Shown: one piece after another, positions 1 through 64,000 of the stretch
Numbering within the stretch: the first letter of the stretch is position 1
How the letters are laid out: every line of letters starts with the position of its first letter
Origin: Crambe crambe
Taxonomy: Eukaryota > Porifera > Demospongiae > Poecilosclerida > Crambeidae
Assembly: GCA_963924555.1 (NCBI GenBank)
Contig: OZ004584.1
Coordinates: 2,603,001-2,667,000 of the forward strand
Direction of reading: 5' to 3'
Length of the DNA: 64,000 nucleotides
Program-made: the position numbers and the translations under genes
Notes under the pieces: generated by a model
Databases searched by the model: none
Seen by the model: the letters and a program-made list of their open reading frames with translations, nothing else
Told to the model about the DNA's origin: nothing

Positions 1-102
1 ATAATTAGCTATCAAAACAATTTTTCTTGTCTGACTAGTAGTTTGGTTTTGATTTCCAATGCTACTTCTTTCTATATACCTAATCTTTCTGCTGTGCTGC
101 AG

Positions 103-2355
103 ATCGAATTCCACTCCCACTGACCCCTGTGCTTACTGCTCTTCAGTCATCTTCTCCATCATCTGTCACTGTTGAGTGGGATTATCCAACTGAACACCAA
201 GTGAGTCATTTTCACCTCCTGACGTCGTACGAGGGACCTTGTGAAGAAAGAATGAATATTATCTCGACTAATATGGTCTCTAGCACAGAAAGACGATTTC
301 GTGTTGATTCACTCCACCCAAACAGTAACTACACCTTAAGTCTCAGTGCTGTCAATTCAGTAGGTTCAGCTGCAGTGCAAAGCCAAATTGTGACGACATT
401 AACTTCAGGTACAGATTGACTCTTGTGGGGGGAGTGCACAAGTGCACATGTTTAGTTTACCCATGGTCATCACTGAAGTAAACCACTTTGTAGCTATTAG
501 TGTAGCTATTTCGCCTCGTGCAATTACCTAGCCAGTTTCTCATGCAATTATACCCAAATTGCACTCAAATGCATGTGACTACCTATACGTTTATACTAGC
601 CTATTCTAATAAACTCTTCTATTAGGATGGAGGCTATGGGAAATAGACTTGTAGCTACAGATAATTCTCTCAACGTAGACTTTCTCATATGATGATACCC
701 CTCTAACCAAAATTTTAGTGATTCAAAAAAGTGTCTATAGCAAGAAGTTCCTGTGTTATGTAAAAGCTAGCTATATACGTATAACTGAACAGTATTTTAT
801 ATATTAAAGTTTATAGTGTGTGTGTTCATAATATATAAAGCATGTCATGGCCACCATTTCATTGACTTAGCTACCTCATACTATACTATAGTGCCAACCA
901 GTACACCTACACTTCAAATAATTCAAATTGAAGCTGAAGGAATTTCAGTGGAATTCATGGATATTCCATGCACTGCACGAAGCGCTTCCATCACTGGTTA
1001 CATAATATCCCTCAACGAGACCAACTTCACAATTTCATCTGCTCAGATATATGTACAACCTCATTCATTTAATATCAGTGGACTGCTCCCAAACACTGAT
1101 TATAGTATTCGCATATCTACTATCACTTCTGATGGCAACTTGAGCTTGCCAAGTCCACCTCTACCATTCAAAACTGAAAGTGGTAAGTCTAAGAAATTAA
1201 TTTTTCATGCAGGTATAGTATAGCTAGCACTTTGACTGCACCTGGACACTCAGCTAGGTAGCTAATTCAATGTTATAATGTTATGTTTATTACATGCATT
1301 CAGTGATAGGATTATTTCTGCGAGGACAACACTATGAAAATAACAGTTTCATAAACATTGAAGATATTGGTAGAGAAGAAAACGCATTGAGGTGTCTAAC
1401 AACTGCACACAACTGTTGTCGTGGTATCGACACACGCCTTCACCGTTCTTTCAGAGATTGGTCATTCCTTGGTAGAAGTACCCGTCTCTGTGGGAAGAAT
1501 CAGCAGTATTATCGTGAAGACTGCCACTTGTACACTAGCAGAGAATTCAGGGCTGTACTTTTGCATAGAAGAGATTCTTCTTCAAATATTATGACAGGCA
1601 GATACAATTGTACTATTCTTGATAACAGGGGAAATATAATAAGTCTCTATGCTTGGTTACACAATAACGACTCCTTTGGTAAGTATGTGATTATGACCTG
1701 ATGGTATTATTATTATTGTCTTCAACTATTCCATTATTGGTATAAGACTATCCCTTTTAAGAAATTTCAGCCCCAAGGGCCAAGTACAGAAGATACGTAC
1801 ATAATGGCCTAACAAGAAAACGTGTCTTGCATTAATCATAATTATTGTTATACACATTAAGGAACTTTGAAGCTACTTCATGGAATTCAATTTACACTTC
1901 TCTCTGATTTGCTAACTGATCCTCCTACCTTCTCCCTCTCCATCGTATCAATGGGAGATCTAGTGGACACTGTTGTCTGGACTAAGGATGGAAATACTTC
2001 AATACCTGAAAGTAGTCAGTCAGCAGTACCAATGTCCGAAAGTTATTTACACACATTGACCATAACTGGTCGAACCACTGGCATTTATCAAATATCAGTC
2101 GTAAACAGCAAGTTTCATGTTTCCAAGTCTTTCAATCTGATAGGTATGGTTGATTTATGACATGCAACAAAATATTCAACTACGTATCTATAATAGTAGG
2201 GATCACTAATGTGTATGGTTCAAACAAATTCAGCAACCCCTTACCCATACCCATCACCAAACTCCAAACTCCAAACTCCAACTGACATAATGCAGATTAT
2301 AGCAGTAGATTTGGTATAAAAATTTTAATGAACCATTTCTGAAATATGTTTGTGA

Positions 2356-2387
<32 letters not shown>

Positions 2388-5300
2388 GGACCAGATGAAA
2401 ACGGTGATTTTAGAAGTCACTGTAAAATGATACTGCTTCTCTTTATACTTGAGTCCTAGTAGATTGAATGTGTTCTGTCTTCAAGTTAGAAGTTGCTGAC
2501 TGTAGGAGGGAGGTATTCTGGAGTTATGAAAGGAATTAGTCTAATGGGGCGATCCGTGCCATCCCTACTTAGAGAGTACTATTGTACTCTCTGATATTGG
2601 TTCCTTTTAAGCTACGTATACGTACGTACATACGTATATGCATCCTATCAGTAGCAATCACTTCAGTGATCTGATGTATGCTCATAGAAGTAAGTATGTA
2701 CATATATGGAAGGACAAGGGTGTCAAGCTTTCAAATGGGAGATCTATTGCTAGGTGTATGCATGGGATATGATTATGCATCATATTTCTTACCATAGAAC
2801 CAGGAATCCCACAGATTAATATTTTGCAGCAGAGTTTGGATGCTATTGTCATATCATGGAAGCTTTTACCTTCTACTGGTGATCTTGAGAAGATTACGAG
2901 TTACAGAGTCATCCTCGATGAAGTGAATATTGCAGCTATGAATATCAGCTCAAGGATTGTGAAATTTGTTAACGCCTCTTCCACTCAACTAGTAGTGGAT
3001 AGATTGGCCTTGGGAAGGACTTATAACATATCATTGCAGGTTTTATCAATTCATCTACCTGGGCCTACTGTAGGACCAGAAAGCATCATAATAACTGGTA
3101 AGTATTATAGCTATGTAAAAATATAGTGGAACCTCTAAATGCGGACACCTTTGGGACCAGTGAAAAGTGTCCTGATTAGAGAGGTGTCCCTATTTTAGGG
3201 GTTAAATTATACACACTTATATTGTGTTGAGACAAGAAAAAGTGTCCTGATTAGAGAGGTTTTTGCATTTCAGGGAGTCCACATTTAGGGGTTCCACTGT
3301 AGTCAGAAACTAGAAACTAGATGCAAGATATGAGACTATTTTTTTTGTGATTGTTCAAAATTTTAGTGCTGCTTAATGCCAGGAACAAAAGTTTGTTATT
3401 GCCTGACATAGCTAGCTACTTGGATTGAAATATACATTTTTTAAAGGTAGCCATGCAAGTATCATTGTTTTTCATAATAAAGATAGATTGATATTCACCT
3501 CAATGACTGGGGCTGTGGGTGGTTTGAGGTCGTGTTTCATAATTATTTGAATGTCCCTTCTAGGAATTCCACAGATTACCAGTATTTTGCAGAAGAGTTT
3601 GGATGCTATTATCATTTCTTGGATACCCTCGCCTTTGTCTATAGTGATCTTGAAACGATCAGGGGTTACAGGGTCATCCTCAATGAAGTGAATAATGCAG
3701 CTACAAATATCAACTCAACAATTATGAAATTTGTTAATGCCTCTTCAACTCAAGTAGTGGTGGAGGGACTAGCCTTGGGAAGGACTTATAACATATCACT
3801 GCTGATTTTATCAATTCATCTACCTGGGCCTATTGCAGGACCAGAAAGCATCACTTTAACTGGTACTACTTACATAGCTATATAGCTATACAGTATAGCT
3901 TAATCATGTAGCTAATAATATATTACTGTAAAAATAAGAGTGTGTACTTTATACCAAAGGAATCTTCCCTGTAAACAGTATAGTTATCCTTACTGAGCTT
4001 CCTTAGATATGCATTCATTTTAGGGTGTAGGAAGATGTGCATAGCTATATATACACGCATGCCATAGTGATTATTTCTTGTTGATATTTCGGAAACTAGC
4101 TGCTAATTATGTTTGCATGATACTAATCTAATTTAGACCATAACTTTTATATAAGTGTCTTCTCCTGCAGATGTCACTATGGTTATAGGTGCTACATCAA
4201 TCCTGAATAACAGTTTTATAGCAATAACCAAACTGAAGGCAGACAACCAAACTCTTCGATGCGTAATCAATGAAGCTAATGCATGTTCCTCATGTAACCA
4301 GTCGTATTGGTTTAGTCCCAATGGAAATCTAGTAACATATAACCAAAATGCTGGATTGTATCAGAGTGAAAGTCAAGATAATATACAGCTCCACCGAAAT
4401 GTGCAGCAGGGAATTGATCGCTTACTGCAGGGGTTATACAGTTGCATCATACGAGACATAAGTGGATTTGAAGTCATGCTTTATGTAGGACTATACAGCA
4501 ATGATAGTAGTAGTGGAAATTTACAAGTAGAAGGAGAATTCCGTTTGCTGACACCTCATAATGTCTCCATTCCTATTTTCCTTTTGATATGCACTTCAAC
4601 TGGGGGTCCTGTCTCTAACGTATCATGGACTAGAAATGGGATATCAGTACCTCAACAAAAATTTAATGAATCCTTCACCAGACAGGATCATATCCTTGTG
4701 AACCGAACGTCAGCAAGCTATCGCCACACACTGAAAGTCGTAGGACGTTTTGTTGGAGATTATCAGTGCAGAGTCCAGAATAATAAACCATCTCAAAACA
4801 GCACAGTGATTAGTTTCTATTGTGAGTTGATAATTAAGTAGCTATAGTGTTAGCTAAGTGTAGGTATCATTCAGCCAATTTCACTAAATTTTATTTAACC
4901 CCATAGCTAGATCTTACTATATATATATATATACTAATTACCATAGTGACTCCATAGCTAGATCTTACTACTAGTAGCTACTATATCCAGACAATATTGT
5001 TGAGCTAATAGCTAATGTAGGTACGTAGTGCCTTGTATATTCTAAAGCTACAGTAATCACAACACTATAGCTAAATCTTCAGTACATATTATATTTTACT
5101 ACTTCAGCACCTACTAATGTGAACATTACCCTGTTGACACCAACATCTCTACTCATTTCTCGGTCTCCTCTAAGAATAGAACATGAGGTAACAGGTTACA
5201 GGATTTATATCACCACTAACACATCCTCAACTGAGTGGAACACAAATGGGAGTTCATTATCACTTCAGATTGATGGTCTCAACACATCAAGCACCTACAG

Positions 5301-8300
5301 AATGACATTGCAGTCACTCTCAGGAGGGACTCCAAGCCTCACCACTAACCCTGTCGAAATAAACTTTTTTGGTGAGTTGGTGAGATTATTACTTTAGTTT
5401 ATAGCAATGCTCATTCCTTTGAAGTTAAATGTCAAAAGTAGCTTTATAATAATGATGGTTTGTTAGCTGTAGCTAATCACCAATGTGCCAAGAGAATAGA
5501 GAACCCAGTTAACACGATAGGTCCTATTAATGAAATAGCAAATATATATACGTATGCCTAGTAGCTTTATTATTGTATTATAAGCTCTCACTCCCACCTT
5601 CCATACTTCTATACAGATCATCCAGTTGTTATCAGTGAGATGGTAAATAGCAGTGGAACATACCTGACATGTAGTACACCCTATTTTGGATTACCTTCCA
5701 GGCCACCAATTATAAACTGGCGAAGAGTAAATGATTCTGCCATCATTGTAAATACTGAAATCATCACAATAAGAAATATAGCACGTGGGATTAAAGTTCT
5801 TCACTTTCAAAGAATCGAACCACAACTGCTAGGGATATACAAATGTGAAGTTATACTCCATAATTTTACTGAAGTTTATGAAGCATACAATAATGTTACC
5901 ATAAAGTGTAAGTGATATTCTCATGCAGTGTTTAGGAGTTTATTTTTTATATGTATATGCAAAGATTTGTCCTCTTTCAGAGAGTTCTGAAGGTATAGGG
6001 CTAGGGCTTGTCTTGAAAGAGGACTATACTGATTGTTCTTGTTCATACATAATTGTTTTTGCTATCTTGTATGATGCAGTGCAAACACCAAGCATTGCCA
6101 TTTCTGTCAACGAAACAGGTGCTATTTACACACATTCATCGATCAAGATTTCATGCTCAGTTGGAACAAATAATGAAACTATCCAGAACATAGTGGCCAA
6201 CATCACCCTGAGGGCACCTAATGGTCAGAGTAACTCCAGTATTATTGGCAGCAATTCAGAAGGCATCAGTATTATTATTGATTCTGTGAATGTGACTGAT
6301 GCTGGAGAATATTTTTGCTTAGCAGGAATGATGAGTACTGATTTTACCATTAATTCTGCATTTATCACTCCCAGCAGAGTAGCCAATGCCACTCTCTCAA
6401 TCAGCATAGGTATGTGCTTGCTATAAGAATAACAGGAGTGGTTTTTTTGAAGGTAAAATAAAATGTTCACAAAATTAAGTATAAGCATTACACAAAATGT
6501 AACAGAAAATTGAAAATTTTAGCACAAACTTACTCAAATTAGTTGTTCTGAAATTTCTTTGTCAGTGAGTTTATCAAATACCGTAAATCTGGAAATTTTC
6601 GCTGTTAAAAATAATTCGCGGTTGGCTCAAACAACGAAAATTAAACACGTGAAATATTTTCTACAACGGATTATTAAAATATTGAAAATATATACGGTAG
6701 GAAGCACATTGCATTGCGTACTAGTCTCTAGCTCTCCAAGTATTTGAAGGTCTTCCAGATCCCCCTGTTCCTTCTCGGGCTATTGCTCGAGCGAATTGTG
6801 AAGTAGAGGCAGAGTTAGTTAGTTCGAGATAGTCTTTCGATCACGTCCTACAACAATCGTACCTGATTTCTTCACTGCCACCGTGTACCTGTCCTTTTCA
6901 TTCGTTGGCTCCCTCACACTCTAGCGTTTCACCTAGACTGACATCCCACATGTCACAGTACACATGGTAGCCACGAACACAGCAAGTGATCTGGAACTCT
7001 GCGCTAGCACTTACCGCCATTTTTCTCCAGCTGGATTTAGTAGCGAAATTTTCAGTGTTGAAAATAATTCGCGGGTGATTCAAAAAACGAATAATAAACG
7101 CATCGAAAAAATAAAACGCGAAGATATTTTACGCGAAAATTTCCAGATTTACGGTAAGACATTATTTACTTCAAAATACCACACCAATCATTGATGTAAT
7201 AACTTAGTTTATATATAATCTACGTATGCTTAAAATATAGCCACCACTTTGGTCCCAAGTGGTCCTCCAGTGAACTTCACTGCATCTGTGAATGACACTA
7301 GGACGATCACTTTCATGTGGAAGGCTCCTGAAGTCGAACACAGGAATGGTCACATTCTATCTTACAATATTACTTGTGTGGCGGAAATGCAGATGACCCA
7401 TCCCATTAGAAGTCTGGTCAGTGATGATCAAGAGCAAGCAGTCATTACTGGTTTCTTCCCATCCACCCTCTACAACTGTTCTATAGCTGCACTCACAGAG
7501 GAAGGAGAAGGTCCAATCGATTATTTAACCATTGAAACACCAGAAGACTGTGAGTTTATTACACTCTAAGTTATCATTACTAGTCTTGTGGATGTTTGTA
7601 TCAAAGTAGTTTGTTTGTTTATTTTTGTTTGTTTGTTGGTTGGTTGGTTTGTTGACTTGTTGTTTTTTTAAATATCACTCTATACAGTTTTGCTGTTTCA
7701 GTTATACTTTGAAGGTGTGAAAAGTTGTTCAAAGTGGCTGGTATGTGTAGCTGGGTGTAATCATGGGTCAATTAATAATAACCTTACTCTCTCAATACAG
7801 CAACAGGGTAACTTATTCAACAGCAGAGTAGTGATCGAATCTATTGTGACAGGGATCAATGAGATATGTGGATGCAATCTCATCACTAAAGAAATACCTC
7901 ATGGAGTTTTCATATGCAATTCAGACACTCACATCACCTTCAGGTCTCAGTTCAACTCGAAAAGTGGCCTCACATCAACGAGATTTGGAGAATACTTAGA
8001 GGAATGGATTTCGAGGAACGGTACTGTTATTATCAATACTACACCACTCAGTGTGACAATGCCAATGCAGTGTCCAGTCTTACTCAGCTCACTTAGTGAT
8101 CCATATTGTGACAGGCCTCGTCAAGATCCTATTGTTGTCTCTTTAGCTGTTACTATCAGTATTGTCCTGCTAACCATCATCATTCTGGTCATAATAGTTG
8201 TAGTGTCATGTTATTGGACCATTCACAAGTCACAAAGGTGAGGCATACGTACATATAATAAGCTATTACAGTGAACCCTCTTATTGTGACCACTTAGCTA

Positions 8301-8434
8301 CGTACGTATGGGTGTGGAATAAGTCATCTAATTTTTGATAGGGAGGAGGTACATGTACTCTCTTTATAGGGAGGCTGTAATTATAGTGCTGTTGTGGTGG
8401 AGAGTGATCTCTTGAAAAGACATGGTCTCATTGC

Positions 8435-8467
<33 letters not shown>

Positions 8468-9392
8468 ACAGTCTGTTCACATTTAAAATATTAAATTTCT
8501 ATAATTATGCATGAAGTAACTACCACAACAGTCGATTGCATGACCAGGCTTATTTTTGGCCCTGCAAAAGTAGGCCATAGCAGGCCTGAGTATGAGGTTA
8601 ACACATGTGGACATTAAGGACTGATCCACACCCTACAATGAACTTGATCATAAAAAGTGAAACTCCCTCTTTACTATTGCTAGCAGTAGCTGTAGTGGTT
8701 TAGCCACAAACATGCACTGCATGAAGCCACCACGAAGAAGATTGTTGCCGTGTGATAGCTAGCTAGTTGTAGCAGTGTGCACTACATCAAACATTATTAT
8801 ATATATGTACGTACCTACATACCTCAATTCTAGAGCAAAATATGAAGTAACCAGTGTACCCACATCGTCACCCAAGAAATCTGATGCGGATAACGAGGAA
8901 TATACTGTGATGCAAGATATAGAAGAAAACCCCAAAAATTCAGAGATCACCGAGTCTGAATATGCTTATGTAACAACCATCCGTTATGCTGCAAGAAAAT
9001 CAAATAAAAGTGATATGAAGAAGATTCAATCAAGCAATGCTGCTAAGAAATCAAGAACGGACAATGATGAACTTGCTGAAGATGAAGCGGATGAAGACAA
9101 TGGGTATGTGAGTACTTTACCACCAAAAGGCCTTCAAGATCGCATGCCTAAAACATTACAAGTTTCTGAAATGGAGATGACTTCCATATCGAAGGAAAAA
9201 GATTTAACAGCATCAGATACAACTCTGTCTCAGAATCCACCAGCTGAAGTTCTTCCTGCCGGGAGAAGTCAAGTGGAGCTGGATGATGACTGCATTTACG
9301 CACAACCAGGAATCAATTCAGCCCCAGCTCAACCTTCAGCAGAGGATAGTGAATACTACAACATAACCACAAAGTTTTCTATCAAAGATTAA
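103..9392 (+). CDS. Ig/FN3 single-pass receptor-like protein, multi-exon, 5' end outside window
   Basis: A cell-surface receptor or adhesion protein; its ligand is unknown. Exons read from GT-AG sites and phase are 103-408 (FN3), 892-1182 (FN3), 1304-1678 (Cys-rich, Ig-like), 1862-2143 (Ig-like), 2804-3097 (FN3; acceptor may be 2798), 4171-4821 (two Ig-like units), 5108-5371 (FN3), 5617-5907 (Ig), 6080-6409 (Ig, with the motif DAGEYFC), 7241-7549 (FN3), 7688-8237 (membrane-proximal domain plus membrane helix) and 8834-9392 (tail). FN3 units show the conserved tyrosine corner as NYTLSLSAVNS or TYNISLQVLS. Many NxS/T sites suggest glycosylation. Most boundaries are phase 1, as usual for Ig/FN3 exon shuffling. 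No kinase or phosphatase domain follows the helix. An AATAAA lies near 9550. The first exons and signal peptide are missing, so the full architecture is unknown. Confidence 0.8.
2357..2594 (+). mobile_element. Short B1-type element: (GAT)n, about 200 bp, 3' stem-loop
   Basis: This element lies in the receptor intron before the exon at 2804. It starts with a (GAT)n run, continues with a block shared with 25361-25604, and ends in the stem-loop AGAGAGTAC/GTACTCTCT followed by GA before a T. A truncated inverted copy lies at 28687-28832. It has no coding capacity. Confidence 0.6.
3124..3301. mobile_element. Small TA-flanked MITE in a receptor intron
   Basis: The ends are inverted copies of TAGTGGAACCTCTAAATG and CATTTAGGGGTTCCACTGTA. 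Inside, a phrase around GTCCTGATTAGAGAGG occurs twice. TA ends and the AGTGGAACC terminus suit a non-autonomous Tc1/mariner or pogo-type element. A related end may occur at 8266 (ACAGTGAACCCTC). Confidence 0.55.
3564..3862 (+). pseudogene. Second, frameshifted copy of an FN3 exon of the receptor
   Basis: This is a tandem duplicate of the FN3 exon at 2804-3097. The two share long identical stretches such as VILNEVN/VILDEVN, KFVNASSTQ, LALGRTYNISL and LSIHLPGP. The 5' half reads in the parental frame (GIPQIT...SLDAIIISW). The 3' half is in another frame because two extra bases lie between the TGG (about 3620) and GATCTT (about 3646). The exon is therefore not a multiple of three (299 against 294 nt) and including it would break the receptor frame. 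It is either skipped in splicing or an allele-specific or sequencing error. Confidence 0.6.
6581..7154. mobile_element. Pogo-like element, TA target site, 22-bp perfect inverted repeats
   Basis: The ends are CCGTAAATCTGGAAATTTTC plus GC and its exact reverse complement, flanked by TA on both sides (6579-6580 and 7155-7156). It sits in the receptor intron between the exons ending at 6409 and starting at 7241. Both the TA duplication and the CCGTA..CTGGAAATT terminus resemble the complete pogo/Tigger element at 56603-58939, whose ends are CCGTAGTTCCAGAAA. No transposase remains. The interior keeps a broken HIRAN-domain reading frame on the minus strand. Confidence 0.8.
6840..7020 (-). pseudogene. 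HIRAN-domain remnant inside the intronic pogo-like element
   Basis: Starting at a minus-strand ATG (7018-7020), the frame reads MAVSASAEFQITCCVRGYHV and goes on to GETLECEGANE before a stop at 6898. Shifting one base near 6910 restores the family signature REPTNEKDRYTVAV. This aligns with the intact HIRAN protein at 58405-58782, which has CIRGYHEY, GESLCC and REPTNTIDRYAVAV at the same spacing. The region toward 6740 is too decayed to follow. It is a dead copy of the passenger gene of this transposon family. Confidence 0.7.
7688..8237 (+). CDS. Receptor exon: membrane-proximal domain and transmembrane helix
   Basis: Part of the receptor at 103-9392. The acceptor at 7686-7687 is chosen because it preserves phase; the later AG at 7700-7701 does not. 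About 145 residues of cysteine-containing extracellular sequence precede a hydrophobic helix (SLAVTISIVLLTIIILVIIV, about 8140-8200). The basic stop-transfer sequence HKSQR follows at the exon end. I do not recognise the membrane-proximal domain. Confidence 0.75.
8437..8465 (+). repeat. Poly(A) tract in the last receptor intron
   Basis: An uninterrupted A run of about 29 bases. The remaining intron sequence to 8833 shows no coding signal. Confidence 0.8.
8834..9392 (+). CDS. Receptor exon: cytoplasmic tail with tyrosine motifs
   Basis: The tail is about 186 residues, acidic and Ser/Lys-rich, and ends SIKD. It holds tyrosines in signalling-like contexts: EEYTVM, SEYAYV, NGYVSTL, DCIYAQP and SEYYNI. 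SEYAYV and SEYYNI fit the ITIM consensus (S/I/V/L-x-Y-x-x-I/V/L), and YYN also fits a Grb2-type pYxN site. No enzymatic domain is seen, so signalling would need recruited SH2 proteins (inference). The codon across the splice site is AG|A, consistent with the exon ending at 8237. Confidence 0.7.
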
Positions 9393-10229
9393 CATCAAAT
9401 AATACTGCATTTAATGGATCCATGCTGTGAAGCATCAACAGTAGCTAGCTCAAGCGTATAATTAAAGTAATAAGAATTAATTAGCTACCGAGATGACTTG
9501 CTCTAAGATTAACTTTGTATTGATTTTCATATATAGCTAGAGTAGGGAAAATAAAAGTGTGTATAGTGTATATGTACATAATTATGCAAAGGAGTAACTT
9601 GTTACAATAAGGTTAGTAATATTTATGAGTGATTGTAGCAGTGTAACTAGTACAAAATTTCTTCTAAATGGCTAAAAAATGAAGTAGGGATAGCCATAAA
9701 AATCAGCTACATTTATTACTATTCCTATTGCTCCTAGCCCTCCTAATTTCAATAACTACACCAACTTAAATCCCTACTTCACTCCCGATTCAGCAACAAT
9801 GCAAGTGAATCAAGTAACCCCTTACCCGTACCCATCACCAAACTCTATAATTATTACCTCACTGCCTCTCAATAACCACACCCATATCACCCAACTTAAG
9901 CAAACTATCCCAACTTCACTCCCTGGGAACGAGAATACTAGCGCACTCTCTGATAGTACAGTAAAGGAATACGTAAATCACTAGCTGCATGTGATTCTGC
10001 CTATTATAAAACTATTATAGCAGTATTTGCTATAGAAGCTGTCACTAGGTAGCAATTGTATTCATATCCAGTGGGAGACTTGCCAATACCCATGAATTTT
10101 AGATATAGCTAGCTGCTCAAACACACCCCTTTTTGTGTCACATCCTATTAAGCCTATAGCTTATAATTATTGCTTGAATAGTGGCAAGTTTCCTTTCTAT
10201 GAGAACGAATAGTTAGTGACAGAGTTAGG
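9393..10229. other. Intergenic: receptor 3'UTR, then a degenerate foldback-family fragment
   Basis: The first part is the receptor 3'UTR, with AATAAA near 9550. From about 9655 to 9958 a decayed repeat begins with AAATTTCTTCTAAAT, the outer-stem motif of the foldback elements. It ends with TAGCGCACTCTCTGA, their terminal stem-loop. Its middle matches in inverse orientation the fragment around 62080-62200. The short open frames here are not credible genes. Confidence 0.5.
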
Positions 10230-13200
10230 ATGAATTCAGATGAAGGTCTTAGAATCCTAACACAAGCTGCGGAGAATAATACTGATATTAATAGTTTAGT
10301 GGAAGTCAATGGAAAGCAGTATTCTCAGTTGATGGTGGCTTGTCTCTATGAAAATGTGAAATATGTTAAAGATCTTCTGCAAGTCCCAGGAATCAGAATT
10401 GACGAACAAAATAATGAAGGGGAGCATGCCTTCATGTGTGCTTGTAGACAAGGGCACAATGAGATAATGCTAATGGTTCTGGGTGCTGTCAAAGATCCAA
10501 AACATGTAGTCAATCTTCAAGATAAGCATGGATGGTCATCTCTTATGATAGCAAGTCAAAAGGGATATGTTGATGAAACAGTAGCTCTACTGCTTCAAAA
10601 TGGTGCACATGTTAATATGCAAGAGAACAATGGATTTTCTTCTTTAATGATTGCAAGTCAGCATGGACACACCGAAATAGTTCGTCTACTGCTTCAAAAT
10701 GGTGCACACATTAATATACAAAATAACAATGTATTTTCTTCTTTAATGATTGCAAGTCAAAATGGACACACCGAAACAGTTGCTCTACTGCTTCAAAATG
10801 GTGCACACGTTAATATGCAAGAGAACAATGGATTTTCTTCTTTATTGATTGCAAGTCAAAATGGACACACCAAAACAGTTGCTCTACTGCTTCAAAATGG
10901 TGCACACGTTGATATGCAAGAGAACAATGGAGCTTCTTCATTAATGATTGCAAGTCAAAATGGACACACTGAAACAGTTGCTCTACTGCTTCAAAATGGT
11001 GCACATGTCAATATGCAAAATCACCTGGGCATGTCTTCTTTGATGTTTGCAAGTCAAAATGGACATACTTCAACAATTGTTCTAATGCTTCAGAATGGGG
11101 CACACGTTAATATGCAAAATAACAATGGACAGTCTTCTTTGATGATTGCAAGCCAAAATGGACATATCGGTGCAGTCACTCTGCTCCGTCAATATGGTGG
11201 TGCTTATTCAAGTACAGCTAATGTAGAAGAAAATGAATGTGAGTTCAAAATACCTTAGGCTTAGCTAAACTTTTGTGGTAGCTATATATATATATATATA
11301 AGTGGACACTTTAATTCTTGCAAAATCTTAATTACCCCATGAAAATTTGCCACTATACAGTGTAATCACTATAGCTGGTCTTTTTATTGTAGCTACATAA
11401 TACTTAAGCTGTAGCTCCCTTACTCTCTAGAAATCTCAGTTATTTTTAGTGGTTCACTAGAACAGTGCACAGCCACAGTCAATGGTACATAGCCATTAAT
11501 AGTTTCATTATGGGTTTCTTGACTTCATAGCTATGTTCATTTTTTAAATTCATGATATTCATTAATATTAGCTATAGTCCTTTCTGAAGATGAGGATCAT
11601 CCTGGAGTTATCATTACTGAACATCAAAGAGTGGAAAAGATTACATGTGCAGGGAAAGTAATTGACCTTGAAGATGATATCGGACTCTCTATTGTCATCC
11701 ATGCCGACTCTATTTCAAAAGATGAGTCATTAGACCTGATGATTCAGCCAAGTTTTAGCGGACCTTTTGAGATGCCTGATGATATAGAGCCCACTAGTCC
11801 TGCATATCTGATTGAAATAAGAAAGAAAATCCATTTGAAGAAGCCACTTTCAGTAAGAATGAAGCATTACGCTGGTGATCAGATGAAAGAAAAAAATGGT
11901 ATTCCTGAGAGCTAGTTCAGACCCTGAATACAGGGGTTCCGAGCCGGTATATGTCTTCAAGGAAGTTGAAGATGCTATGGGAAGATTCAACAATGACGGA
12001 AGTCAAACCGGAGAGATAGAACTTCAAAAATTTAGTTGGTGGAGAATTGGAGGGAAAAAAATAAAAGGTAGCTAGCTACAATTCTTCTCTTTCCTAATAG
12101 AAATCATAGATTATAATTATTATAAATATTAATCTCTAGGTCAGATTCAGTATTCTGCACGACTTTATAAAGCACTGAGTGCTTCAAATCTCACTGCCGT
12201 ATTTTGCATTTGTCCTTATCATCGTTATTACATAAAGGTACATATGTGTTATCATATATACAATTAAGAAATAATATAGCTACTTTTCAATCATGCATGA
12301 CAATTATTGTTACTTCTTTTATACAGTATTGTGATAAATACATTGCTAAGAATTATTCTGGAATGATACAAAAGGCCGAAGGTTGCACTGTGTACAATGG
12401 AGTGACTATTGTGTCTGATACTGTTACTCTTGCTAAAGGGAAAGCAACCAAATGCTCAATGGATAAATCAGAAGTAAGCAGCCACTTGCATTATAATATT
12501 ATTATACTGGTATCATTGCGAAATTATGAAATAATAATCTCAGAACTAATGATGCAAGAGCTACGTATCTAATTTCTTATTATGATATTCACCCTCAGAT
12601 TTCTAAGGCAGAAATTTCCCTCCCACTGATAGAAGGCAAAAAAGCTTCTAAGATACCAGATTACCCTCCTAGAATCTACATTACTCAAAGTAGTGATGCT
12701 GGATCAGAGCCTCTAGTTTTGAATGTGATTGGACTTGATAAGAAATGTACATTTGAGATGCCTATTCCAAGTATGTTTTATATTGCATGGCTCAAATCCC
12801 AATTTTTTTCATAATGACTTAAATTGTAGTTCATAAGAATTCAAGTCCAGTATATCGTGGCACCATAAAGAGTGAGTATAGCTAACTAGCTAACATTCCA
12901 ATGAGTTAGTAATTGAAATTCATCTTGGCCACTTAGCTACACATAGCTAGTTCATGATTACTATAGGCTGTAAGGATAGTCTAACCATCATAGAATGCAT
13001 TACTGAAGATATAGAAATAATTTTTTATACAAGCATGCATGTTTGAGATTTGATTTCTATACCTGTACAATGCCATATCTTGTGTATAGATCCCCATGAA
13101 GTGAGGTCAGCTCTAATAGACATAGTCAAGGAATGGAAAGACCTTGGAGAAGTTCTGGGGTTGCCATATTCAGATATTGAAGCCATAAAGGAAAACAACC

Positions 13201-13364
13201 CCAATAATGTCAAGCAGTGTCTGAATGATGTGATTGATGGATGGTTTAAGATGAAAGGGAAGCAGCCACCATCATGGTACAACCTCTGCTTAGCTCTTCG
13301 ACACCCTTTGGTCAATCGCAAAGATGTGGCATTGTGTATTGAGAAACATTATATACAGACTTAA
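10230..13364 (+). CDS. Ankyrin-repeat / ZU5 / death-domain protein, seven exons
   Basis: Probable cytoplasmic signalling adaptor. Exon 1 (10230-11238) encodes an N-terminal region and about eight ankyrin repeats, the later ones nearly identical (SSLMIASQNGHTETVALLLQ). Exon 2 (11578-12067) encodes a ZU5 domain. Exons 12140-12237, 12327-12473, 12599-12770 and 12830-12871 continue through a ZU5-linked, probably UPA-like, region. The last exon (13090-13364) encodes a death domain (VRSALIDIVKEWKDLGEVLG...). Phases agree at the 11238/11578 junction. An A7 run at 11890-11896 in exon 2 shifts the frame: upstream reads to a stop at 11913-11915, while the conserved ZU5 continuation (VFLRASSDPEYRG, VYVFKE) is in another frame. 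This is a recent mutation or an assembly error. Death-domain partners such as caspase or IRAK adaptors are a guess. Confidence 0.8.
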
Positions 13365-13496
13365 TAAGCACGCCATTGGCAATATTTGTGATGAACTCTG
13401 GACCTTTATGTTTGACACCTCATGTTTGTAGCTTAACTGTCATTTTCTGTATTAAGGTATCATTCTTGTGTGCTTATGAATCTTGGTTTATGTTAA

Positions 13497-16400
13497 GGCG
13501 GCGGGTATGTGTTTGCTCATGAATAATTCATGAGTTAATGAGGCGAGCAGTTGCACTGACTATGAGATGATCAACAGTTTCAGCATTCCTACTCTACAAC
13601 TGAGGGCAAATCAGACACTCGATAACACTACCGTTGCAGAGAAACTCAACCGCTAAGCAGCCATACCTCGATCGATTTTTTGACGTCAATTTTCTCGGCC
13701 CTGCCCACTGGTTCATATAATCATAGATACTATAACCTCCGGACACGGGATTGGAAACGGGTGGTTCGCGCGAGATTTTAGGATACAATCCGCGTTGTTT
13801 GCTGAGTCAGCAAAGACGTTGCCAAACAGTAGCTGAGGCAAGTATTTCGATAATGGCTGAAGCTATAGGAGAAATACAAGTAAGCAAAGATTGTAACCTT
13901 AAATCCAGCTATTATAGCTATGTAATTCACTTTTTAGGCCCCTCTCAATGAGTCTGAGATACATTCAGGCAGTAAAAGAAGATAATGGGTTTAAACTTCC
14001 TTCATCAAACGCTTCTGCATCTCTGCAAGCTGCAAGAGAGTTATATGCATGGTGCCTGGACTGCAGGAATGAATGTTAGCTTTCAAGTTTTGCTTCAATC
14101 CATAGCAAACTTGAAACAGCTCTGACTATTTAAAGTCAGCTGTAAACAAAGGTGGGGGTTTACCATTATAGCATTTATTCATCGGATGAATTCATCTTAA
14201 TGTGGAAGAAATTCTTGGTGTCATCACCAAAATATGGTGGATTTCCCATCTTCCAGAATATCATCTGATAGGTTTTTTTAGGTGAACATGATGGGGGATC
14301 TACTGTTACAGCAGCATGTCCATTTTGATACATTTATAGAACTGTGAAGGACAGAGTCCATGGTGAAAAAATATGTATGGAGTGGTTATTGAGTTTAGAG
14401 GAACTTTTGGATGAAGAGCTAGCTATAGAAGAAGCAACAGTCCAATCTTCAGCAACTGGATCCTCAATGTGAACAGAAGTGGCTTATATTTTGTATTAGA
14501 TCTATATAGATGATGCATTTGACATTTTTATTGATTAAAAAATGAGGTAGCTATACTATTGTACGAGCAATTAAGGCTAGAGAAATATCATGTGGAAAAA
14601 GATGAAATCATGGAAGAAGTAATGAGAGATGAATGAATTGGTCTATATATGGATATGAATGTCGAAATTGGGAAGGAGTTGCTGAAAATAATCATTGAAG
14701 GGTGGATCAAGATGAGTGAATTCTCATTTGGTGGTGTGTGGTTGAAACTTTAAGCAGAGGTCGAAAAAGTCCCTCCAATGTTCTAAAGGACTGCGCAAAG
14801 TCATCATCAATAATCAAGAATTCATGCAGCATGCTTTTTTTTTCTGTTATAATGTTCATGTTTGGAAATCATTCTCTGCTTTGCATTTTCTTTTTCCAAA
14901 TCAGGCTTGGAACTGTGAGCCCTGCAATTGCCTCTAACTGGACCTCTGCAAAATGTATTAATCACCCATAGTGCTTGAGTGTTGTTGATAAATTCCTCAA
15001 CACTAGGATTATCATGAGTTCCACCTCTTTGTCGCTGGCACCCAAAAAACTTTTCAGAAGGTGCTCACTCAATTTTTTTTTCACTCCATCAATGGAAAAC
15101 AGAATATTCCATAAATGATAATACTATAACAAGGAATATTAGCAAGCTAACAAGAAGCTCTAGCTACCTGTCATTTTCAAACCCAGCAAGGTCTCAGGGC
15201 TAAGGAGCATTTTCTTTTTCTCAACTTTGGAAAACCCTTTCCTTGCTTTTATGCTCCATCCAAATAGACAAGAATAGACAAGAAACTCTTCTTTTAGCCA
15301 CTATATATAAATGTAATGATAAAAATCGTCACAGGTAGGAGTATCCATGCATTCAGTTCAGAGTTGACCAAATTGGGTTTTTAAAGTTTATGGTTATAGC
15401 ATAATTATGATGTGTAACTTAAGGCCTGCACTAAAAGTCAACTACTCTAACTATGCACATGCAAAACTACTTTTATTTTGCTACAACATCAACTAGTTAT
15501 TTTTCATAGTAAACTTCTCCCAGACTGGTAAATTGAGCACACAATTACACACATTAATGGCCTCCCGAACTTACAAAACCCAGATTTTTTTCCAGTAATA
15601 TTCAAATCTTAGAAAAAAAAGCATTCTATAACAAACTTTATCTCTATGTATACCATTTGGTGGAAAATTTAATGCAAAATAGCTTAATTCAACACAGAAA
15701 ACCTTTCACACAGTTTTCTTCTCCAGGAATTGACCAACCACGGCAAAAACTAGCCATATCAATGAACTAGGGTTTAAAATTTTGTTTCAAGTATCAAAAT
15801 GAGTAGTATAAAGTATTAGACAAAACTGTTTTCTTACTGGCTCGCTCTATTCATCCGTTTCAGAGCGATGTCTTTATTCTCTTTTTATGTGCGGTCATAG
15901 ATATGAGGTTTTACGGGATTGGAAACGCCCAATGAACTGCACAACCGTGGCGCATTGACAGATGCGCACGCGCATGCAGCATTAATTATATTAATCGTTG
16001 TGAAAAGAGATCAATATTCACTCCTTTCAAGGCAGTTAAAGTGATATTCTGCCCCTACAGCTCACAGAATAGTACAAGTAAGCTAAGGGGAAGGTATTGA
16101 AGAAGTGAAGAGTCAGAGAGTTGAAGTTGGAGAGTCTGAGGAAGGAAGTTATTAATTATTCATAACTTTTTTCCTTGTAATTATAACTATGAGTACCTAT
16201 CATTGCTCATTATACATTAATTTTATGTGATTGATTTGAAAGAAAGGCCAGAATGACTTTTGGTATTAAAATTAGACATAAATTCATTATTATTATAGCT
16301 AGATAATTTTGCCCCAAAGTTATCCGCCAGTTTCTGCTCAGTTCTCCCTTATCAACATTATTGCAATACTTCCAGCTTTTGGCTGTTGGGTTTTGACACC

Positions 16401-17375
16401 ATCCACCTCAAGAATTCGGCTCAGTCAGCTGTCCTGTGGACCCTATGGATATTAGGGGGGAAATATAGTAAGCTTGCCATCTCCATAGGATGACTATTGT
16501 ATAGAAAACGAATGCACCAATTCCATTTACTGTTCTATCCTTTCCCTGAAATAACTAATACAGTTTCAATATTGTTAATCTATTTCTTGGGAGAGGGATT
16601 ACAGTTTTAACACCACTTGCAAATGCTAGAGACAATAATTATATGTCAGCTAATACAAAAACCAACATTACTATTCCATGTAGCTAAAGTTTACATGCCT
16701 TTTGATCAGAAAATGGGCAACAGCAATTGATTCCATCAAGCGTGAGAGGGATTACAGTCCCATTAACCACTACAGTAGTATTTGTAGGAATAAACTTGAA
16801 AATCTGAGCTGAAATTTATTTCATACAGTAAATCTATGCCCTAGTGTATTATAGTATCATTGGCATAAGTCTTACCTCACGGATCTTGTCAGAACAGCAA
16901 CTTTGACAAAAGTGCTATGTCATTCAGCTGTCAACGCGCCTCGGTTGTTAGTTGCTAACGAGAGCACGTGATCCGTTTCCAATCCCGTAAACCTCTTATA
17001 TCTATGGTGCGGTCAACAAAAATTACAACGCGGATCGCGGAGTGCACGCAAGCATGCAATTCAATGTTGTCATAGGCGCACGTGAGCCCGTTTCCAATCC
17101 CGTGTCCGGAGGTTATAGGATCTATGATATAATAAGAAAAAGGTCAGCACATGGCTGCAGTTTGAGAAAATTGACGTCAAAAAATCGATCGAGGTATGGC
17201 TGCTTAGCGGTTGAGTTTCTCTGCAACGGTAGTGGTTTTAAGTGTCTGGTCTGCCCTCAGTTGTAGAGTAGAAAGTACTAGTCAGTATGAAACTGTATGT
17301 AGCATCTTATAGTTGGTGCAACTACTCGCCTCATTAACTCATGAATTATTCATGAGCAAACACATACCCGCCCCC
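13497..17375. mobile_element. TTAA-flanked DNA transposon with terminal inverted repeats of about 265-290 bp
   Basis: TTAA lies on both sides (13493-13496 and 17376-17379). The arms 13497-13761 and 17088-17375 are inverted copies starting GG(C/G)GGCGGGTATGTGTTTG. They share long identical blocks such as CTCATGAATAATTCATGAG and AACCGCTAAGCAGCCATACC. TTAA targets suit piggyBac or Kolobok-type elements (family knowledge). The interior 13762-15888 shows only short broken frames and I could not identify a transposase. Element A1 is nested at 15897-17006. Spurious frames in the arms are mirror images of each other. Confidence 0.7.
15897..17006. mobile_element. Element A1, 1.1 kb, 8-bp target duplication, nested in the TTAA transposon
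   Basis: Direct repeats GTGCGGTC (15889-15896 and 17007-17014) flank ends that are inverted copies of ATAGATATGAGGTTTTACGGG-type sequence followed by ATTGGAAACG. A near-identical copy (A2) is at 52680-53774. An 8-bp duplication points to hAT-like transposition (inference). No long frame is present. The minus strand has short exon-like stretches, for example the frame with VNGT..PLTLD near 16750 that is also in A2. Confidence 0.7.
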
Positions 17376-17807
17376 TTAATCTGTTACTCTTTGATGTGTT
17401 CTAGCTAGAATTAGGCCTTTTGGGGTTTATTTAAAGGTAGCAAAGTGGAACTTGATATTTAATTGGCGAGCAAAGCAGTTGTTTTTTAAGCTATAGCTGT
17501 CAGGATGAACAGCTGCATACAGTGCTACAAAATATAGCAAGATACTTAGTCCTTCCAGAGAAAATGATTCAATCTCTAGGACCGACATATTAGATCCTAG
17601 GGCAAATATTTCTTATCTCTGGGACATAATATGGCCAATCTCTGTAATAGCGAATACCATAAAACACAGCATTATTGGTCCATAACAAAGTAATAGCACT
17701 TTTCTTTCTTAGGCCTAAAATTGCGAGGAAAATGTACCACATGCATGGTAGCTACCAATCTTTCAGTGCAGCCACAGCATTCCACCATGTGACCTTTTTC
17801 TATTACA

Positions 17808-18003
17808 GAAGCAGAACACTGGAAGCTCTTCACTGGTCTCCTCTTTGTGGCCTATTGCAGCTGGTGGCATGGGACATGCTACCGTAAACACGTACAAGAG
17901 ACTGGCTGCTCTTATCTCAACAAAAAGAGATGATATCTACAGCAACACCATGGGCTGGATACGGTGCCCGTTCCACCATTGGCCATGCAACCAGGGAACC
18001 TGA
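17808..18003 (+). pseudogene. C-terminal remnant of the same retrotransposon family as 49946-52042
   Basis: The frame from 17863 reads GGMGHATVNTYKRLAALIST and then NTMGWIRC. It matches GGLGPAATSTYKRLGNLLSI and STMSWLRC near the C-terminus of the reverse transcriptase ORF at 49946-52042. Just upstream, in another frame, EAEHWKLFTGLL matches that protein's EIEHSSFSPLVL, so the copy is frameshifted as well as truncated. Confidence 0.65.
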
Positions 18004-19271
18004 GGCCCCAAAAGACCTTATCACCCGGGTCTCCCACATCCCAGCATTAGACTAATATGCCATGTCACCTCAGTCATTTGAACCTTTTGTCTCACTTTTA
18101 CTTTTCCTCTGTAGCTATACATTTTTATATTTCAGTTGCTGAGCAATGTATTCCCCCATTTATATAAATTTGAAAATAACTACTAAAAGAATGTTGATGT
18201 AGGACAAAATCTTTTTTTGGTCGAATTTTACACCGGTGTAGTAGTGAAATGGGCCCCCCCTGATTTTGGGGTCCCCCATCCCCAAATCACTAGAGATTTA
18301 GGGCTGGGGGGGGGGGGGGGCATACAACTAGGGTTATGGGGACCCCATAGTCCCCATATTCCTAGGGCTATAGGGACCAGTCAGTGATATGGGGCTCCCT
18401 CAATTTTCCAAGCTTCCTAGCAAAAGAAAAGCGTTTAGTTTTACAGTGTAGCTAACTGTGATGGTGTCTGAATATTGTCCTCCTGAAATTTGTCCCAGCA
18501 GACAATTTTCACCAGTGAATAATGTCCCCCTAGGACATACCGGTAATTCACTAGTGAATAACAGTGAATAATGGGCTGAAGAATTGTGGATGTGAGAAAG
18601 AGATTGGTGGTTTTCTCCAGTCTAGCTATGAAAATCACCTTGGAAGAAGAAGTGTGGTGAAACTCTATATATTGCGTGCTAGATGAGAAAATGTCATCTT
18701 GGTCCACAATTGGATATACTTCTACCAAAAATAGCTATATATCTAGCTAGGTGAGGTTCCCTATTTTCTACTCAGTAAGCTGTGTCACATAGCTAGCACT
18801 AGAAAAGTGTCTCAGTCTGCATAGTCAACGTCACAGAGTCTATGAAGCAAGTCAGAAAATTTACACTCAGCCGTGGTTATAATACTCCAACTGACTAACA
18901 CACCATTAGAATACTGTATAGCTATAGCAATTTTTATATGCTGCAGTTTCGTGGATCTTCCTCCTCCTCTTTCTAAGACCATGCTTAGACTGCTTGTCAT
19001 AGCCATCAGGATATACTCCACCTGTCAAGTACTGTTTGATGGCTGAATACATTCCCAGCTGATTGCCAGCACGCGTGCGTGGCGGTAATCTATGGCTCTG
19101 CATGCATGGAACATTTTCATACATTAGTACCAGTATGAGAATGTTGTAGTTAAGCCTAATAGTACCATCATTAAGTAAGAAAATTAAAATGTACTAAAAT
19201 ACATATCTCTCGTACATTCTTCCGGTTCGGTCCTTTACGATACAGTGACGTCATGCTTCAGCAATGTCTTA
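18004..19271. other. Non-coding stretch with G/C homopolymer patch
   Basis: No credible gene was found. At about 18250-18410 there is a low-complexity patch of GGG/CCC runs, including a long G run near 18308-18320 and GGGGACCCC palindromes. Such runs are prone to sequencing error. Confidence 0.5.
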
Positions 19272-20555
19272 TAATGCACACTGTTGAAATTCAATTCTAA
19301 GTTATTGTTACAACTTGATAGAAGCAATAAGTATATTACTGGTTAGTGCCCTCTGATTCACTTTCATGCAAGGCCTATAGTCTTTAATTTCCTGATCTCT
19401 GGCTGATCATCTGACATGACATGTGGTCGTCTCTACTGACTCTGTTCTTTACTTTCTGGCTTGAAGTCTTTGTTTTCTCAGTGGTCTGACCTATATACCT
19501 TTAGGTAACTTTTATTAATGGGTACTCATTTTAGCGAATTTTAGTTTTTCGCTAATAATAATACCAGCAAAAAATAATACCAGCTAAAAATAAGTAATGA
19601 TTTGACCACGCCCTTGCTAGCTAGCTAGCTAGAGATTTCTTCTTCATCGCTGGAGGAGCTGAGTTCTTCCAAAATATTTGGAGTGATATCTTCAAACTTT
19701 CCATCTACTGGCTCCTGGTATAAGTGGGCCTATTGATGGATCTACTGGCTGACCCCTTCGAAGAAATCATGGCTACCTGTAACTAACTTTTACTTGTGAC
19801 CTCTGAACTCATAATCATTATAATCATGCCAATATTATAGTAATTATATGCTTGTGCCCCTCCTTTCCTGGTCATCTCCATTTCTTTATCCACCATGACC
19901 AAAATACGATTGTACGTACATTGTGATGCTAAACAACACCAGACTTGATTTGCATTTTTCTTGAGCTGCTCCTCATAATCACCAAAATTAGTGCCCTAAA
20001 TTTTAACTGAAAGCAAAAATCGCTAAAATTAGTCTATACTAATAATAGTTACCTTAAGGTAGTTCACATAACCTGGCTTTCACATTCGACCTTCTGGCTG
20101 TTCTCTCGTGCTCCTGGTTCCTGTTGCCCACTAATCCTGGCTTGTTCAGGCTTTCTTATTTGACTAGCCGTTCGTCTCTGCTGTTCTGTTGAGACTGTTC
20201 TTTACTTTCTGGCATGTAGTCTGCTCTTGGCTTTCCTGTTTGTGCACACCACCTGGTTAAAATGTTTACTTGGCTATTTGCCAGACTGTTGTCTCTGCCG
20301 TTTCTGTCCATTATTTTCTCAGTCCGTTCTCACGTATTATGCTTGAATCTACTAGAATAACAGCTGGTTGTTTCTGGTGGCTAGGCTTACTCCATTTTGT
20401 TTTTTATCTTCTTCACACCTGCACATGCATGTAATGTATTGCGTGGGTGTACATGAATGCGTGTGGTGTGCTACTATCAAGACATAATATGTACCACCAT
20501 AGGTGATCCCAGCACTGTGCCTCAGCACTTCAGTGCTGAGGCAAAAAGACTTATT
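19272..20555 (+). mobile_element. Dispersed repeat C, copy 1, with 3' stem-loop
   Basis: It begins GCACACTGTTGAAATTCAATT and continues through ACTTGATAGAAG. It ends near a stem-loop of arms GCCTCAGCACT and AGTGCTGAGGC (20519-20542) followed by AAAAAG. The second copy is split across 21272-21369 and 23595-23965. It has no protein coding. A MITE is nested at 19497-20060. Confidence 0.55.
19497..20060. mobile_element. MITE nested in repeat C
   Basis: The ends are imperfect inverted repeats of about 55 bp. The left end reads ACCTTTAGGTAACTTTTATT and the reverse complement of the right end reads ACCTTAAGGTAACTATTATT. Both then include ATTTTAGCGA. There is no open frame of note. Confidence 0.6.
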
Positions 20556-21271
20556 TAGGCAATGCATGTCTTTAATTGTGAATCCAAACCTTATGTCACC
20601 TTAGCCAAAATTAATCTCTTCTATGCACAAGGAAAATAAGGTGATTAATTGAGAGAGAAGAAACTTCACATAGCAAAAATATAGCACCTTATCTAAAGCA
20701 ATGAGTACCTTCATCACCAAACTCTGTAGCTGCTGTGCAAAAGAAGAAGCATGGCTGCACTTACTCTGGCTGCAATGGATCTGGCAGTACTGATCCAAGG
20801 AAGAAAAGACAAATTGTCCTTTAAAATGCACTTTCTAAGTGACATTGTAGTAACTACCACAAGAATTTGGCTACTGGGAATTCATCACGACACTACGTAG
20901 CTACATTTAGCCAGGAACTTTGTTATACTTCAACTTTATTCTGTTATTTATCTGGAGAATTACAATACTACAGAATTTTTCCTATTCCCTATGAACCTAA
21001 GGAGTTAACTATAGTTAAAAAGAAACATTTATCTGAACAGCACAAGAAGTACATTAAGTGTGATATGCAAGGCTACATTTTTTAATGAGTAGTTTTTTTG
21101 CAGAGAGCATAGCATGCCCAGCCATAGCTTTCCACTGGAGTAGCTGTGTATCTGCACAGTACAAGCTATAGCTAAGCTTACTAGCAACTCTATACTTCTG
21201 AGTCACAGTTCTCTAGAGTTCAAAGCTCAACTTAGCTATTAACATAAACATAAGGTTTGGATTTTACTTAG
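20556..21271. other. No recognisable feature
   Basis: Only short open frames lacking domain signatures. The sequence GCACACTGTTGAAATTCAATT reappears at 21272 and marks the start of the second repeat C copy. Confidence 0.4.
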
Positions 21272-21536
21272 TGCACACTGTTGAAATTCAATTCTAGTTG
21301 AGCCTAAGTTTTTTGTAACCTAAATATCAAGTGAGTTAGATGTCAATTCATGTGATGAGTCACAACTTGTGTTGGGCTAGATAACTTTGTTGATTGTGAT
21401 GTTCCAATCAATGTTCAAGCCTGGTATGCTCCTTCCAATAATGACCGGATGAGGGAGGTTCTTTCCTGGCTGCAAACATTTACACATCATGACCATCTAT
21501 GGTAGCCGGGAATTGGCATAGCTTGGGAATTGACTC

Positions 21537-22123
21537 CTATGACATTGATGGGCATGCACTGGGTAGCTCTCTGGCAATTATGGAACTATCAGCTCTGGAA
21601 TCCATAAACAATTGGACTTCTTTGTTGCCAATTCTGCCTGGTTTCAGTATTGGAGGGGCAGTAAAGGAGCCAAATAAGCAGGGTATGCTCACCAAATTGA
21701 TTCTGATACAGGCATCAGCTTCATGACCCTGTTCTCCACATTTAAAGCATGTAACCTTTGAAAGGTCACCCTTGTATTGTGTTTGAAAATTTCTGGGTTG
21801 TTGGGCCTGCTGATTAGGTTGCAAATTGGATCCTTTGTGACTGGGTTAGTACCTGGTTGATTATTAGGTACATAATGAGGCACCTGATTCTTGTCATGGG
21901 ACCAGTAGGTCCTGTGACCTGACTGATTGGGGTGGTGATTAGGTTGGACATGTCTGCTTTGATGCTGACTTTGAAGATTCTGTTTGAAGTTTGCCTTTGA
22001 GGAAGAAGGCTGTTTCCTATTGATAGTTGTGTCCCAATGGATTTCATTCAAGTTGTGACTATGGAAGTAAGAGGAGGCCAAGTCAGCTGCTTCTAATGCA
22101 GTTTTAGGCTCTCTCTCTAACAA
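21537..22123 (-). pseudogene. Gag-like fragment with CCHC zinc knuckle, plus protease-start remnant
   Basis: Two overlapping minus-strand frames (21689-22123 and 21537-21824) together show an Asn/Gln/His-rich gag-like tail and the zinc knuckle CFKCGEQGHEADAC (C-x2-C-x4-H-x4-C). The aspartic-protease start follows as FMDSRADSSII, where active enzymes have DSG. The frame changes between the two parts. Further gag-like sequence may lie up to about 22630. This is a dead fragment and the superfamily (Ty3-like or BEL-like) is undecided. Confidence 0.65.
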
Positions 22124-23367
22124 AGGCCTGTACTCTAAACGGGAGCAGTTGTAGTAACTTTTCTGCTACTATTTGACTTCTCACATCCTGGATGGTGGGC
22201 CCAGGTGTGAATAGAGTTATCTTCTTGGTGAGGGTATTCACTGTTTCCCTCCAGTCTCTTTAGAAGTATGCTTTGTGCTATGAGAAGCTGAGGCTAAGAT
22301 TTCTGCCTTAAGAAGCTTGTAGTTAAACTTACTGGCTGCTGGTAAGGTCATGGCTACAGCTTTACAATTCCTATTCAACAAGGGAAGTAAGGATATGTCC
22401 CCAATTTTGTTTTGGGTTACCCCTTGCATTCTGTGTCTCTTCAAAACACTGGTACTCTCTTACTGAGACATGGGTTGGCATTGGGGAATGGCCTGCATGG
22501 TTTACTTTTGGGTATTCTGGGAGATTATTGCAGTAACCAGGGCTAATTACATTTGCTGCTACAATAGCTTTAAGGTACATACCTTCACCAGGGTTAGCTG
22601 GCTGCTGTGTAGTTGGTTGTGGGTCCTGCACTGGGACTCCCCCGTTCTTGGCTGCTTGATGCTGCCCCTCTTCTTCTTTGTCTGAGGTTGAGGACTGTGG
22701 CTGGGGAGCTGTGGCAAGGTCTGGTTGTCTATATCTGCCTCACAGGTGAGCTCCTGTGGGTGTGTTCCACATAATAGTTTCCTGTATAGAAAGAAAGAGG
22801 TTTGTTAGTGACTGTTGGAGTGGCTCCAAGTGAGTATGCTGAGAGTGACTCTGTTAGCTGCTGGTTCTGCGGTTCCAGCTTGCTGATGTATTTATCCAGG
22901 TCAGCTGCTGTGGGCTCTCTATCTGATACATGTTGTTTGCCATAAATGTGTTTTCAGCAGATACAGGCTGGTCTTTGTGCTGCCTCGGTGCTGCAAGTCC
23001 ACAAGCTTCACGGTGTACTCTGCTGCTGGTCTCAAGGTGGCTATGAGGCCCGATCTCAGGGCAGAAGGAGCAGTAGTGTCCAACTGAGGTGCGATAGTTG
23101 AAGAGGAACTGGTTGAGATTCTCTGGTTAGGAAGTCCAGTGCTTCACCACTTGGTCTCTGAGCTTTCCTCAGGTTGTTGGCCAGTTAGGGAGTCTGGTCG
23201 CTCCACCACAGGGGATTTCGGTCTCTAGAGTAGTCCAGGTAGGTCTCCGATCACTCGGGAAGAAGTGGTAGCTGTTAAAATAGCTGGTGAAATCATTTGA
23301 AGATCTCCAGTGAGTCCGGGGGTCACTAAGCATTTAGCCAGTGGGTAGTTTGTTCCGCTGCCACCAA

Positions 23368-23594
23368 TGTTGGGCTCCTGAGCACCAGTTATGCTAGTCC
23401 AAGCATGAGTTGTGTAGCAAGGAGATGGTTTAGTTTCCAAATCTTGAATATTACGACAACAGAACTAGATGTTTTAAATAAAAATCAAGTGGGTGTGGCT
23501 TAGTTAGCTAGAAATGTCGTGTTCTACAATTATAACAAGGTGTTGATTAGGTCTTTATTGCAACTGTCCTTTGTTGGGAGGAGGCATCCCAACA
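23368..23594 (-). repeat. Long terminal repeat of the 21370-23594 element
   Basis: It is 227 bp and bounded by TGTTGGG and CCCAACA. In the element's orientation it is the 5' LTR, followed by the primer-binding-like site. An AATAAA-type word in that orientation lies within it (AATAAAGACC, near 23550). Confidence 0.6.
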
Positions 23595-23965
23595 ACTTGA
23601 TAGAAGTAGATAACTGGTTAGTGCTCTCTGATTCACTTCTGCAAGGCCGTTCTTTCCTGATATCTGACTAATTACGTATCTGATATGACATGTGGTCATC
23701 TCTGCTGTCTCTGTTCTTTACTTTCTGGCTTGAATCTTTATTTTCTAGCCTTTGATTGTTCAAACTTTCCTGCTATTGTGGCTTTCATATTCGACTAAAC
23801 TGTTGTCTCTGCTGTTTCTGTTCCCTGTTCTTTATTTTCTGGCAGTAGTCATGTTTTCTCGTGCTCTTGGCTTTCCTGTTGCAGTGTGCTACTATTAAGA
23901 TGTACGTACCCCATGGGTGATACCAGCACTGCACCTCGGCACTTTGGTGCCAAGGCAAAAAGTCT
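23595..23965 (+). mobile_element. Dispersed repeat C, copy 2, right part
   Basis: It resumes at ACTTGATAGAAG after the LTR insertion and ends at a stem-loop (CCTCGGCAC/GTGCCAAGG, near 23934-23955) followed by AAAAAG. The stem differs in sequence from copy 1 but largely keeps its pairing. Confidence 0.55.
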
Positions 23966-24159
23966 GCTGCTACTACAAGAGTTCATAATTATAATGTTAA
24001 CATCGATGGTATGCAAATATAGATCACAAGGTACATGTATTGAGTAAATAGTCTACTTGAATCATCTGGCATGTGCATTCCATATTGTTGTGTGCTAGGG
24101 CAGCTTAGTTGATGAGGAGCATACAGTCCACTTCTCATTTTGAATCCCCAGTGTCTGCA

Positions 24160-24812
24160 CAAGTGAAGAGGAAAAATTATGCTAAATAAAAAGGCATGTA
24201 TAGGGTTATTCTGTACTTTTACCTGTAACAGCACAGGTAAAAGTACAGGCTAACCTTTTAATTTTTTTCCCTTCACTTGTTTATTTTTTGTATGATCTTT
24301 ACTTATAACTCATATTTAGTTGTTAATATTTATCTTGGACACGCTTGTGTGGCGCGCGCACATGATCGTGACAGACACGTGCGCAAATGATGTCATTTTA
24401 ATTTAAAATGGCTGACATTGTATCGTTTATAATGAAAAATCATTCGATATGACTGATTATCTTGGAGGAAAACTGTGTGGATAACGATGGTAAGCACATT
24501 GTGTGGTTATAACTGCACAAGTTGATATGAATTTCATTGTTGTATATGAAAGGATCATGGAGTTATAGCCGTCAAAGAAGATGAATCTGATGAATGAATC
24601 ATATTTAGACAGCGGCTGGTGCCGATTGTTGACGCTGTTCTGGAGGAGTTTGAGTGGACATATCATCATCTTCTGTATAGTTTTCCAGATGCAAGCAGTT
24701 TAGTTGAGCCTGTAGCAAGAATAGAAGAGTCTATAGTTTATATTGTTCTAATGAGAGAAGCCATGCCCATTCCGGACTAACCCTACATAAAGAGTGCTAC
24801 CACACTTTCTGA
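24160..24812 (+). mobile_element. Foldback element B3, copy 1
   Basis: A 5' foldback (24160-24280) with outer ends CAAGTGAAG and CTTCACTTG is followed by a shared tail containing CTGATTATCTTGGAGG and GGCTGGTGCCGATTGTTGAC. The 3' end is the stem-loop with CCCTACATAAAGAGTGC, closing in CTGA before T. It has no credible ORF. Related copies are at 25612, 29082 and 60727. Confidence 0.65.
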
Positions 24813-25063
24813 TTGTTTTAAAATGGCCACTGTACAGATGCACTCTATAAAGCATGTAGGTAAGACATTTAATTCACTAAAAACACTCCAGCTAGGTATG
24901 AGTTTCATTATTCTACACAGAGCTCACCTATCAGATGAGCGATGATCAAAGAAACTGATGACACACACACGTACACAGACACAACTGACAAACTATAACC
25001 CTCAGCACACATATGTTGAGGGTCAATAAATTGCTCAGTGCGTCAAGTTAAAGGTAAAGGGTA

Positions 25064-25296
25064 CCCGTGTAGAATTTAGTGCGCAATTACACGTATGATC
25101 TGCTAAAGCGCATAAATACGCAATAATACGTCAAGCTTCGTTCGGAGATACGCGCTAAGCGCGCTTTATCGTATAATTCCGCATAGAAAGGCGTAAAAAC
25201 GGCAATAATCTCACGTAAAATAACATCTACACGCGCCGTTTATTGTCGCGATTTAGCGCACTTTAGCGTGCAAATGCGCGATAAAGTCAACACGGG
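25064..25296. mobile_element. CpG-rich mini-element with TA target site
   Basis: The ends CCCGTGT (25064-25070) and ACACGGG (25290-25296) are flanked by TA. The interior is packed with CGC/GCG words in an otherwise CpG-poor region. A related fragment starting CCCGTGTTAAAC lies at about 28835-28990. It is non-coding. Confidence 0.5.
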
Positions 25297-25360
25297 TAGA
25301 CTTTTAGTAGTGTGGTATAAAAATTATAGCATTTGAATGAAATAGCTAAGTTATTAATTT

Positions 25361-25604
25361 GATGATGATGATGATGGTGATGAATGACCAGATGAAAACG
25401 GCGATTTTAGAAGTCGCTGTAAAATGATACTGCTTTGTCTTCTGCTCTTCATACTTCGGTCCTAGCACATTGAAGGTGTTCTATCTTCAAGTTAAGAGTT
25501 GCTGACTAGTTGCTGACTGCAGGAGGGAAGTATTCTAGAGTTATGAGAGAAAATACTCAGCCAATGTGGCAATCCGTGCCATCCTTACTTAGAGTACTCT
25601 CTGA
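25361..25604 (+). mobile_element. B1-type element, copy 2
   Basis: A (GAT)n start, the block with GACCAGATGAAAACGGCGAT, and the end CTTAGAGTACTCTCTGA before T. It is colinear with 2357-2594. The foldback element B3 begins within a few bases of its 3' end. Confidence 0.65.
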
Positions 25605-25611
25605 TATATAA

Positions 25612-26400
25612 TAATAAAAGGAAAAAAAAATGCTAAATAAAATGGTTAGTCTGTACTTTTACCTATAGCCAACCATGCTGCCTTCAATAATAAACCCTAC
25701 ATCACTGCCTCCCACCAAGCTGCTTTAATTGTTCATGTCTGTGTAAAAGTTTTGCTTGGTTTAGGCAGTGATGTAGGGATTATTATTGAAGGCAGCATAA
25801 TTTTGATGTTTGTTCACAGAAACTACTATAGGTAAAAGTACAGACTAACCCTACATGCTTTTTATTTAGCATAAATTTTTTTCCTTTCTCTTGTTTGTTT
25901 ACTTTTTATTTTTTATTTAGAGAGGCTAGGTACTGGTTGGCACGCGTGTACATGCATGTGCATGCGATCGTGACAGACGCTTGCACGTGACAAATGACGT
26001 CGTTTGTATTGAAAAATCGTTCGATATGACTGATTATTTTGGAGGATAACTGCGAATAACGATGGTAAAAGCACATTGTGTGATTATAACTGCACAAGTT
26101 GATATGAATTTGATTGTCGTATGTGAAAGGATCGTGGAGTTACAGCCATCAAAGAAGATGATGATGATGAACGAATCATAAAAATTTTAGATTCAGACGG
26201 CGGCTGGTGCCGATTGTTGACGCTGTTCTAGAGGAGTTTGAGTGCATCTTCTGCGTTATTTTCCAGATATAAGAAGTTTAGTTGAGCCTGTAGCAAGAAT
26301 AGAAGAGATACAGAGAGTCCAGTTTGTATATTATTCTGATGAGAGAAGCCACACCCATTCCGTACTAACCCTACATAGAGAGTGCTACCGTAATCTCTGA
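25612..26400 (+). mobile_element. Foldback element B3, copy 2
   Basis: The foldback at about 25615-25890 has an inner stem (TGCCTTCAATAATAAACCC / GATTATTATTGAAGGCA) and an outer stem (AGTCTGTACTTTTACCTATAG). A (GAT)n tract near 26155 is followed by about 220 bp and a terminal stem-loop that is slightly damaged (CTACCGTAATCTCTGA). Confidence 0.65.
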
Positions 26401-27169
26401 AAGAGGATCATTTCAAAGTGGCCCTTTTAGAGCTGTAACCTCAGACTCGTTGAAAAAAAAAACACAAGCAATTATCATGAAAAGTAGCTAACTAACGAGC
26501 TAAATCAAACCAAAGTACACCATGAAATATTTTATAGTATCATATGATACAAAACAACAGTTGTAATGAATTAAAAATGATGCGTGTAGAAATGGTGGGA
26601 AAAAATGTCATCAACGATTATGAGTACAACACATGAACATGAACTGTGACATAAACAATAACATGTGTATGTATATGAGTTTGGCTGCATGTACTTGACT
26701 GTTATTCATCAGCAGTTAGTGCAGTGATGTTTATGGCCTATAACAACAACTCAATGTAGTTTCTCTTAAAAAAATATGATAGCTAGCTACAATATATTTT
26801 GTAGAACTCAGGATGGATTTGTTATTCTAAAGTTAGTCATAAGTTACATAGTGTTACCATTCATAACTGTAACCTGTCATATAGAGTTTACACACTCAAC
26901 TTAATAAAGCTAAGTACATAATACAATGCATACGTAAGTATATAGTCTCTAGTTGTGTTTTTAGAGTAAATATTAGCTTGAGTATCCAATGTTTACATGT
27001 TGCTCTAAAAAAATCATCAATTAGAGACAGTATGTGTATCAGTGAAGGAGTGTGGCTATACCGTAACTTGCGTATACTTACATAAATATTACATTTTAAA
27101 ACAGCTTGAGTTCAGTAGTTATAAGTAGCTACAGCAGCTATCAATTCAAACATTTTTTCCCTGAAATCC
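26401..27169. other. Upstream region of the gene at 27170; nothing distinctive
   Basis: AT-rich sequence without repeats or frames that I recognise. It must hold the promoter of the downstream gene, but no TATA or initiator can be assigned with confidence. Confidence 0.35.
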
Positions 27170-28321
27170 ATGGAAGAAGAAAGTAACTATGAAATGGTAG
27201 GGGAGGAAGAAGCTATGTCGTTGAACAAGAATCTCTGCTATGAAGTCGCTCAAAGATTTGAAACTTCATCTGCCCCTGAAAATCCTCATCAAGTTAAATC
27301 AAAGCACCAAATACCTGCTTGTGGTTGGGTATGCACTATTTCACTAGTTGGATTCATCCTAGTAGGTAGTGCAGCATTTATTAGCATGGGAATTTCCCTA
27401 TCGAGTATCTCAAAAGTAAATTCTAGTTGCTCCCAACTTGAAATGAAAAAGATTCAGAATGACTTTCAAAGAAAGATAATGGAACTTCAGGATAATATAT
27501 CTCAACAGATAATGGAGCTCCAAAATTCTGCAAATGATGCTACATCTGAATTTGAAAGAAGACTAACAGAAATTCATAACCACAATGATAATATAACAAG
27601 GTTGTTAGTTTCAAAACTAAACGAAATTATTCAGAGTGAACAATACGATTCGTGTTCACACGTCTTGCAGTTGAATCCCTCCTCCCCATCAGATCACTAC
27701 TGGATCAGGTCCTCCAATGGCTCTGCTGTACGTGTGTACTGTGACTTCTACAGGCAGTGCGGTTGTGGTGGACCAAGTACATGGACTCCTATGGCCTTCC
27801 TCAACATGTCAGACCCCAATCAGGTCTGTCCCAGAAACTGGACCACCATCACTTCTCCTGTGAGGACATGTGGGAGGGGAAGGACCAGCAGCAGAGGTTG
27901 CAATTCAGTGTTCTATTCCACCTTTGGGTTGACATACAGTCGTGTGTGTGGACGTATCATTGCTTATCAAGATGCTACTGCTGATGCCTTTGATGTATTG
28001 ATTTACTCTGAACCAATCGATGGACCATATGTTGATGGTGTCTCTCTGACTCATGGCAGTGTGAGATCTCGACAGCACATCTGGACATTTGCAAGCGCAA
28101 TAGGAGAAACAGATAACTACAATCAACGTTACTTGTGCTCCTGCAGTAATAACATTTCCTGGCCATATTCAACAAATTTTGTAGGAAATGACTACTTCTG
28201 TGACTCTGGAAATCGTGCAAGTACTTTTACTCCATATTCATTATACTCCAATGACCCTCTCTGGGATGGCCATGGATGTGGTCCCTCCAGTACCTGCTGC
28301 CAGTTCAACAACCCTCCATAG
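27170..28321 (+). CDS. Type II membrane protein with coiled coil and Cys-rich fibrinogen/lectin-like ectodomain; likely premature stop
   Basis: A single-exon frame of 383 residues. Residues 1-47 are cytoplasmic with two tyrosines (YEMV, CYEV). Residues about 52-80 form a membrane helix (GWVCTISLVGFILVGSAAFI). About 85-155 is a heptad-rich coiled coil (KIMELQDNISQQIMELQ) suggesting oligomers. The rest is an extracellular module rich in Cys and Trp (VRVYCDF, LNMSDPNQVCP, VCGRI, YVDGVSLTHG, NDPLWDGHGCG). This module is common in sponge and cnidarian proteins and is of unknown ligand (family knowledge). The stop at 28319-28321 is a TAG where relatives have Trp, and the same frame continues 36 codons (FCKTLPQSTTDDLEVR...QLYVQ) to a stop at 28430-28432. 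So the annotated end is probably a nonsense allele or a base error. AATAAA lies near 28634. Confidence 0.8.
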   Translation: MEEESNYEMVGEEEAMSLNKNLCYEVAQRFETSSAPENPHQVKSKHQIPACGWVCTISLVGFILVGSAAFISMGISLSSISKVNSSCSQLEMKKIQNDFQRKIMELQDNISQQIMELQNSANDATSEFERRLTEIHNHNDNITRLLVSKLNEIIQSEQYDSCSHVLQLNPSSPSDHYWIRSSNGSAVRVYCDFYRQCGCGGPSTWTPMAFLNMSDPNQVCPRNWTTITSPVRTCGRGRTSSRGCNSVFYSTFGLTYSRVCGRIIAYQDATADAFDVLIYSEPIDGPYVDGVSLTHGSVRSRQHIWTFASAIGETDNYNQRYLCSCSNNISWPYSTNFVGNDYFCDSGNRASTFTPYSLYSNDPLWDGHGCGPSSTCCQFNNPP

Positions 28322-28432
28322 TTCTGCAAGACCCTCCCCCAGTCCACCACAGATGACCTGGAGGTCAGGATCTGCCATAGTGGTGATATTGAAGATACAC
28401 CTATCCAACTACTCCAGCTATATGTGCAGTAG

Positions 28433-29081
28433 TTACACAAACAACATGTTTGCTTATACCTTTCACATAATTATAATATCTGTTTTTGATTATAATATAC
28501 TTTGTAGTACCTAGTATATATTATATAAACTTTTCAACAGGATTCTAAAGCTATTTATAATAATAAGAATACTGCATGGCCAGAAATATTGGTGGGAATT
28601 AAATTCAGCAGAGAGCCCTGAATTATTTAAAAAAATAAAGCACATTTAATATTGGTGGAAACGCATGCTCGTCAGAGAATACTATCTCAGAGAGTATGGT
28701 AGTATTCTCTAAGTAGGGATGGTCCATTGGATTTCTTTCATAACATCAGAATACTTTTCTTCTACTATCAGCAACTCCTGACTTGAAAATAGAACACCTT
28801 CAGTGTGCTAGGACTCAAAGTATGAAGAGCAGCCCGTGTTAAACTTTGCATGAGCAACCGCATAATCTAGTGATGTTCGCGCAACTATGCACATTTACGC
28901 GAACTTCATCCGCGAGCAGATGGCGAAGGATCGCGAGAAATCATCCGCGAACATGCTATTTTTTTCATGCGAATTTGGCTATTTCATGGTGCACGCATTT
29001 ATATATTACTTGGTAATTTTTTCCCCTTCCCAGGCATACTACAGCAGTACTAACCCAAGATGCTAGCCATTCTATAATATT
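28433..29081. other. Intergenic with an inverted B1 fragment
   Basis: 28687-28832 is the reverse complement of the 3' part of element B1, starting TCAGAGAGTA and including CTAAGTAGGGAT. A CpG-rich fragment related to 25064-25296 follows to about 28990. No gene was seen. Confidence 0.5.
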
Positions 29082-29905
29082 ACAAGTGAAAGGAAAAAAA
29101 ATTTATGCTAAATAAAAAAGCCATGTAGTGTTAGTCTGTACTTTTACCTATAGCAGTTTCTGTGAACAAACCAAAATTATGCTGCCTTCAATAATAATCC
29201 CTACATCACTGCCTCTGCTTTAATTGTTCATGTCAGTGTAAAAGTTCTGCTTGGTTTTTAGGCAGTGATGTAGGGATTAGCAGCATAATATTTGGTTTAT
29301 TCACAGAAACTGCTATAGGTAAAAAGTACAGACTAACACTACATGGCCTTTTTATTTAGCATATTTTTTTGTTTGTTTACTTTTTATATGATATTTAGAG
29401 AGGCTAGCTAGGTACTGGTTGGCATGCGTGTACATGCATGTGATCATGACAGACCCTCGTGCGTTACAAATGACGTCATTAATTTCAAAAATGGCTGATA
29501 GAATTGAAAAGTCGTTCGATATGACTGATTGTTTTGGAGGAAAACTGTGAATAACGATGGTAAAAGCACATTATGTGATTATAACTACACAAGTTGATAT
29601 GAATTTGATTGTTGTATGTGAAAGGATCATGGAGTTACAGCTGTCAAAGAAGAAGATGATGATGATGAACGAATCATAAAAATTTTGGATTTAGATGGCA
29701 GCTGGTGCCAATTGTTGACGCTGTTCTGGAGGAGTTTGAGCGGACATAATTATCATCATCTTCTGCATTATTTTCCAGATGTAAGAAGTTTAGTTGAGCC
29801 TGTAACAAGAATAGAAGAGATACAGAGAGTCCAGTTTGTATTGTTCTAATGAGAGAAGCCACACCCATTCCGTACTAACCCTACATAGAGAGTGCGCACT
29901 CTCTG
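29082..29905 (+). mobile_element. Foldback element B3, copy 3
   Basis: It opens ACAAGTGAAAGGAAAAAAAA, folds back through about 29370, and has the shared B3 tail and a (GAT)n tract near 29655. It ends in the stem-loop TAGAGAGTGCGCACTCTCTGA before T, where the loop is reduced to nothing. This is the most complete B3 copy. Confidence 0.7.
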
Positions 29906-31105
29906 ATACTTATGAATAGTTAATAAGTTGACTCTAGAATACAAATAAATTAATACGGTGGCCTACGACTTCCGATACGTTGACAAACTGACTGGTCATA
30001 TGCCAAACACTATTCAATGTAACCATTTAGTGGTACATGTGATAATTATTTTGCATACTGTTGGCATAAGTATTAGAGGATCTTTCATTCTTGCACATGC
30101 TCAACTTTGAGCCTCGAAATCTCACTGGAGAAGGTGAATTGTAATACTAATAGGTACAGTTATCAGCTAGCTTTACAAGGCTTACTTCTGAGCGCAATCT
30201 CAAAAATTCAAGCAATATGCATGCATAATACGTAGTTGGTTTACTGATGACACCTGACAATAGATTTTTGCCCAAAACCATATATTATTGTGAGATATCA
30301 GTGTTATAATTTTCCAAAATATTTCGCTATCTCAGTCATCGTTGGATTTGGATTTAGGGGGGACCATTGGAAAGCTCTTTAAAAATCTGCATTTTGGTGG
30401 TTAAGACAGATATGTACAGTGGTGTTGGAAGCGAGATTCGATTGGTCATGCCCGAAGTTGAAATATAATCCCCCAGATCACCGAAGTTCTATTTACATCG
30501 GAGGACACTTTCTTTGGTCATTAACAATTAACCCTAATCCCTAGTTTTTTGGCCTGACCGGTTCCACCACCCACATTCTTTAGTTTTGTGTTGGTTTGTG
30601 GGCACCAACTCCCTTAATAAAGCATGTGTGTATTGGGTAAGGGTTGCTGATATTAAAAAAAATTATGTAGTCTAGTACATGACGTCTAGCTATTTACGTA
30701 GCTAGGGGTGTTCCGTTCCACTGGCCTCATTTAAAAAAGTGTTTGCTGAGCAATGACTGAGAGGGAGAAGATGGCATATAATTTTTGTCTCTTTTGTGAT
30801 AGTATAATTATGAGTAAGTAGCTACTGGGATGGGAAGAATAGAACTTCTTCTTCTTCAGATGGTGTAATGAAGCTCTAGAATGCATGTAAGAGCAGAAAT
30901 ATTACATTATGTTATGTTACATTATTTAGTTTTATTACTTGGTATGTAATTATTTCAAGGACAACCGCATACTAAGTAGAAAAATGATATTGCATTTTAG
31001 AGAAGAACTGAATATTAAGCAATGTGAACATTATTTCCAGTCATGCAGTATTTCTAGTCATGGTATACGTACATTACTACACTAGCTACCCGATGTATAT
31101 GTAGG
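29906..31105. other. No recognisable feature
   Basis: No domain-bearing frame, no inverted repeats and no tandem structure were found by eye over about 1.2 kb. Confidence 0.35.
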
Positions 31106-31110
31106 GATAC

Positions 31111-32275
31111 AGAACAAAGATTGATCCCATTTCCATCCTTCTTGTTTCCTTACTTTTTTGAGCAGTGGTCATCCCTACATCTTTTTTTCATTTCACGAAA
31201 TGCTTTTTCCCTCACTTGTTCCTGGTCTTTTTCCCTCTCTTTTATGGTTTTAGGTATGTATAGAGTTCATTCTTCTATGTGTATGCAGGGACAGATGAAA
31301 GAGGAATAGTTCTCCAATAGTTCTCCAGCATACCAGCCCAATCATTATCAACGAGTCAAGGTGTTGTGTTGAGCTATACTTGGAGGTCGAAGGAAGATGC
31401 TGAAATAGAGTCTACCGTCGTGAATCTAAATCCCCGAGTCGATACAGCCGAGTAATATTATAATTTCGAATAATTGGATATGCGCATGCGTATTATAGAA
31501 ACACTCAACTTTTTTTTTTAATTTTTATTTTTTTAATAATGGAATTCGATTATACACAGACAAACAAACAAGTCCAAGTCATGGCACTCCGTCTAGAGAG
31601 GGGGGGAGAGTTGGGAGGCGATGTAGCCATAAACAGGCGTTGCCACGCCACAGGGCGATGGCTAGGGCTAGGGCTAGGGCTAGGGCTAGGAAAGAAAAGA
31701 TGGCTTCCTAATTGAATTAGTCGAGTGCTGTGCTCCGTAGTGTCTCCTTTTTCATTGACTCTTTCGAGGATCAACGAGTAGAAAAGATCGTAGTTCGTAG
31801 AATTTGGAGTGGATTTATCCAGAAATCATAGCTGTAGCTTGAGTGGTTCGAGAGATATGGTTGTCTAAGAATAATAATAATAATAATAATAATGATAATA
31901 ATAATAATAAGGGAAAAAGCATTTCGTGAAATGAAAAAAAGATGTAGGGATGACCACTGCTCAAAAATAGAAACACTCAACTTTTTTTTTTTTTTTTTTT
32001 TTTTAATAATGGAATTCGATTATATACAGACAAACAAACAAGTCCAAGTCATGGCACTCCGTCTAGAGAGGGGGGGAGAGTTGGGAGGCGATGTAGCCAT
32101 ATACGTCAGGTAACTTCAGATTATAGTGTAGTAATGTGTGTATATGTAGGGATTGTTGGCTGGATATACAGAACAAAGATTGATCCCATTTCCATCCTTC
32201 TTGTTTCCTTACTTTTTTGAGCAGTGGTCATCCCTACATCTTTTTTTCATTTCACGAAATGCTTTTTCCCTTATT
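31111..32275. repeat. Rearranged dispersed repeat blocks and simple repeats
   Basis: A block with GAGCAGTGGTCATCCCTACA occurs at 31111-31212, inverted at 31912-31975, and again at 32170-32272. A second block with GGAATTCGATTATA..CAGACAAACAAACAAG occurs at 31497-31625 and 31970-32100. In between are (GGGCTA)5 at 31661-31690, (AAT)n at 31869-31910 and a T run at 31981-32004. Frames here are by-products of the repeats. Confidence 0.65.
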
Positions 32276-32329
32276 ATCTATATAATAATGTGCTTGTCAG
32301 TGCGTACATATGCAAGGAAATCATCACAG

Positions 32330-32790
32330 TTAAAAATTGAGAAAGAAAATGACTGCAACGACAACGTTACTTACACTTGATTTTTAAAGGATATTAAAGG
32401 ATATTGCAGATCAGATATTCTGTTTTTTTTTTGTTTTTTTTAGTTTTTTTTACTGATTGTGAAAAGATGAAACCCAAGGAGATACAAAAAAGGGACAAAA
32501 AAAGTGAAAAGAAAAAATGACTATGCAACGGCAATGCTACGAATATTTGATTTTTAAAAGGATATTGCAGATCAGACATGCTGTTTTTTTTGTTTTTTTT
32601 TTCACTGAATTTTAATGATGATGAAACCCAAAGAGATACAAACAAGGGACAAAAAAAAGTGAAAAGAAAAACTGACTACAACGGCAATGCTACGAACATT
32701 TGATTTTTAAAAGGATATTGTTTTTTGTTTGTTTTTTCACTGAATTTTGATGATTGTGAAAAGATGAAACCAAAGAGAAACAAACAAAGG
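32330..32790 (+). repeat. Tandem repeat, about three units of 140-160 bp
   Basis: Each unit has GCAACGGCAATGCTACGAA or a variant, then TTTGATTTTTAAAAGGATAT, then T/G-rich and purine-rich arms (GTGAAAAGATGAAACC). Units start near 32345, 32515 and 32670. It is non-coding. Confidence 0.65.
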
Positions 32791-33074
32791 ACAATAAAAC
32801 AAGTAACAAACTTGCATTCCTATGCCAAAGAGCAATGGCAACATGCCTGAAAAGGTGCTTGGTGGAGGAGGTGGGATCAAGTGATAGCATCCTCCGTGAG
32901 GCCACCTAGAGGTTCAGCCATGAGAGGGATAATTTAACTCCCACAGAGCAGCAAGACGAGAGGTGGTGACGAATGCGTGCATACTTAAACATCACTGCGC
33001 TTAAATATAATGGCGGGAAATTCAGCTTACAGCAAGGAGAGAGAGGCAGAGGTGAAGTTCAGGTAACATATGGA

Positions 33075-33315
33075 AACTAGAAGAGCAAAGGAGAGAGAGA
33101 GTCGGAGATGAAGATAAAAGAGCAAGGGAGAGAGAGAGGCAGAGAAGTCGGAGATGAAGATGAAAGAGCAAGGGAGAGAGAGAGGCAGAGAAGTTGGAGA
33201 TGAAGATGAAAGAGCAAGGGAAAGAGAGAGGCAGAGAAGTCGAAAAACACACTTGACAGAAAATGAAAGAGCAAGAGAAAGAGAGAGGCACAGAGTGAAG
33301 GAGAGAAGAAGAAGA
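33075..33315 (+). repeat. Purine-rich minisatellite
   Basis: Four to five units of about 48 bp (AGAGCAAGGGAGAGAGAGAG, then GCAGAGAAGTCGGAGATGAA). Open frames on both strands merely reflect the period, which is divisible by three. Confidence 0.7.
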
Positions 33316-34101
33316 GAAGAAATGTCCGCCAGTGAGAGAGAATATTAACAGGGAAGAACAAAGCTGCTAATGAAATAAGCCGCATCTACCTTGGGCCAAT
33401 GTCTTCAGTTTGCCATTGCAATATTGTCAAGTTTGAGGTGTGCAAGTGAAGCTCTCAATTGCTGTCACAGTGGAAAAATTAGTCTATTACCTCTTACTGA
33501 TTATCCCTCTGCACTCAAAGAACTGTTTACTGGTTAAAATGAAAATTTGGGATCGATCGAAAGGATTTACTCCTGTTGAGAAATGGATTGAGTAGCTATG
33601 TTGATGCACTCTAAATGATGGTTGTGGTACTTATGGTCAGAACCTACATCCTATAATTATAGGACAGTAAAGGCAGTATGGTCAGCTGTACACTGTTGAG
33701 CAGTAATGCCTTAAACTGACTATCTCTTCTCAGTAAGTGGTGTGGGTACCCTGAACCACAACTGAATTTGATTTGATTCCAGATACCTGGGTGGACTGGT
33801 GGCATGGTATTAGATGAATAGTCAGACTCACTACAAATAAATGCATGTGAAAAGGAAGAGTAAACATCATAATGTGATGGGTACAAGTATATTCGCACAA
33901 TTAAATCAGTTTTCACATTACAATCTGATTTGCATGTCTTGCAGAAATAGACCTTTTCCTTGACATGCATAACTTGTACCCTTCACATATGTCACTGATA
34001 GGACTTGATCTCATGGTCTCCTGATTACAAGCCTGACACACATTCGTGTGTAGAGTTTTTGCGGGTGCAGGCGTGCGCAGAGATTCTGCGGGTACTCACT
34101 A
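33316..34101. other. No recognisable feature
   Basis: The frame on the minus strand at 33644-33970 shows no known motif or splice context and is not called. Confidence 0.35.
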
Positions 34102-34345
34102 GTTATTATTATTATCCTTATAAAGAAAAAGAACGAAAGGTCAATTTTAGAACTCGTTTTTTTCTTATGTTAGCGAATGAATTTTTGGCTTTTGAACATT
34201 CTCCTCTCTTCTTTGTAGATATAATAATTCACTGTAGCCTTCTGAGAACCTGTAGAGTAAGGGTAGAAGAGAAAGAAGAGTTTTTAGTTTATACTGTCCT
34301 ATGGACTTTGACCTGCCATCCCTACTTAGAGAGTGCTACCGCACT
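34102..34345 (+). mobile_element. B2 segment with (ATT)n start and 3' stem-loop
   Basis: (ATT)n, then TATAAAGAAAAAGAACGAAA, then about 210 bp, then the stem-loop GAGAGTGCTACCGCACTCTC. Near-identical segments are at 36918-37174, 52195-52445 and 52446-52681. In longer copies it forms the 3' end of element X. Its open frames are repeat artefacts. Confidence 0.65.
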
Positions 34346-34565
34346 CTCGAGAAGAACAAGAATCCAGCGATTTACCTGCTTGCCGTATTTCTGAAACGGT
34401 AAGCTCCCTGGTCCTGAAACTTGGTCTGCACATTGTAGTAGGCTCTAGTAGTCTGGATAATAATTCACAGTAGCTTTTGTTAGGTCTAAGTGGGGGAACT
34501 AGAATTTCACTTTTGTATTAGTCTATAGGCGGCGCGCGCGGCCGTCTGCGTCATCCCTACCATAG

Positions 34566-35440
34566 ACAAGTAAGCGCAAAAAATTTCTTCTAAATAAAAA
34601 GGTTAAGTAGGGATAGCTTAAAATCTAGCTGGGCTATAATATAATGTACTGCATCCTTGTATGAAAATAATCCCTACATTTATATCCACTACCTATAGCT
34701 AGCTATGGCAGTTGTAAAAGTAGGGATTATTTTCATACAAGGCTGCAGTACATTATATTATAGCCCAGCTAGATTTTAAGCTATCCCTACTTAACCTTTT
34801 TATTTAGAAGAAATTTTTTGCGCTTACTTGTTTCTATCCTTTTTTCATAGTGCTTGAAGTTGAATATAAGTTTGTGTATGTAAAGAATTGAGTGGCAGTA
34901 TTAACTGTCACTTCAACTGAGAGTATGCAGTGATTATTAATTTGACATGAGTATCTCTTTCTTTTGTAGGTACATACACAGTCTCTGCATGGTTGAAGAA
35001 TTTGTTTAGCTATTTAAGTTTTGTCTATTATTTACTTTACAGTGTAAATGACATGTGCATGGCATGGTGAAGTGAGCTGACTACACTACAGCCAAGTACT
35101 GGCTATAAACACTACTAAAAGATGAGCATCTGTACTGTAATTCAGCAAGGAGTGACTATAACATCATCAGATAAGAATAAATAGCGATTAAACTGAAGAC
35201 CTAGCCGCTTAGCTAGCTTAAGAAGCTTACGTGGCTCCGCCCATAAGCCCCGCCCCCTAACGACGTGCGCTTCAAAATGGCGTAGAAAGATTAGCTAGTG
35301 CCGAGTGCTATCGAATAGTGAAGTAGAGCCTTAGTCAAAACTAAGAGCAAAAGATCAGCCTCTAGGTGCCGCTCTAACAGATGGCCAAAGCAGAATTTTG
35401 ATGACTATAGCCAGTAAGTCGGGGCGTCGATCTTATATTT
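34566..35440 (+). mobile_element. Foldback element X, copy 1
   Basis: A 266-bp palindrome (34566-34831, outer ends ACAAGTAAGCG and CGCTTACTTGT) is followed by a tail with GAAGTGAGCTGACTACACTA and AGCAAAAGATCAGCCTCTA. The copy stops at an ATT-rich junction where element Y begins. The expected B2 segment with terminal stem-loop is missing here. Confidence 0.65.
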
Positions 35441-35455
35441 ATTATCCTTATTATT

Positions 35456-36285
35456 ACAAGTGAATGCAAAAAATTTCTTCGAAATAAAAATGTGAAGTAG
35501 GGATGCTATTATAACTGCAGCTTCATTATGAAAACCAAGTACTGCAGCATCGAAGCAGTATGGCCCAAAAATCTAGCTGGAATATGCATTATAACTGCAT
35601 GCAAGAGAGTGAACTTAGTGAAGTGACCCTTACCCATCATCAAGTACGAGATACTATTCCTACTTCACTCCCTTGGCCCTTGATCATGGGAGTGAAGTAG
35701 GAATAGTATCTTGTACTTGATGATGGGTAAGGGTCACTTCACTAAGTTCACTCTCTTGCATGCAGTTATAATGCATATTCCAGCTAGATTTTTGGGCCAT
35801 ACTGCTTCGATGCTGCAGTACTTGGTTTTCATAATGAAGCTGCAGTTATAATAGCATCCCTACTTCACATTTTTATTTCGAAGAAATTTTTTGCATTCAC
35901 TTGTTTGCATTCTTTTTCTTTGTGATTATGAAAATTGATAGACACTAAAGGCTTCCTTGATTGAACTAATGATCAGTATTTCATTCTGTTCAGGGAGGAG
36001 AGTTTGAAGGATGATCATCTGCAGTGTAATGGAGTACTGAAAGGAGTGAACATTTTAAAAAGTGAACAGCATTAGCTAATTGTTACATATGTGATCACTG
36101 AAATAATTATTGAGATGGTACGTATGTCTTGCTTGAGGGAGGAGTATGGGGAGTTTATGCATTTGGTGTAGTGATCATAATAGTGGATGCCATCAAATGG
36201 CCACATCCTGTGCAGGTGTTATATGAGGAGAACTGCTATTAATTGCCCCACCCCTTTTATGAGGTAATATCACGAAGATTTTTTT
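35456..36285 (+). mobile_element. Foldback element Y, copy 1: 450-bp near-perfect palindrome plus tail
   Basis: Bases 35456-35905 form arms of about 220 bp, opening ACAAGTGAATGC and closing GCATTCACTTGT, with the centre near 35680 around CCTTGGCCCTTGATCATGGG. I see one arm mismatch (GTACGAGATA against GTATCTTGTAC). The tail to about 36285 is shared with copy 2. There is no protein coding. Confidence 0.75.
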
Positions 36286-36289
36286 CATA

Positions 36290-37174
36290 CGAGGCTGCAG
36301 CACATTATAGATAGCCCAGCTAGATTTTAGGCTATCCCTACTTAACCTTTTTATTTGAAGAAATTTTTTACGCTCACTTGTTTCTATCCTTTTTTCTTAG
36401 TGCTTGAAGTTGAATGAGGGAGGCTACAGTACAGTACTATACAAAGCCAGCTCTACATAAACCTCTTTTGTAGGTACATACAGTGTCTCTGGTTGAAGAA
36501 TTTGTTTAGCTATTTAAGTTTTGTTGATATAAAACTTTACAGCAACAGCAATGTAAATGACATGTACACGGCATGGTGAAGTGAGCTGACTACACTACAG
36601 CCAAGTACTGGCTATAATGCTACTATATAGGATGAGCATCTGTACTGTAATTCAGCAAGGAGTGACTGGAACATCATCAGATAATGAATGAAGACCTTGG
36701 CTATAGCTAAACTTAAGCTTACGTGGCTCCGCCCATAAGCCCCGCCCCCTTCAAAATGGCGTAGAAAGATTAGCAGCTGTGTTCCGAGTGCTATCGAATA
36801 GTGAAGTAGAGCCTTAGTCAAAACTAATAGCAAAAGATCAGCCTCTAGGTGCCGCTCTAACAGATGGCCAAAGCAGAATTTTGATGACTATAGCCAGTAA
36901 GTCGGTACGTCGATCTTATACATTATTATTATTATTATTATTATAAAGAAAAAGAACGAAAAGTCAATTTTAGAACTCGTTTTTTTCTTATGTTGGCGAA
37001 TGAATTTTTGGCTTTTGAACATTCTCCTCTCTTCTTTGTAGATATAATAATTCACTGTAGCCTTCTGAGAACCTGTAGAGTAAGGGTAGAAGAGAAAGAA
37101 GAGTTTTTAGTTTATACTGTCCTATGGACTTTGACCTACCATCCCTACTTAGAGAGTGCTACCGCACTCTCTGA
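36290..37174 (+). mobile_element. Foldback element X, copy 2, with B2 3' end
   Basis: Only the right arm of the foldback remains (CTGCAGCACATTATAGATAG onward). Then come the X tail, an (ATT)n tract near 36918, the B2 segment and the stem-loop AGAGAGTGC-TACC-GCACTCTCT followed by GA before T. This copy shows that X tail, triplet repeat and B2 belong to one element. Confidence 0.65.
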
Positions 37175-37183
37175 TTATTACAA

Positions 37184-38075
37184 GTGAATGCAAAAAATTT
37201 CTTCGAAATAAAAATGTGAAGTAGGGATGCTATTATAACTGCAGCTTCATTATGAAAACCAAGTACTGCAGCATCGAAGCAGTATGGACCAAAAATCTAG
37301 CTGGAATATGTATTATAACTGCATGCAAGAGAGTGAACTTAGTGAAGTGACCCTTACCCATCATCAAGTACGAGATACTATTCCTACTTCACTCCCTTGG
37401 CCCTTGATCATGGGAGTGAAGTAGGAATAGTATCTCGTACTTGATGATGGGTAAGGGTCACTTCACTAAGTTCACTCTCTTGCATGCAGTTATAATACAT
37501 ATTCCAGCTAGATTTTTGGGCCATACTGCTTCGATGCTGCAGTACTTGGTTTTCATAATGAAGCTGCAGTTATAATAGCATCCCTACTTCACATTTTTAT
37601 TTCGAAGAAATTTTTTGCATTCACTTGTTTGCATTCTTTTTTTTTGTGATTATGAAAATTGATAGACACTAAAGGTATAGCTAGCTAATGCTTCCTTAAT
37701 TGAACTGAATTAATTTAATGATCAAATTTTTTGTAGTATTTCATTCTGTTCAGGGAGGAGAGTATGACCATCTTGAAGGATGATCATCTGCAGTGTAATG
37801 GAGTACTGAAAGGAGTGAACATTTTGAAAGTGAACAGCATTAGCTAATTGTTACGTATGTGATCATTTGAATGATTATTCAGATGGTACATACGTATGTC
37901 TTGCTTGAGGGAGGAGTATGGGGAGTTTATGCAGTGGCAGTGCATATTAATTTTGGTGTAGTGATCATAATAGTGGATGCCATGAAATGGCCACATCCTG
38001 TGCAGGTGTTATATGAGGAGAACTGCTATGAATTGCCCCACCCCTTTTATGAGGTAATATCACGAAGTGTATTGT
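37184..38075 (+). mobile_element. Foldback element Y, copy 2
   Basis: The palindrome 37184-37633 is followed by the Y tail. It begins 9 bases after the end of the X element. Its two arms share differences from copy 1: both arms have the A/T version of ATATGTATTATAAC where both arms of copy 1 have ATATGCATTATAAC. Confidence 0.75.
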
Positions 38076-38989
38076 AATAATTATAATAATTGTAAATGAG
38101 TCCATTTTTTCTGCAAATATATAAAGCGATTGGTATAATGAACTGAAATGCCAGGTTTAGGCTTGCCTTGAGATGTTTTTCTGTTTCATGAGATGATTGA
38201 GATGAAAGATTTATGAGTTTTTGTATTGTTGCTGTTTTACTTACCTGCATCCACTCATGTGTGGTAGTGGAAGTGCACTGGAAAAGAGAAGTAGCTGAGC
38301 TATGTGTAGGTGGAATAAGTGATTGTAATAATTATTTTGACTTACACGATCCACGCCAATAATTCAATTCTGCAATTTCATATGGTGATGTAATAATATA
38401 TGTAGCTATTTCATACTCACGAGGGAAGGGCATAAATCTCTGCCTCCTACTCCTCCCCCTCCTACCCCCGCGGTAGGGGGGGAAGGGATATGGCTTTGAT
38501 CATGGTGAAGGAGAGATGAAGAAGTGCATTAATATGTAGTACTAATGATAATACAGAAGAACTTACTTTCACTGAAGAGTTGTATGTATAGTCAGAGGTT
38601 GAACAATTGAAGCGATGAGAGTAATGAATTTTTGACATACTTGTACCTACACATGACTTACCCCGTAAATCTTTGCAGCATACCTGCATGAGTTTAGTAA
38701 GATGCTCATTATTATGGCTGTATGCTGATGATACATAACTTACATCAATATTCAGCAGTATGATACATCAGGAAATCTCTCAGCTTTTTATATCAGTGCT
38801 GTGATGGGCTGAGTTATAGAGAGTGACAGAAAACCACAGAAGTAATTACAGATGCATGTGTTATAAATTTGTACACAGAGTGAATTGTTGTGGTGATGTG
38901 TGGTTTAGTTAGGATTATTATGTAATCAGTTATTTATTCACCTTTTGAAATGAAATGAAGTTATATTGAAATTGTGATTTTGCCTTCAA
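38076..38989. other. No recognisable gene
   Basis: A CCCCCGCGGTAGGGGGG palindrome lies near 38463-38480. Short frames on both strands lack motifs and splice context. Confidence 0.35.
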
Positions 38990-40800
38990 TTTGGAATAGG
39001 ATTGCATTGCTACTGTGGGCAACAAATGCATTTTTGTGAAGTGTGGCTGTTCTTAAGGGGAAATATTATTCAAGGTTCATTGTTATGATTAGAAACAAAG
39101 ATGTACACGGTGTGGTATTAGAAGGCACTTTAATATTTCTATACATTGGGAGCTGTAATTGGTTTGGTAGTGAGATATGGAAGCATAATTGTTTGCAATG
39201 TTGTATTTATTTCTATTTGGAGGATGTAGTACTATGAAGGGATACTTCTGATTGACAAGGGGAGTTATTTTGTCCATTTTTTTCAGTACGGGGTTATAGT
39301 GGAACGAATGATTACCCCAGCTGTAAGAGTTTATTGCTGTATTCTCAACTTGGAATGGACTGTGTGATCTATGATTGCATTGGCAGAACACTCGATTACT
39401 GTATGTACGTACATACAATTGTACTAATTGGATTGTGATCCATTGTTATTAGGTTTTATTAATAAATGTGTATGGAATGTTATAGTGCAACCTGGAAACT
39501 GAGTTTTTGAAATAATGGTTGGTAGATGATTGGAATGGTGTGCCTGATCTTAAGGGAAAATGTTACAAGGTGCATTTATGATTATAAACAAAGGTGTATA
39601 TGGTGTGGTATTAGAAGGCACTTTTAATTAATGTGTGCATACATGGGGAGGGGGTATTGTGTAATTTGTTTGGTAGTGATTTTATTGGTGATATGGACTT
39701 CTTTCATTTGTAATGGTATTAGTAACATCAAACCAGCATTGGTTTGATTGATGTCATGGAAGCATAAAATTTGACAGGTAGCTAATGGTAGTTAAGGGGA
39801 AGTGGTATGGTGTGAATACGAACTTCAAGTTTCAATGTGATATGAGTTTTTGTTTTTTTTTGGGTTTTTTTTGGTGTGTGTGATTGATGGTGATGTATCA
39901 TTTCATGATTATAGATGTAGCTATTAATTTTTCAGGGTGGGTACAGTGTGTGGTACATGGAGTCATGAAATGTCTCGGGTCCTGTGCATGAGGAGTGAAT
40001 AGAGGTGTTTGTTGTTGATAGGGAGTATGTGGTATTGAAGTAGCTAATAGTGAGCAGGTAATATGTGGGTGTTCTTAAGGGGAAATGTTACAAGGTGCAT
40101 TGTTATGATTAGAAACAAAGGTGTACGTACATGGTGTGGTATAGAAGACACTTTAATGTTTGCATACATTGGGAAGTATAATTGGTTGGTAGTGATTTGA
40201 TGGAAGCATAATTGTATGGGCAATGTTGCATTTACGTCAGCTGATGAAGAATGAGTAGTGAATGGATGTGTATTTGGAGGATGTAGTACTATGAAGGGGA
40301 AGGGGAATACCAAGGGGGGGGGGGGGTCATTGTTCTGATTAGAAACAAAGGTGTACATGGTGTGGTATTAGAAGGTTTTTTTTGTAATGTTTGCATAGAT
40401 TGGGAGTTGTAGCTAATTGGTTTGGTAGTGATTTGATTGGTGATATGGAAGCATAATGTAGTATTTATGTCAGCTGATTAAGAAAGAGTAGTGAATAGAG
40501 GTGTATGAGGATGTACTACTTAGCTAATTTGAATGAATGGTGTGGTTGCTATAGTTAAGGGGAGGTTGGAAAGAGTGGTGTGATGTGAACTTTGGTGTGT
40601 TAAAATTTCAATGTGATATGAGTTTTTTTTTTTTTTGTTTTTTTTTTGGTGTGTGTGATGGTGATGTATCATTTCATGATTATAGATTGTGATAGTGATG
40701 TATCATTTCATGATTATAGATTGTGATAGTGATGTATCATTTCATGATTATAGATGTAGCTATGAATTTTTTTTAGGTAATCATGTATGATCAGGGTGGG
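38990..40800 (+). repeat. Degenerate long tandem array
   Basis: A unit containing CATTGTTATGATTAGAAACA, then GTGTGGTATTAGAAGGCACT and TTTGGTAGTGATTTGATTGG, recurs at about 39055, 39555, 40075 and 40325 with indels. A 33-bp subrepeat (ATGTATCATTTCATGATTAT) is present three times at 40690-40755. Frames on the minus strand across the units are repeat artefacts. Confidence 0.6.
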
Positions 40801-42044
40801 TGCAGTGTCTGGTACATGGAGTCATAAGATTTGTCTGAGGTCGTGTGCAGTAGCTATTATGGTGTGTACTGGTACAGGTTTTCTGCCAAGTCCATCCTTC
40901 CATACAGGAGGTATTTGCAACACACAGGAAGAGAACAGGTTTCTTGAGTGTACAGTGATTTCATTGGTGACTTGGAAGCATAATAAGGAATGGTTTTAAT
41001 GTTTATTTTTCAAGGGCATAATTGTAGTTAGCTAGATGGTGTGGTTTAATTTTAAAAGAAGATTTATATATGCTTGGTATAGTGTAGTATAATTATTTTG
41101 CTTGCATGGATATGTTCAGTTGTGGTATAGTGTAGCAGTGAAAGTGTATTCTTTTTTGAATAGCTATTTCTAATTGCATTGTTACTGTGTGATTGCATTG
41201 CGTGAAATAGAGGTGTATGTGAAATAATAGGGAGGATGTGGTACTATGAAGGGGGGATACGTCTGATTAATAAGGGGTGTCTTATTTATAAAATATCAAG
41301 TTATTAGGAAGCAATATTGAGTTGTGAAGGGCATGAAAGTGGTATATATGATGTGAATGTCTCTTTCAATTAGTAGGATTGTGTATATGAAATTAAACAG
41401 AGCCAGGAAGTTATACACAAAATGTGAAACTTTTCGTCCATTATGATTTTAAGTGGGAGGACTCATCAGCTGGCCCCACTATTAGTGTGCATTATTTGGA
41501 AAATATCTTTTTTTTTTGGCACTCAATGCAATAAGCCTCCCTCTTCACCATACCTATTTTCAATGACGTTGAGGGAACAAAATAACCTTGAGTTAAAGTA
41601 TGGTTTAATCTGAGATCGTTTTTGTTTCGCTCTTGTTAGAGCTCGTCAGCATGGTATACCCTGACATAGGGAACCATGGACAAAATGATCCAGATTTCAA
41701 TCTTGGATGGTTTTGTTTCACTCTGTTGCTTGATGATTAACATTTAATAGCTATTTCTAATTAATTTTGATAGCAGTGGCAAATTATGTAATTAGTCACA
41801 TGAGCTCAGGTACATAGCACCTGGCATGTATGCCATAATCAGGTACATGATACCTGATATCACATGTTAAAGACATGTGGAAGTCACTAGCTGAGGTGTG
41901 CAACACCCAGCATAATAATTATAATGTGACAATTTTAGGTGTACCTGCCACTGATAATATCATTGTTCTTTTTAGGATACAAGAATGCTATTTTCTCTTG
42001 TAGAAGTCATCATTCACTGCTGCACTTTGGAGAGAAATATGTGT
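40801..42044. other. Region 3' of the Helitron coding block; no gene seen
   Basis: It includes near 41790-41870 a cluster of GGTACAT/ATGTACC-like words (TCAGGTACATAGCACCTGGC, ATCAGGTACATGATACCTGA). The Helitron 3' terminus should lie here or nearby, but I could not assign a CTRR end with hairpin. Confidence 0.35.
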
Positions 42045-44751
42045 TAAACAATTTGGATTGGGTCAGTATTACGGATAGGTTTGACAGTCATAACGACATT
42101 GAAATGGTTCCTATGATTCTCTAAATACATTGCCTTTTGGGTTATTGGAATGATGAAGTCCTGGTCCATTTCCTCAGGAGTTATTCTGACCCAGTTATAT
42201 GAATCAGGCACATAAGTTATACTGAGGTTCTCAGTAAATGTGCAAGAGTTCTAATTTCATTATCAGTTCCCCAAATCCCATCTTGGTCCATGTTAGTGCT
42301 CCTTAAATAATCACTAACATAAACCGGGTCAAGCACATTTCGCATGTGGTCTATAATTGTTTCACGGACTTGTCTGTAGTGAGAACATGAGCCTGTTATT
42401 AGGTATGAAAGGGATCTAAAGAGACAATTACCATCTCCTTGGATTGATTTATAAGAAGCAGGACTTGTTAGGGCTAAATTGGGGCCACCTGGGTTCACAC
42501 CATTTGGACCATGTAATGGCAAGCCTAGTAAATTACAAGCTTCCAACTGCCACTCTGAGTCAACAGAGTGAAACCTTAGATCATTCCATACCTCAGTGTT
42601 TCTGGATTGTTCCAACCAGTCTGGTGTAGAGTTAGGAGGCTTTAGAGTGGATCCCACTACATCATAATGGCCAGAAGGATGAAACAGGTATATGGACTTT
42701 GCAGTCACATCTACAGTTATTGTTCTGTCAACATTATTGGGACCATATCTGTCCCAGTTGCTTGATTCTGTAGAATAAGAGAACACACATACTTTACATA
42801 AGTGTGCAAAACACAGTAATTCAATGTCTGATCCCCAAGTGTTACATTCAGCCATTTTGCTTTTCTGCAAGTACTCATCAATATTCTGGCAAGTATTAAA
42901 ACCAGTATGACTTTTGATGTGTCCCAGCATGAGGTGGGCAATACTTCTCATGTGCTGCACTATTCTAGTACGAATGGCGTGATGCTGGTCTTCACTCCCA
43001 GTCACCACTAGAGAGAGGGCTCGGAACATGCAATTTCCATCGCCCTTAACTCTTTTCACCCTTCTCATGTCTGGACGTGTCAGCGGTCTTTCCCCACTTC
43101 CCAGAAATGTAGGATTTTTTTGCTTAAAGATTGCATTCAGTGAGTGGCAAGCAGTGCGCTGCCACTGTTCATCCACAGAGTGGAATATGAACGGCCATAC
43201 TTTCTTCTGGCGAGGCTGAGTCCTTACTGATTTTGACTTAGGCTCAGGCTCATGCTTTTTTGTTGTGGGACCACATCTCTTTTTTGATTGTGGCTCTACA
43301 TCACACGTGCCGGTGAGCTTTCTTTTTCTGGAGGCACATGCAGTTGGAGTTTGATAAAGAGGGAGATCTTTTCTAAACAATTGCCTTAACCTGTTCACTT
43401 CTGCAACACTATTTTTGCTTACCCTAATTGATTGTGCATCAAATGTAGTGAGGTACAGTCCATTTAGAGACCGCACTCTTGAGAGTGCTACATAGGCCAT
43501 CCCATCTGCAAATACCTTTTCTGACAGATCTACGATAGCACAGTTTAACGACAGGCCCTGGCATTTATGTATGGTAACCCCATAGGCTAAGATTAAAGGA
43601 AATTGGGTACGGGACACATAATAATTCTTAAGTACCATGAACTTTCCCTTCACTTTTTCAATGTCACAGGCGCTGTCTAAATGGTCAAATTTAATAGAAA
43701 CTCTTTCTGGAAATACGCCAAGTATGGTGCCAATGGCACCATTCACTAAGCCTGCTTTTACATCTATATTGCGCCTGAGCATTACGCGGGCACCCAAGGC
43801 CAACTTCAGGACTGCTTCCAACCCTGCAGTGTTGTTGCAGTCGTTATTCATTTTTTCAAGTTGTTTGGCTGCCTTTTGGTGCCATTTAGCAGTGCTCCGC
43901 GTCTCGTCTACGTCATCAATGCATGGTATGACATGCACCTGAGACTGTAACTTTCCGAGCATTTCCTCATTGAGCAGATCGCATTGTTTTCTCGTCGGGA
44001 AGAGGCACACAGGATTTTCCCCCAGCTCGCTCAGTTTTACCAGCTTTTGAACTACTGGAACATGAATAACGTGCTGTTTGAGAACTGTAAGAATCTCTTC
44101 TGTGAGAGTACCACATCTCACTTTACCTAAAATATCACAGAACCGACCATCTTTTTTCTGTCTTTCATTAATTGTGAGCTCGTCATAATGGACACAGTCC
44201 TTCCAGATGTTTATCGATCCAATGCATCCCAACTTGTGCACAATGGCAGCCCTACTCATTTTTTCAAACACAGGGTTGCCATTGACTGGTTGTAATTGGA
44301 GTAAGTCCCCAACAAAGAGGATATTCTTTCCTCCAAACCAGTGATCTTCCCCAAATATTTCTTGCATTCTCATGTGCACATAGGTCAAGTTTAGACTTGA
44401 CACCATGGACACTTCATCAATCACAAGCAACTTGAGGGAACGAAGTGTCGTTTTCATCACTTTCTGAGCATCCTTTGACAGTGACCAATAGCCAGCTTCC
44501 TTGCCCTCATGTTCGATAGGCAACTGGAACAGCCTGTGTATGGTCACACCTCCAACATTGAATGCCGCCAAGCCAGTGGGTGCAGTGATAGCACACTTCA
44601 AACCCTCTGACGTCCATAAGCTGTCAACTAATGCCTTTACGGCCTCTATTAGAAAAGACTTACCAGTACCGCCAACACCACTGACAAACATTGTAAAGGG
44701 CTTGTAGTCAGAGAGAGACTGGCCCTCTTCATGTTGTTTCTGGTGAATCAA
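42045..44751 (-). pseudogene. Helitron helicase (Pif1-like) with two C-terminal OTU domains
   Basis: The open frame covers 42217-44751 (844 residues). Helicase motifs are Walker A GVGGTGKS (about residue 30), Walker B LLVIDEVSM, GDLLQLQPV, ARVMLRRN and the C-terminal AYGVTIHKCQGLSL. Two OTU cysteine-protease modules follow. OTU1 has the catalytic GDGNCMFRAL (about residue 570) and the His motif SGHYDVV. OTU2 has GDGNCLFRSL (about residue 774). Its frame is broken near 42215, after which the other frame supplies YVPDSYNWVRITPEE and the His motif NHFNVV down to about 42045. The first ATG is not at 44751; the upstream frame joins the Rep ORF through a frameshift near 44778. OTU fusions are known in some animal Helitrons; two in tandem are less usual. 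Confidence 0.85.
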
Positions 44752-46715
44752 AGTATTACGGATGTTGTCGTAGACCTTTTCTGGTCGGCGTTGAACATTT
44801 CCTCCCGTTGTTGTAGAGTGAGGCTGTCGGGCATTTTCTGATTCATGTCCTGTATATCCTTCATTGCATGCTTAGCCTCTCCGAGGATGTGCATGTTATC
44901 TTGCTCTTTGTTTTCTTTGTTCTTAGTGATTTCTGCCTTTCTTGCTTCATTTATTTTCCTCACCTTAGCCTCAGCATTGAGCATTGTCTGTAACTTTCTG
45001 TGATAATTGGAACAATCATCACTGTGGGGCAGGAGACGATTGAAAGCTTCTTCAGCAGTTTCATTTTCTCTTAGAAGAGCACCCTCATCTCTGAAGGGTA
45101 CAAAGAGAAGAATCAGAGAGTAATAGTAATCTTCTCTGTTTTCCGGTTTTGCAGGATCGAACATTTTGTGGTTGACCAATCGAGGTTTGCTGAGTTTCCT
45201 GTATATTCTGTCCCCCTTATGGTCTGTTTCATGCCAGCTGTAATTGGCAACAAAGTCATGAAGGCAGATGTCCTCCAAGTCGTCAGGTCTTTGGGGGTAG
45301 TATGTGGATAGGAAATTATGAGTAAATATGTTTTCACTCTCCGATTCCATTTTTAACAGCTGGGCATGCGTTTTTACCCTACGCTGCCTTTTGTGAGGCA
45401 TGCGAACATCGACCCATTGAATGGTAACAGACTTCTCATAGAGGTGGTCTCCACTCAAGTGGTCAGCTGCTTCATGCATCCCGCATTCACGAGACTTTAA
45501 GAACATGCGGCCAATGCTGAATAGTTTGCTGCACAGGCTCTTGTCATCTGTGATGCCCTCATACTGCTCTTGCAGGTGACCATGCTCATATTTGGTAACG
45601 TATCCACTGACGTAAGTGGATACAACCATGTCCCTGTCACCGACAAATTGTATATCCATGTTTGCCCCCCAGTTCAGAAGAAGCAAGGGATTGTAATCAT
45701 TAACCCTTACTTCGCTAGGTGCTCGTGGTATTTCGTAGATTTTCTGGTAATTTTTACAGCTCGAATCGACATTGTTTATAACGGCTGTTTCTCTCTCTGG
45801 ACGTGGAAATCCAAATTTACAGCTCGTTAGAAACAGTGACCCACGCTTGCGTTTCTTTCGACAATAATTGCTGCACTTGTGCAACTGGTACCTTGTAACC
45901 ATGTGGTGCAGTCCGGGATTGTTTTCCTTATCAGGAATGTGGCAAGTGATTCTTTCCTGAATCCAGGACAGCACCACATCTGGATCATCTTGTCCTATAA
46001 CTGGTGCACCCTTTATCCATAGGACCGCATGATAGTGTGGTGCTCCACGTGCCTGGTATTCCTTTTTCCAGTAAAAGTGCTCTACTGGACCCAGGACTTC
46101 ACCCTTTACAATGAAAGTGTTAAAGAAAGCGTGAAATTTATGAGAAAACTGCCTGGATACCGAAACAGGGTCCTCTGTGCAGAGTTTATTAATACTGTAT
46201 TTGTCTGGAACATTGTTGACTAATCTAAGATACTCAGCTATGTCAGGTGACTCATATTCTGCACAGCTGAAGGTTAGGAATAGGCTTTGAGGCCCCAGTT
46301 CCCGCAACATGCACATTAATTCACCCCTCCTCCTGTACCAATATTGTTTCGTGCCACGAATGGACTGAAACATAGTGGACAGGTTAGCTTCAAGTTTCTG
46401 GTCACTGGCTGTGACCTTCTGGAGAATGTTAGTGACTGTTGTGGGAGTGGATTTTGATGTCTTAAGCAAATTATACACACCAGCTTTTAACTCCCTTGAC
46501 TCCTTCTCCTTTAGGAGGTAAAAGACATACTGAGGGTCTTTTCTAAAGCGAGAGTCTTTATTCCACAGACGGGACTTATCGTACTCGCTGTGGGATACTG
46601 GCACCTTTCTAGGGTGGTATTTACCAAAGTTTCCATCCGGAAAGAGGATTGGGAAGCACATGGTATCGAGGTGCCTTTGAGAGCTACTCAAAGGTTCCTC
46701 TTGCACGCTTAGCAT
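44748..46715 (-). pseudogene. Helitron Rep (HUH endonuclease) domain
   Basis: 655 residues. The N-terminus has the Helitron-like start CFPILFPDGNFGKYHP. The HUH metal motif is GAPHYHAVLWI (about residue 225), and the catalytic tyrosine region is YVSGYVTKYEHGH (about residue 370), with two tyrosines spaced as in Helitron Y2 enzymes. The frame is the same as that of 46722-49364 and is separated from it by one TAA, two codons before the ATG used here. It ends out of frame with the helicase because of the shift near 44778. Rep would nick and join transposon ends. Confidence 0.85.
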
Positions 46716-46721
46716 TTTATA

Positions 46722-49364
46722 TTATTGTAAGTCATCTTTGGTGGAGAGTTTGTCATTCATATCTCTCAGCGTGTAGCACTGGAACCCAGCAATATCACTA
46801 TTTGAGGCTTTTTCCAGCACTGTACTAGAGATATTACTTACCACTTCAATAACCTCTTTGGCAGCAGAGTCTACAGATTCATCGCTGACATCTTTGTACA
46901 GCCAGTTGCACTCTTTTAGCTTCTTGATAGCAGCCTTTACCTGATTTACATCTACTAAGCTTCGCCACACTACATTACCTTTGGTGGGCTTACTGTTCAC
47001 AATAATGTAAAGTTCAGGGTTAGCTAGAGATCCTTCAACCCCATCAAGAGTGTCTAGAGTCTTGTCCAGGGGTAGGGGTAAGAAGAACATGTTACCCTTA
47101 CAGGCTTTAAGCGAATTGTAAGATGGCACCTTATTCGTATAAGTGCCCAACCTGACTATAGTTTGAAAAGCTTTCGCTCGTTGAATGAGCTGTTTGCTCA
47201 ACTCATCCAACACGCTCAGCTCTCTAGGTATTGGAGAGGTTTGTAAACCATTGAGCACACATCTTGGTGGCATTTTATTGGACCTCAAATAAGACCTGCA
47301 ATATGTGCATATGAACAGAGTCTTTTTTGAAGCATTAGGGTCATCCTTAAGGATGAAATCTTTTAAATCAGGCCACACATTGCCGAGTTCTTTGCTTAAA
47401 GTAATTTTTGAGCCTTGCTTGAGACAAAAGAGCATATTACAGCTACAGCAAGGATTCTGAGGATAATCTTCTAAATTTTTTTTATATTTTGCCATCACAT
47501 TGGCATGCTCTATTTGAAGGTGCTTTTCTAAATCTGGTCTTCTAAGCACACATTTTGCGAAACTACCTTCAAGCTCATGAGACTGATTCACTTCATTGCT
47601 GAACAGATCATCAAAGGTGATTTCGAAATCTCTCATTAAGCTGTTAAAGTCTCCACAGTGCAGAGCTTCATCAAGGGAAGCAATATTTTTATGGCTACTT
47701 ATTGCTGAGTACACACATCTTAAGAACGACCTGAACACAGAGTAGTGAGTCGATGCTGCTCTTAGGATTCTGAGCTTACTTTTGCAATCACTGCCAATAT
47801 GACAGATCAAACTATGTCCCTTTAATTTCACGGAGTTATATTGTATTATGTTACTATCAGGCTCATTTGCTGGGACAATGATTACCTTAGCATACTTGCT
47901 ATTCGGACATTCATCGCACACATCCAAAATTTTACGTATTTTCAGCATGGACTGATTAAATGTACATTTAAATTGAATAATGCATGATAAATCATATTGT
48001 GATAGTGGCTTACACATGTTATTACATTTCCATGACCGTAGATCCACGGTGCCTTTCTCATCATCAAGCAATCTGTACTTTCCATGTTCATCAATACAAA
48101 TAATGTTTGGTCTGTTATTTATATAGGAGGTTTCGTAATAATAATATGGTTCACCATTAGCACAATGTGAACCCTGACCTAAATCATTTTGGTTTTTACT
48201 TATAACCTTTAATAAGGTGCCAGCTAGATCCCTTCGTATCTGCAGCACCTTATTCACCAACCTTGTAGCTGGTATAGAGGATGAAACTCTTCTAGAGGTT
48301 GCTGCAGTCATTTTAAGAGCTATATTTTCACACTGATCTTTAAAGGACTGCAGCATTTGTCTAGAGGATTGACTATTGGTGATTACATTTTTGTTTACTT
48401 CCACACAGATTACACTTGGTGTATCACCATGGATATAGGAAGTATCGTAATAATAAGGTTCACTGTGAGCACAGTGTGAACCCTCACCCACAATCTCAGC
48501 AGATATATTTATTTTATTAATTCCTCTTACAGCTTTTAACAAGGAGCCAGCTAGATGCCTTCGTACCTGCAGCACCTTGTTCACCAACCTTGTAGCTGCT
48601 ATAGAGATTGCAGCTCTTCTCAAGGTTGCTGCAGGCATTTTGAGGGCAATTTTTGTGTGGTTATCTTTAAAGGACTGCAGCATTTGTTTAGACGCATGAT
48701 TATTGGTTATTAATTTTTTGGTTATTTGTTCGATATACTTGTGTTTAGTAAGAGGCTTAGGTTCAGTAAGTTCATAGCGCCGCCTCCTGTCAGCAGCAAT
48801 AGGTGCACGATGCTCAGCATAATACTTTCTTGCCCAGTTTAAAATTTTCCTGGCATTTCTTACCTTGTATTCCCTCACAACAGCTTTTGCTTTATCAGAG
48901 TAGTAATGTCTTTGAGGGTTTTGTTTGTGTGTTCTGTTCAATTTATAGTATTGTTTGTGATAAGCACGTAATTTTTTTTTGTGAGCTCTACTATATAGTA
49001 TTGATTTAGCTCTTAATTCCTGTGTATGAGCTCTATTGTATTGCTGTGATTTATCTTTCAATTGTTGTCTGTGAGCTCTATTGTATTGCTGTGATTTATC
49101 TTTCAATTGTTGTCTGTGAGCTCTATTGTATTGTTGTGATTTAATGATTAATTCTTGTCTGTGAGCTCTATTGTATTGTTGTGATTTAATGATTAATTCT
49201 TGTCTGTGAGCTCTATTGTATTGTCGTGATTTAATGATTAATTCTTGTCTGTGAGCTGTATTGTATTCTGTTGATTTTGTGTCTAGGGATAGTTCATTTT
49301 TTATATAATATGTTGAATTAGCTTCTTTCCTATTAGCCTTCCTCTTTTGTTGTTTGGAAGGCAT
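46722..49364 (-). pseudogene. Helitron N-terminal region with 15-residue repeats and DUF6570-like segment
   Basis: 880 residues from an ATG at 49362-49364. After a Lys-rich start come about seven copies of a 15-residue unit (IIKSQQYNRAHRQEL and variants). A duplicated segment follows, in which CAHSEPYYYDTSYI and CANGEPYYYYETSYI are parallel. There is a Cys-rich zone (CCSCNMLFC, CTYC). The C-terminal part, with the conserved run LSVLDELSKQLIQRAKAFQT and FFLPLPLDKT, is the DUF6570-like domain that precedes Rep in many Helitrons (family knowledge). It ends in a TAA in frame with the Rep ORF, so a single nonsense change probably split one protein. Confidence 0.75.
48965..49260 (-). repeat. 45-bp tandem repeat inside the Helitron ORF
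   Basis: About seven units based on CTGTGAGCTCTATTGTATTG on the plus strand, encoding the 15-residue NRAHRQ(E/Q)L unit. The period keeps the frame, so copy number can vary without disrupting the protein. Confidence 0.8.
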
Positions 49365-49804
49365 ACTTAATTTACCAAACTCACCAAAAGTATGAAGTTT
49401 ATAATATAAGCGAGTAAACTCACTACTTGTTATGTCTGAGAAAGGTAAAGGAGATCAGTGGAGTAGTTCCAAACTGATAGTGCTACATAGTCAGAGAAAG
49501 AAACACTTATGAAAGAGTGAATATGGTTGATACTGAACACACCTTTTTGTACAAATAGCTGCAGAGCACTGGAATTGTAAGGAAACAGTTCCAAGTCGCA
49601 AGCAGCTGATTATAAAAAGAAAAGAAGCACTGGACTCAGGAGTCAAACAAAGGAAAGAGTGAGTATAACATACCTTGTCGAACAAACAGCTGAAGACCTT
49701 AATTTTTTGATTCAGAGGTAGAAGGATTGCACTTAAAAAGCAGCTGCACTTCAAAAGAAGGTAGCACGTGCGCGTGCACGTACGTACGTTGCACGCGCGC
49801 GCAC

Positions 49805-49838
<34 letters not shown>

Positions 49839-49945
49839 TTGCAATTAAATATTTTTTATATATAGATACATAATAATAGGGGGAGTTCATAATGATAAAG
49901 TAGAGTGGGACTTCTTCCCTTTTGGTGTTTAGTGAAGGAGTCAGT
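49365..49945. other. Spacer between Helitron and reverse transcriptase, with T run
   Basis: It contains the unassigned Helitron 5' end, a GCACGCGCGCGCAC patch near 49790 and a T run of about 30 bases at 49810-49840. Minus-strand frames across the run are artefacts. Confidence 0.45.
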
Positions 49946-52042
49946 TCATGCTTCAGAGAGCTGAGTAACTTGTGATTCACTAGTCACAAGGTCTATTGGA
50001 GGTATAGGTGATTTTGTAGCTCTGCCAGCAGCTGATCTAGCTCCTCTGATGGCTTGGATTGAGGATCTCAGTAGTGAAAACGATAGGCGGCACCTCAGCC
50101 AACTCATTGTTGAACTATAAGATTGATCCAACTTGATGGATAATAGATTTCCCAGACGCTTGTACGTTGAGGTGGCTGCAGGTCCTAGACCTCCTGTTGA
50201 GGATAACACCAGTGGAGAAAAGGAAGAGTGCTCTATTTCTCTGATTCTTTGTTGATAAGCACGCTTCTTCAGGTTCTCATGTTTGTGGTAGCATGCAGAG
50301 GGAGTAGTGTGCCTGTTGGAGGGGGCATGTGGGTTAAAAACCCTCACATCAAAGTATGTACGCTCAAGGCGGCCTCCCCATAACCCATTTGCTGCAATAT
50401 CCAAGCGTGCTCCTTCTTGGGTGTTAGCTGAGGTCGCAGATAAGTGTTCACCCGAAATAGGTTGTAGGTGTGGTTCCGTGCAAACATCATTGCATACTTC
50501 TGATAGTAGGCTGGCAGTGAGATCTCTAATCTCATTATGCCTTATAGAAGGAAATCCTCCTTTTGGACAGGATAAGGCATGTTCTACTGAGAACTGATTG
50601 CCGCATTCACAGTTTATTGGAATTCGAGAGGGTTGCCATCCATATCTAAGGCATAGGGCATCTCGGAAGGCACCTTTATGTAACGTGAACCCAAACTCAG
50701 CCACAGGAAGGGTAGTCATCCAGCTGGAAGCACCTTTTTCTTGAGCCAGCATCATGGAGCGTTGAAGGGTACTGGGAAGTGATGGTTTCATTTGGTTTGC
50801 AGTATCCGATTGTTTTTTCCGTCTTGATTTGTGAACTTCATCCTTAGCTTTGTATTGTTCTTCCCAGGTCTCAAAGGGGTACGTTGGATCTTTTCCTCTT
50901 ATTAAGGTTTTTAAGGGGGTTGTAATTTTGAGAGAAGCAGAAAACTCTTCTGAAGAATGTTTTGAAGGGTCAATCACCCCAATCCCTCCTAGCCTGACAG
51001 GCAGGGCCAAGAGATCACGTTCTGCGTCATTTGGGGGGGATCTTCCTGTCAAGGTGGGAATAAATTTTGTTCTGATGATAGTTTCCAGAGGAGCTAGGTG
51101 ATCACTGATGTTTGGGGTGGTGCGAGAGAGATAATTCCATTTGCTGGTAAGACCATGGGTAAAAGCTGCATAGGCAGCATGAGGCTCAGTTTCGGCAATA
51201 TGTACCAGTCTCTCCAACTCATTGCACCATTTAGTCACTCTCTCTTCAACAAATTGGTCACAGTATTCCTTGGTGCCGATAGCTGTACCAAGATATGGCC
51301 TTCCTTCTGCTGTGATATTCACTTTGGTTCCACTAAAGGCAGATGTTGCAGCTTGAAGGTGTTGTGTTTTTGTGACCAGCCAGGTTTTCATGGCATTTGC
51401 GTGGTAGCCATAGTCAGAGCCCGAGGACACAAGGGCATCCCACCATATCCGCAGGTCTTTCAGTTGGCCTGCTGCTGAAGCATCATCTGCATACCATGTT
51501 TGTTGAACATTGTTTGGCAGACTATGAATGAGTGGAATGGTGGCGAGAGCATACATAGGCATCGCCAAGGGGTCCCCTTGTGTGGTACCCTCTTGAGATA
51601 AGAGCGAGGAACCCTCAACAAACAGGTCTGTTCGATCTCTATAAGTGTTGATGAGGATTGTGGCTATTGAGGGACATAGATGCCTGATATTATGTAGAGC
51701 GGCCTGGCGGTTGAGTGAATTAAACGCATTGCTGGCATCTACAAATAAGATGGCTTCTGTGGATTCATTTGAGAATGTTTCCCTTGCAGCATGGACTGCA
51801 GCTTCAGTACCTGCAATTTGCCCAGCACATAGCTGAAGAGAGCCAGCAGCATCTTGAATGTCCCCCCTAGTGATGGATAAGATGGCTTTGGCGATGATTC
51901 TTCTTGATGTTTCACACACTCCTATCGGACGGACTCCTGGATGTTTATTGAGGGCAATCAGTCGACAGGCGAGGAAAGGTGAGAGGCCCCTAGGGTCACA
52001 TTGCATAATACGTATTACGTAATACGCACGCACAGGCTTCAA
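49946..52042 (-). CDS. Non-LTR retrotransposon reverse transcriptase with R2-like C-terminus, 5'-truncated
   Basis: 698 open codons; the true N-terminus is lost. Homology-like sequence starts at CDPRGLSPFLACRLIALNKH, next to repeat X. RT motifs are LFVDASNAFNSLNR (A), GTTQGDPLAMPMYAL (B), WYADDASAAG (C) and KTWLVTK (D). The C-terminus has CECGNQFSVEHALSC (C-x1-C-x7-H-x4-C), then RHNEIRDL, ARLDIAANG, ERTYFDVRV and KHENLKKRAY. This is the order of the zinc knuckle and restriction-like endonuclease of R2-type elements, which cut specific target sites (family knowledge). The assignment to that group is inference. The frame is uninterrupted, so this copy is young but 5'-truncated, as usual for non-LTR elements. 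A remnant of the same family is at 17808-18003. Confidence 0.75.
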   Translation of the reverse strand: MKPVRAYYVIRIMQCDPRGLSPFLACRLIALNKHPGVRPIGVCETSRRIIAKAILSITRGDIQDAAGSLQLCAGQIAGTEAAVHAARETFSNESTEAILFVDASNAFNSLNRQAALHNIRHLCPSIATILINTYRDRTDLFVEGSSLLSQEGTTQGDPLAMPMYALATIPLIHSLPNNVQQTWYADDASAAGQLKDLRIWWDALVSSGSDYGYHANAMKTWLVTKTQHLQAATSAFSGTKVNITAEGRPYLGTAIGTKEYCDQFVEERVTKWCNELERLVHIAETEPHAAYAAFTHGLTSKWNYLSRTTPNISDHLAPLETIIRTKFIPTLTGRSPPNDAERDLLALPVRLGGIGVIDPSKHSSEEFSASLKITTPLKTLIRGKDPTYPFETWEEQYKAKDEVHKSRRKKQSDTANQMKPSLPSTLQRSMMLAQEKGASSWMTTLPVAEFGFTLHKGAFRDALCLRYGWQPSRIPINCECGNQFSVEHALSCPKGGFPSIRHNEIRDLTASLLSEVCNDVCTEPHLQPISGEHLSATSANTQEGARLDIAANGLWGGRLERTYFDVRVFNPHAPSNRHTTPSACYHKHENLKKRAYQQRIREIEHSSFSPLVLSSTGGLGPAATSTYKRLGNLLSIKLDQSYSSTMSWLRCRLSFSLLRSSIQAIRGARSAAGRATKSPIPPIDLVTSESQVTQLSEA

Positions 52043-52445
52043 AATGGAGGATGAAAAGTAGCTAGTGCATCTATACCACTAAATTGTGAAGTAGAACCTT
52101 AGTGAAAACTAATAGCAAAAGATCAGCCTCTAAGTACCGCTCCATCTGATCGCCATGTTATAATTATAGCCAGTTAGTCAGTACGCCGATCTGATTATTA
52201 TTATTATTATTATGTTGAAAACTAGAACAAAAGTCAATTTTTGAAATTTTGTTTTGTAAATGTTATAGAATGAATTTTAGATTATTATACATTGTCCTGT
52301 CTTCTGTGTGGATGTAGGGATAGGGCCATGACTTGTGAGAACCTGTAGAGTAAGGGTAGAAGAGAAAGAAGAGTTTTTAGTTTATACAGTCTTAATGACC
52401 TTTGACCTGCCATCCCTACTTAGAGAGTGCTAGCGCACTCTCTGA
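52043..52445 (+). mobile_element. Element X tail with (ATT)n and B2 3' end
   Basis: It matches the X tail (AGCAAAAGATCAGCCTCTA), then (ATT)n near 52195, then B2 and the stem-loop AGAGAGTGC-TAGC-GCACTCTCT closing GA before T. The palindromic 5' part is absent. The sequence joins the 5' truncation of the reverse transcriptase. Confidence 0.6.
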
Positions 52446-52681
52446 TTATTATAAAGAAAATGAACAAAAGTCAGTTTTAGAACTCGTTTTTTTCTTATGT
52501 TAGCGAATGAATTTTTGGTTTTTGAACACTCTCCTCTCTTCTTTGTAGAAGTAGTATCTCACTGTAGCCTTCTGAGAACCTGTAGAGCAAGGGTAGAAGA
52601 GAAAGAAGAGTTTTTAGTTTATACAGTCTTATGACCTTTGACCCGCCATCCCTACTTAGAGAGTGCTAGCGCACTCTCTGA
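52446..52681 (+). mobile_element. B2 segment, directly abutting the previous one
   Basis: It begins TTATTATAAAGAAAATGAAC immediately after the preceding CTGA and ends with its own stem-loop and CTGA. The two B2 copies therefore stand head to tail without spacer. Element A2 starts at its end. Confidence 0.65.
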
Positions 52682-53774
52682 TATAAGAGGTTTTACGGGA
52701 TTGGAAACGCCCAAGAACTGCACAACCGAGGCGCGTTGACAGATGCGCACGCGCATGCAGCATTAATTATATTAATGGCCGTGAAAGGAGATCAATATTC
52801 ACTCCTTTCAAGGCAGTTAAAGTGATGTTCTGCCCCTACAGCTCACAGAATAGTACAAGTAAGCTAAGGGGAAGGTATTGAAGAAGTGAAGAGTCAGAGA
52901 GTTGAAGTTGGAGAGTCTGAGGAAGGAAGTTATTAATTATTCATAACTTTTTTCCTTGTAATTATAACTATGAGTACCTATCATTGCTCATTATACATTA
53001 ATTTTATGTGATTAATTTGAAAGAAAGGCCAGAATGACAAAATTAGACATAAATTCATCATTATTATAGCTAGATAATTTTGCCCCAAAGTTATCCGCCA
53101 GTTTCTGCTCAGTTCTCCCTCATCAGCATTATTGCAATACTTCTAGCTTTTGGCTGTTGGATTTTGACACCATCCACCTCAAGAATTCGGCTCAGTCAGC
53201 TGTCCTGTGGACCCTATGGATATTAGGGGGGAAATATAGTAAGCTTGCCATCTCCATAGGATGACTATTGTATAGAAAATGAATGCACCAATTCCATTTA
53301 CTGTTCTATCCTTTCCCTGAAATAACTAATACAGTTTCAATATTGTTAATCTATTTCTTGGGAGAGGGATTACAGTTTTAACACCACTTGCAAATGCTAG
53401 AGACAATATTATGTCAGCTAATACAAAAACTAACATTACTATTCCATGTAGCTCAAGTTTACATGCCTTTTGATCAGAAAATGGGCAACAGCAATTGATT
53501 CTATCAAGCGTGAGAGGGATTATAGTCCCATTAACCACTACAGTAGTATTTGTAGGATTAAACTTGAAAATCTGAGCTAAAATTTATTTCATACAGTAAA
53601 TCTATGCCCTAGTGTATTATAGTATCATTGGCATAAGTCTTACCTCATGGATCTTGTCAGAACAGTAACTTTGACAAAAGTGCTATGTCATTCAGCTGTC
53701 AACGCGCCTCGGTTGTTAGTTGCTAACGAGAGCACGTGATCCGTTTCCAATCCCGTAAACCTCTTATATCTATG
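52680..53774. mobile_element. Element A2, near-identical copy of A1
   Basis: It starts GATATAAGAGGTTTTACGGG, ends with the inverted ACCTCTTATATCTATG, and is colinear with 15897-17006 with few differences. It sits between the end of a B2 copy and a leftover foldback 3' end (CCCTACATAGAGAG... at 53776-53807). No transposase is encoded. Confidence 0.7.
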
Positions 53775-53812
53775 TCCCTACATAGAGAGTGCTACCGCAC
53801 TCTCTGATGAGT

Positions 53813-53944
53813 CATCATCCAAACATCAGCATGCTGCTTGATGTCATTGAAGTTAATAATGAAGGGACTGCTCTTGTTACACCATCGGTTAGAGGCTCTG
53901 ACCTACAATAAAGGATTTTTTCTGATTCAGGAGACAAGGTATTG

Positions 53945-54007
<63 letters not shown>

Positions 54008-54556
54008 CTATTAATTCCACACCTTAGTTCACTTATGAAAAAAAAAGAAGCAATATCTCTACAACTCTGTCAGGCAGTAATATTTCTTTATAATAAATCT
54101 CTTGCACACCTTGACATCAAGCCAGCTAATGTTTTGGTAAGAAAGTGTCCTAACTTATATGCTAATATTCTGATGTGAAAGGGCCTTTCTTCCTATAGAT
54201 TGAGAACATAACCTTTAAAGTGAATTTTAGTTTGGCTCGAGTTATGACCCATACATGTCAAGCTGGAACTCGCACAATGTTAGCTGGTAGTCCAGGCTAT
54301 CAGCCCCCAGAACAGTTAAAAGACTGGTATACATTGTGACGTGTATGCTATTGGTGCAGTATTCTTTGTTTTATTTTCTGAGACACAGCTGTGGCCCAAA
54401 TTGAATCTATATCAAATAATGTTCAAAGTAACAGATGAAAATGCTATTCCAGATGTAACTCTGTTATCAAATGATAAACTTGCAACTTTATGTTTCAATC
54501 ACTTTGATAAGAGGCCCTGCATAATGGATGTTACCAAAGAACTAACAAAGTGTTAG
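53813..54556 (+). pseudogene. Protein kinase pseudogene, N-lobe start lost
   Basis: It begins directly after a transposon end (53807). HHPNISMLLDVIEVN is the helix-C to beta-4 region. A stop and a (TTA)n expansion follow. Then ISLQLCQAVIFLYNKSLAHL with catalytic loop HLDIKPANVL (HRD changed to HLD) runs to a donor at 54137. The next exon from 54199 has KVNFSLAR, where active kinases have DFG, then MLAGSPGYQPPEQL. A one-base shift near 54337 precedes CDVYAIGAVFFVLF and RPCIMDV to the stop at 54554-54556. The lost DFG aspartate, the shift and the missing ATP-binding lobe argue for a dead gene fragment. Confidence 0.7.
53945..54005 (+). repeat. (TTA)n microsatellite
   Basis: About 20 uninterrupted triplets, inside the kinase pseudogene. 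Confidence 0.9.
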
Positions 54557-54622
54557 CTATAATCAATTTTTTCTTACTCAAACACATTAGCTGTCAGTCA
54601 TCATTCTTTTCATTTCATTTCA

Positions 54623-55972
54623 TTAAATTTGTTGATCAAAATAAGTAATCAAGTCCACATACAAGTCTAGTGCTGCAAAAATTGTGTGGGGTAATGCCAG
54701 ACTCTGGCCACTGTTTTCCATGAATTGCTTAACTGCTTCTAAATATTCAAGGGAAGCTGGAGGATCAGGATCTTCAGTATACTCCCAGCAAACTCCTGTA
54801 TCCCTGATGTCTACCTCACACAAGTAATCCTTAGCACCTATCAATGGAAACTACATTTAATCATCATAGATTAGTTCACACATACCCAGAATTTCTGGCA
54901 AATAATATAGTTCATCAGGATGGCCAGATGGAGTAGAGTAGTTTCTAGTTGGTCTTATTAAGTGACAATTCCATTCCTTCTTCACCATGTCAAGATCCTT
55001 TTGTACCAAGTGCATATAACAGAGTTGCACACTTTCTCTGTACAATAGATGGTAGCTAGCTTATTGTAAGCTAGTAGCTGCATAGCTAATGATAATGTTG
55101 GCTTACACGTGAATATCACTTGTGCAATCCAACAGCCCACTATAGCAATCTGTTTGATTACATCGTAAAAATGATCCAAAATGCATGAACAGGCCAGTGC
55201 AAAGTAATCATAATAATCATACCATTAACATATATGTGCAATAATCTTTGGATTGTTGTTTGAATGTCCAGCTTTTAGCCACAGTACCTTTCTGGAATAT
55301 CTGTTTAATCAGTGTGTGAGATCAAAATATGATAGCTAGTGGATGCCAATGAGAGAATCAGATGGCCTGATTGTTTTTTACTGTATTATCTTATCTTACC
55401 CATCAATACAGCTATACCAAATCTTTTCATCTTGTCCATACCATCACAATGCCATACATAGTTAGGTCCCTATTATCAATCAATCATCTACTAATCATAC
55501 AATGACATGAAAGGTGATCCTGTATATATATTCACTTTACAGGTATACTGCCGACGAATTAGACGATGCTGACACCTTTTTCTGGATGACAGGGGATCAA
55601 TTTCAGCTAGTAATTTCATTACTGAATCTCTGCAGTTATACTATTATAATAGCTAGGTTCATGAACTGACTGCATGCATGCACACACATCTAATCTAACT
55701 CTTACCTTGTAGCAGTAACACCATGTTTTATCTTTAGTCGATGCCACAGTGCTCGGTAACCAAGAAGACTGGAAGAACCTTTCAATTCCTTCTGTAAACA
55801 TTAGTTTTACACATCTTATTCAGTTCCATAGAAACTCATACCAGTATCAGGTCCCACGAATGCTGCTTTCTTTGTCCAGACAAAGGAGGCTGATTTCTCT
55901 TTAGTTCCATCTGTTTTAATAATTGTTTGAGTTGTCTTAGAGAAAGATTGATGCCATGCCTATTTTTCGAGA
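54623..55972 (-). pseudogene. Integrase-core-domain gene, eight exons, catalytic region largely missing
   Basis: Minus-strand exons read from splice sites and phase are about 55842-55972 (HGINLSLRQLKQLLKQMELK), 55706-55791 (KELKGSSSLLGYRALWHRLK), 55536-55629 (MKLLAEIDPLSSRKR), 55400-55469 (GPNYVWHCDGMDKMKRFGIA), about 55243-55318 (YSRKVLWLKAGHSNNNPKII), 55107-about 55180 (GLLDCTSDIH), 54886-55037 (ESVQLCYMHLVQKDLDMVKK) and 54623-54837 (GAKDYLCEVD to the stop). The WHCDG and YSRKVLWL exons match the start of integrase core domains (RNase H fold) found in many cnidarian and sponge genes (family knowledge). The next Asp and Glu regions are absent, exon 5 has an internal stop after IAHIC, and the exon 4/5 phase does not fit. 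Intron-rich structure suggests a once host-like gene, now decayed. Confidence 0.65.
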
Positions 55973-56602
55973 AACATAAAATTAGGCCATAGGAATATCC
56001 CAGCCTAAAGTACTCCTTTATTTTTGATTTCTTCCTCCTTCCATCATCAGTCGTAGCTACCTAGCCAGAGTGGGGCAGGGGTGTGGCTACTAAAATGGAA
56101 CTAATTGATACATAATTATACAGAATGGAAATCACAGAATGGAAATCACAGAATGGAAATTACAGAATAGAAATTACAGAATGGAATCACAGAATGGAAA
56201 TGGAATAGAATGGCCCTCCTCGGCCACCGTAACCGTAGGCAGTAGAGTGGAACTGAAATTGAAGGAAGTGGCCCTTAAAGACCATAGAATGGGTTGGAAT
56301 TGAAGTGGAAATATCATACTAGAGTGGAATAGAGGTGGAAGTAGATGTATTAGAATTAATGGCAAAAGGAAATGGAAGGAAATGGCCCTAAACAGCCACC
56401 ATAGTTTAGCATTCTGTGCCTAATCATGTGCATTCACCCAATACTTGCAGAGTCTTGAATCTTTTCAAGCTGAAAAGACTTCAGCTCCAATCTTGATTGG
56501 GAAATTTAACCTCTAAACATTTTAAAAACAATCCTGATCGAGAATTCTAACCTGCAATCTCCTTTATTAATCTTCCTCCCATATTTATAGCTATAGAGAA
56601 TA
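55973..56602. repeat. GGAAT-rich satellite-like patch
   Basis: At 56120-56205 a 13-14-bp unit (ACAGAATGGAAATC) repeats about seven times. Looser GGAAT/GGAAATGG words continue to about 56400. The remainder is featureless. The minus-strand frame here is a repeat artefact. Confidence 0.6.
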
Positions 56603-56829
56603 CCGTAGTTCCAGAAAAATTCAAAACTAAAATATTTCGGAAGTTGGAAGTATTCCGAAATTAAATTGTCCGAATAAAACGACTTTCCAGAAAATTATAT
56701 TTGTACGAAAATTTTAAATTACGGAAATTTAGATAACACATGGCTCTGGCATACTCGAGACATGTCTTTACGGAAGTATTTCAAGGCTAAAGATGGACTT
56801 CCAAGCCCCAGTTGATCTTATCTAACATT

Positions 56830-58341
56830 ATGACCTCGAGGGCAGTAGTGCTTGCTAATAAGGAAGTGGACAAAGTGATGGGTGAAGCTAAGAAAAAGAA
56901 AAAACGTGGTCCATACATGAAGTACGTTCTACATAGGTAGCTAAGCTAGCTTAGAAAAAAGATGACAATTGTATTAATTCAGATACAGTCCTAAGGATCG
57001 TGCTGATATGGGCAGATATGCAAGTCAGCATGGAGTTTCAGCAGCTGCTGCACATTTCTCTCGAAAGCTGAAGGTGAAAATCAACAGAAGTACCATCTAC
57101 TCGATCAAGAAGGACTACCTTGAGAGTGTGAGAGAGAAACGGAAAACAGATGATAATGATGTGGATGAGCTTCCTGAAAGAAAGAGTGGTAGGCCACTTT
57201 TGCTGGGGGACCATTTAGATACAGTTGTGCAAGCATATTTGCTGAAACTGAGAGAAGCTGGAGGTGTTGTATCTGCACGTATTGTTGTTGCTGCTGCTCG
57301 AGGTATTGTGATGACATATGATAAGTTCAAATTAGAAGAGTTTGGTGGCTACATAGAATTGAACAGACCATGGGCAAATTCACTTCTTGTGCGGATGAAA
57401 TTTGTCCAGCGAAAAGCCACCACAACAAAGAACAAATTTAGTGTTTCCAATTTTTCACAGTTGAAGAAGGAATTTCTAGATGATGTCACTTCCACTGTTG
57501 AAATGGAAAACATCCCCCCAGAGTTGATACTCAATTGGGATCAAACAGGTATTAAAACTGTTCAGCTTCATCATGGACGATGGACAGGCAAGGTTCTAGA
57601 CGAGTAGAAATTTATGGTTCTGGTGACAAACGGCTTATCACTGCTGTACTTTGTGGGTCACTTATTGGAGATTTTTTGCCTCCACAAATTATCTATAAGG
57701 GCAAGACAAACCGTTGTCACCCCCGTTTCAAATTTCCAAGTGACTGGGATATTACACATTCACCCAAACATTGGTCAAATGAAGAAACGATGCTTCAATA
57801 CATCAAAGCCATAATCATTCCATATGTTGAAAAGCAAAGAGACAATTTGGGGGAAGACAAGTCTGCCCTTGCGATTATGGATAATTTCAAAGGTCAAATC
57901 ACTCCACGTGTTAATGCTATTCTTGAAGAGAATTCGATTCACGTTTGTTTGTTGCCCGCTAATACCACAGATTTATTACAGCCAATGGACCTCTCTGTTA
58001 ATAAGCCTGTGAAGGATTTTCTTCGCCGAAAATTTCAAGACTGGTATTCAAGTCAAATAGCAGAGCAGTTGGATCAAGAGCCAGATATTGAAGCTGCTAA
58101 CTTGGAACCTGTAGACTTATGTTTACCAGCTATGAAAGAACTTGGTGCCAAGTGGCTTGTTGAGACAGTTCAGCACATTGCTGATAATCCATCATTCATA
58201 GTGAACGGGTTCATCAAAGCTGGAATATGTCAAGCACTTGATGTTGAGAATGAGGCACTTGCTGTTGATGGTGTGGATTCCGACAGTTTTTCAGACATGG
58301 AAGATTCAGAGATAGAAGAAGTGGACGTGAACAGTGATTGA
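56830..58341 (+). pseudogene. Pogo/Tigger-like DDE transposase, one frameshift
   Basis: Exon 1 (56830-56921) starts at ATG and ends in a basic KKKKKRGPYMK. Exon 2 (56983-58341) follows with matching phase (KYSPKDRADMGRYASQHGVS). An N-terminal helix-turn-helix-like region (HGVSAAAAHFSR, STIYSIKKDY) is followed by GRPLLLGDHLD. The catalytic core starts at LILNWDQTGI (first Asp), has LAIMDNFKGQ (second Asp) and continues with LLPANTTDLLQPMDLSVNKP, ending in an acidic tail. One base is missing near 57562: the upstream frame stops at 57607 and the downstream frame (SSWTMDRQGSRRVEI) continues to 58341. Apart from this single lesion it appears complete, so it died recently or the base is an assembly error. 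Confidence 0.85.
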
Positions 58342-58404
58342 TTGATGTACGTACTTAATGTGTGGTAACTTTTATACAGATGAAAATAATGATGTAAGTA
58401 CTGA

Positions 58405-58782
58405 TTATAATGTGCACTTTCTCAAGTGTCTTTTCAAAGAATTGATTTCTTTCTTCTTCCCTTCAAAGTGCAAAGTACAGGGGATCTCTAGTCCACCTTG
58501 AGGAAGGTCTGCGGAATATCTCCTGGTGTTGGTGACTATACAATATATGGTACCTCCTCTCATCAAAAAAAGTGAACAAACTCTCGAAATCTTCTTAGGC
58601 AAATGTCCAACAACTAGTCCACTTCTAATTACAGCAACAGCGTATCGATCTATTGTATTAGTAGGCTCCCTAATACAACAAAGAGACTCTCCAATAGCTG
58701 CTGTCCATATTGCTCTGTATTCATGATAGCCTCTGATGCAGGAATCCACCTCGCATTGTGACTCAGCCACGGACTCTGCCAT
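58405..58782 (-). CDS. HIRAN-domain protein encoded inside the pogo/Tigger element
   Basis: 125 residues from an ATG at 58780-58782. The domain covers about residues 15-110: CIRGYHEYRAIW, GESLCCIREPTNTIDRYAVA, VVGHLPKKISRVCSLFL, RRYSADLPQGGLEIPC. HIRAN domains, as in HLTF and Rad5, bind single-stranded 3' DNA ends (family knowledge); activity here is not shown. No helicase or nuclease is attached. The frame is intact although the transposase opposite is shifted. It converges with the transposase within the inverted repeats, and a broken homologue lies in the pogo-like element at 6581-7154. A role in transposition or in handling excision ends is inference. Confidence 0.8.
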   Translation of the reverse strand: MAESVAESQCEVDSCIRGYHEYRAIWTAAIGESLCCIREPTNTIDRYAVAVIRSGLVVGHLPKKISRVCSLFLMRGGTIYCIVTNTRRYSADLPQGGLEIPCTLHFEGKKKEINSLKRHLRKCTL

Positions 58783-58939
58783 TACACGCGGTAACTAATT
58801 GAACTCTAATTCACGCACATCCGGATGCAATAACAATTCGTTGTTTAAAATTTTCGGATGTTGTAATGATTCCGAAATTAAATTTCATTGAAAAATTAAA
58901 ATGCGAAATATTTCAACTTGGAAATTTCTGGAACTACGG

Positions 58940-59202
58940 TAATAATTTTCAGGACACAGGGTGAAACTTCACTTGCCAAGCAGCTACGTATAGCTACATT
59001 TTTTTTTCACAACAGTATAGTGTTATTACAACAATAGCAACAACAACAGTAATAAAAGAAAGTAGAAAGAGACAGTGATACTGCATGTACGTAAACTATA
59101 GCCAACTGAGTGTGAAACAGATTAGATGAGAATTCCTTACAAAAAATAGCTGTCTATAAAGGGGTTAACACAAATGTTTTGAGTGAAATAAACAAGGATA
59201 TA
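58940..59202. other. Downstream spacer; no feature seen
   Basis: AT-rich sequence with CAACAATAGCAACAACAACA-type low complexity. It probably includes the 3'UTR of the minus-strand gene that ends at 59203. Confidence 0.4.
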
Positions 59203-60559
59203 TTAATAGCTTTCCATAATTATTATAGTAATAGAAACATGAAGGAACATTGAAGAAGACAGAATTGGAGACAGAATAGGAGAACTATTTTTTAAATAAT
59301 AACAAAAATCAGAGGAACTTTTAATCTTTTCACAATGATGCTTTTCACTTGAATCAATGCTGTCAGCAAGTTCTTTTTCACCAATGACAAGAAGGAATGG
59401 AATAATAATTTCTTTCATTTTTTCATAACATGCAATATTAGATCTTTGAAAATTTGTTTTAAGTAGAGCATTGAGGCTCTTATTGGCAGCTTGTGAATCA
59501 TTCCTTTTTCTATAGATTTGGTAAAGTGTTAAATGTATTAATGCATCATGCATTTCTTTGCAACTTGAACTGGAACAATCATTTAGAGCATCTTTAAGGT
59601 CATGTATAGCAATTTCATTATTAAAATTTTGAAGTCCGAAAAAAATAAGTTCAGACTTGTTGCTAGGCATATCTTTAATCAATGATAAGAACTTCGAAAG
59701 CCATTTATCTTGAAGCTTTAATTGTATTTCTTCAGTTTTAGAGATGCCTCTACTTTTTTTAATAATATACCAGAGGGATTCGGCTTTCACATGTAAAGAG
59801 TAATCATCAGCAACAAATGTAGAGTTTGCATATCTTTCCATGTTATGACCACACAGCTCAAGCAATCGTATAAATAGACGATTTTCATTTAAACTTGTGT
59901 TAAGTTTATATGGCTCTAGTAATCCACAATTATTAAGAATAGCTTTGGCTGAAATATCGGACAAAATTTTATTATAATATTTATTATTCCAATCAGAATC
60001 CATAATCTTGGGGAAATCACAGGTCCACGTCAAACGAAAAATGTAAGGAGCTAGTTTGTAAGCTGTTTCATCATGCTTCTTAAGAATAGATATCAGACAT
60101 GAAATATTATCCTCGGAATACAATTGAGAACATGCTTTATCTTCCAACTCAGTAAAATGGTATACAATCGGATCTTCTTGACATGGAATTTTACTAAAAC
60201 TCCACCAGCATATCAAAACACTCCACCAGCATATCAAAACAGCTATCAGAGCAGCAAGCAGCGGAATTATTATGGAGCAAAAAATACCTAAAAAAAATGT
60301 ATAATATATATTTGCATACTAAGTAGTTATACATACCAAATAGAACTATATATGCTCTTATTATGGCTAATTTGGCTTGGTCTAACCACCAAAGTTTATA
60401 ACAACAAATTGGAGGCAGATTGGTGCACATGAGCTTTAAGCATGAAAAGGCACTTTTGGCTAAGCTCTGCCCTAGCATCCCAGGCCAGCATGCACAGAGC
60501 AAACACCACTTGGACAAATGAGAGATGACTCTACCAATAATTACAGCAGCTACAACCAC
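59203..60559 (-). CDS. Unrecognised membrane-anchored protein, two exons
   Basis: Exon 2 is 59203-60287 and exon 1 ends at 60337, with donor GTATGT and an acceptor after a T run; the phase fits. Exon 2 opens with a membrane segment (IFCSIIIPLLAALIAVLICW) containing a near-exact internal repeat (VLICWWSVLICWWS, 21 nt twice). About 320 mostly helical, Leu/Lys/Ser-rich residues with paired cysteines follow, ending in a second hydrophobic stretch (PILSSSMFLHVSITIIIMES) that could be a GPI signal or helix. Exon 1 has no ATG at its upstream edge; the first Met is at 60478 and the frame stays open further up, so another 5' exon is possible. I recognise no domain. AT-rich codons match the region. Confidence 0.55.
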
Positions 60560-60726
60560 AGATACATAGCAAAATAAACAAGAATGAGTATTACAAATAA
60601 ATTTCTCTCAAGGGTTAAGACATTTAGCATCAAAAGTACATATATTTGCACAACAGTAGTGAAACCAAACTAGTAAGACCACACTACAAGAATATGTATG
60701 TGTGTGTGTATATGGATAATAGTGCA

Positions 60727-61379
60727 ATGAAAGGAAAAAAAATTATGCTAAATAAAAAGGCCATGTAGGGTTAGTCTGTACTTTAGGGATTATTATTGAA
60801 GGCAGCTTTTGTTGACAGAAACTGTTAAAGTACAGACATGGCCTTTTTTATTCAGCATTATTTTTTTCCTTTCAATTTTTGAACGACCTTTGAAAATGAA
60901 TTAATAGCTAGTTGGCACACGTGTATGTGCACGTGATAGTGACAGACACGTGCACATGATAAATGATGTCATTTTAAAATGGCTGACATCATTTATAATG
61001 AAAAGTGAGTTTGAAGGGAAACTGTGAATAATGATGGTAAAAGCACATTGTGTGGTTATAACTGCATAAGTTGATATGAATTTCATTGTCGTATGTGAAA
61101 GGATCATGGAGTTACAGCCGTCAAGGAAAATCTGATGATGAACGAATCATAAAAATTTTAGAGTTAGGCGGTGGCTGGTGCCGATCGTTGACGCTATTCT
61201 GGAGGAATTTGAGCAGTCATATCATCTTCTTCTGCATTGTTTTCCAGATATAAGAAGTTTAGTTGAGCCTGTAGCAAGAATAGAAGAGATACAGAGAGTC
61301 TAGTTTATATTGTTCTAATGAGAGAAGCCACGCCCATTCTGTACTAACCCTACATAGAGAGTGCTACCACACTCTCTGA
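60727..61379 (+). mobile_element. Foldback element B3, copy 4 (short foldback)
   Basis: The foldback is reduced (60735-60870) but keeps the outer stem (AATTATGCTAAATAAAAAGG). The B3 tail is complete and the end is the stem-loop AGAGAGTGC-TACC-ACACTCTCT closing GA before T. The minus-strand frame within it is not a gene. Confidence 0.65.
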
Positions 61380-61875
61380 TTATGCAAAGATGAAGTTGAA
61401 TCCAGGTGTTGTCACTAGGTGATGTACCCACGTTCCACTTCATCCTTGCACTACTTTATACCCATTGTTCTATCACCTTCATTGAATAAAAGTATAGGTC
61501 ATTCCACAAAGTTGAGGAGTTTCACTATTTTTAGGAACCTAGCTGAGAGCTGTTGCTATTATTGTGACCGAGGGTGAAGCCAGAGCAACAGCTCGAATGT
61601 CCAAAATAGTGGAACTTTGAGGCTGAAGGCCAGATAAGCACTATAGTAGTGCTTACATAGCTAATGTAGACTCAATGAGTCCCTTTTATACTGTCAAACA
61701 TTCAGCAGTCTTCTGGTGGTTTTAAAGAATGTATTATTATTTTCAATTACTGTACAAAATATCGACTATAGGGCAAAGCATTGTGACAAGCGAAGCTTTA
61801 GCCGATAATATCACCATAATAATTATTATTTGCAAAGGCCGGAACTGGAAGAATATATTATGATGATAAATATAG
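61380..61875. other. No recognisable feature
   Basis: Short sequence between two foldback copies. No coding frame or repeat was identified. Confidence 0.35.
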
Positions 61876-62215
61876 AAAGGAAAAAAAATTATGCTAAATA
61901 AAAAAGGCCATGTAGGGTTAGTCTGTACTTTTACCTATAGCAGTTTCTGTGAACAAAGATCAAAATTATGCTGGCTTCAATAATAATCCCTACATCACTG
62001 CCTCCCACCAAACTGCTTTAATTGTTCATGTCAGTGTAAACATTCTGCTTGGTTTAGGCAGTGATGCAGGGTACGGGTAAGGGGACTTCAATTATTGCTG
62101 AAAGGGGAGTTAAGTTGGGTGATATGTGTGGTTATTGAAATTAGGAGGGCTAGGAGTGATAGGAATGCAGGTTAAATTTATATTTCAATTTTTATTTAGG
62201 AATCATTGTGGTTGG
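61876..62215 (+). mobile_element. Foldback element B3 fragment, chimeric
   Basis: It starts like B3 (GAAAGGAAAAAAAATTATGC) and follows it through the inner stem. At about 62070 it switches to sequence that is the inverse of 9700-9900 (TAAGTTGGGTGATATGTGTG, TTGAAATTAGGAGGGCTAGG), and ends with TTTTTATTTAGGAATC. It is a recombinant or an independent foldback family. Confidence 0.5.
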
Positions 62216-62569
62216 AGGCTCTTTCATGCCATGTACATGTCATTTACATGCTGTTGCTGTAAAGTTTGATAGTTAATATGTACTTGCAAAAGAAGAAGAT
62301 AAAAAAGTTTACGTTATGGATTTCTATGTAATAGCTGATTACAAAGAAAAAGAATGGAAACAAGTGAGCTCTTCTCAGAAAATTCAGGTATAGGTACTTA
62401 CATTTTATACAGCATTACTAACTGAAATTCATGATAGCTAAATGGGAGAATTTCACAGGTTGGAGGTGCACACACTGGCATGGTGAAGTGAACAGACTAG
62501 CTACATACAGCCACGTATCTATACTGAGAAGTGGCCATCTGACCAGAATAGATACCTACGGTCTTCATC

Positions 62570-63272
62570 ATAAAAAAGTTTCCGTTGCGTTGCCGTACAA
62601 CGTCCGTAGAACGCTCAAGCGTTGTAAAAAAAACCGTGTGCGAACGCTTTATGAACGCAAAGCAGGCGTTTGCGTTGAACGGCCCAATTAAACGTACGTA
62701 GTTGGGTTCGAAATTACTAAACGTTTTTACGGTATGAAAGCACGCAATTATTCCAGCAAAAACGTTCATCAGCAGCAGATCGACAGCGAGATGACCTGCA
62801 GGCAGTCTCCGAGGAAGGCCTTGAGCTCTACGTAGCTAGATATCGACTTGTGCATGCTAGTGGTGGTACAATTTCTTCTGCCTTCATCGTGTCTGTAAAG
62901 TTTCATCTCACTGATAATAGAACATCATGGTGGTGTTATACTATAGCTAGCTGTAAGTGCAGAACTAGCTAGCTAGCTAGCTCTAGTGCCAACATAAGCT
63001 AGTCAGCTTAGAGAGATAGCTAGTCAGCCTAGAGAGATAGCTACGCATAGTTCTATAAGCTTTTAGGCTTAGGGTTACGTTTTATAATAACGTTTTTTCA
63101 CCTACGTACGTACATGGCTATACTTCTTACCGTTTCTTCGTGAACGTTGAACAGGCGTGCAACGCTTGATGTTAAACGGTGTAGAAAATTAAACGCACGG
63201 GGGACTGTGTGAAAACGGTAACGGTCAAGGCGTGCAACGCCAGTTCTACGTGGACGGAACGGGGACTTTTTT
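62570..63272. mobile_element. Possible MITE rich in AACG/CGTT words
   Basis: The left part reads AAAAAAGTTTCCGTTGCGTT and the reverse complement of the right part reads AAAAAAGTCCCCGTTCCGTC, so the ends are weak inverted repeats. Both flanks are dense in AACG and CGTT, unlike the surrounding CpG-poor DNA. The middle holds (AGCTAGCT)n words. No target duplication was found. Confidence 0.35.
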
Positions 63273-63350
63273 TTGCAGCCTACCGTATGACAATTCATTG
63301 AACACTTTTAGGTATTTGTATTAGTCTATAGATACCGCTCTCTCTAGGTA

Positions 63351-64000
63351 GTGGAGGGGTACCATCTGGAGCTGATGGAGACCCCTTACCAGAGAAGGTG
63401 GCCAGCAGGAATCCAGTTGAAAGGCAACATGGGTTCCATGATATCAGAAGAGGTGCTGGTCCCGAAGAAGAATGGCTCACAACGCCCAGTGAAAACCGCT
63501 CAATCGCCTGCTGGTGAGAAGGAAATTCAAGATGGAAGGGGCAAAGACAATCAGGGACCTAATGAGATGGGGGATTGGATGGTGTCCATAGACCTCAAGG
63601 ATGCATATCTTTCGGTCCCAGCCACCGGCGATACCTGAGGTTCTGTTGGAAAGGAGTGATATACGAGTTTCAATGCCTTGCATTCGGGCTCAGCAGTGCT
63701 CCCAGGGTGTTTTAAAGCCAGTGGTAGCACTCCTGAGAAAGAGAGGAATCCGCTGCATGATCTTTCTGGACGACATGCTAGTGATGAGCCAAAACGAGAA
63801 GGAGCTAATAAACCAGATCCAGGTGATAGTTTGCCTCTTCCAGCAGCTGGGCTTCCGAATTAATCGAGAGAAGTCAGTCTTGAGACAATCCTTTACTTGG
63901 GGTTCATAGTGGACTCAAAGGGGTTGACGCTATCTCTTCCAGAGGAGAAGACAGAAGCAATAGTGAATGCCTGCGAGACAGCGATGCTCAAAGCCCGGGT
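63351..64000 (+). pseudogene. DIRS-like reverse transcriptase, degenerate, continues past window
   Basis: RT blocks are visible but spread over all three frames. EVLVPKKNGSQRPV is followed, after a shift, by KPLNRLLVRRKFKMEGAKTI. WMVSIDLKDAYLSVP is motif A. After a further shift comes RGIRCMIFLDDMLVMSQNEK, with the catalytic LDD, then QQLGFRINREKSVL and a last shift to FIVDSKGLTLSLPEEK. The order and wording fit DIRS1-type retrotransposons, which use a tyrosine recombinase instead of an integrase (family knowledge). Several shifts make it inactive. It starts abruptly near 63345 and its 3' part lies outside the window. Confidence 0.7.

Follow-up and report, generated by a model that had tools for sequence, protein, structure and literature searches.

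Pogo-type transposons of the sponge Crambe crambe with a convergent HIRAN gene inside their ends, stand-alone or fused to an Ulp1/C48-type protease

HIRAN is a domain type of replication-fork repair enzymes, and a gene for such a domain lies beside a transposase in the genome of Crambe crambe. The question raised by this locus is whether that gene forms part of the transposon and, if so, what its product might do there. The window—that is, the whole stretch of 64,000 nucleotides analyzed—had been interpreted in a sequence-only reading as containing a Pogo/Tigger transposon bounded by TA and inverted ends, with two convergent genes: a DDE transposase and an intact HIRAN protein of 125 residues, the latter a suggested accessory factor for excision, end protection, or repair.

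The window element and its two genes

We treated the element as one locus at 56601-58941, TA duplications included, with the following features:

56601..56602, no strand: left TA target-site duplication, read from the sequence
56603..56617, plus strand: left inverted end CCGTAGTTCCAGAAA; the 24-nt arm including the target-site duplication (56601-56624) is 88% paired
56762..56815, plus strand: remnant of the transposase N-terminus, MSLRKYFK..., with a stop after 17 codons (direct reading of the sequence)
56830..56921, plus strand: transposase coding stretch ahead of the intron-like gap
56922..56982, plus strand: intron-like GT...AG gap of 61 nt
57008..57607, plus strand: N-terminal/middle frame of the transposase, 199 aa, homologous to relatives
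57580..58341, plus strand: DDE_1 catalytic part of the transposase in another frame, 253 aa, with 35 residues from the second to the third D
58405..58782, minus strand: HIRAN passenger gene, intact, 125 aa, convergent to the transposase
58925..58939, minus strand: right inverted end
58940..58941, no strand: right TA target-site duplication, read from the sequence

The left end CCGTAGTTCCAGAAA at 56603-56617 is matched by its exact reverse complement at 58925-58939 with TA flanking both, so that the bounding by inverted ends, each of 15 bp, stood as first read. That 15-mer, with up to two mismatches allowed, occurs three times in the window versus 0.09 expected upon shuffling, and in its exact form five times in the 143-Mb genome versus none for the reversed control. 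The HIRAN frame (58405-58782, minus strand), likewise as first described, is unbroken and convergent with the transposase, the two stop codons being 63 nt apart; and the profile search that had been proposed as a check gave 30.2 bits (E 4e-7) for PF08797 HIRAN, over the curated Pfam cut-off of 24.7; the 124-aa HIRAN of the C13:3045k element reaches 28.9 bits.

The transposase, for its part, is present, DDE_1 (PF03184) scoring 63.6 bits within 57580-58341 (plus strand), but is not intact in the window copy, where its frame is split across 57008-57607 and 57580-58341, in addition to the early stop and the intron-like gap. The MSLRKYFK... frame from 56762 resembles the N-terminus in relatives (e.g., MSLRQYFK, MSLRRYLR), and the sister copy C13:3045k has a single uninterrupted transposase frame of 505 aa, versus the 61-nt intron-like gap of the window. 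Of the label Pogo/Tigger, the pogo part held; Tigger was not established, the window protein, like those of C13:3045k and C6:3894k, having no Pfam match to CENP-B_N or HTH_Tnp_Tc5. The latter domain was matched in the C99, C9:2669k, and C9:8486k transposases. In five relatives with CCGTA-type ends DDE_1 scores 41-104 bits, and the spacing between the second and the third D is 35 residues in four of four CCGTA members and 34 in the C5:4470k family described below, which is the pogo DD29-36D type. The DDE_1 domain, the DD35D spacing, the TA duplication, and the short inverted ends are all shared with the pogo superfamily (Tigger, Passer, Fot, Lemi, Mover, pogoR) of the IS630-Tc1-mariner group. 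We could accordingly confirm 56601-58941 as a pogo-type transposon (DDE_1, TA target) with a HIRAN gene inside its ends.

Left of the element, at window positions 56120-56202, lies a tandem repeat of 14 nt (ACAGAATGGAAATC).

Pairing and mobility of the HIRAN gene in the genome

The genome surveyed—143 Mb in 119 contigs, the window included—contains at least 151 matches to the window HIRAN protein and at least 155 to the window transposase, the former number ruling out the possibility of a HIRAN occurring in only the window copy. From the counts that follow we omitted positions 1.58-3.83 Mb of contig 11 because that array was treated as one amplified unit: dozens of decayed relatives of the element recur there at a spacing of about 35-90 kb, most of them pointing the same way, which looks like the tandem amplification of a unit of tens of kb. 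Comparable series were seen on contig 15 (3.87-4.24 Mb) and on contig 1 (3.56-4.00 Mb); and contig 1 also contains, at 6006476-6007354 (L069), a rearranged copy: a fragment that matches the opening 878 bases of the window element at 95% identity and is followed by a right-end piece.

Outside the contig-11 array, 79 HIRAN places were considered, 69 from one genome search and 10 from another, a few of them being pieces of one gene. The nearest transposase within 6.5 kb was convergent at 40 of these, divergent at none, and on the same strand at seven (HIRAN downstream in six and upstream in one), with none listed at 32; by chance, about 1.4 such neighbors would be expected. Viewed from the transposase side, a HIRAN place lay within 6.5 kb of 45 of the 82 transposase places outside the array, so that neither of the two outcomes named beforehand as refuting the reading, a HIRAN confined to the window copy or a profile that does not score the ORF, was obtained; the 37 places for which none was listed are mostly fragments or distant kin. 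HIRAN was nearby at 23 of the 25 transposase places of at least 150 aa, and at 22 of the 23 that were in addition at least 43% identical—both cut-offs having been picked after the fact—with C11:5539k as the exception. Among the DDE_1 places beyond those listed by the transposase search, seven of 102 were within 6.5 kb of a HIRAN place.

Both genes could be read at 25 loci, at 18 of which, as had been proposed for examination, TA-flanked CCGTA-type ends enclose the pair on both sides, with 11 different end sequences. Fifteen of those 18 bounded loci came from a search requiring TA; in the other three, and in the comparison of copy groups below, the TA was observed. At the remaining seven of the 25 one or both ends were absent or lay beyond the stretch examined; within the 18, the right end of C5:3258k has an altered base in CCGTA, and several loci have a broken or partial gene. 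For the CCGTA copies, compared in five groups with identities of about 94-99.8%, the alignments end 10 bases or less from the ends and the flanks differ; in the Jerky/Tigger-like copies, three in number and each read at one end, the alignments end within 17 bases. Since sequence identity does not continue past the ends into the flanks, which are different, the HIRAN gene transposes with the element: it is mobile together with the transposon.

Protease fusions, a second family, and joint evolution

In the window subfamily the HIRAN is stand-alone, whereas in sister subfamilies the convergent gene encodes 326-343 aa, of which the first 110 residues or so are HIRAN and the C-terminus is an Ulp1/C48-type protease. 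Proteases of the Ulp1 type are familiar chiefly for acting on SUMO. These fusions, and the second, differently arranged HIRAN of a Jerky/Tigger-like family, had been missed by the sequence-only reading. The HIRAN part of four HIRAN-C48 proteins scored 20.0-27.8 bits, over the 24.7 cut-off in two of the four, and C48 (Pfam PF02902) was above its cut-off in three of the same four long proteins, in all of which the catalytic residues H/D/Q/C are invariant. Against the PDB the C48 region weakly matched a SUMO protease of the Ulp1-like kind (E 0.031). The C48 profile matched nine of the 36 loci examined, four of those nine having served to build it, and found none in the window subfamily or in the outgroup families C9:2669k, C15:3929k, C9:8486k, and C99.

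The exceptional C11:5539k has CCGTA ends and measures 2046 bp without HIRAN, the C-terminal part of the protease being kept. We considered this element as an ancestral HIRAN-less state, which interpretation we think unlikely in view of that C48 remnant, situated in the same place and on the opposite strand, and of the HIRAN retained by its relative C17:6341k; to judge from its sequence, C11:5539k rather looks like the product of an internal deletion. HIRAN having been lost from it, the gene can evidently be lost.

The second HIRAN-bearing family is represented by C5:4470k, with ends CAGTGGACCCTC... next to TA and 2499 bp apart, and with partial copies on contigs 9 and 16 that are 98.8% identical over the shared part. 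Its transposase, with a DDE_1 score of 165.7 bits, we take to be Jerky/Tigger-like from its look. The HIRAN match (40.6 bits) lies between these ends, shares the strand of the transposase, which it follows downstream, and has three stops inside the matched stretch that may correspond to an intron. Because the profile of the CCGTA-type HIRAN gave no match to the HIRAN of C5:4470k, we consider the two to be different, and HIRAN was probably captured twice by pogo-type families, an old common origin of both followed by rearrangement being the possible alternative. As for other families, the distant relative C18:4745k, with ends 1956 bp apart and a transposase frame of 573 aa between them, had no HIRAN match listed; and three other pogo families (four loci, two with other ends and two for which none were found) gave no match to the HIRAN profile. 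A host HLTF-like HIRAN at C12:5967k scores 50.1 bits with Pfam and is weakly matched by the element HIRAN profile, at 18.6 bits.

The two genes appear to have a shared history. Pairwise distances of transposase and HIRAN were correlated over the 25 loci (r 0.83, with none of 9999 permutations as high), over 14 hand-chosen families (r 0.83, none of 9999), over 11 closer families (r 0.63, one of 9999), and over 15 automatically chosen loci that included broken contig-11 copies (r 0.57, 23 of 9999). In the comparison of gene trees that had been suggested, both maximum-likelihood trees of 13 families place the window nearest to C3 and have the C48 families all to one side of a branch. The main groups agree between the trees; the short HIRAN tree is weakly supported, and C99 sits on a long branch of the transposase tree. 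The dN/dS proposed for the HIRAN frame was computable in two of 15 family pairs: 0.08 for the window versus C3:801k (dN 0.22, dS 2.8) and 0.20 for the other pair (dS 2.1), both dS values lying near saturation; in the remaining 13 pairs dS was saturated with dN at 0.28-0.44. The HIRAN gene is thus old within the clade, its protein changing little while silent sites are saturated, and looks to be under purifying selection over a deep divergence, though at such dS values the exact ratios are unreliable. In ungapped comparisons of the window HIRAN with 13 contig-11 copies, four were spoiled by gaps and the remaining nine gave a dN/dS of about 0.53-0.72, which value is inflated because a few codons close to the end are missing from those copies, and says little since the copies are decaying.

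Possible roles of the HIRAN protein

At 2.1-2.9 kb the elements are like the pogo superfamily in size as well. A pogo survey (PMC7386202, in its available text) describes one or two ORFs encoding transposases, while the second ORF of the CCGTA elements encodes a HIRAN protein and not a transposase. Ulp1 domains occur in Ginger1 and Mutator elements and OTU domains in Helitrons, for which transposon-borne domains the authors proposed a repair role (PMC2836005, accessible portion); those systems are likewise DNA transposons with a ubiquitin/SUMO-type cysteine protease, but, as far as that portion goes, their transposase superfamilies differ from pogo, and the protease of Ginger1 is the C-terminus of the transposase, in contrast to the separate convergent gene with an N-terminal HIRAN in the CCGTA elements. 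The ciliate TBE/Tec elements (PMC7325037, excerpted text) are similar in belonging to the Tc1/mariner group and in having several ORFs, one on the complementary strand, though the extra gene of Tec is there a site-specific recombinase and not HIRAN or C48. We found no relatives outside the Crambe crambe genome in the viral contigs and prokaryote genomes searched; similar proteins with the stretch RYSxDLPQGGLEIP may occur in other animals. In a literature search that fell short of most subscription journals, no paper was found that joined HIRAN with pogo or that had HIRAN together with transposase and DDE_1; among the matches listed, none combined HIRAN, Ulp1, and transposon, and none of those on pogo and Tigger or on transposable elements and sponges dealt with HIRAN; the single match of HIRAN with DNA transposons was due to an author named Hiran; no title on transposons appeared among the listed matches to "HIRAN domain"; and neither a paper on pogo transposase with PCNA under that phrase nor a relevant one on a pogo second ORF was found.

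With the HIRAN of HLTF/Rad5 the element proteins share the Pfam domain, N91, D94, and mostly the VGH motif; they differ in being stand-alone or fused to C48, in the replacement of Y72 and Y93, and in that the element has no room for SNF2 or RING. In HLTF, Y72 and Y93 of the HIRAN domain clasp a dinucleotide between them, and the domain loses its function when N90 and N91 are both changed (PMC4666394, available text). When the window HIRAN was aligned with HLTF, Y72 and Y93 were found to be isoleucines and N90 a threonine, with N91, D94, and H110 kept (H110 mostly so across the element HIRANs); of the HLTF-type residues binding single-stranded DNA (Y72, Y93, N90/N91), only N91 is then retained. 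Since Y72 and Y93, the residues that stack on bound DNA, are not conserved, neither 3'-end binding nor the end protection suggested earlier is supported, and the element HIRAN may instead, to judge from these replacements, bind another DNA structure or a protein. The single-sequence structure-database match of the window HIRAN to HLTF had an E of 0.62, the element HIRAN profile found none among solved structures at E 0.1 or less, and a single-sequence AlphaFold2 model of the HIRAN (pLDDT 40.5) was unusable.

We propose for this clade of pogo-superfamily transposons, with their TA target and CCGTA ends, that the convergent HIRAN gene is a standing part of the element and encodes an accessory factor of transposition, a proposal for and against which we find the scales about level; whereas the position, mobility, and age of the gene are observed, its role we infer. 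Weighing against it are the replacement of Y72 and Y93, HIRAN scores under the cut-off in two of the four HIRAN-C48 proteins, the structure searches and model just given, the loss of HIRAN from C11:5539k, and the transposase and HIRAN places (37 of 82 and 32 of 79) for which no partner was listed. The HIRAN would direct the protein to nicked, gapped, or forked DNA at the sites of the transposase, where the protease, if present, would strip SUMO or ubiquitin-like marks; such removal would tilt host repair, replication-fork processing, or silencing to the advantage of the element, and a stand-alone HIRAN would keep only the targeting or a competing function, for example versus a host HLTF/Rad5-type remodeler. 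A review (PMC5371812, in the part available) reports the fly pogo transposase as a PCNA interactor with a PIP box. A transposase-like start with the conserved, PIP-box-like motif M(S/A)LxxY(F/L) was found at 14 of the 21 CCGTA loci scanned, and the transposase N-terminus of L079 (C9:8486k) has the canonical PIP box QTFIKSFF. The PCNA link and the HIRAN-protease fusion taken together suggest that the element HIRAN might act at forks or repair sites. A bolder version, which we advance tentatively and consider more probably wrong than right, would have pogo recruiting HIRAN at least twice, with the HIRAN-Ulp1 of one lineage serving as a DNA-targeted SUMO/ubiquitin protease which, together with a PCNA-linked transposase, rewires PCNA/HLTF/repair signaling at the fork. 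Little is known of how cut-and-paste transposons cope with host repair at the fork, and the conserved second gene suggests that the HIRAN-bearing elements bring their own tool for the handling of DNA damage or its regulation. As some elements of one and the same genome have HIRAN, others HIRAN-C48, and others neither of the two, a repair-partner role is testable. The elements moreover provide a HIRAN protein that is compact and separate from the large remodeling enzyme, and perhaps a natural means of inhibiting or editing HLTF/Rad5 pathways.

The protease could also be directed at host defense and not at DNA repair, in that the passenger—above all HIRAN-C48—would strip SUMO from chromatin-silencing factors and so keep the element expressed. 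The conserved C48 catalytic residues, the general association of Ulp1-type proteases with SUMO, and the Ulp1 domains of Mutator and Ginger1 elements (PMC2836005, as accessible) speak for this counter-defense, but the window subfamily and the outgroup families keep HIRAN with no detectable C48, so that the part common to all is HIRAN, a domain of the repair/fork type; we regard the explanation as rather unlikely, if deserving of attention. Distinctly less probable is a regulatory passenger that would adjust the activity of the transposase by binding either it or the subterminal repeats, in the manner of accessory proteins of other transposons: the convergent 3' position at 40 of the 47 places with a neighbor, the joint evolution with the transposase, and the sufficiency of a single-domain form in many families would all fit such a regulator, while a catalytic role, or one directed at the host, is indicated by the protease fusion and by the second occurrence of HIRAN with a transposase in another family.

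That a HIRAN exon was taken from the host a single time and then carried as functionless cargo would agree with the many broken copies, with the absence of HIRAN from C11:5539k, and with the dN/dS of 0.5-0.7 between the window and the decayed contig-11 copies; yet the protein is conserved across families despite saturated silent sites, ORFs are intact in several families, HIRAN has evolved jointly with the transposase, and a second HIRAN is present in another pogo family, so that we hold passive carriage to be very unlikely. Chance neighborhood, or a host gene beside a transposon remnant, for which nothing speaks beyond the single window, is ruled out for practical purposes by the convergent counts versus the 1.4 or so expected, by the 18 loci whose ends enclose the two genes, and by the five near-identical CCGTA groups that have moved together into different flanks.

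On contig 17, a 302-aa ORF (L008:218-1126, minus strand) has a different, weaker HIRAN match of 24.4 bits, just below the cut-off, and adjoins a remnant of a CCGTA-type element.
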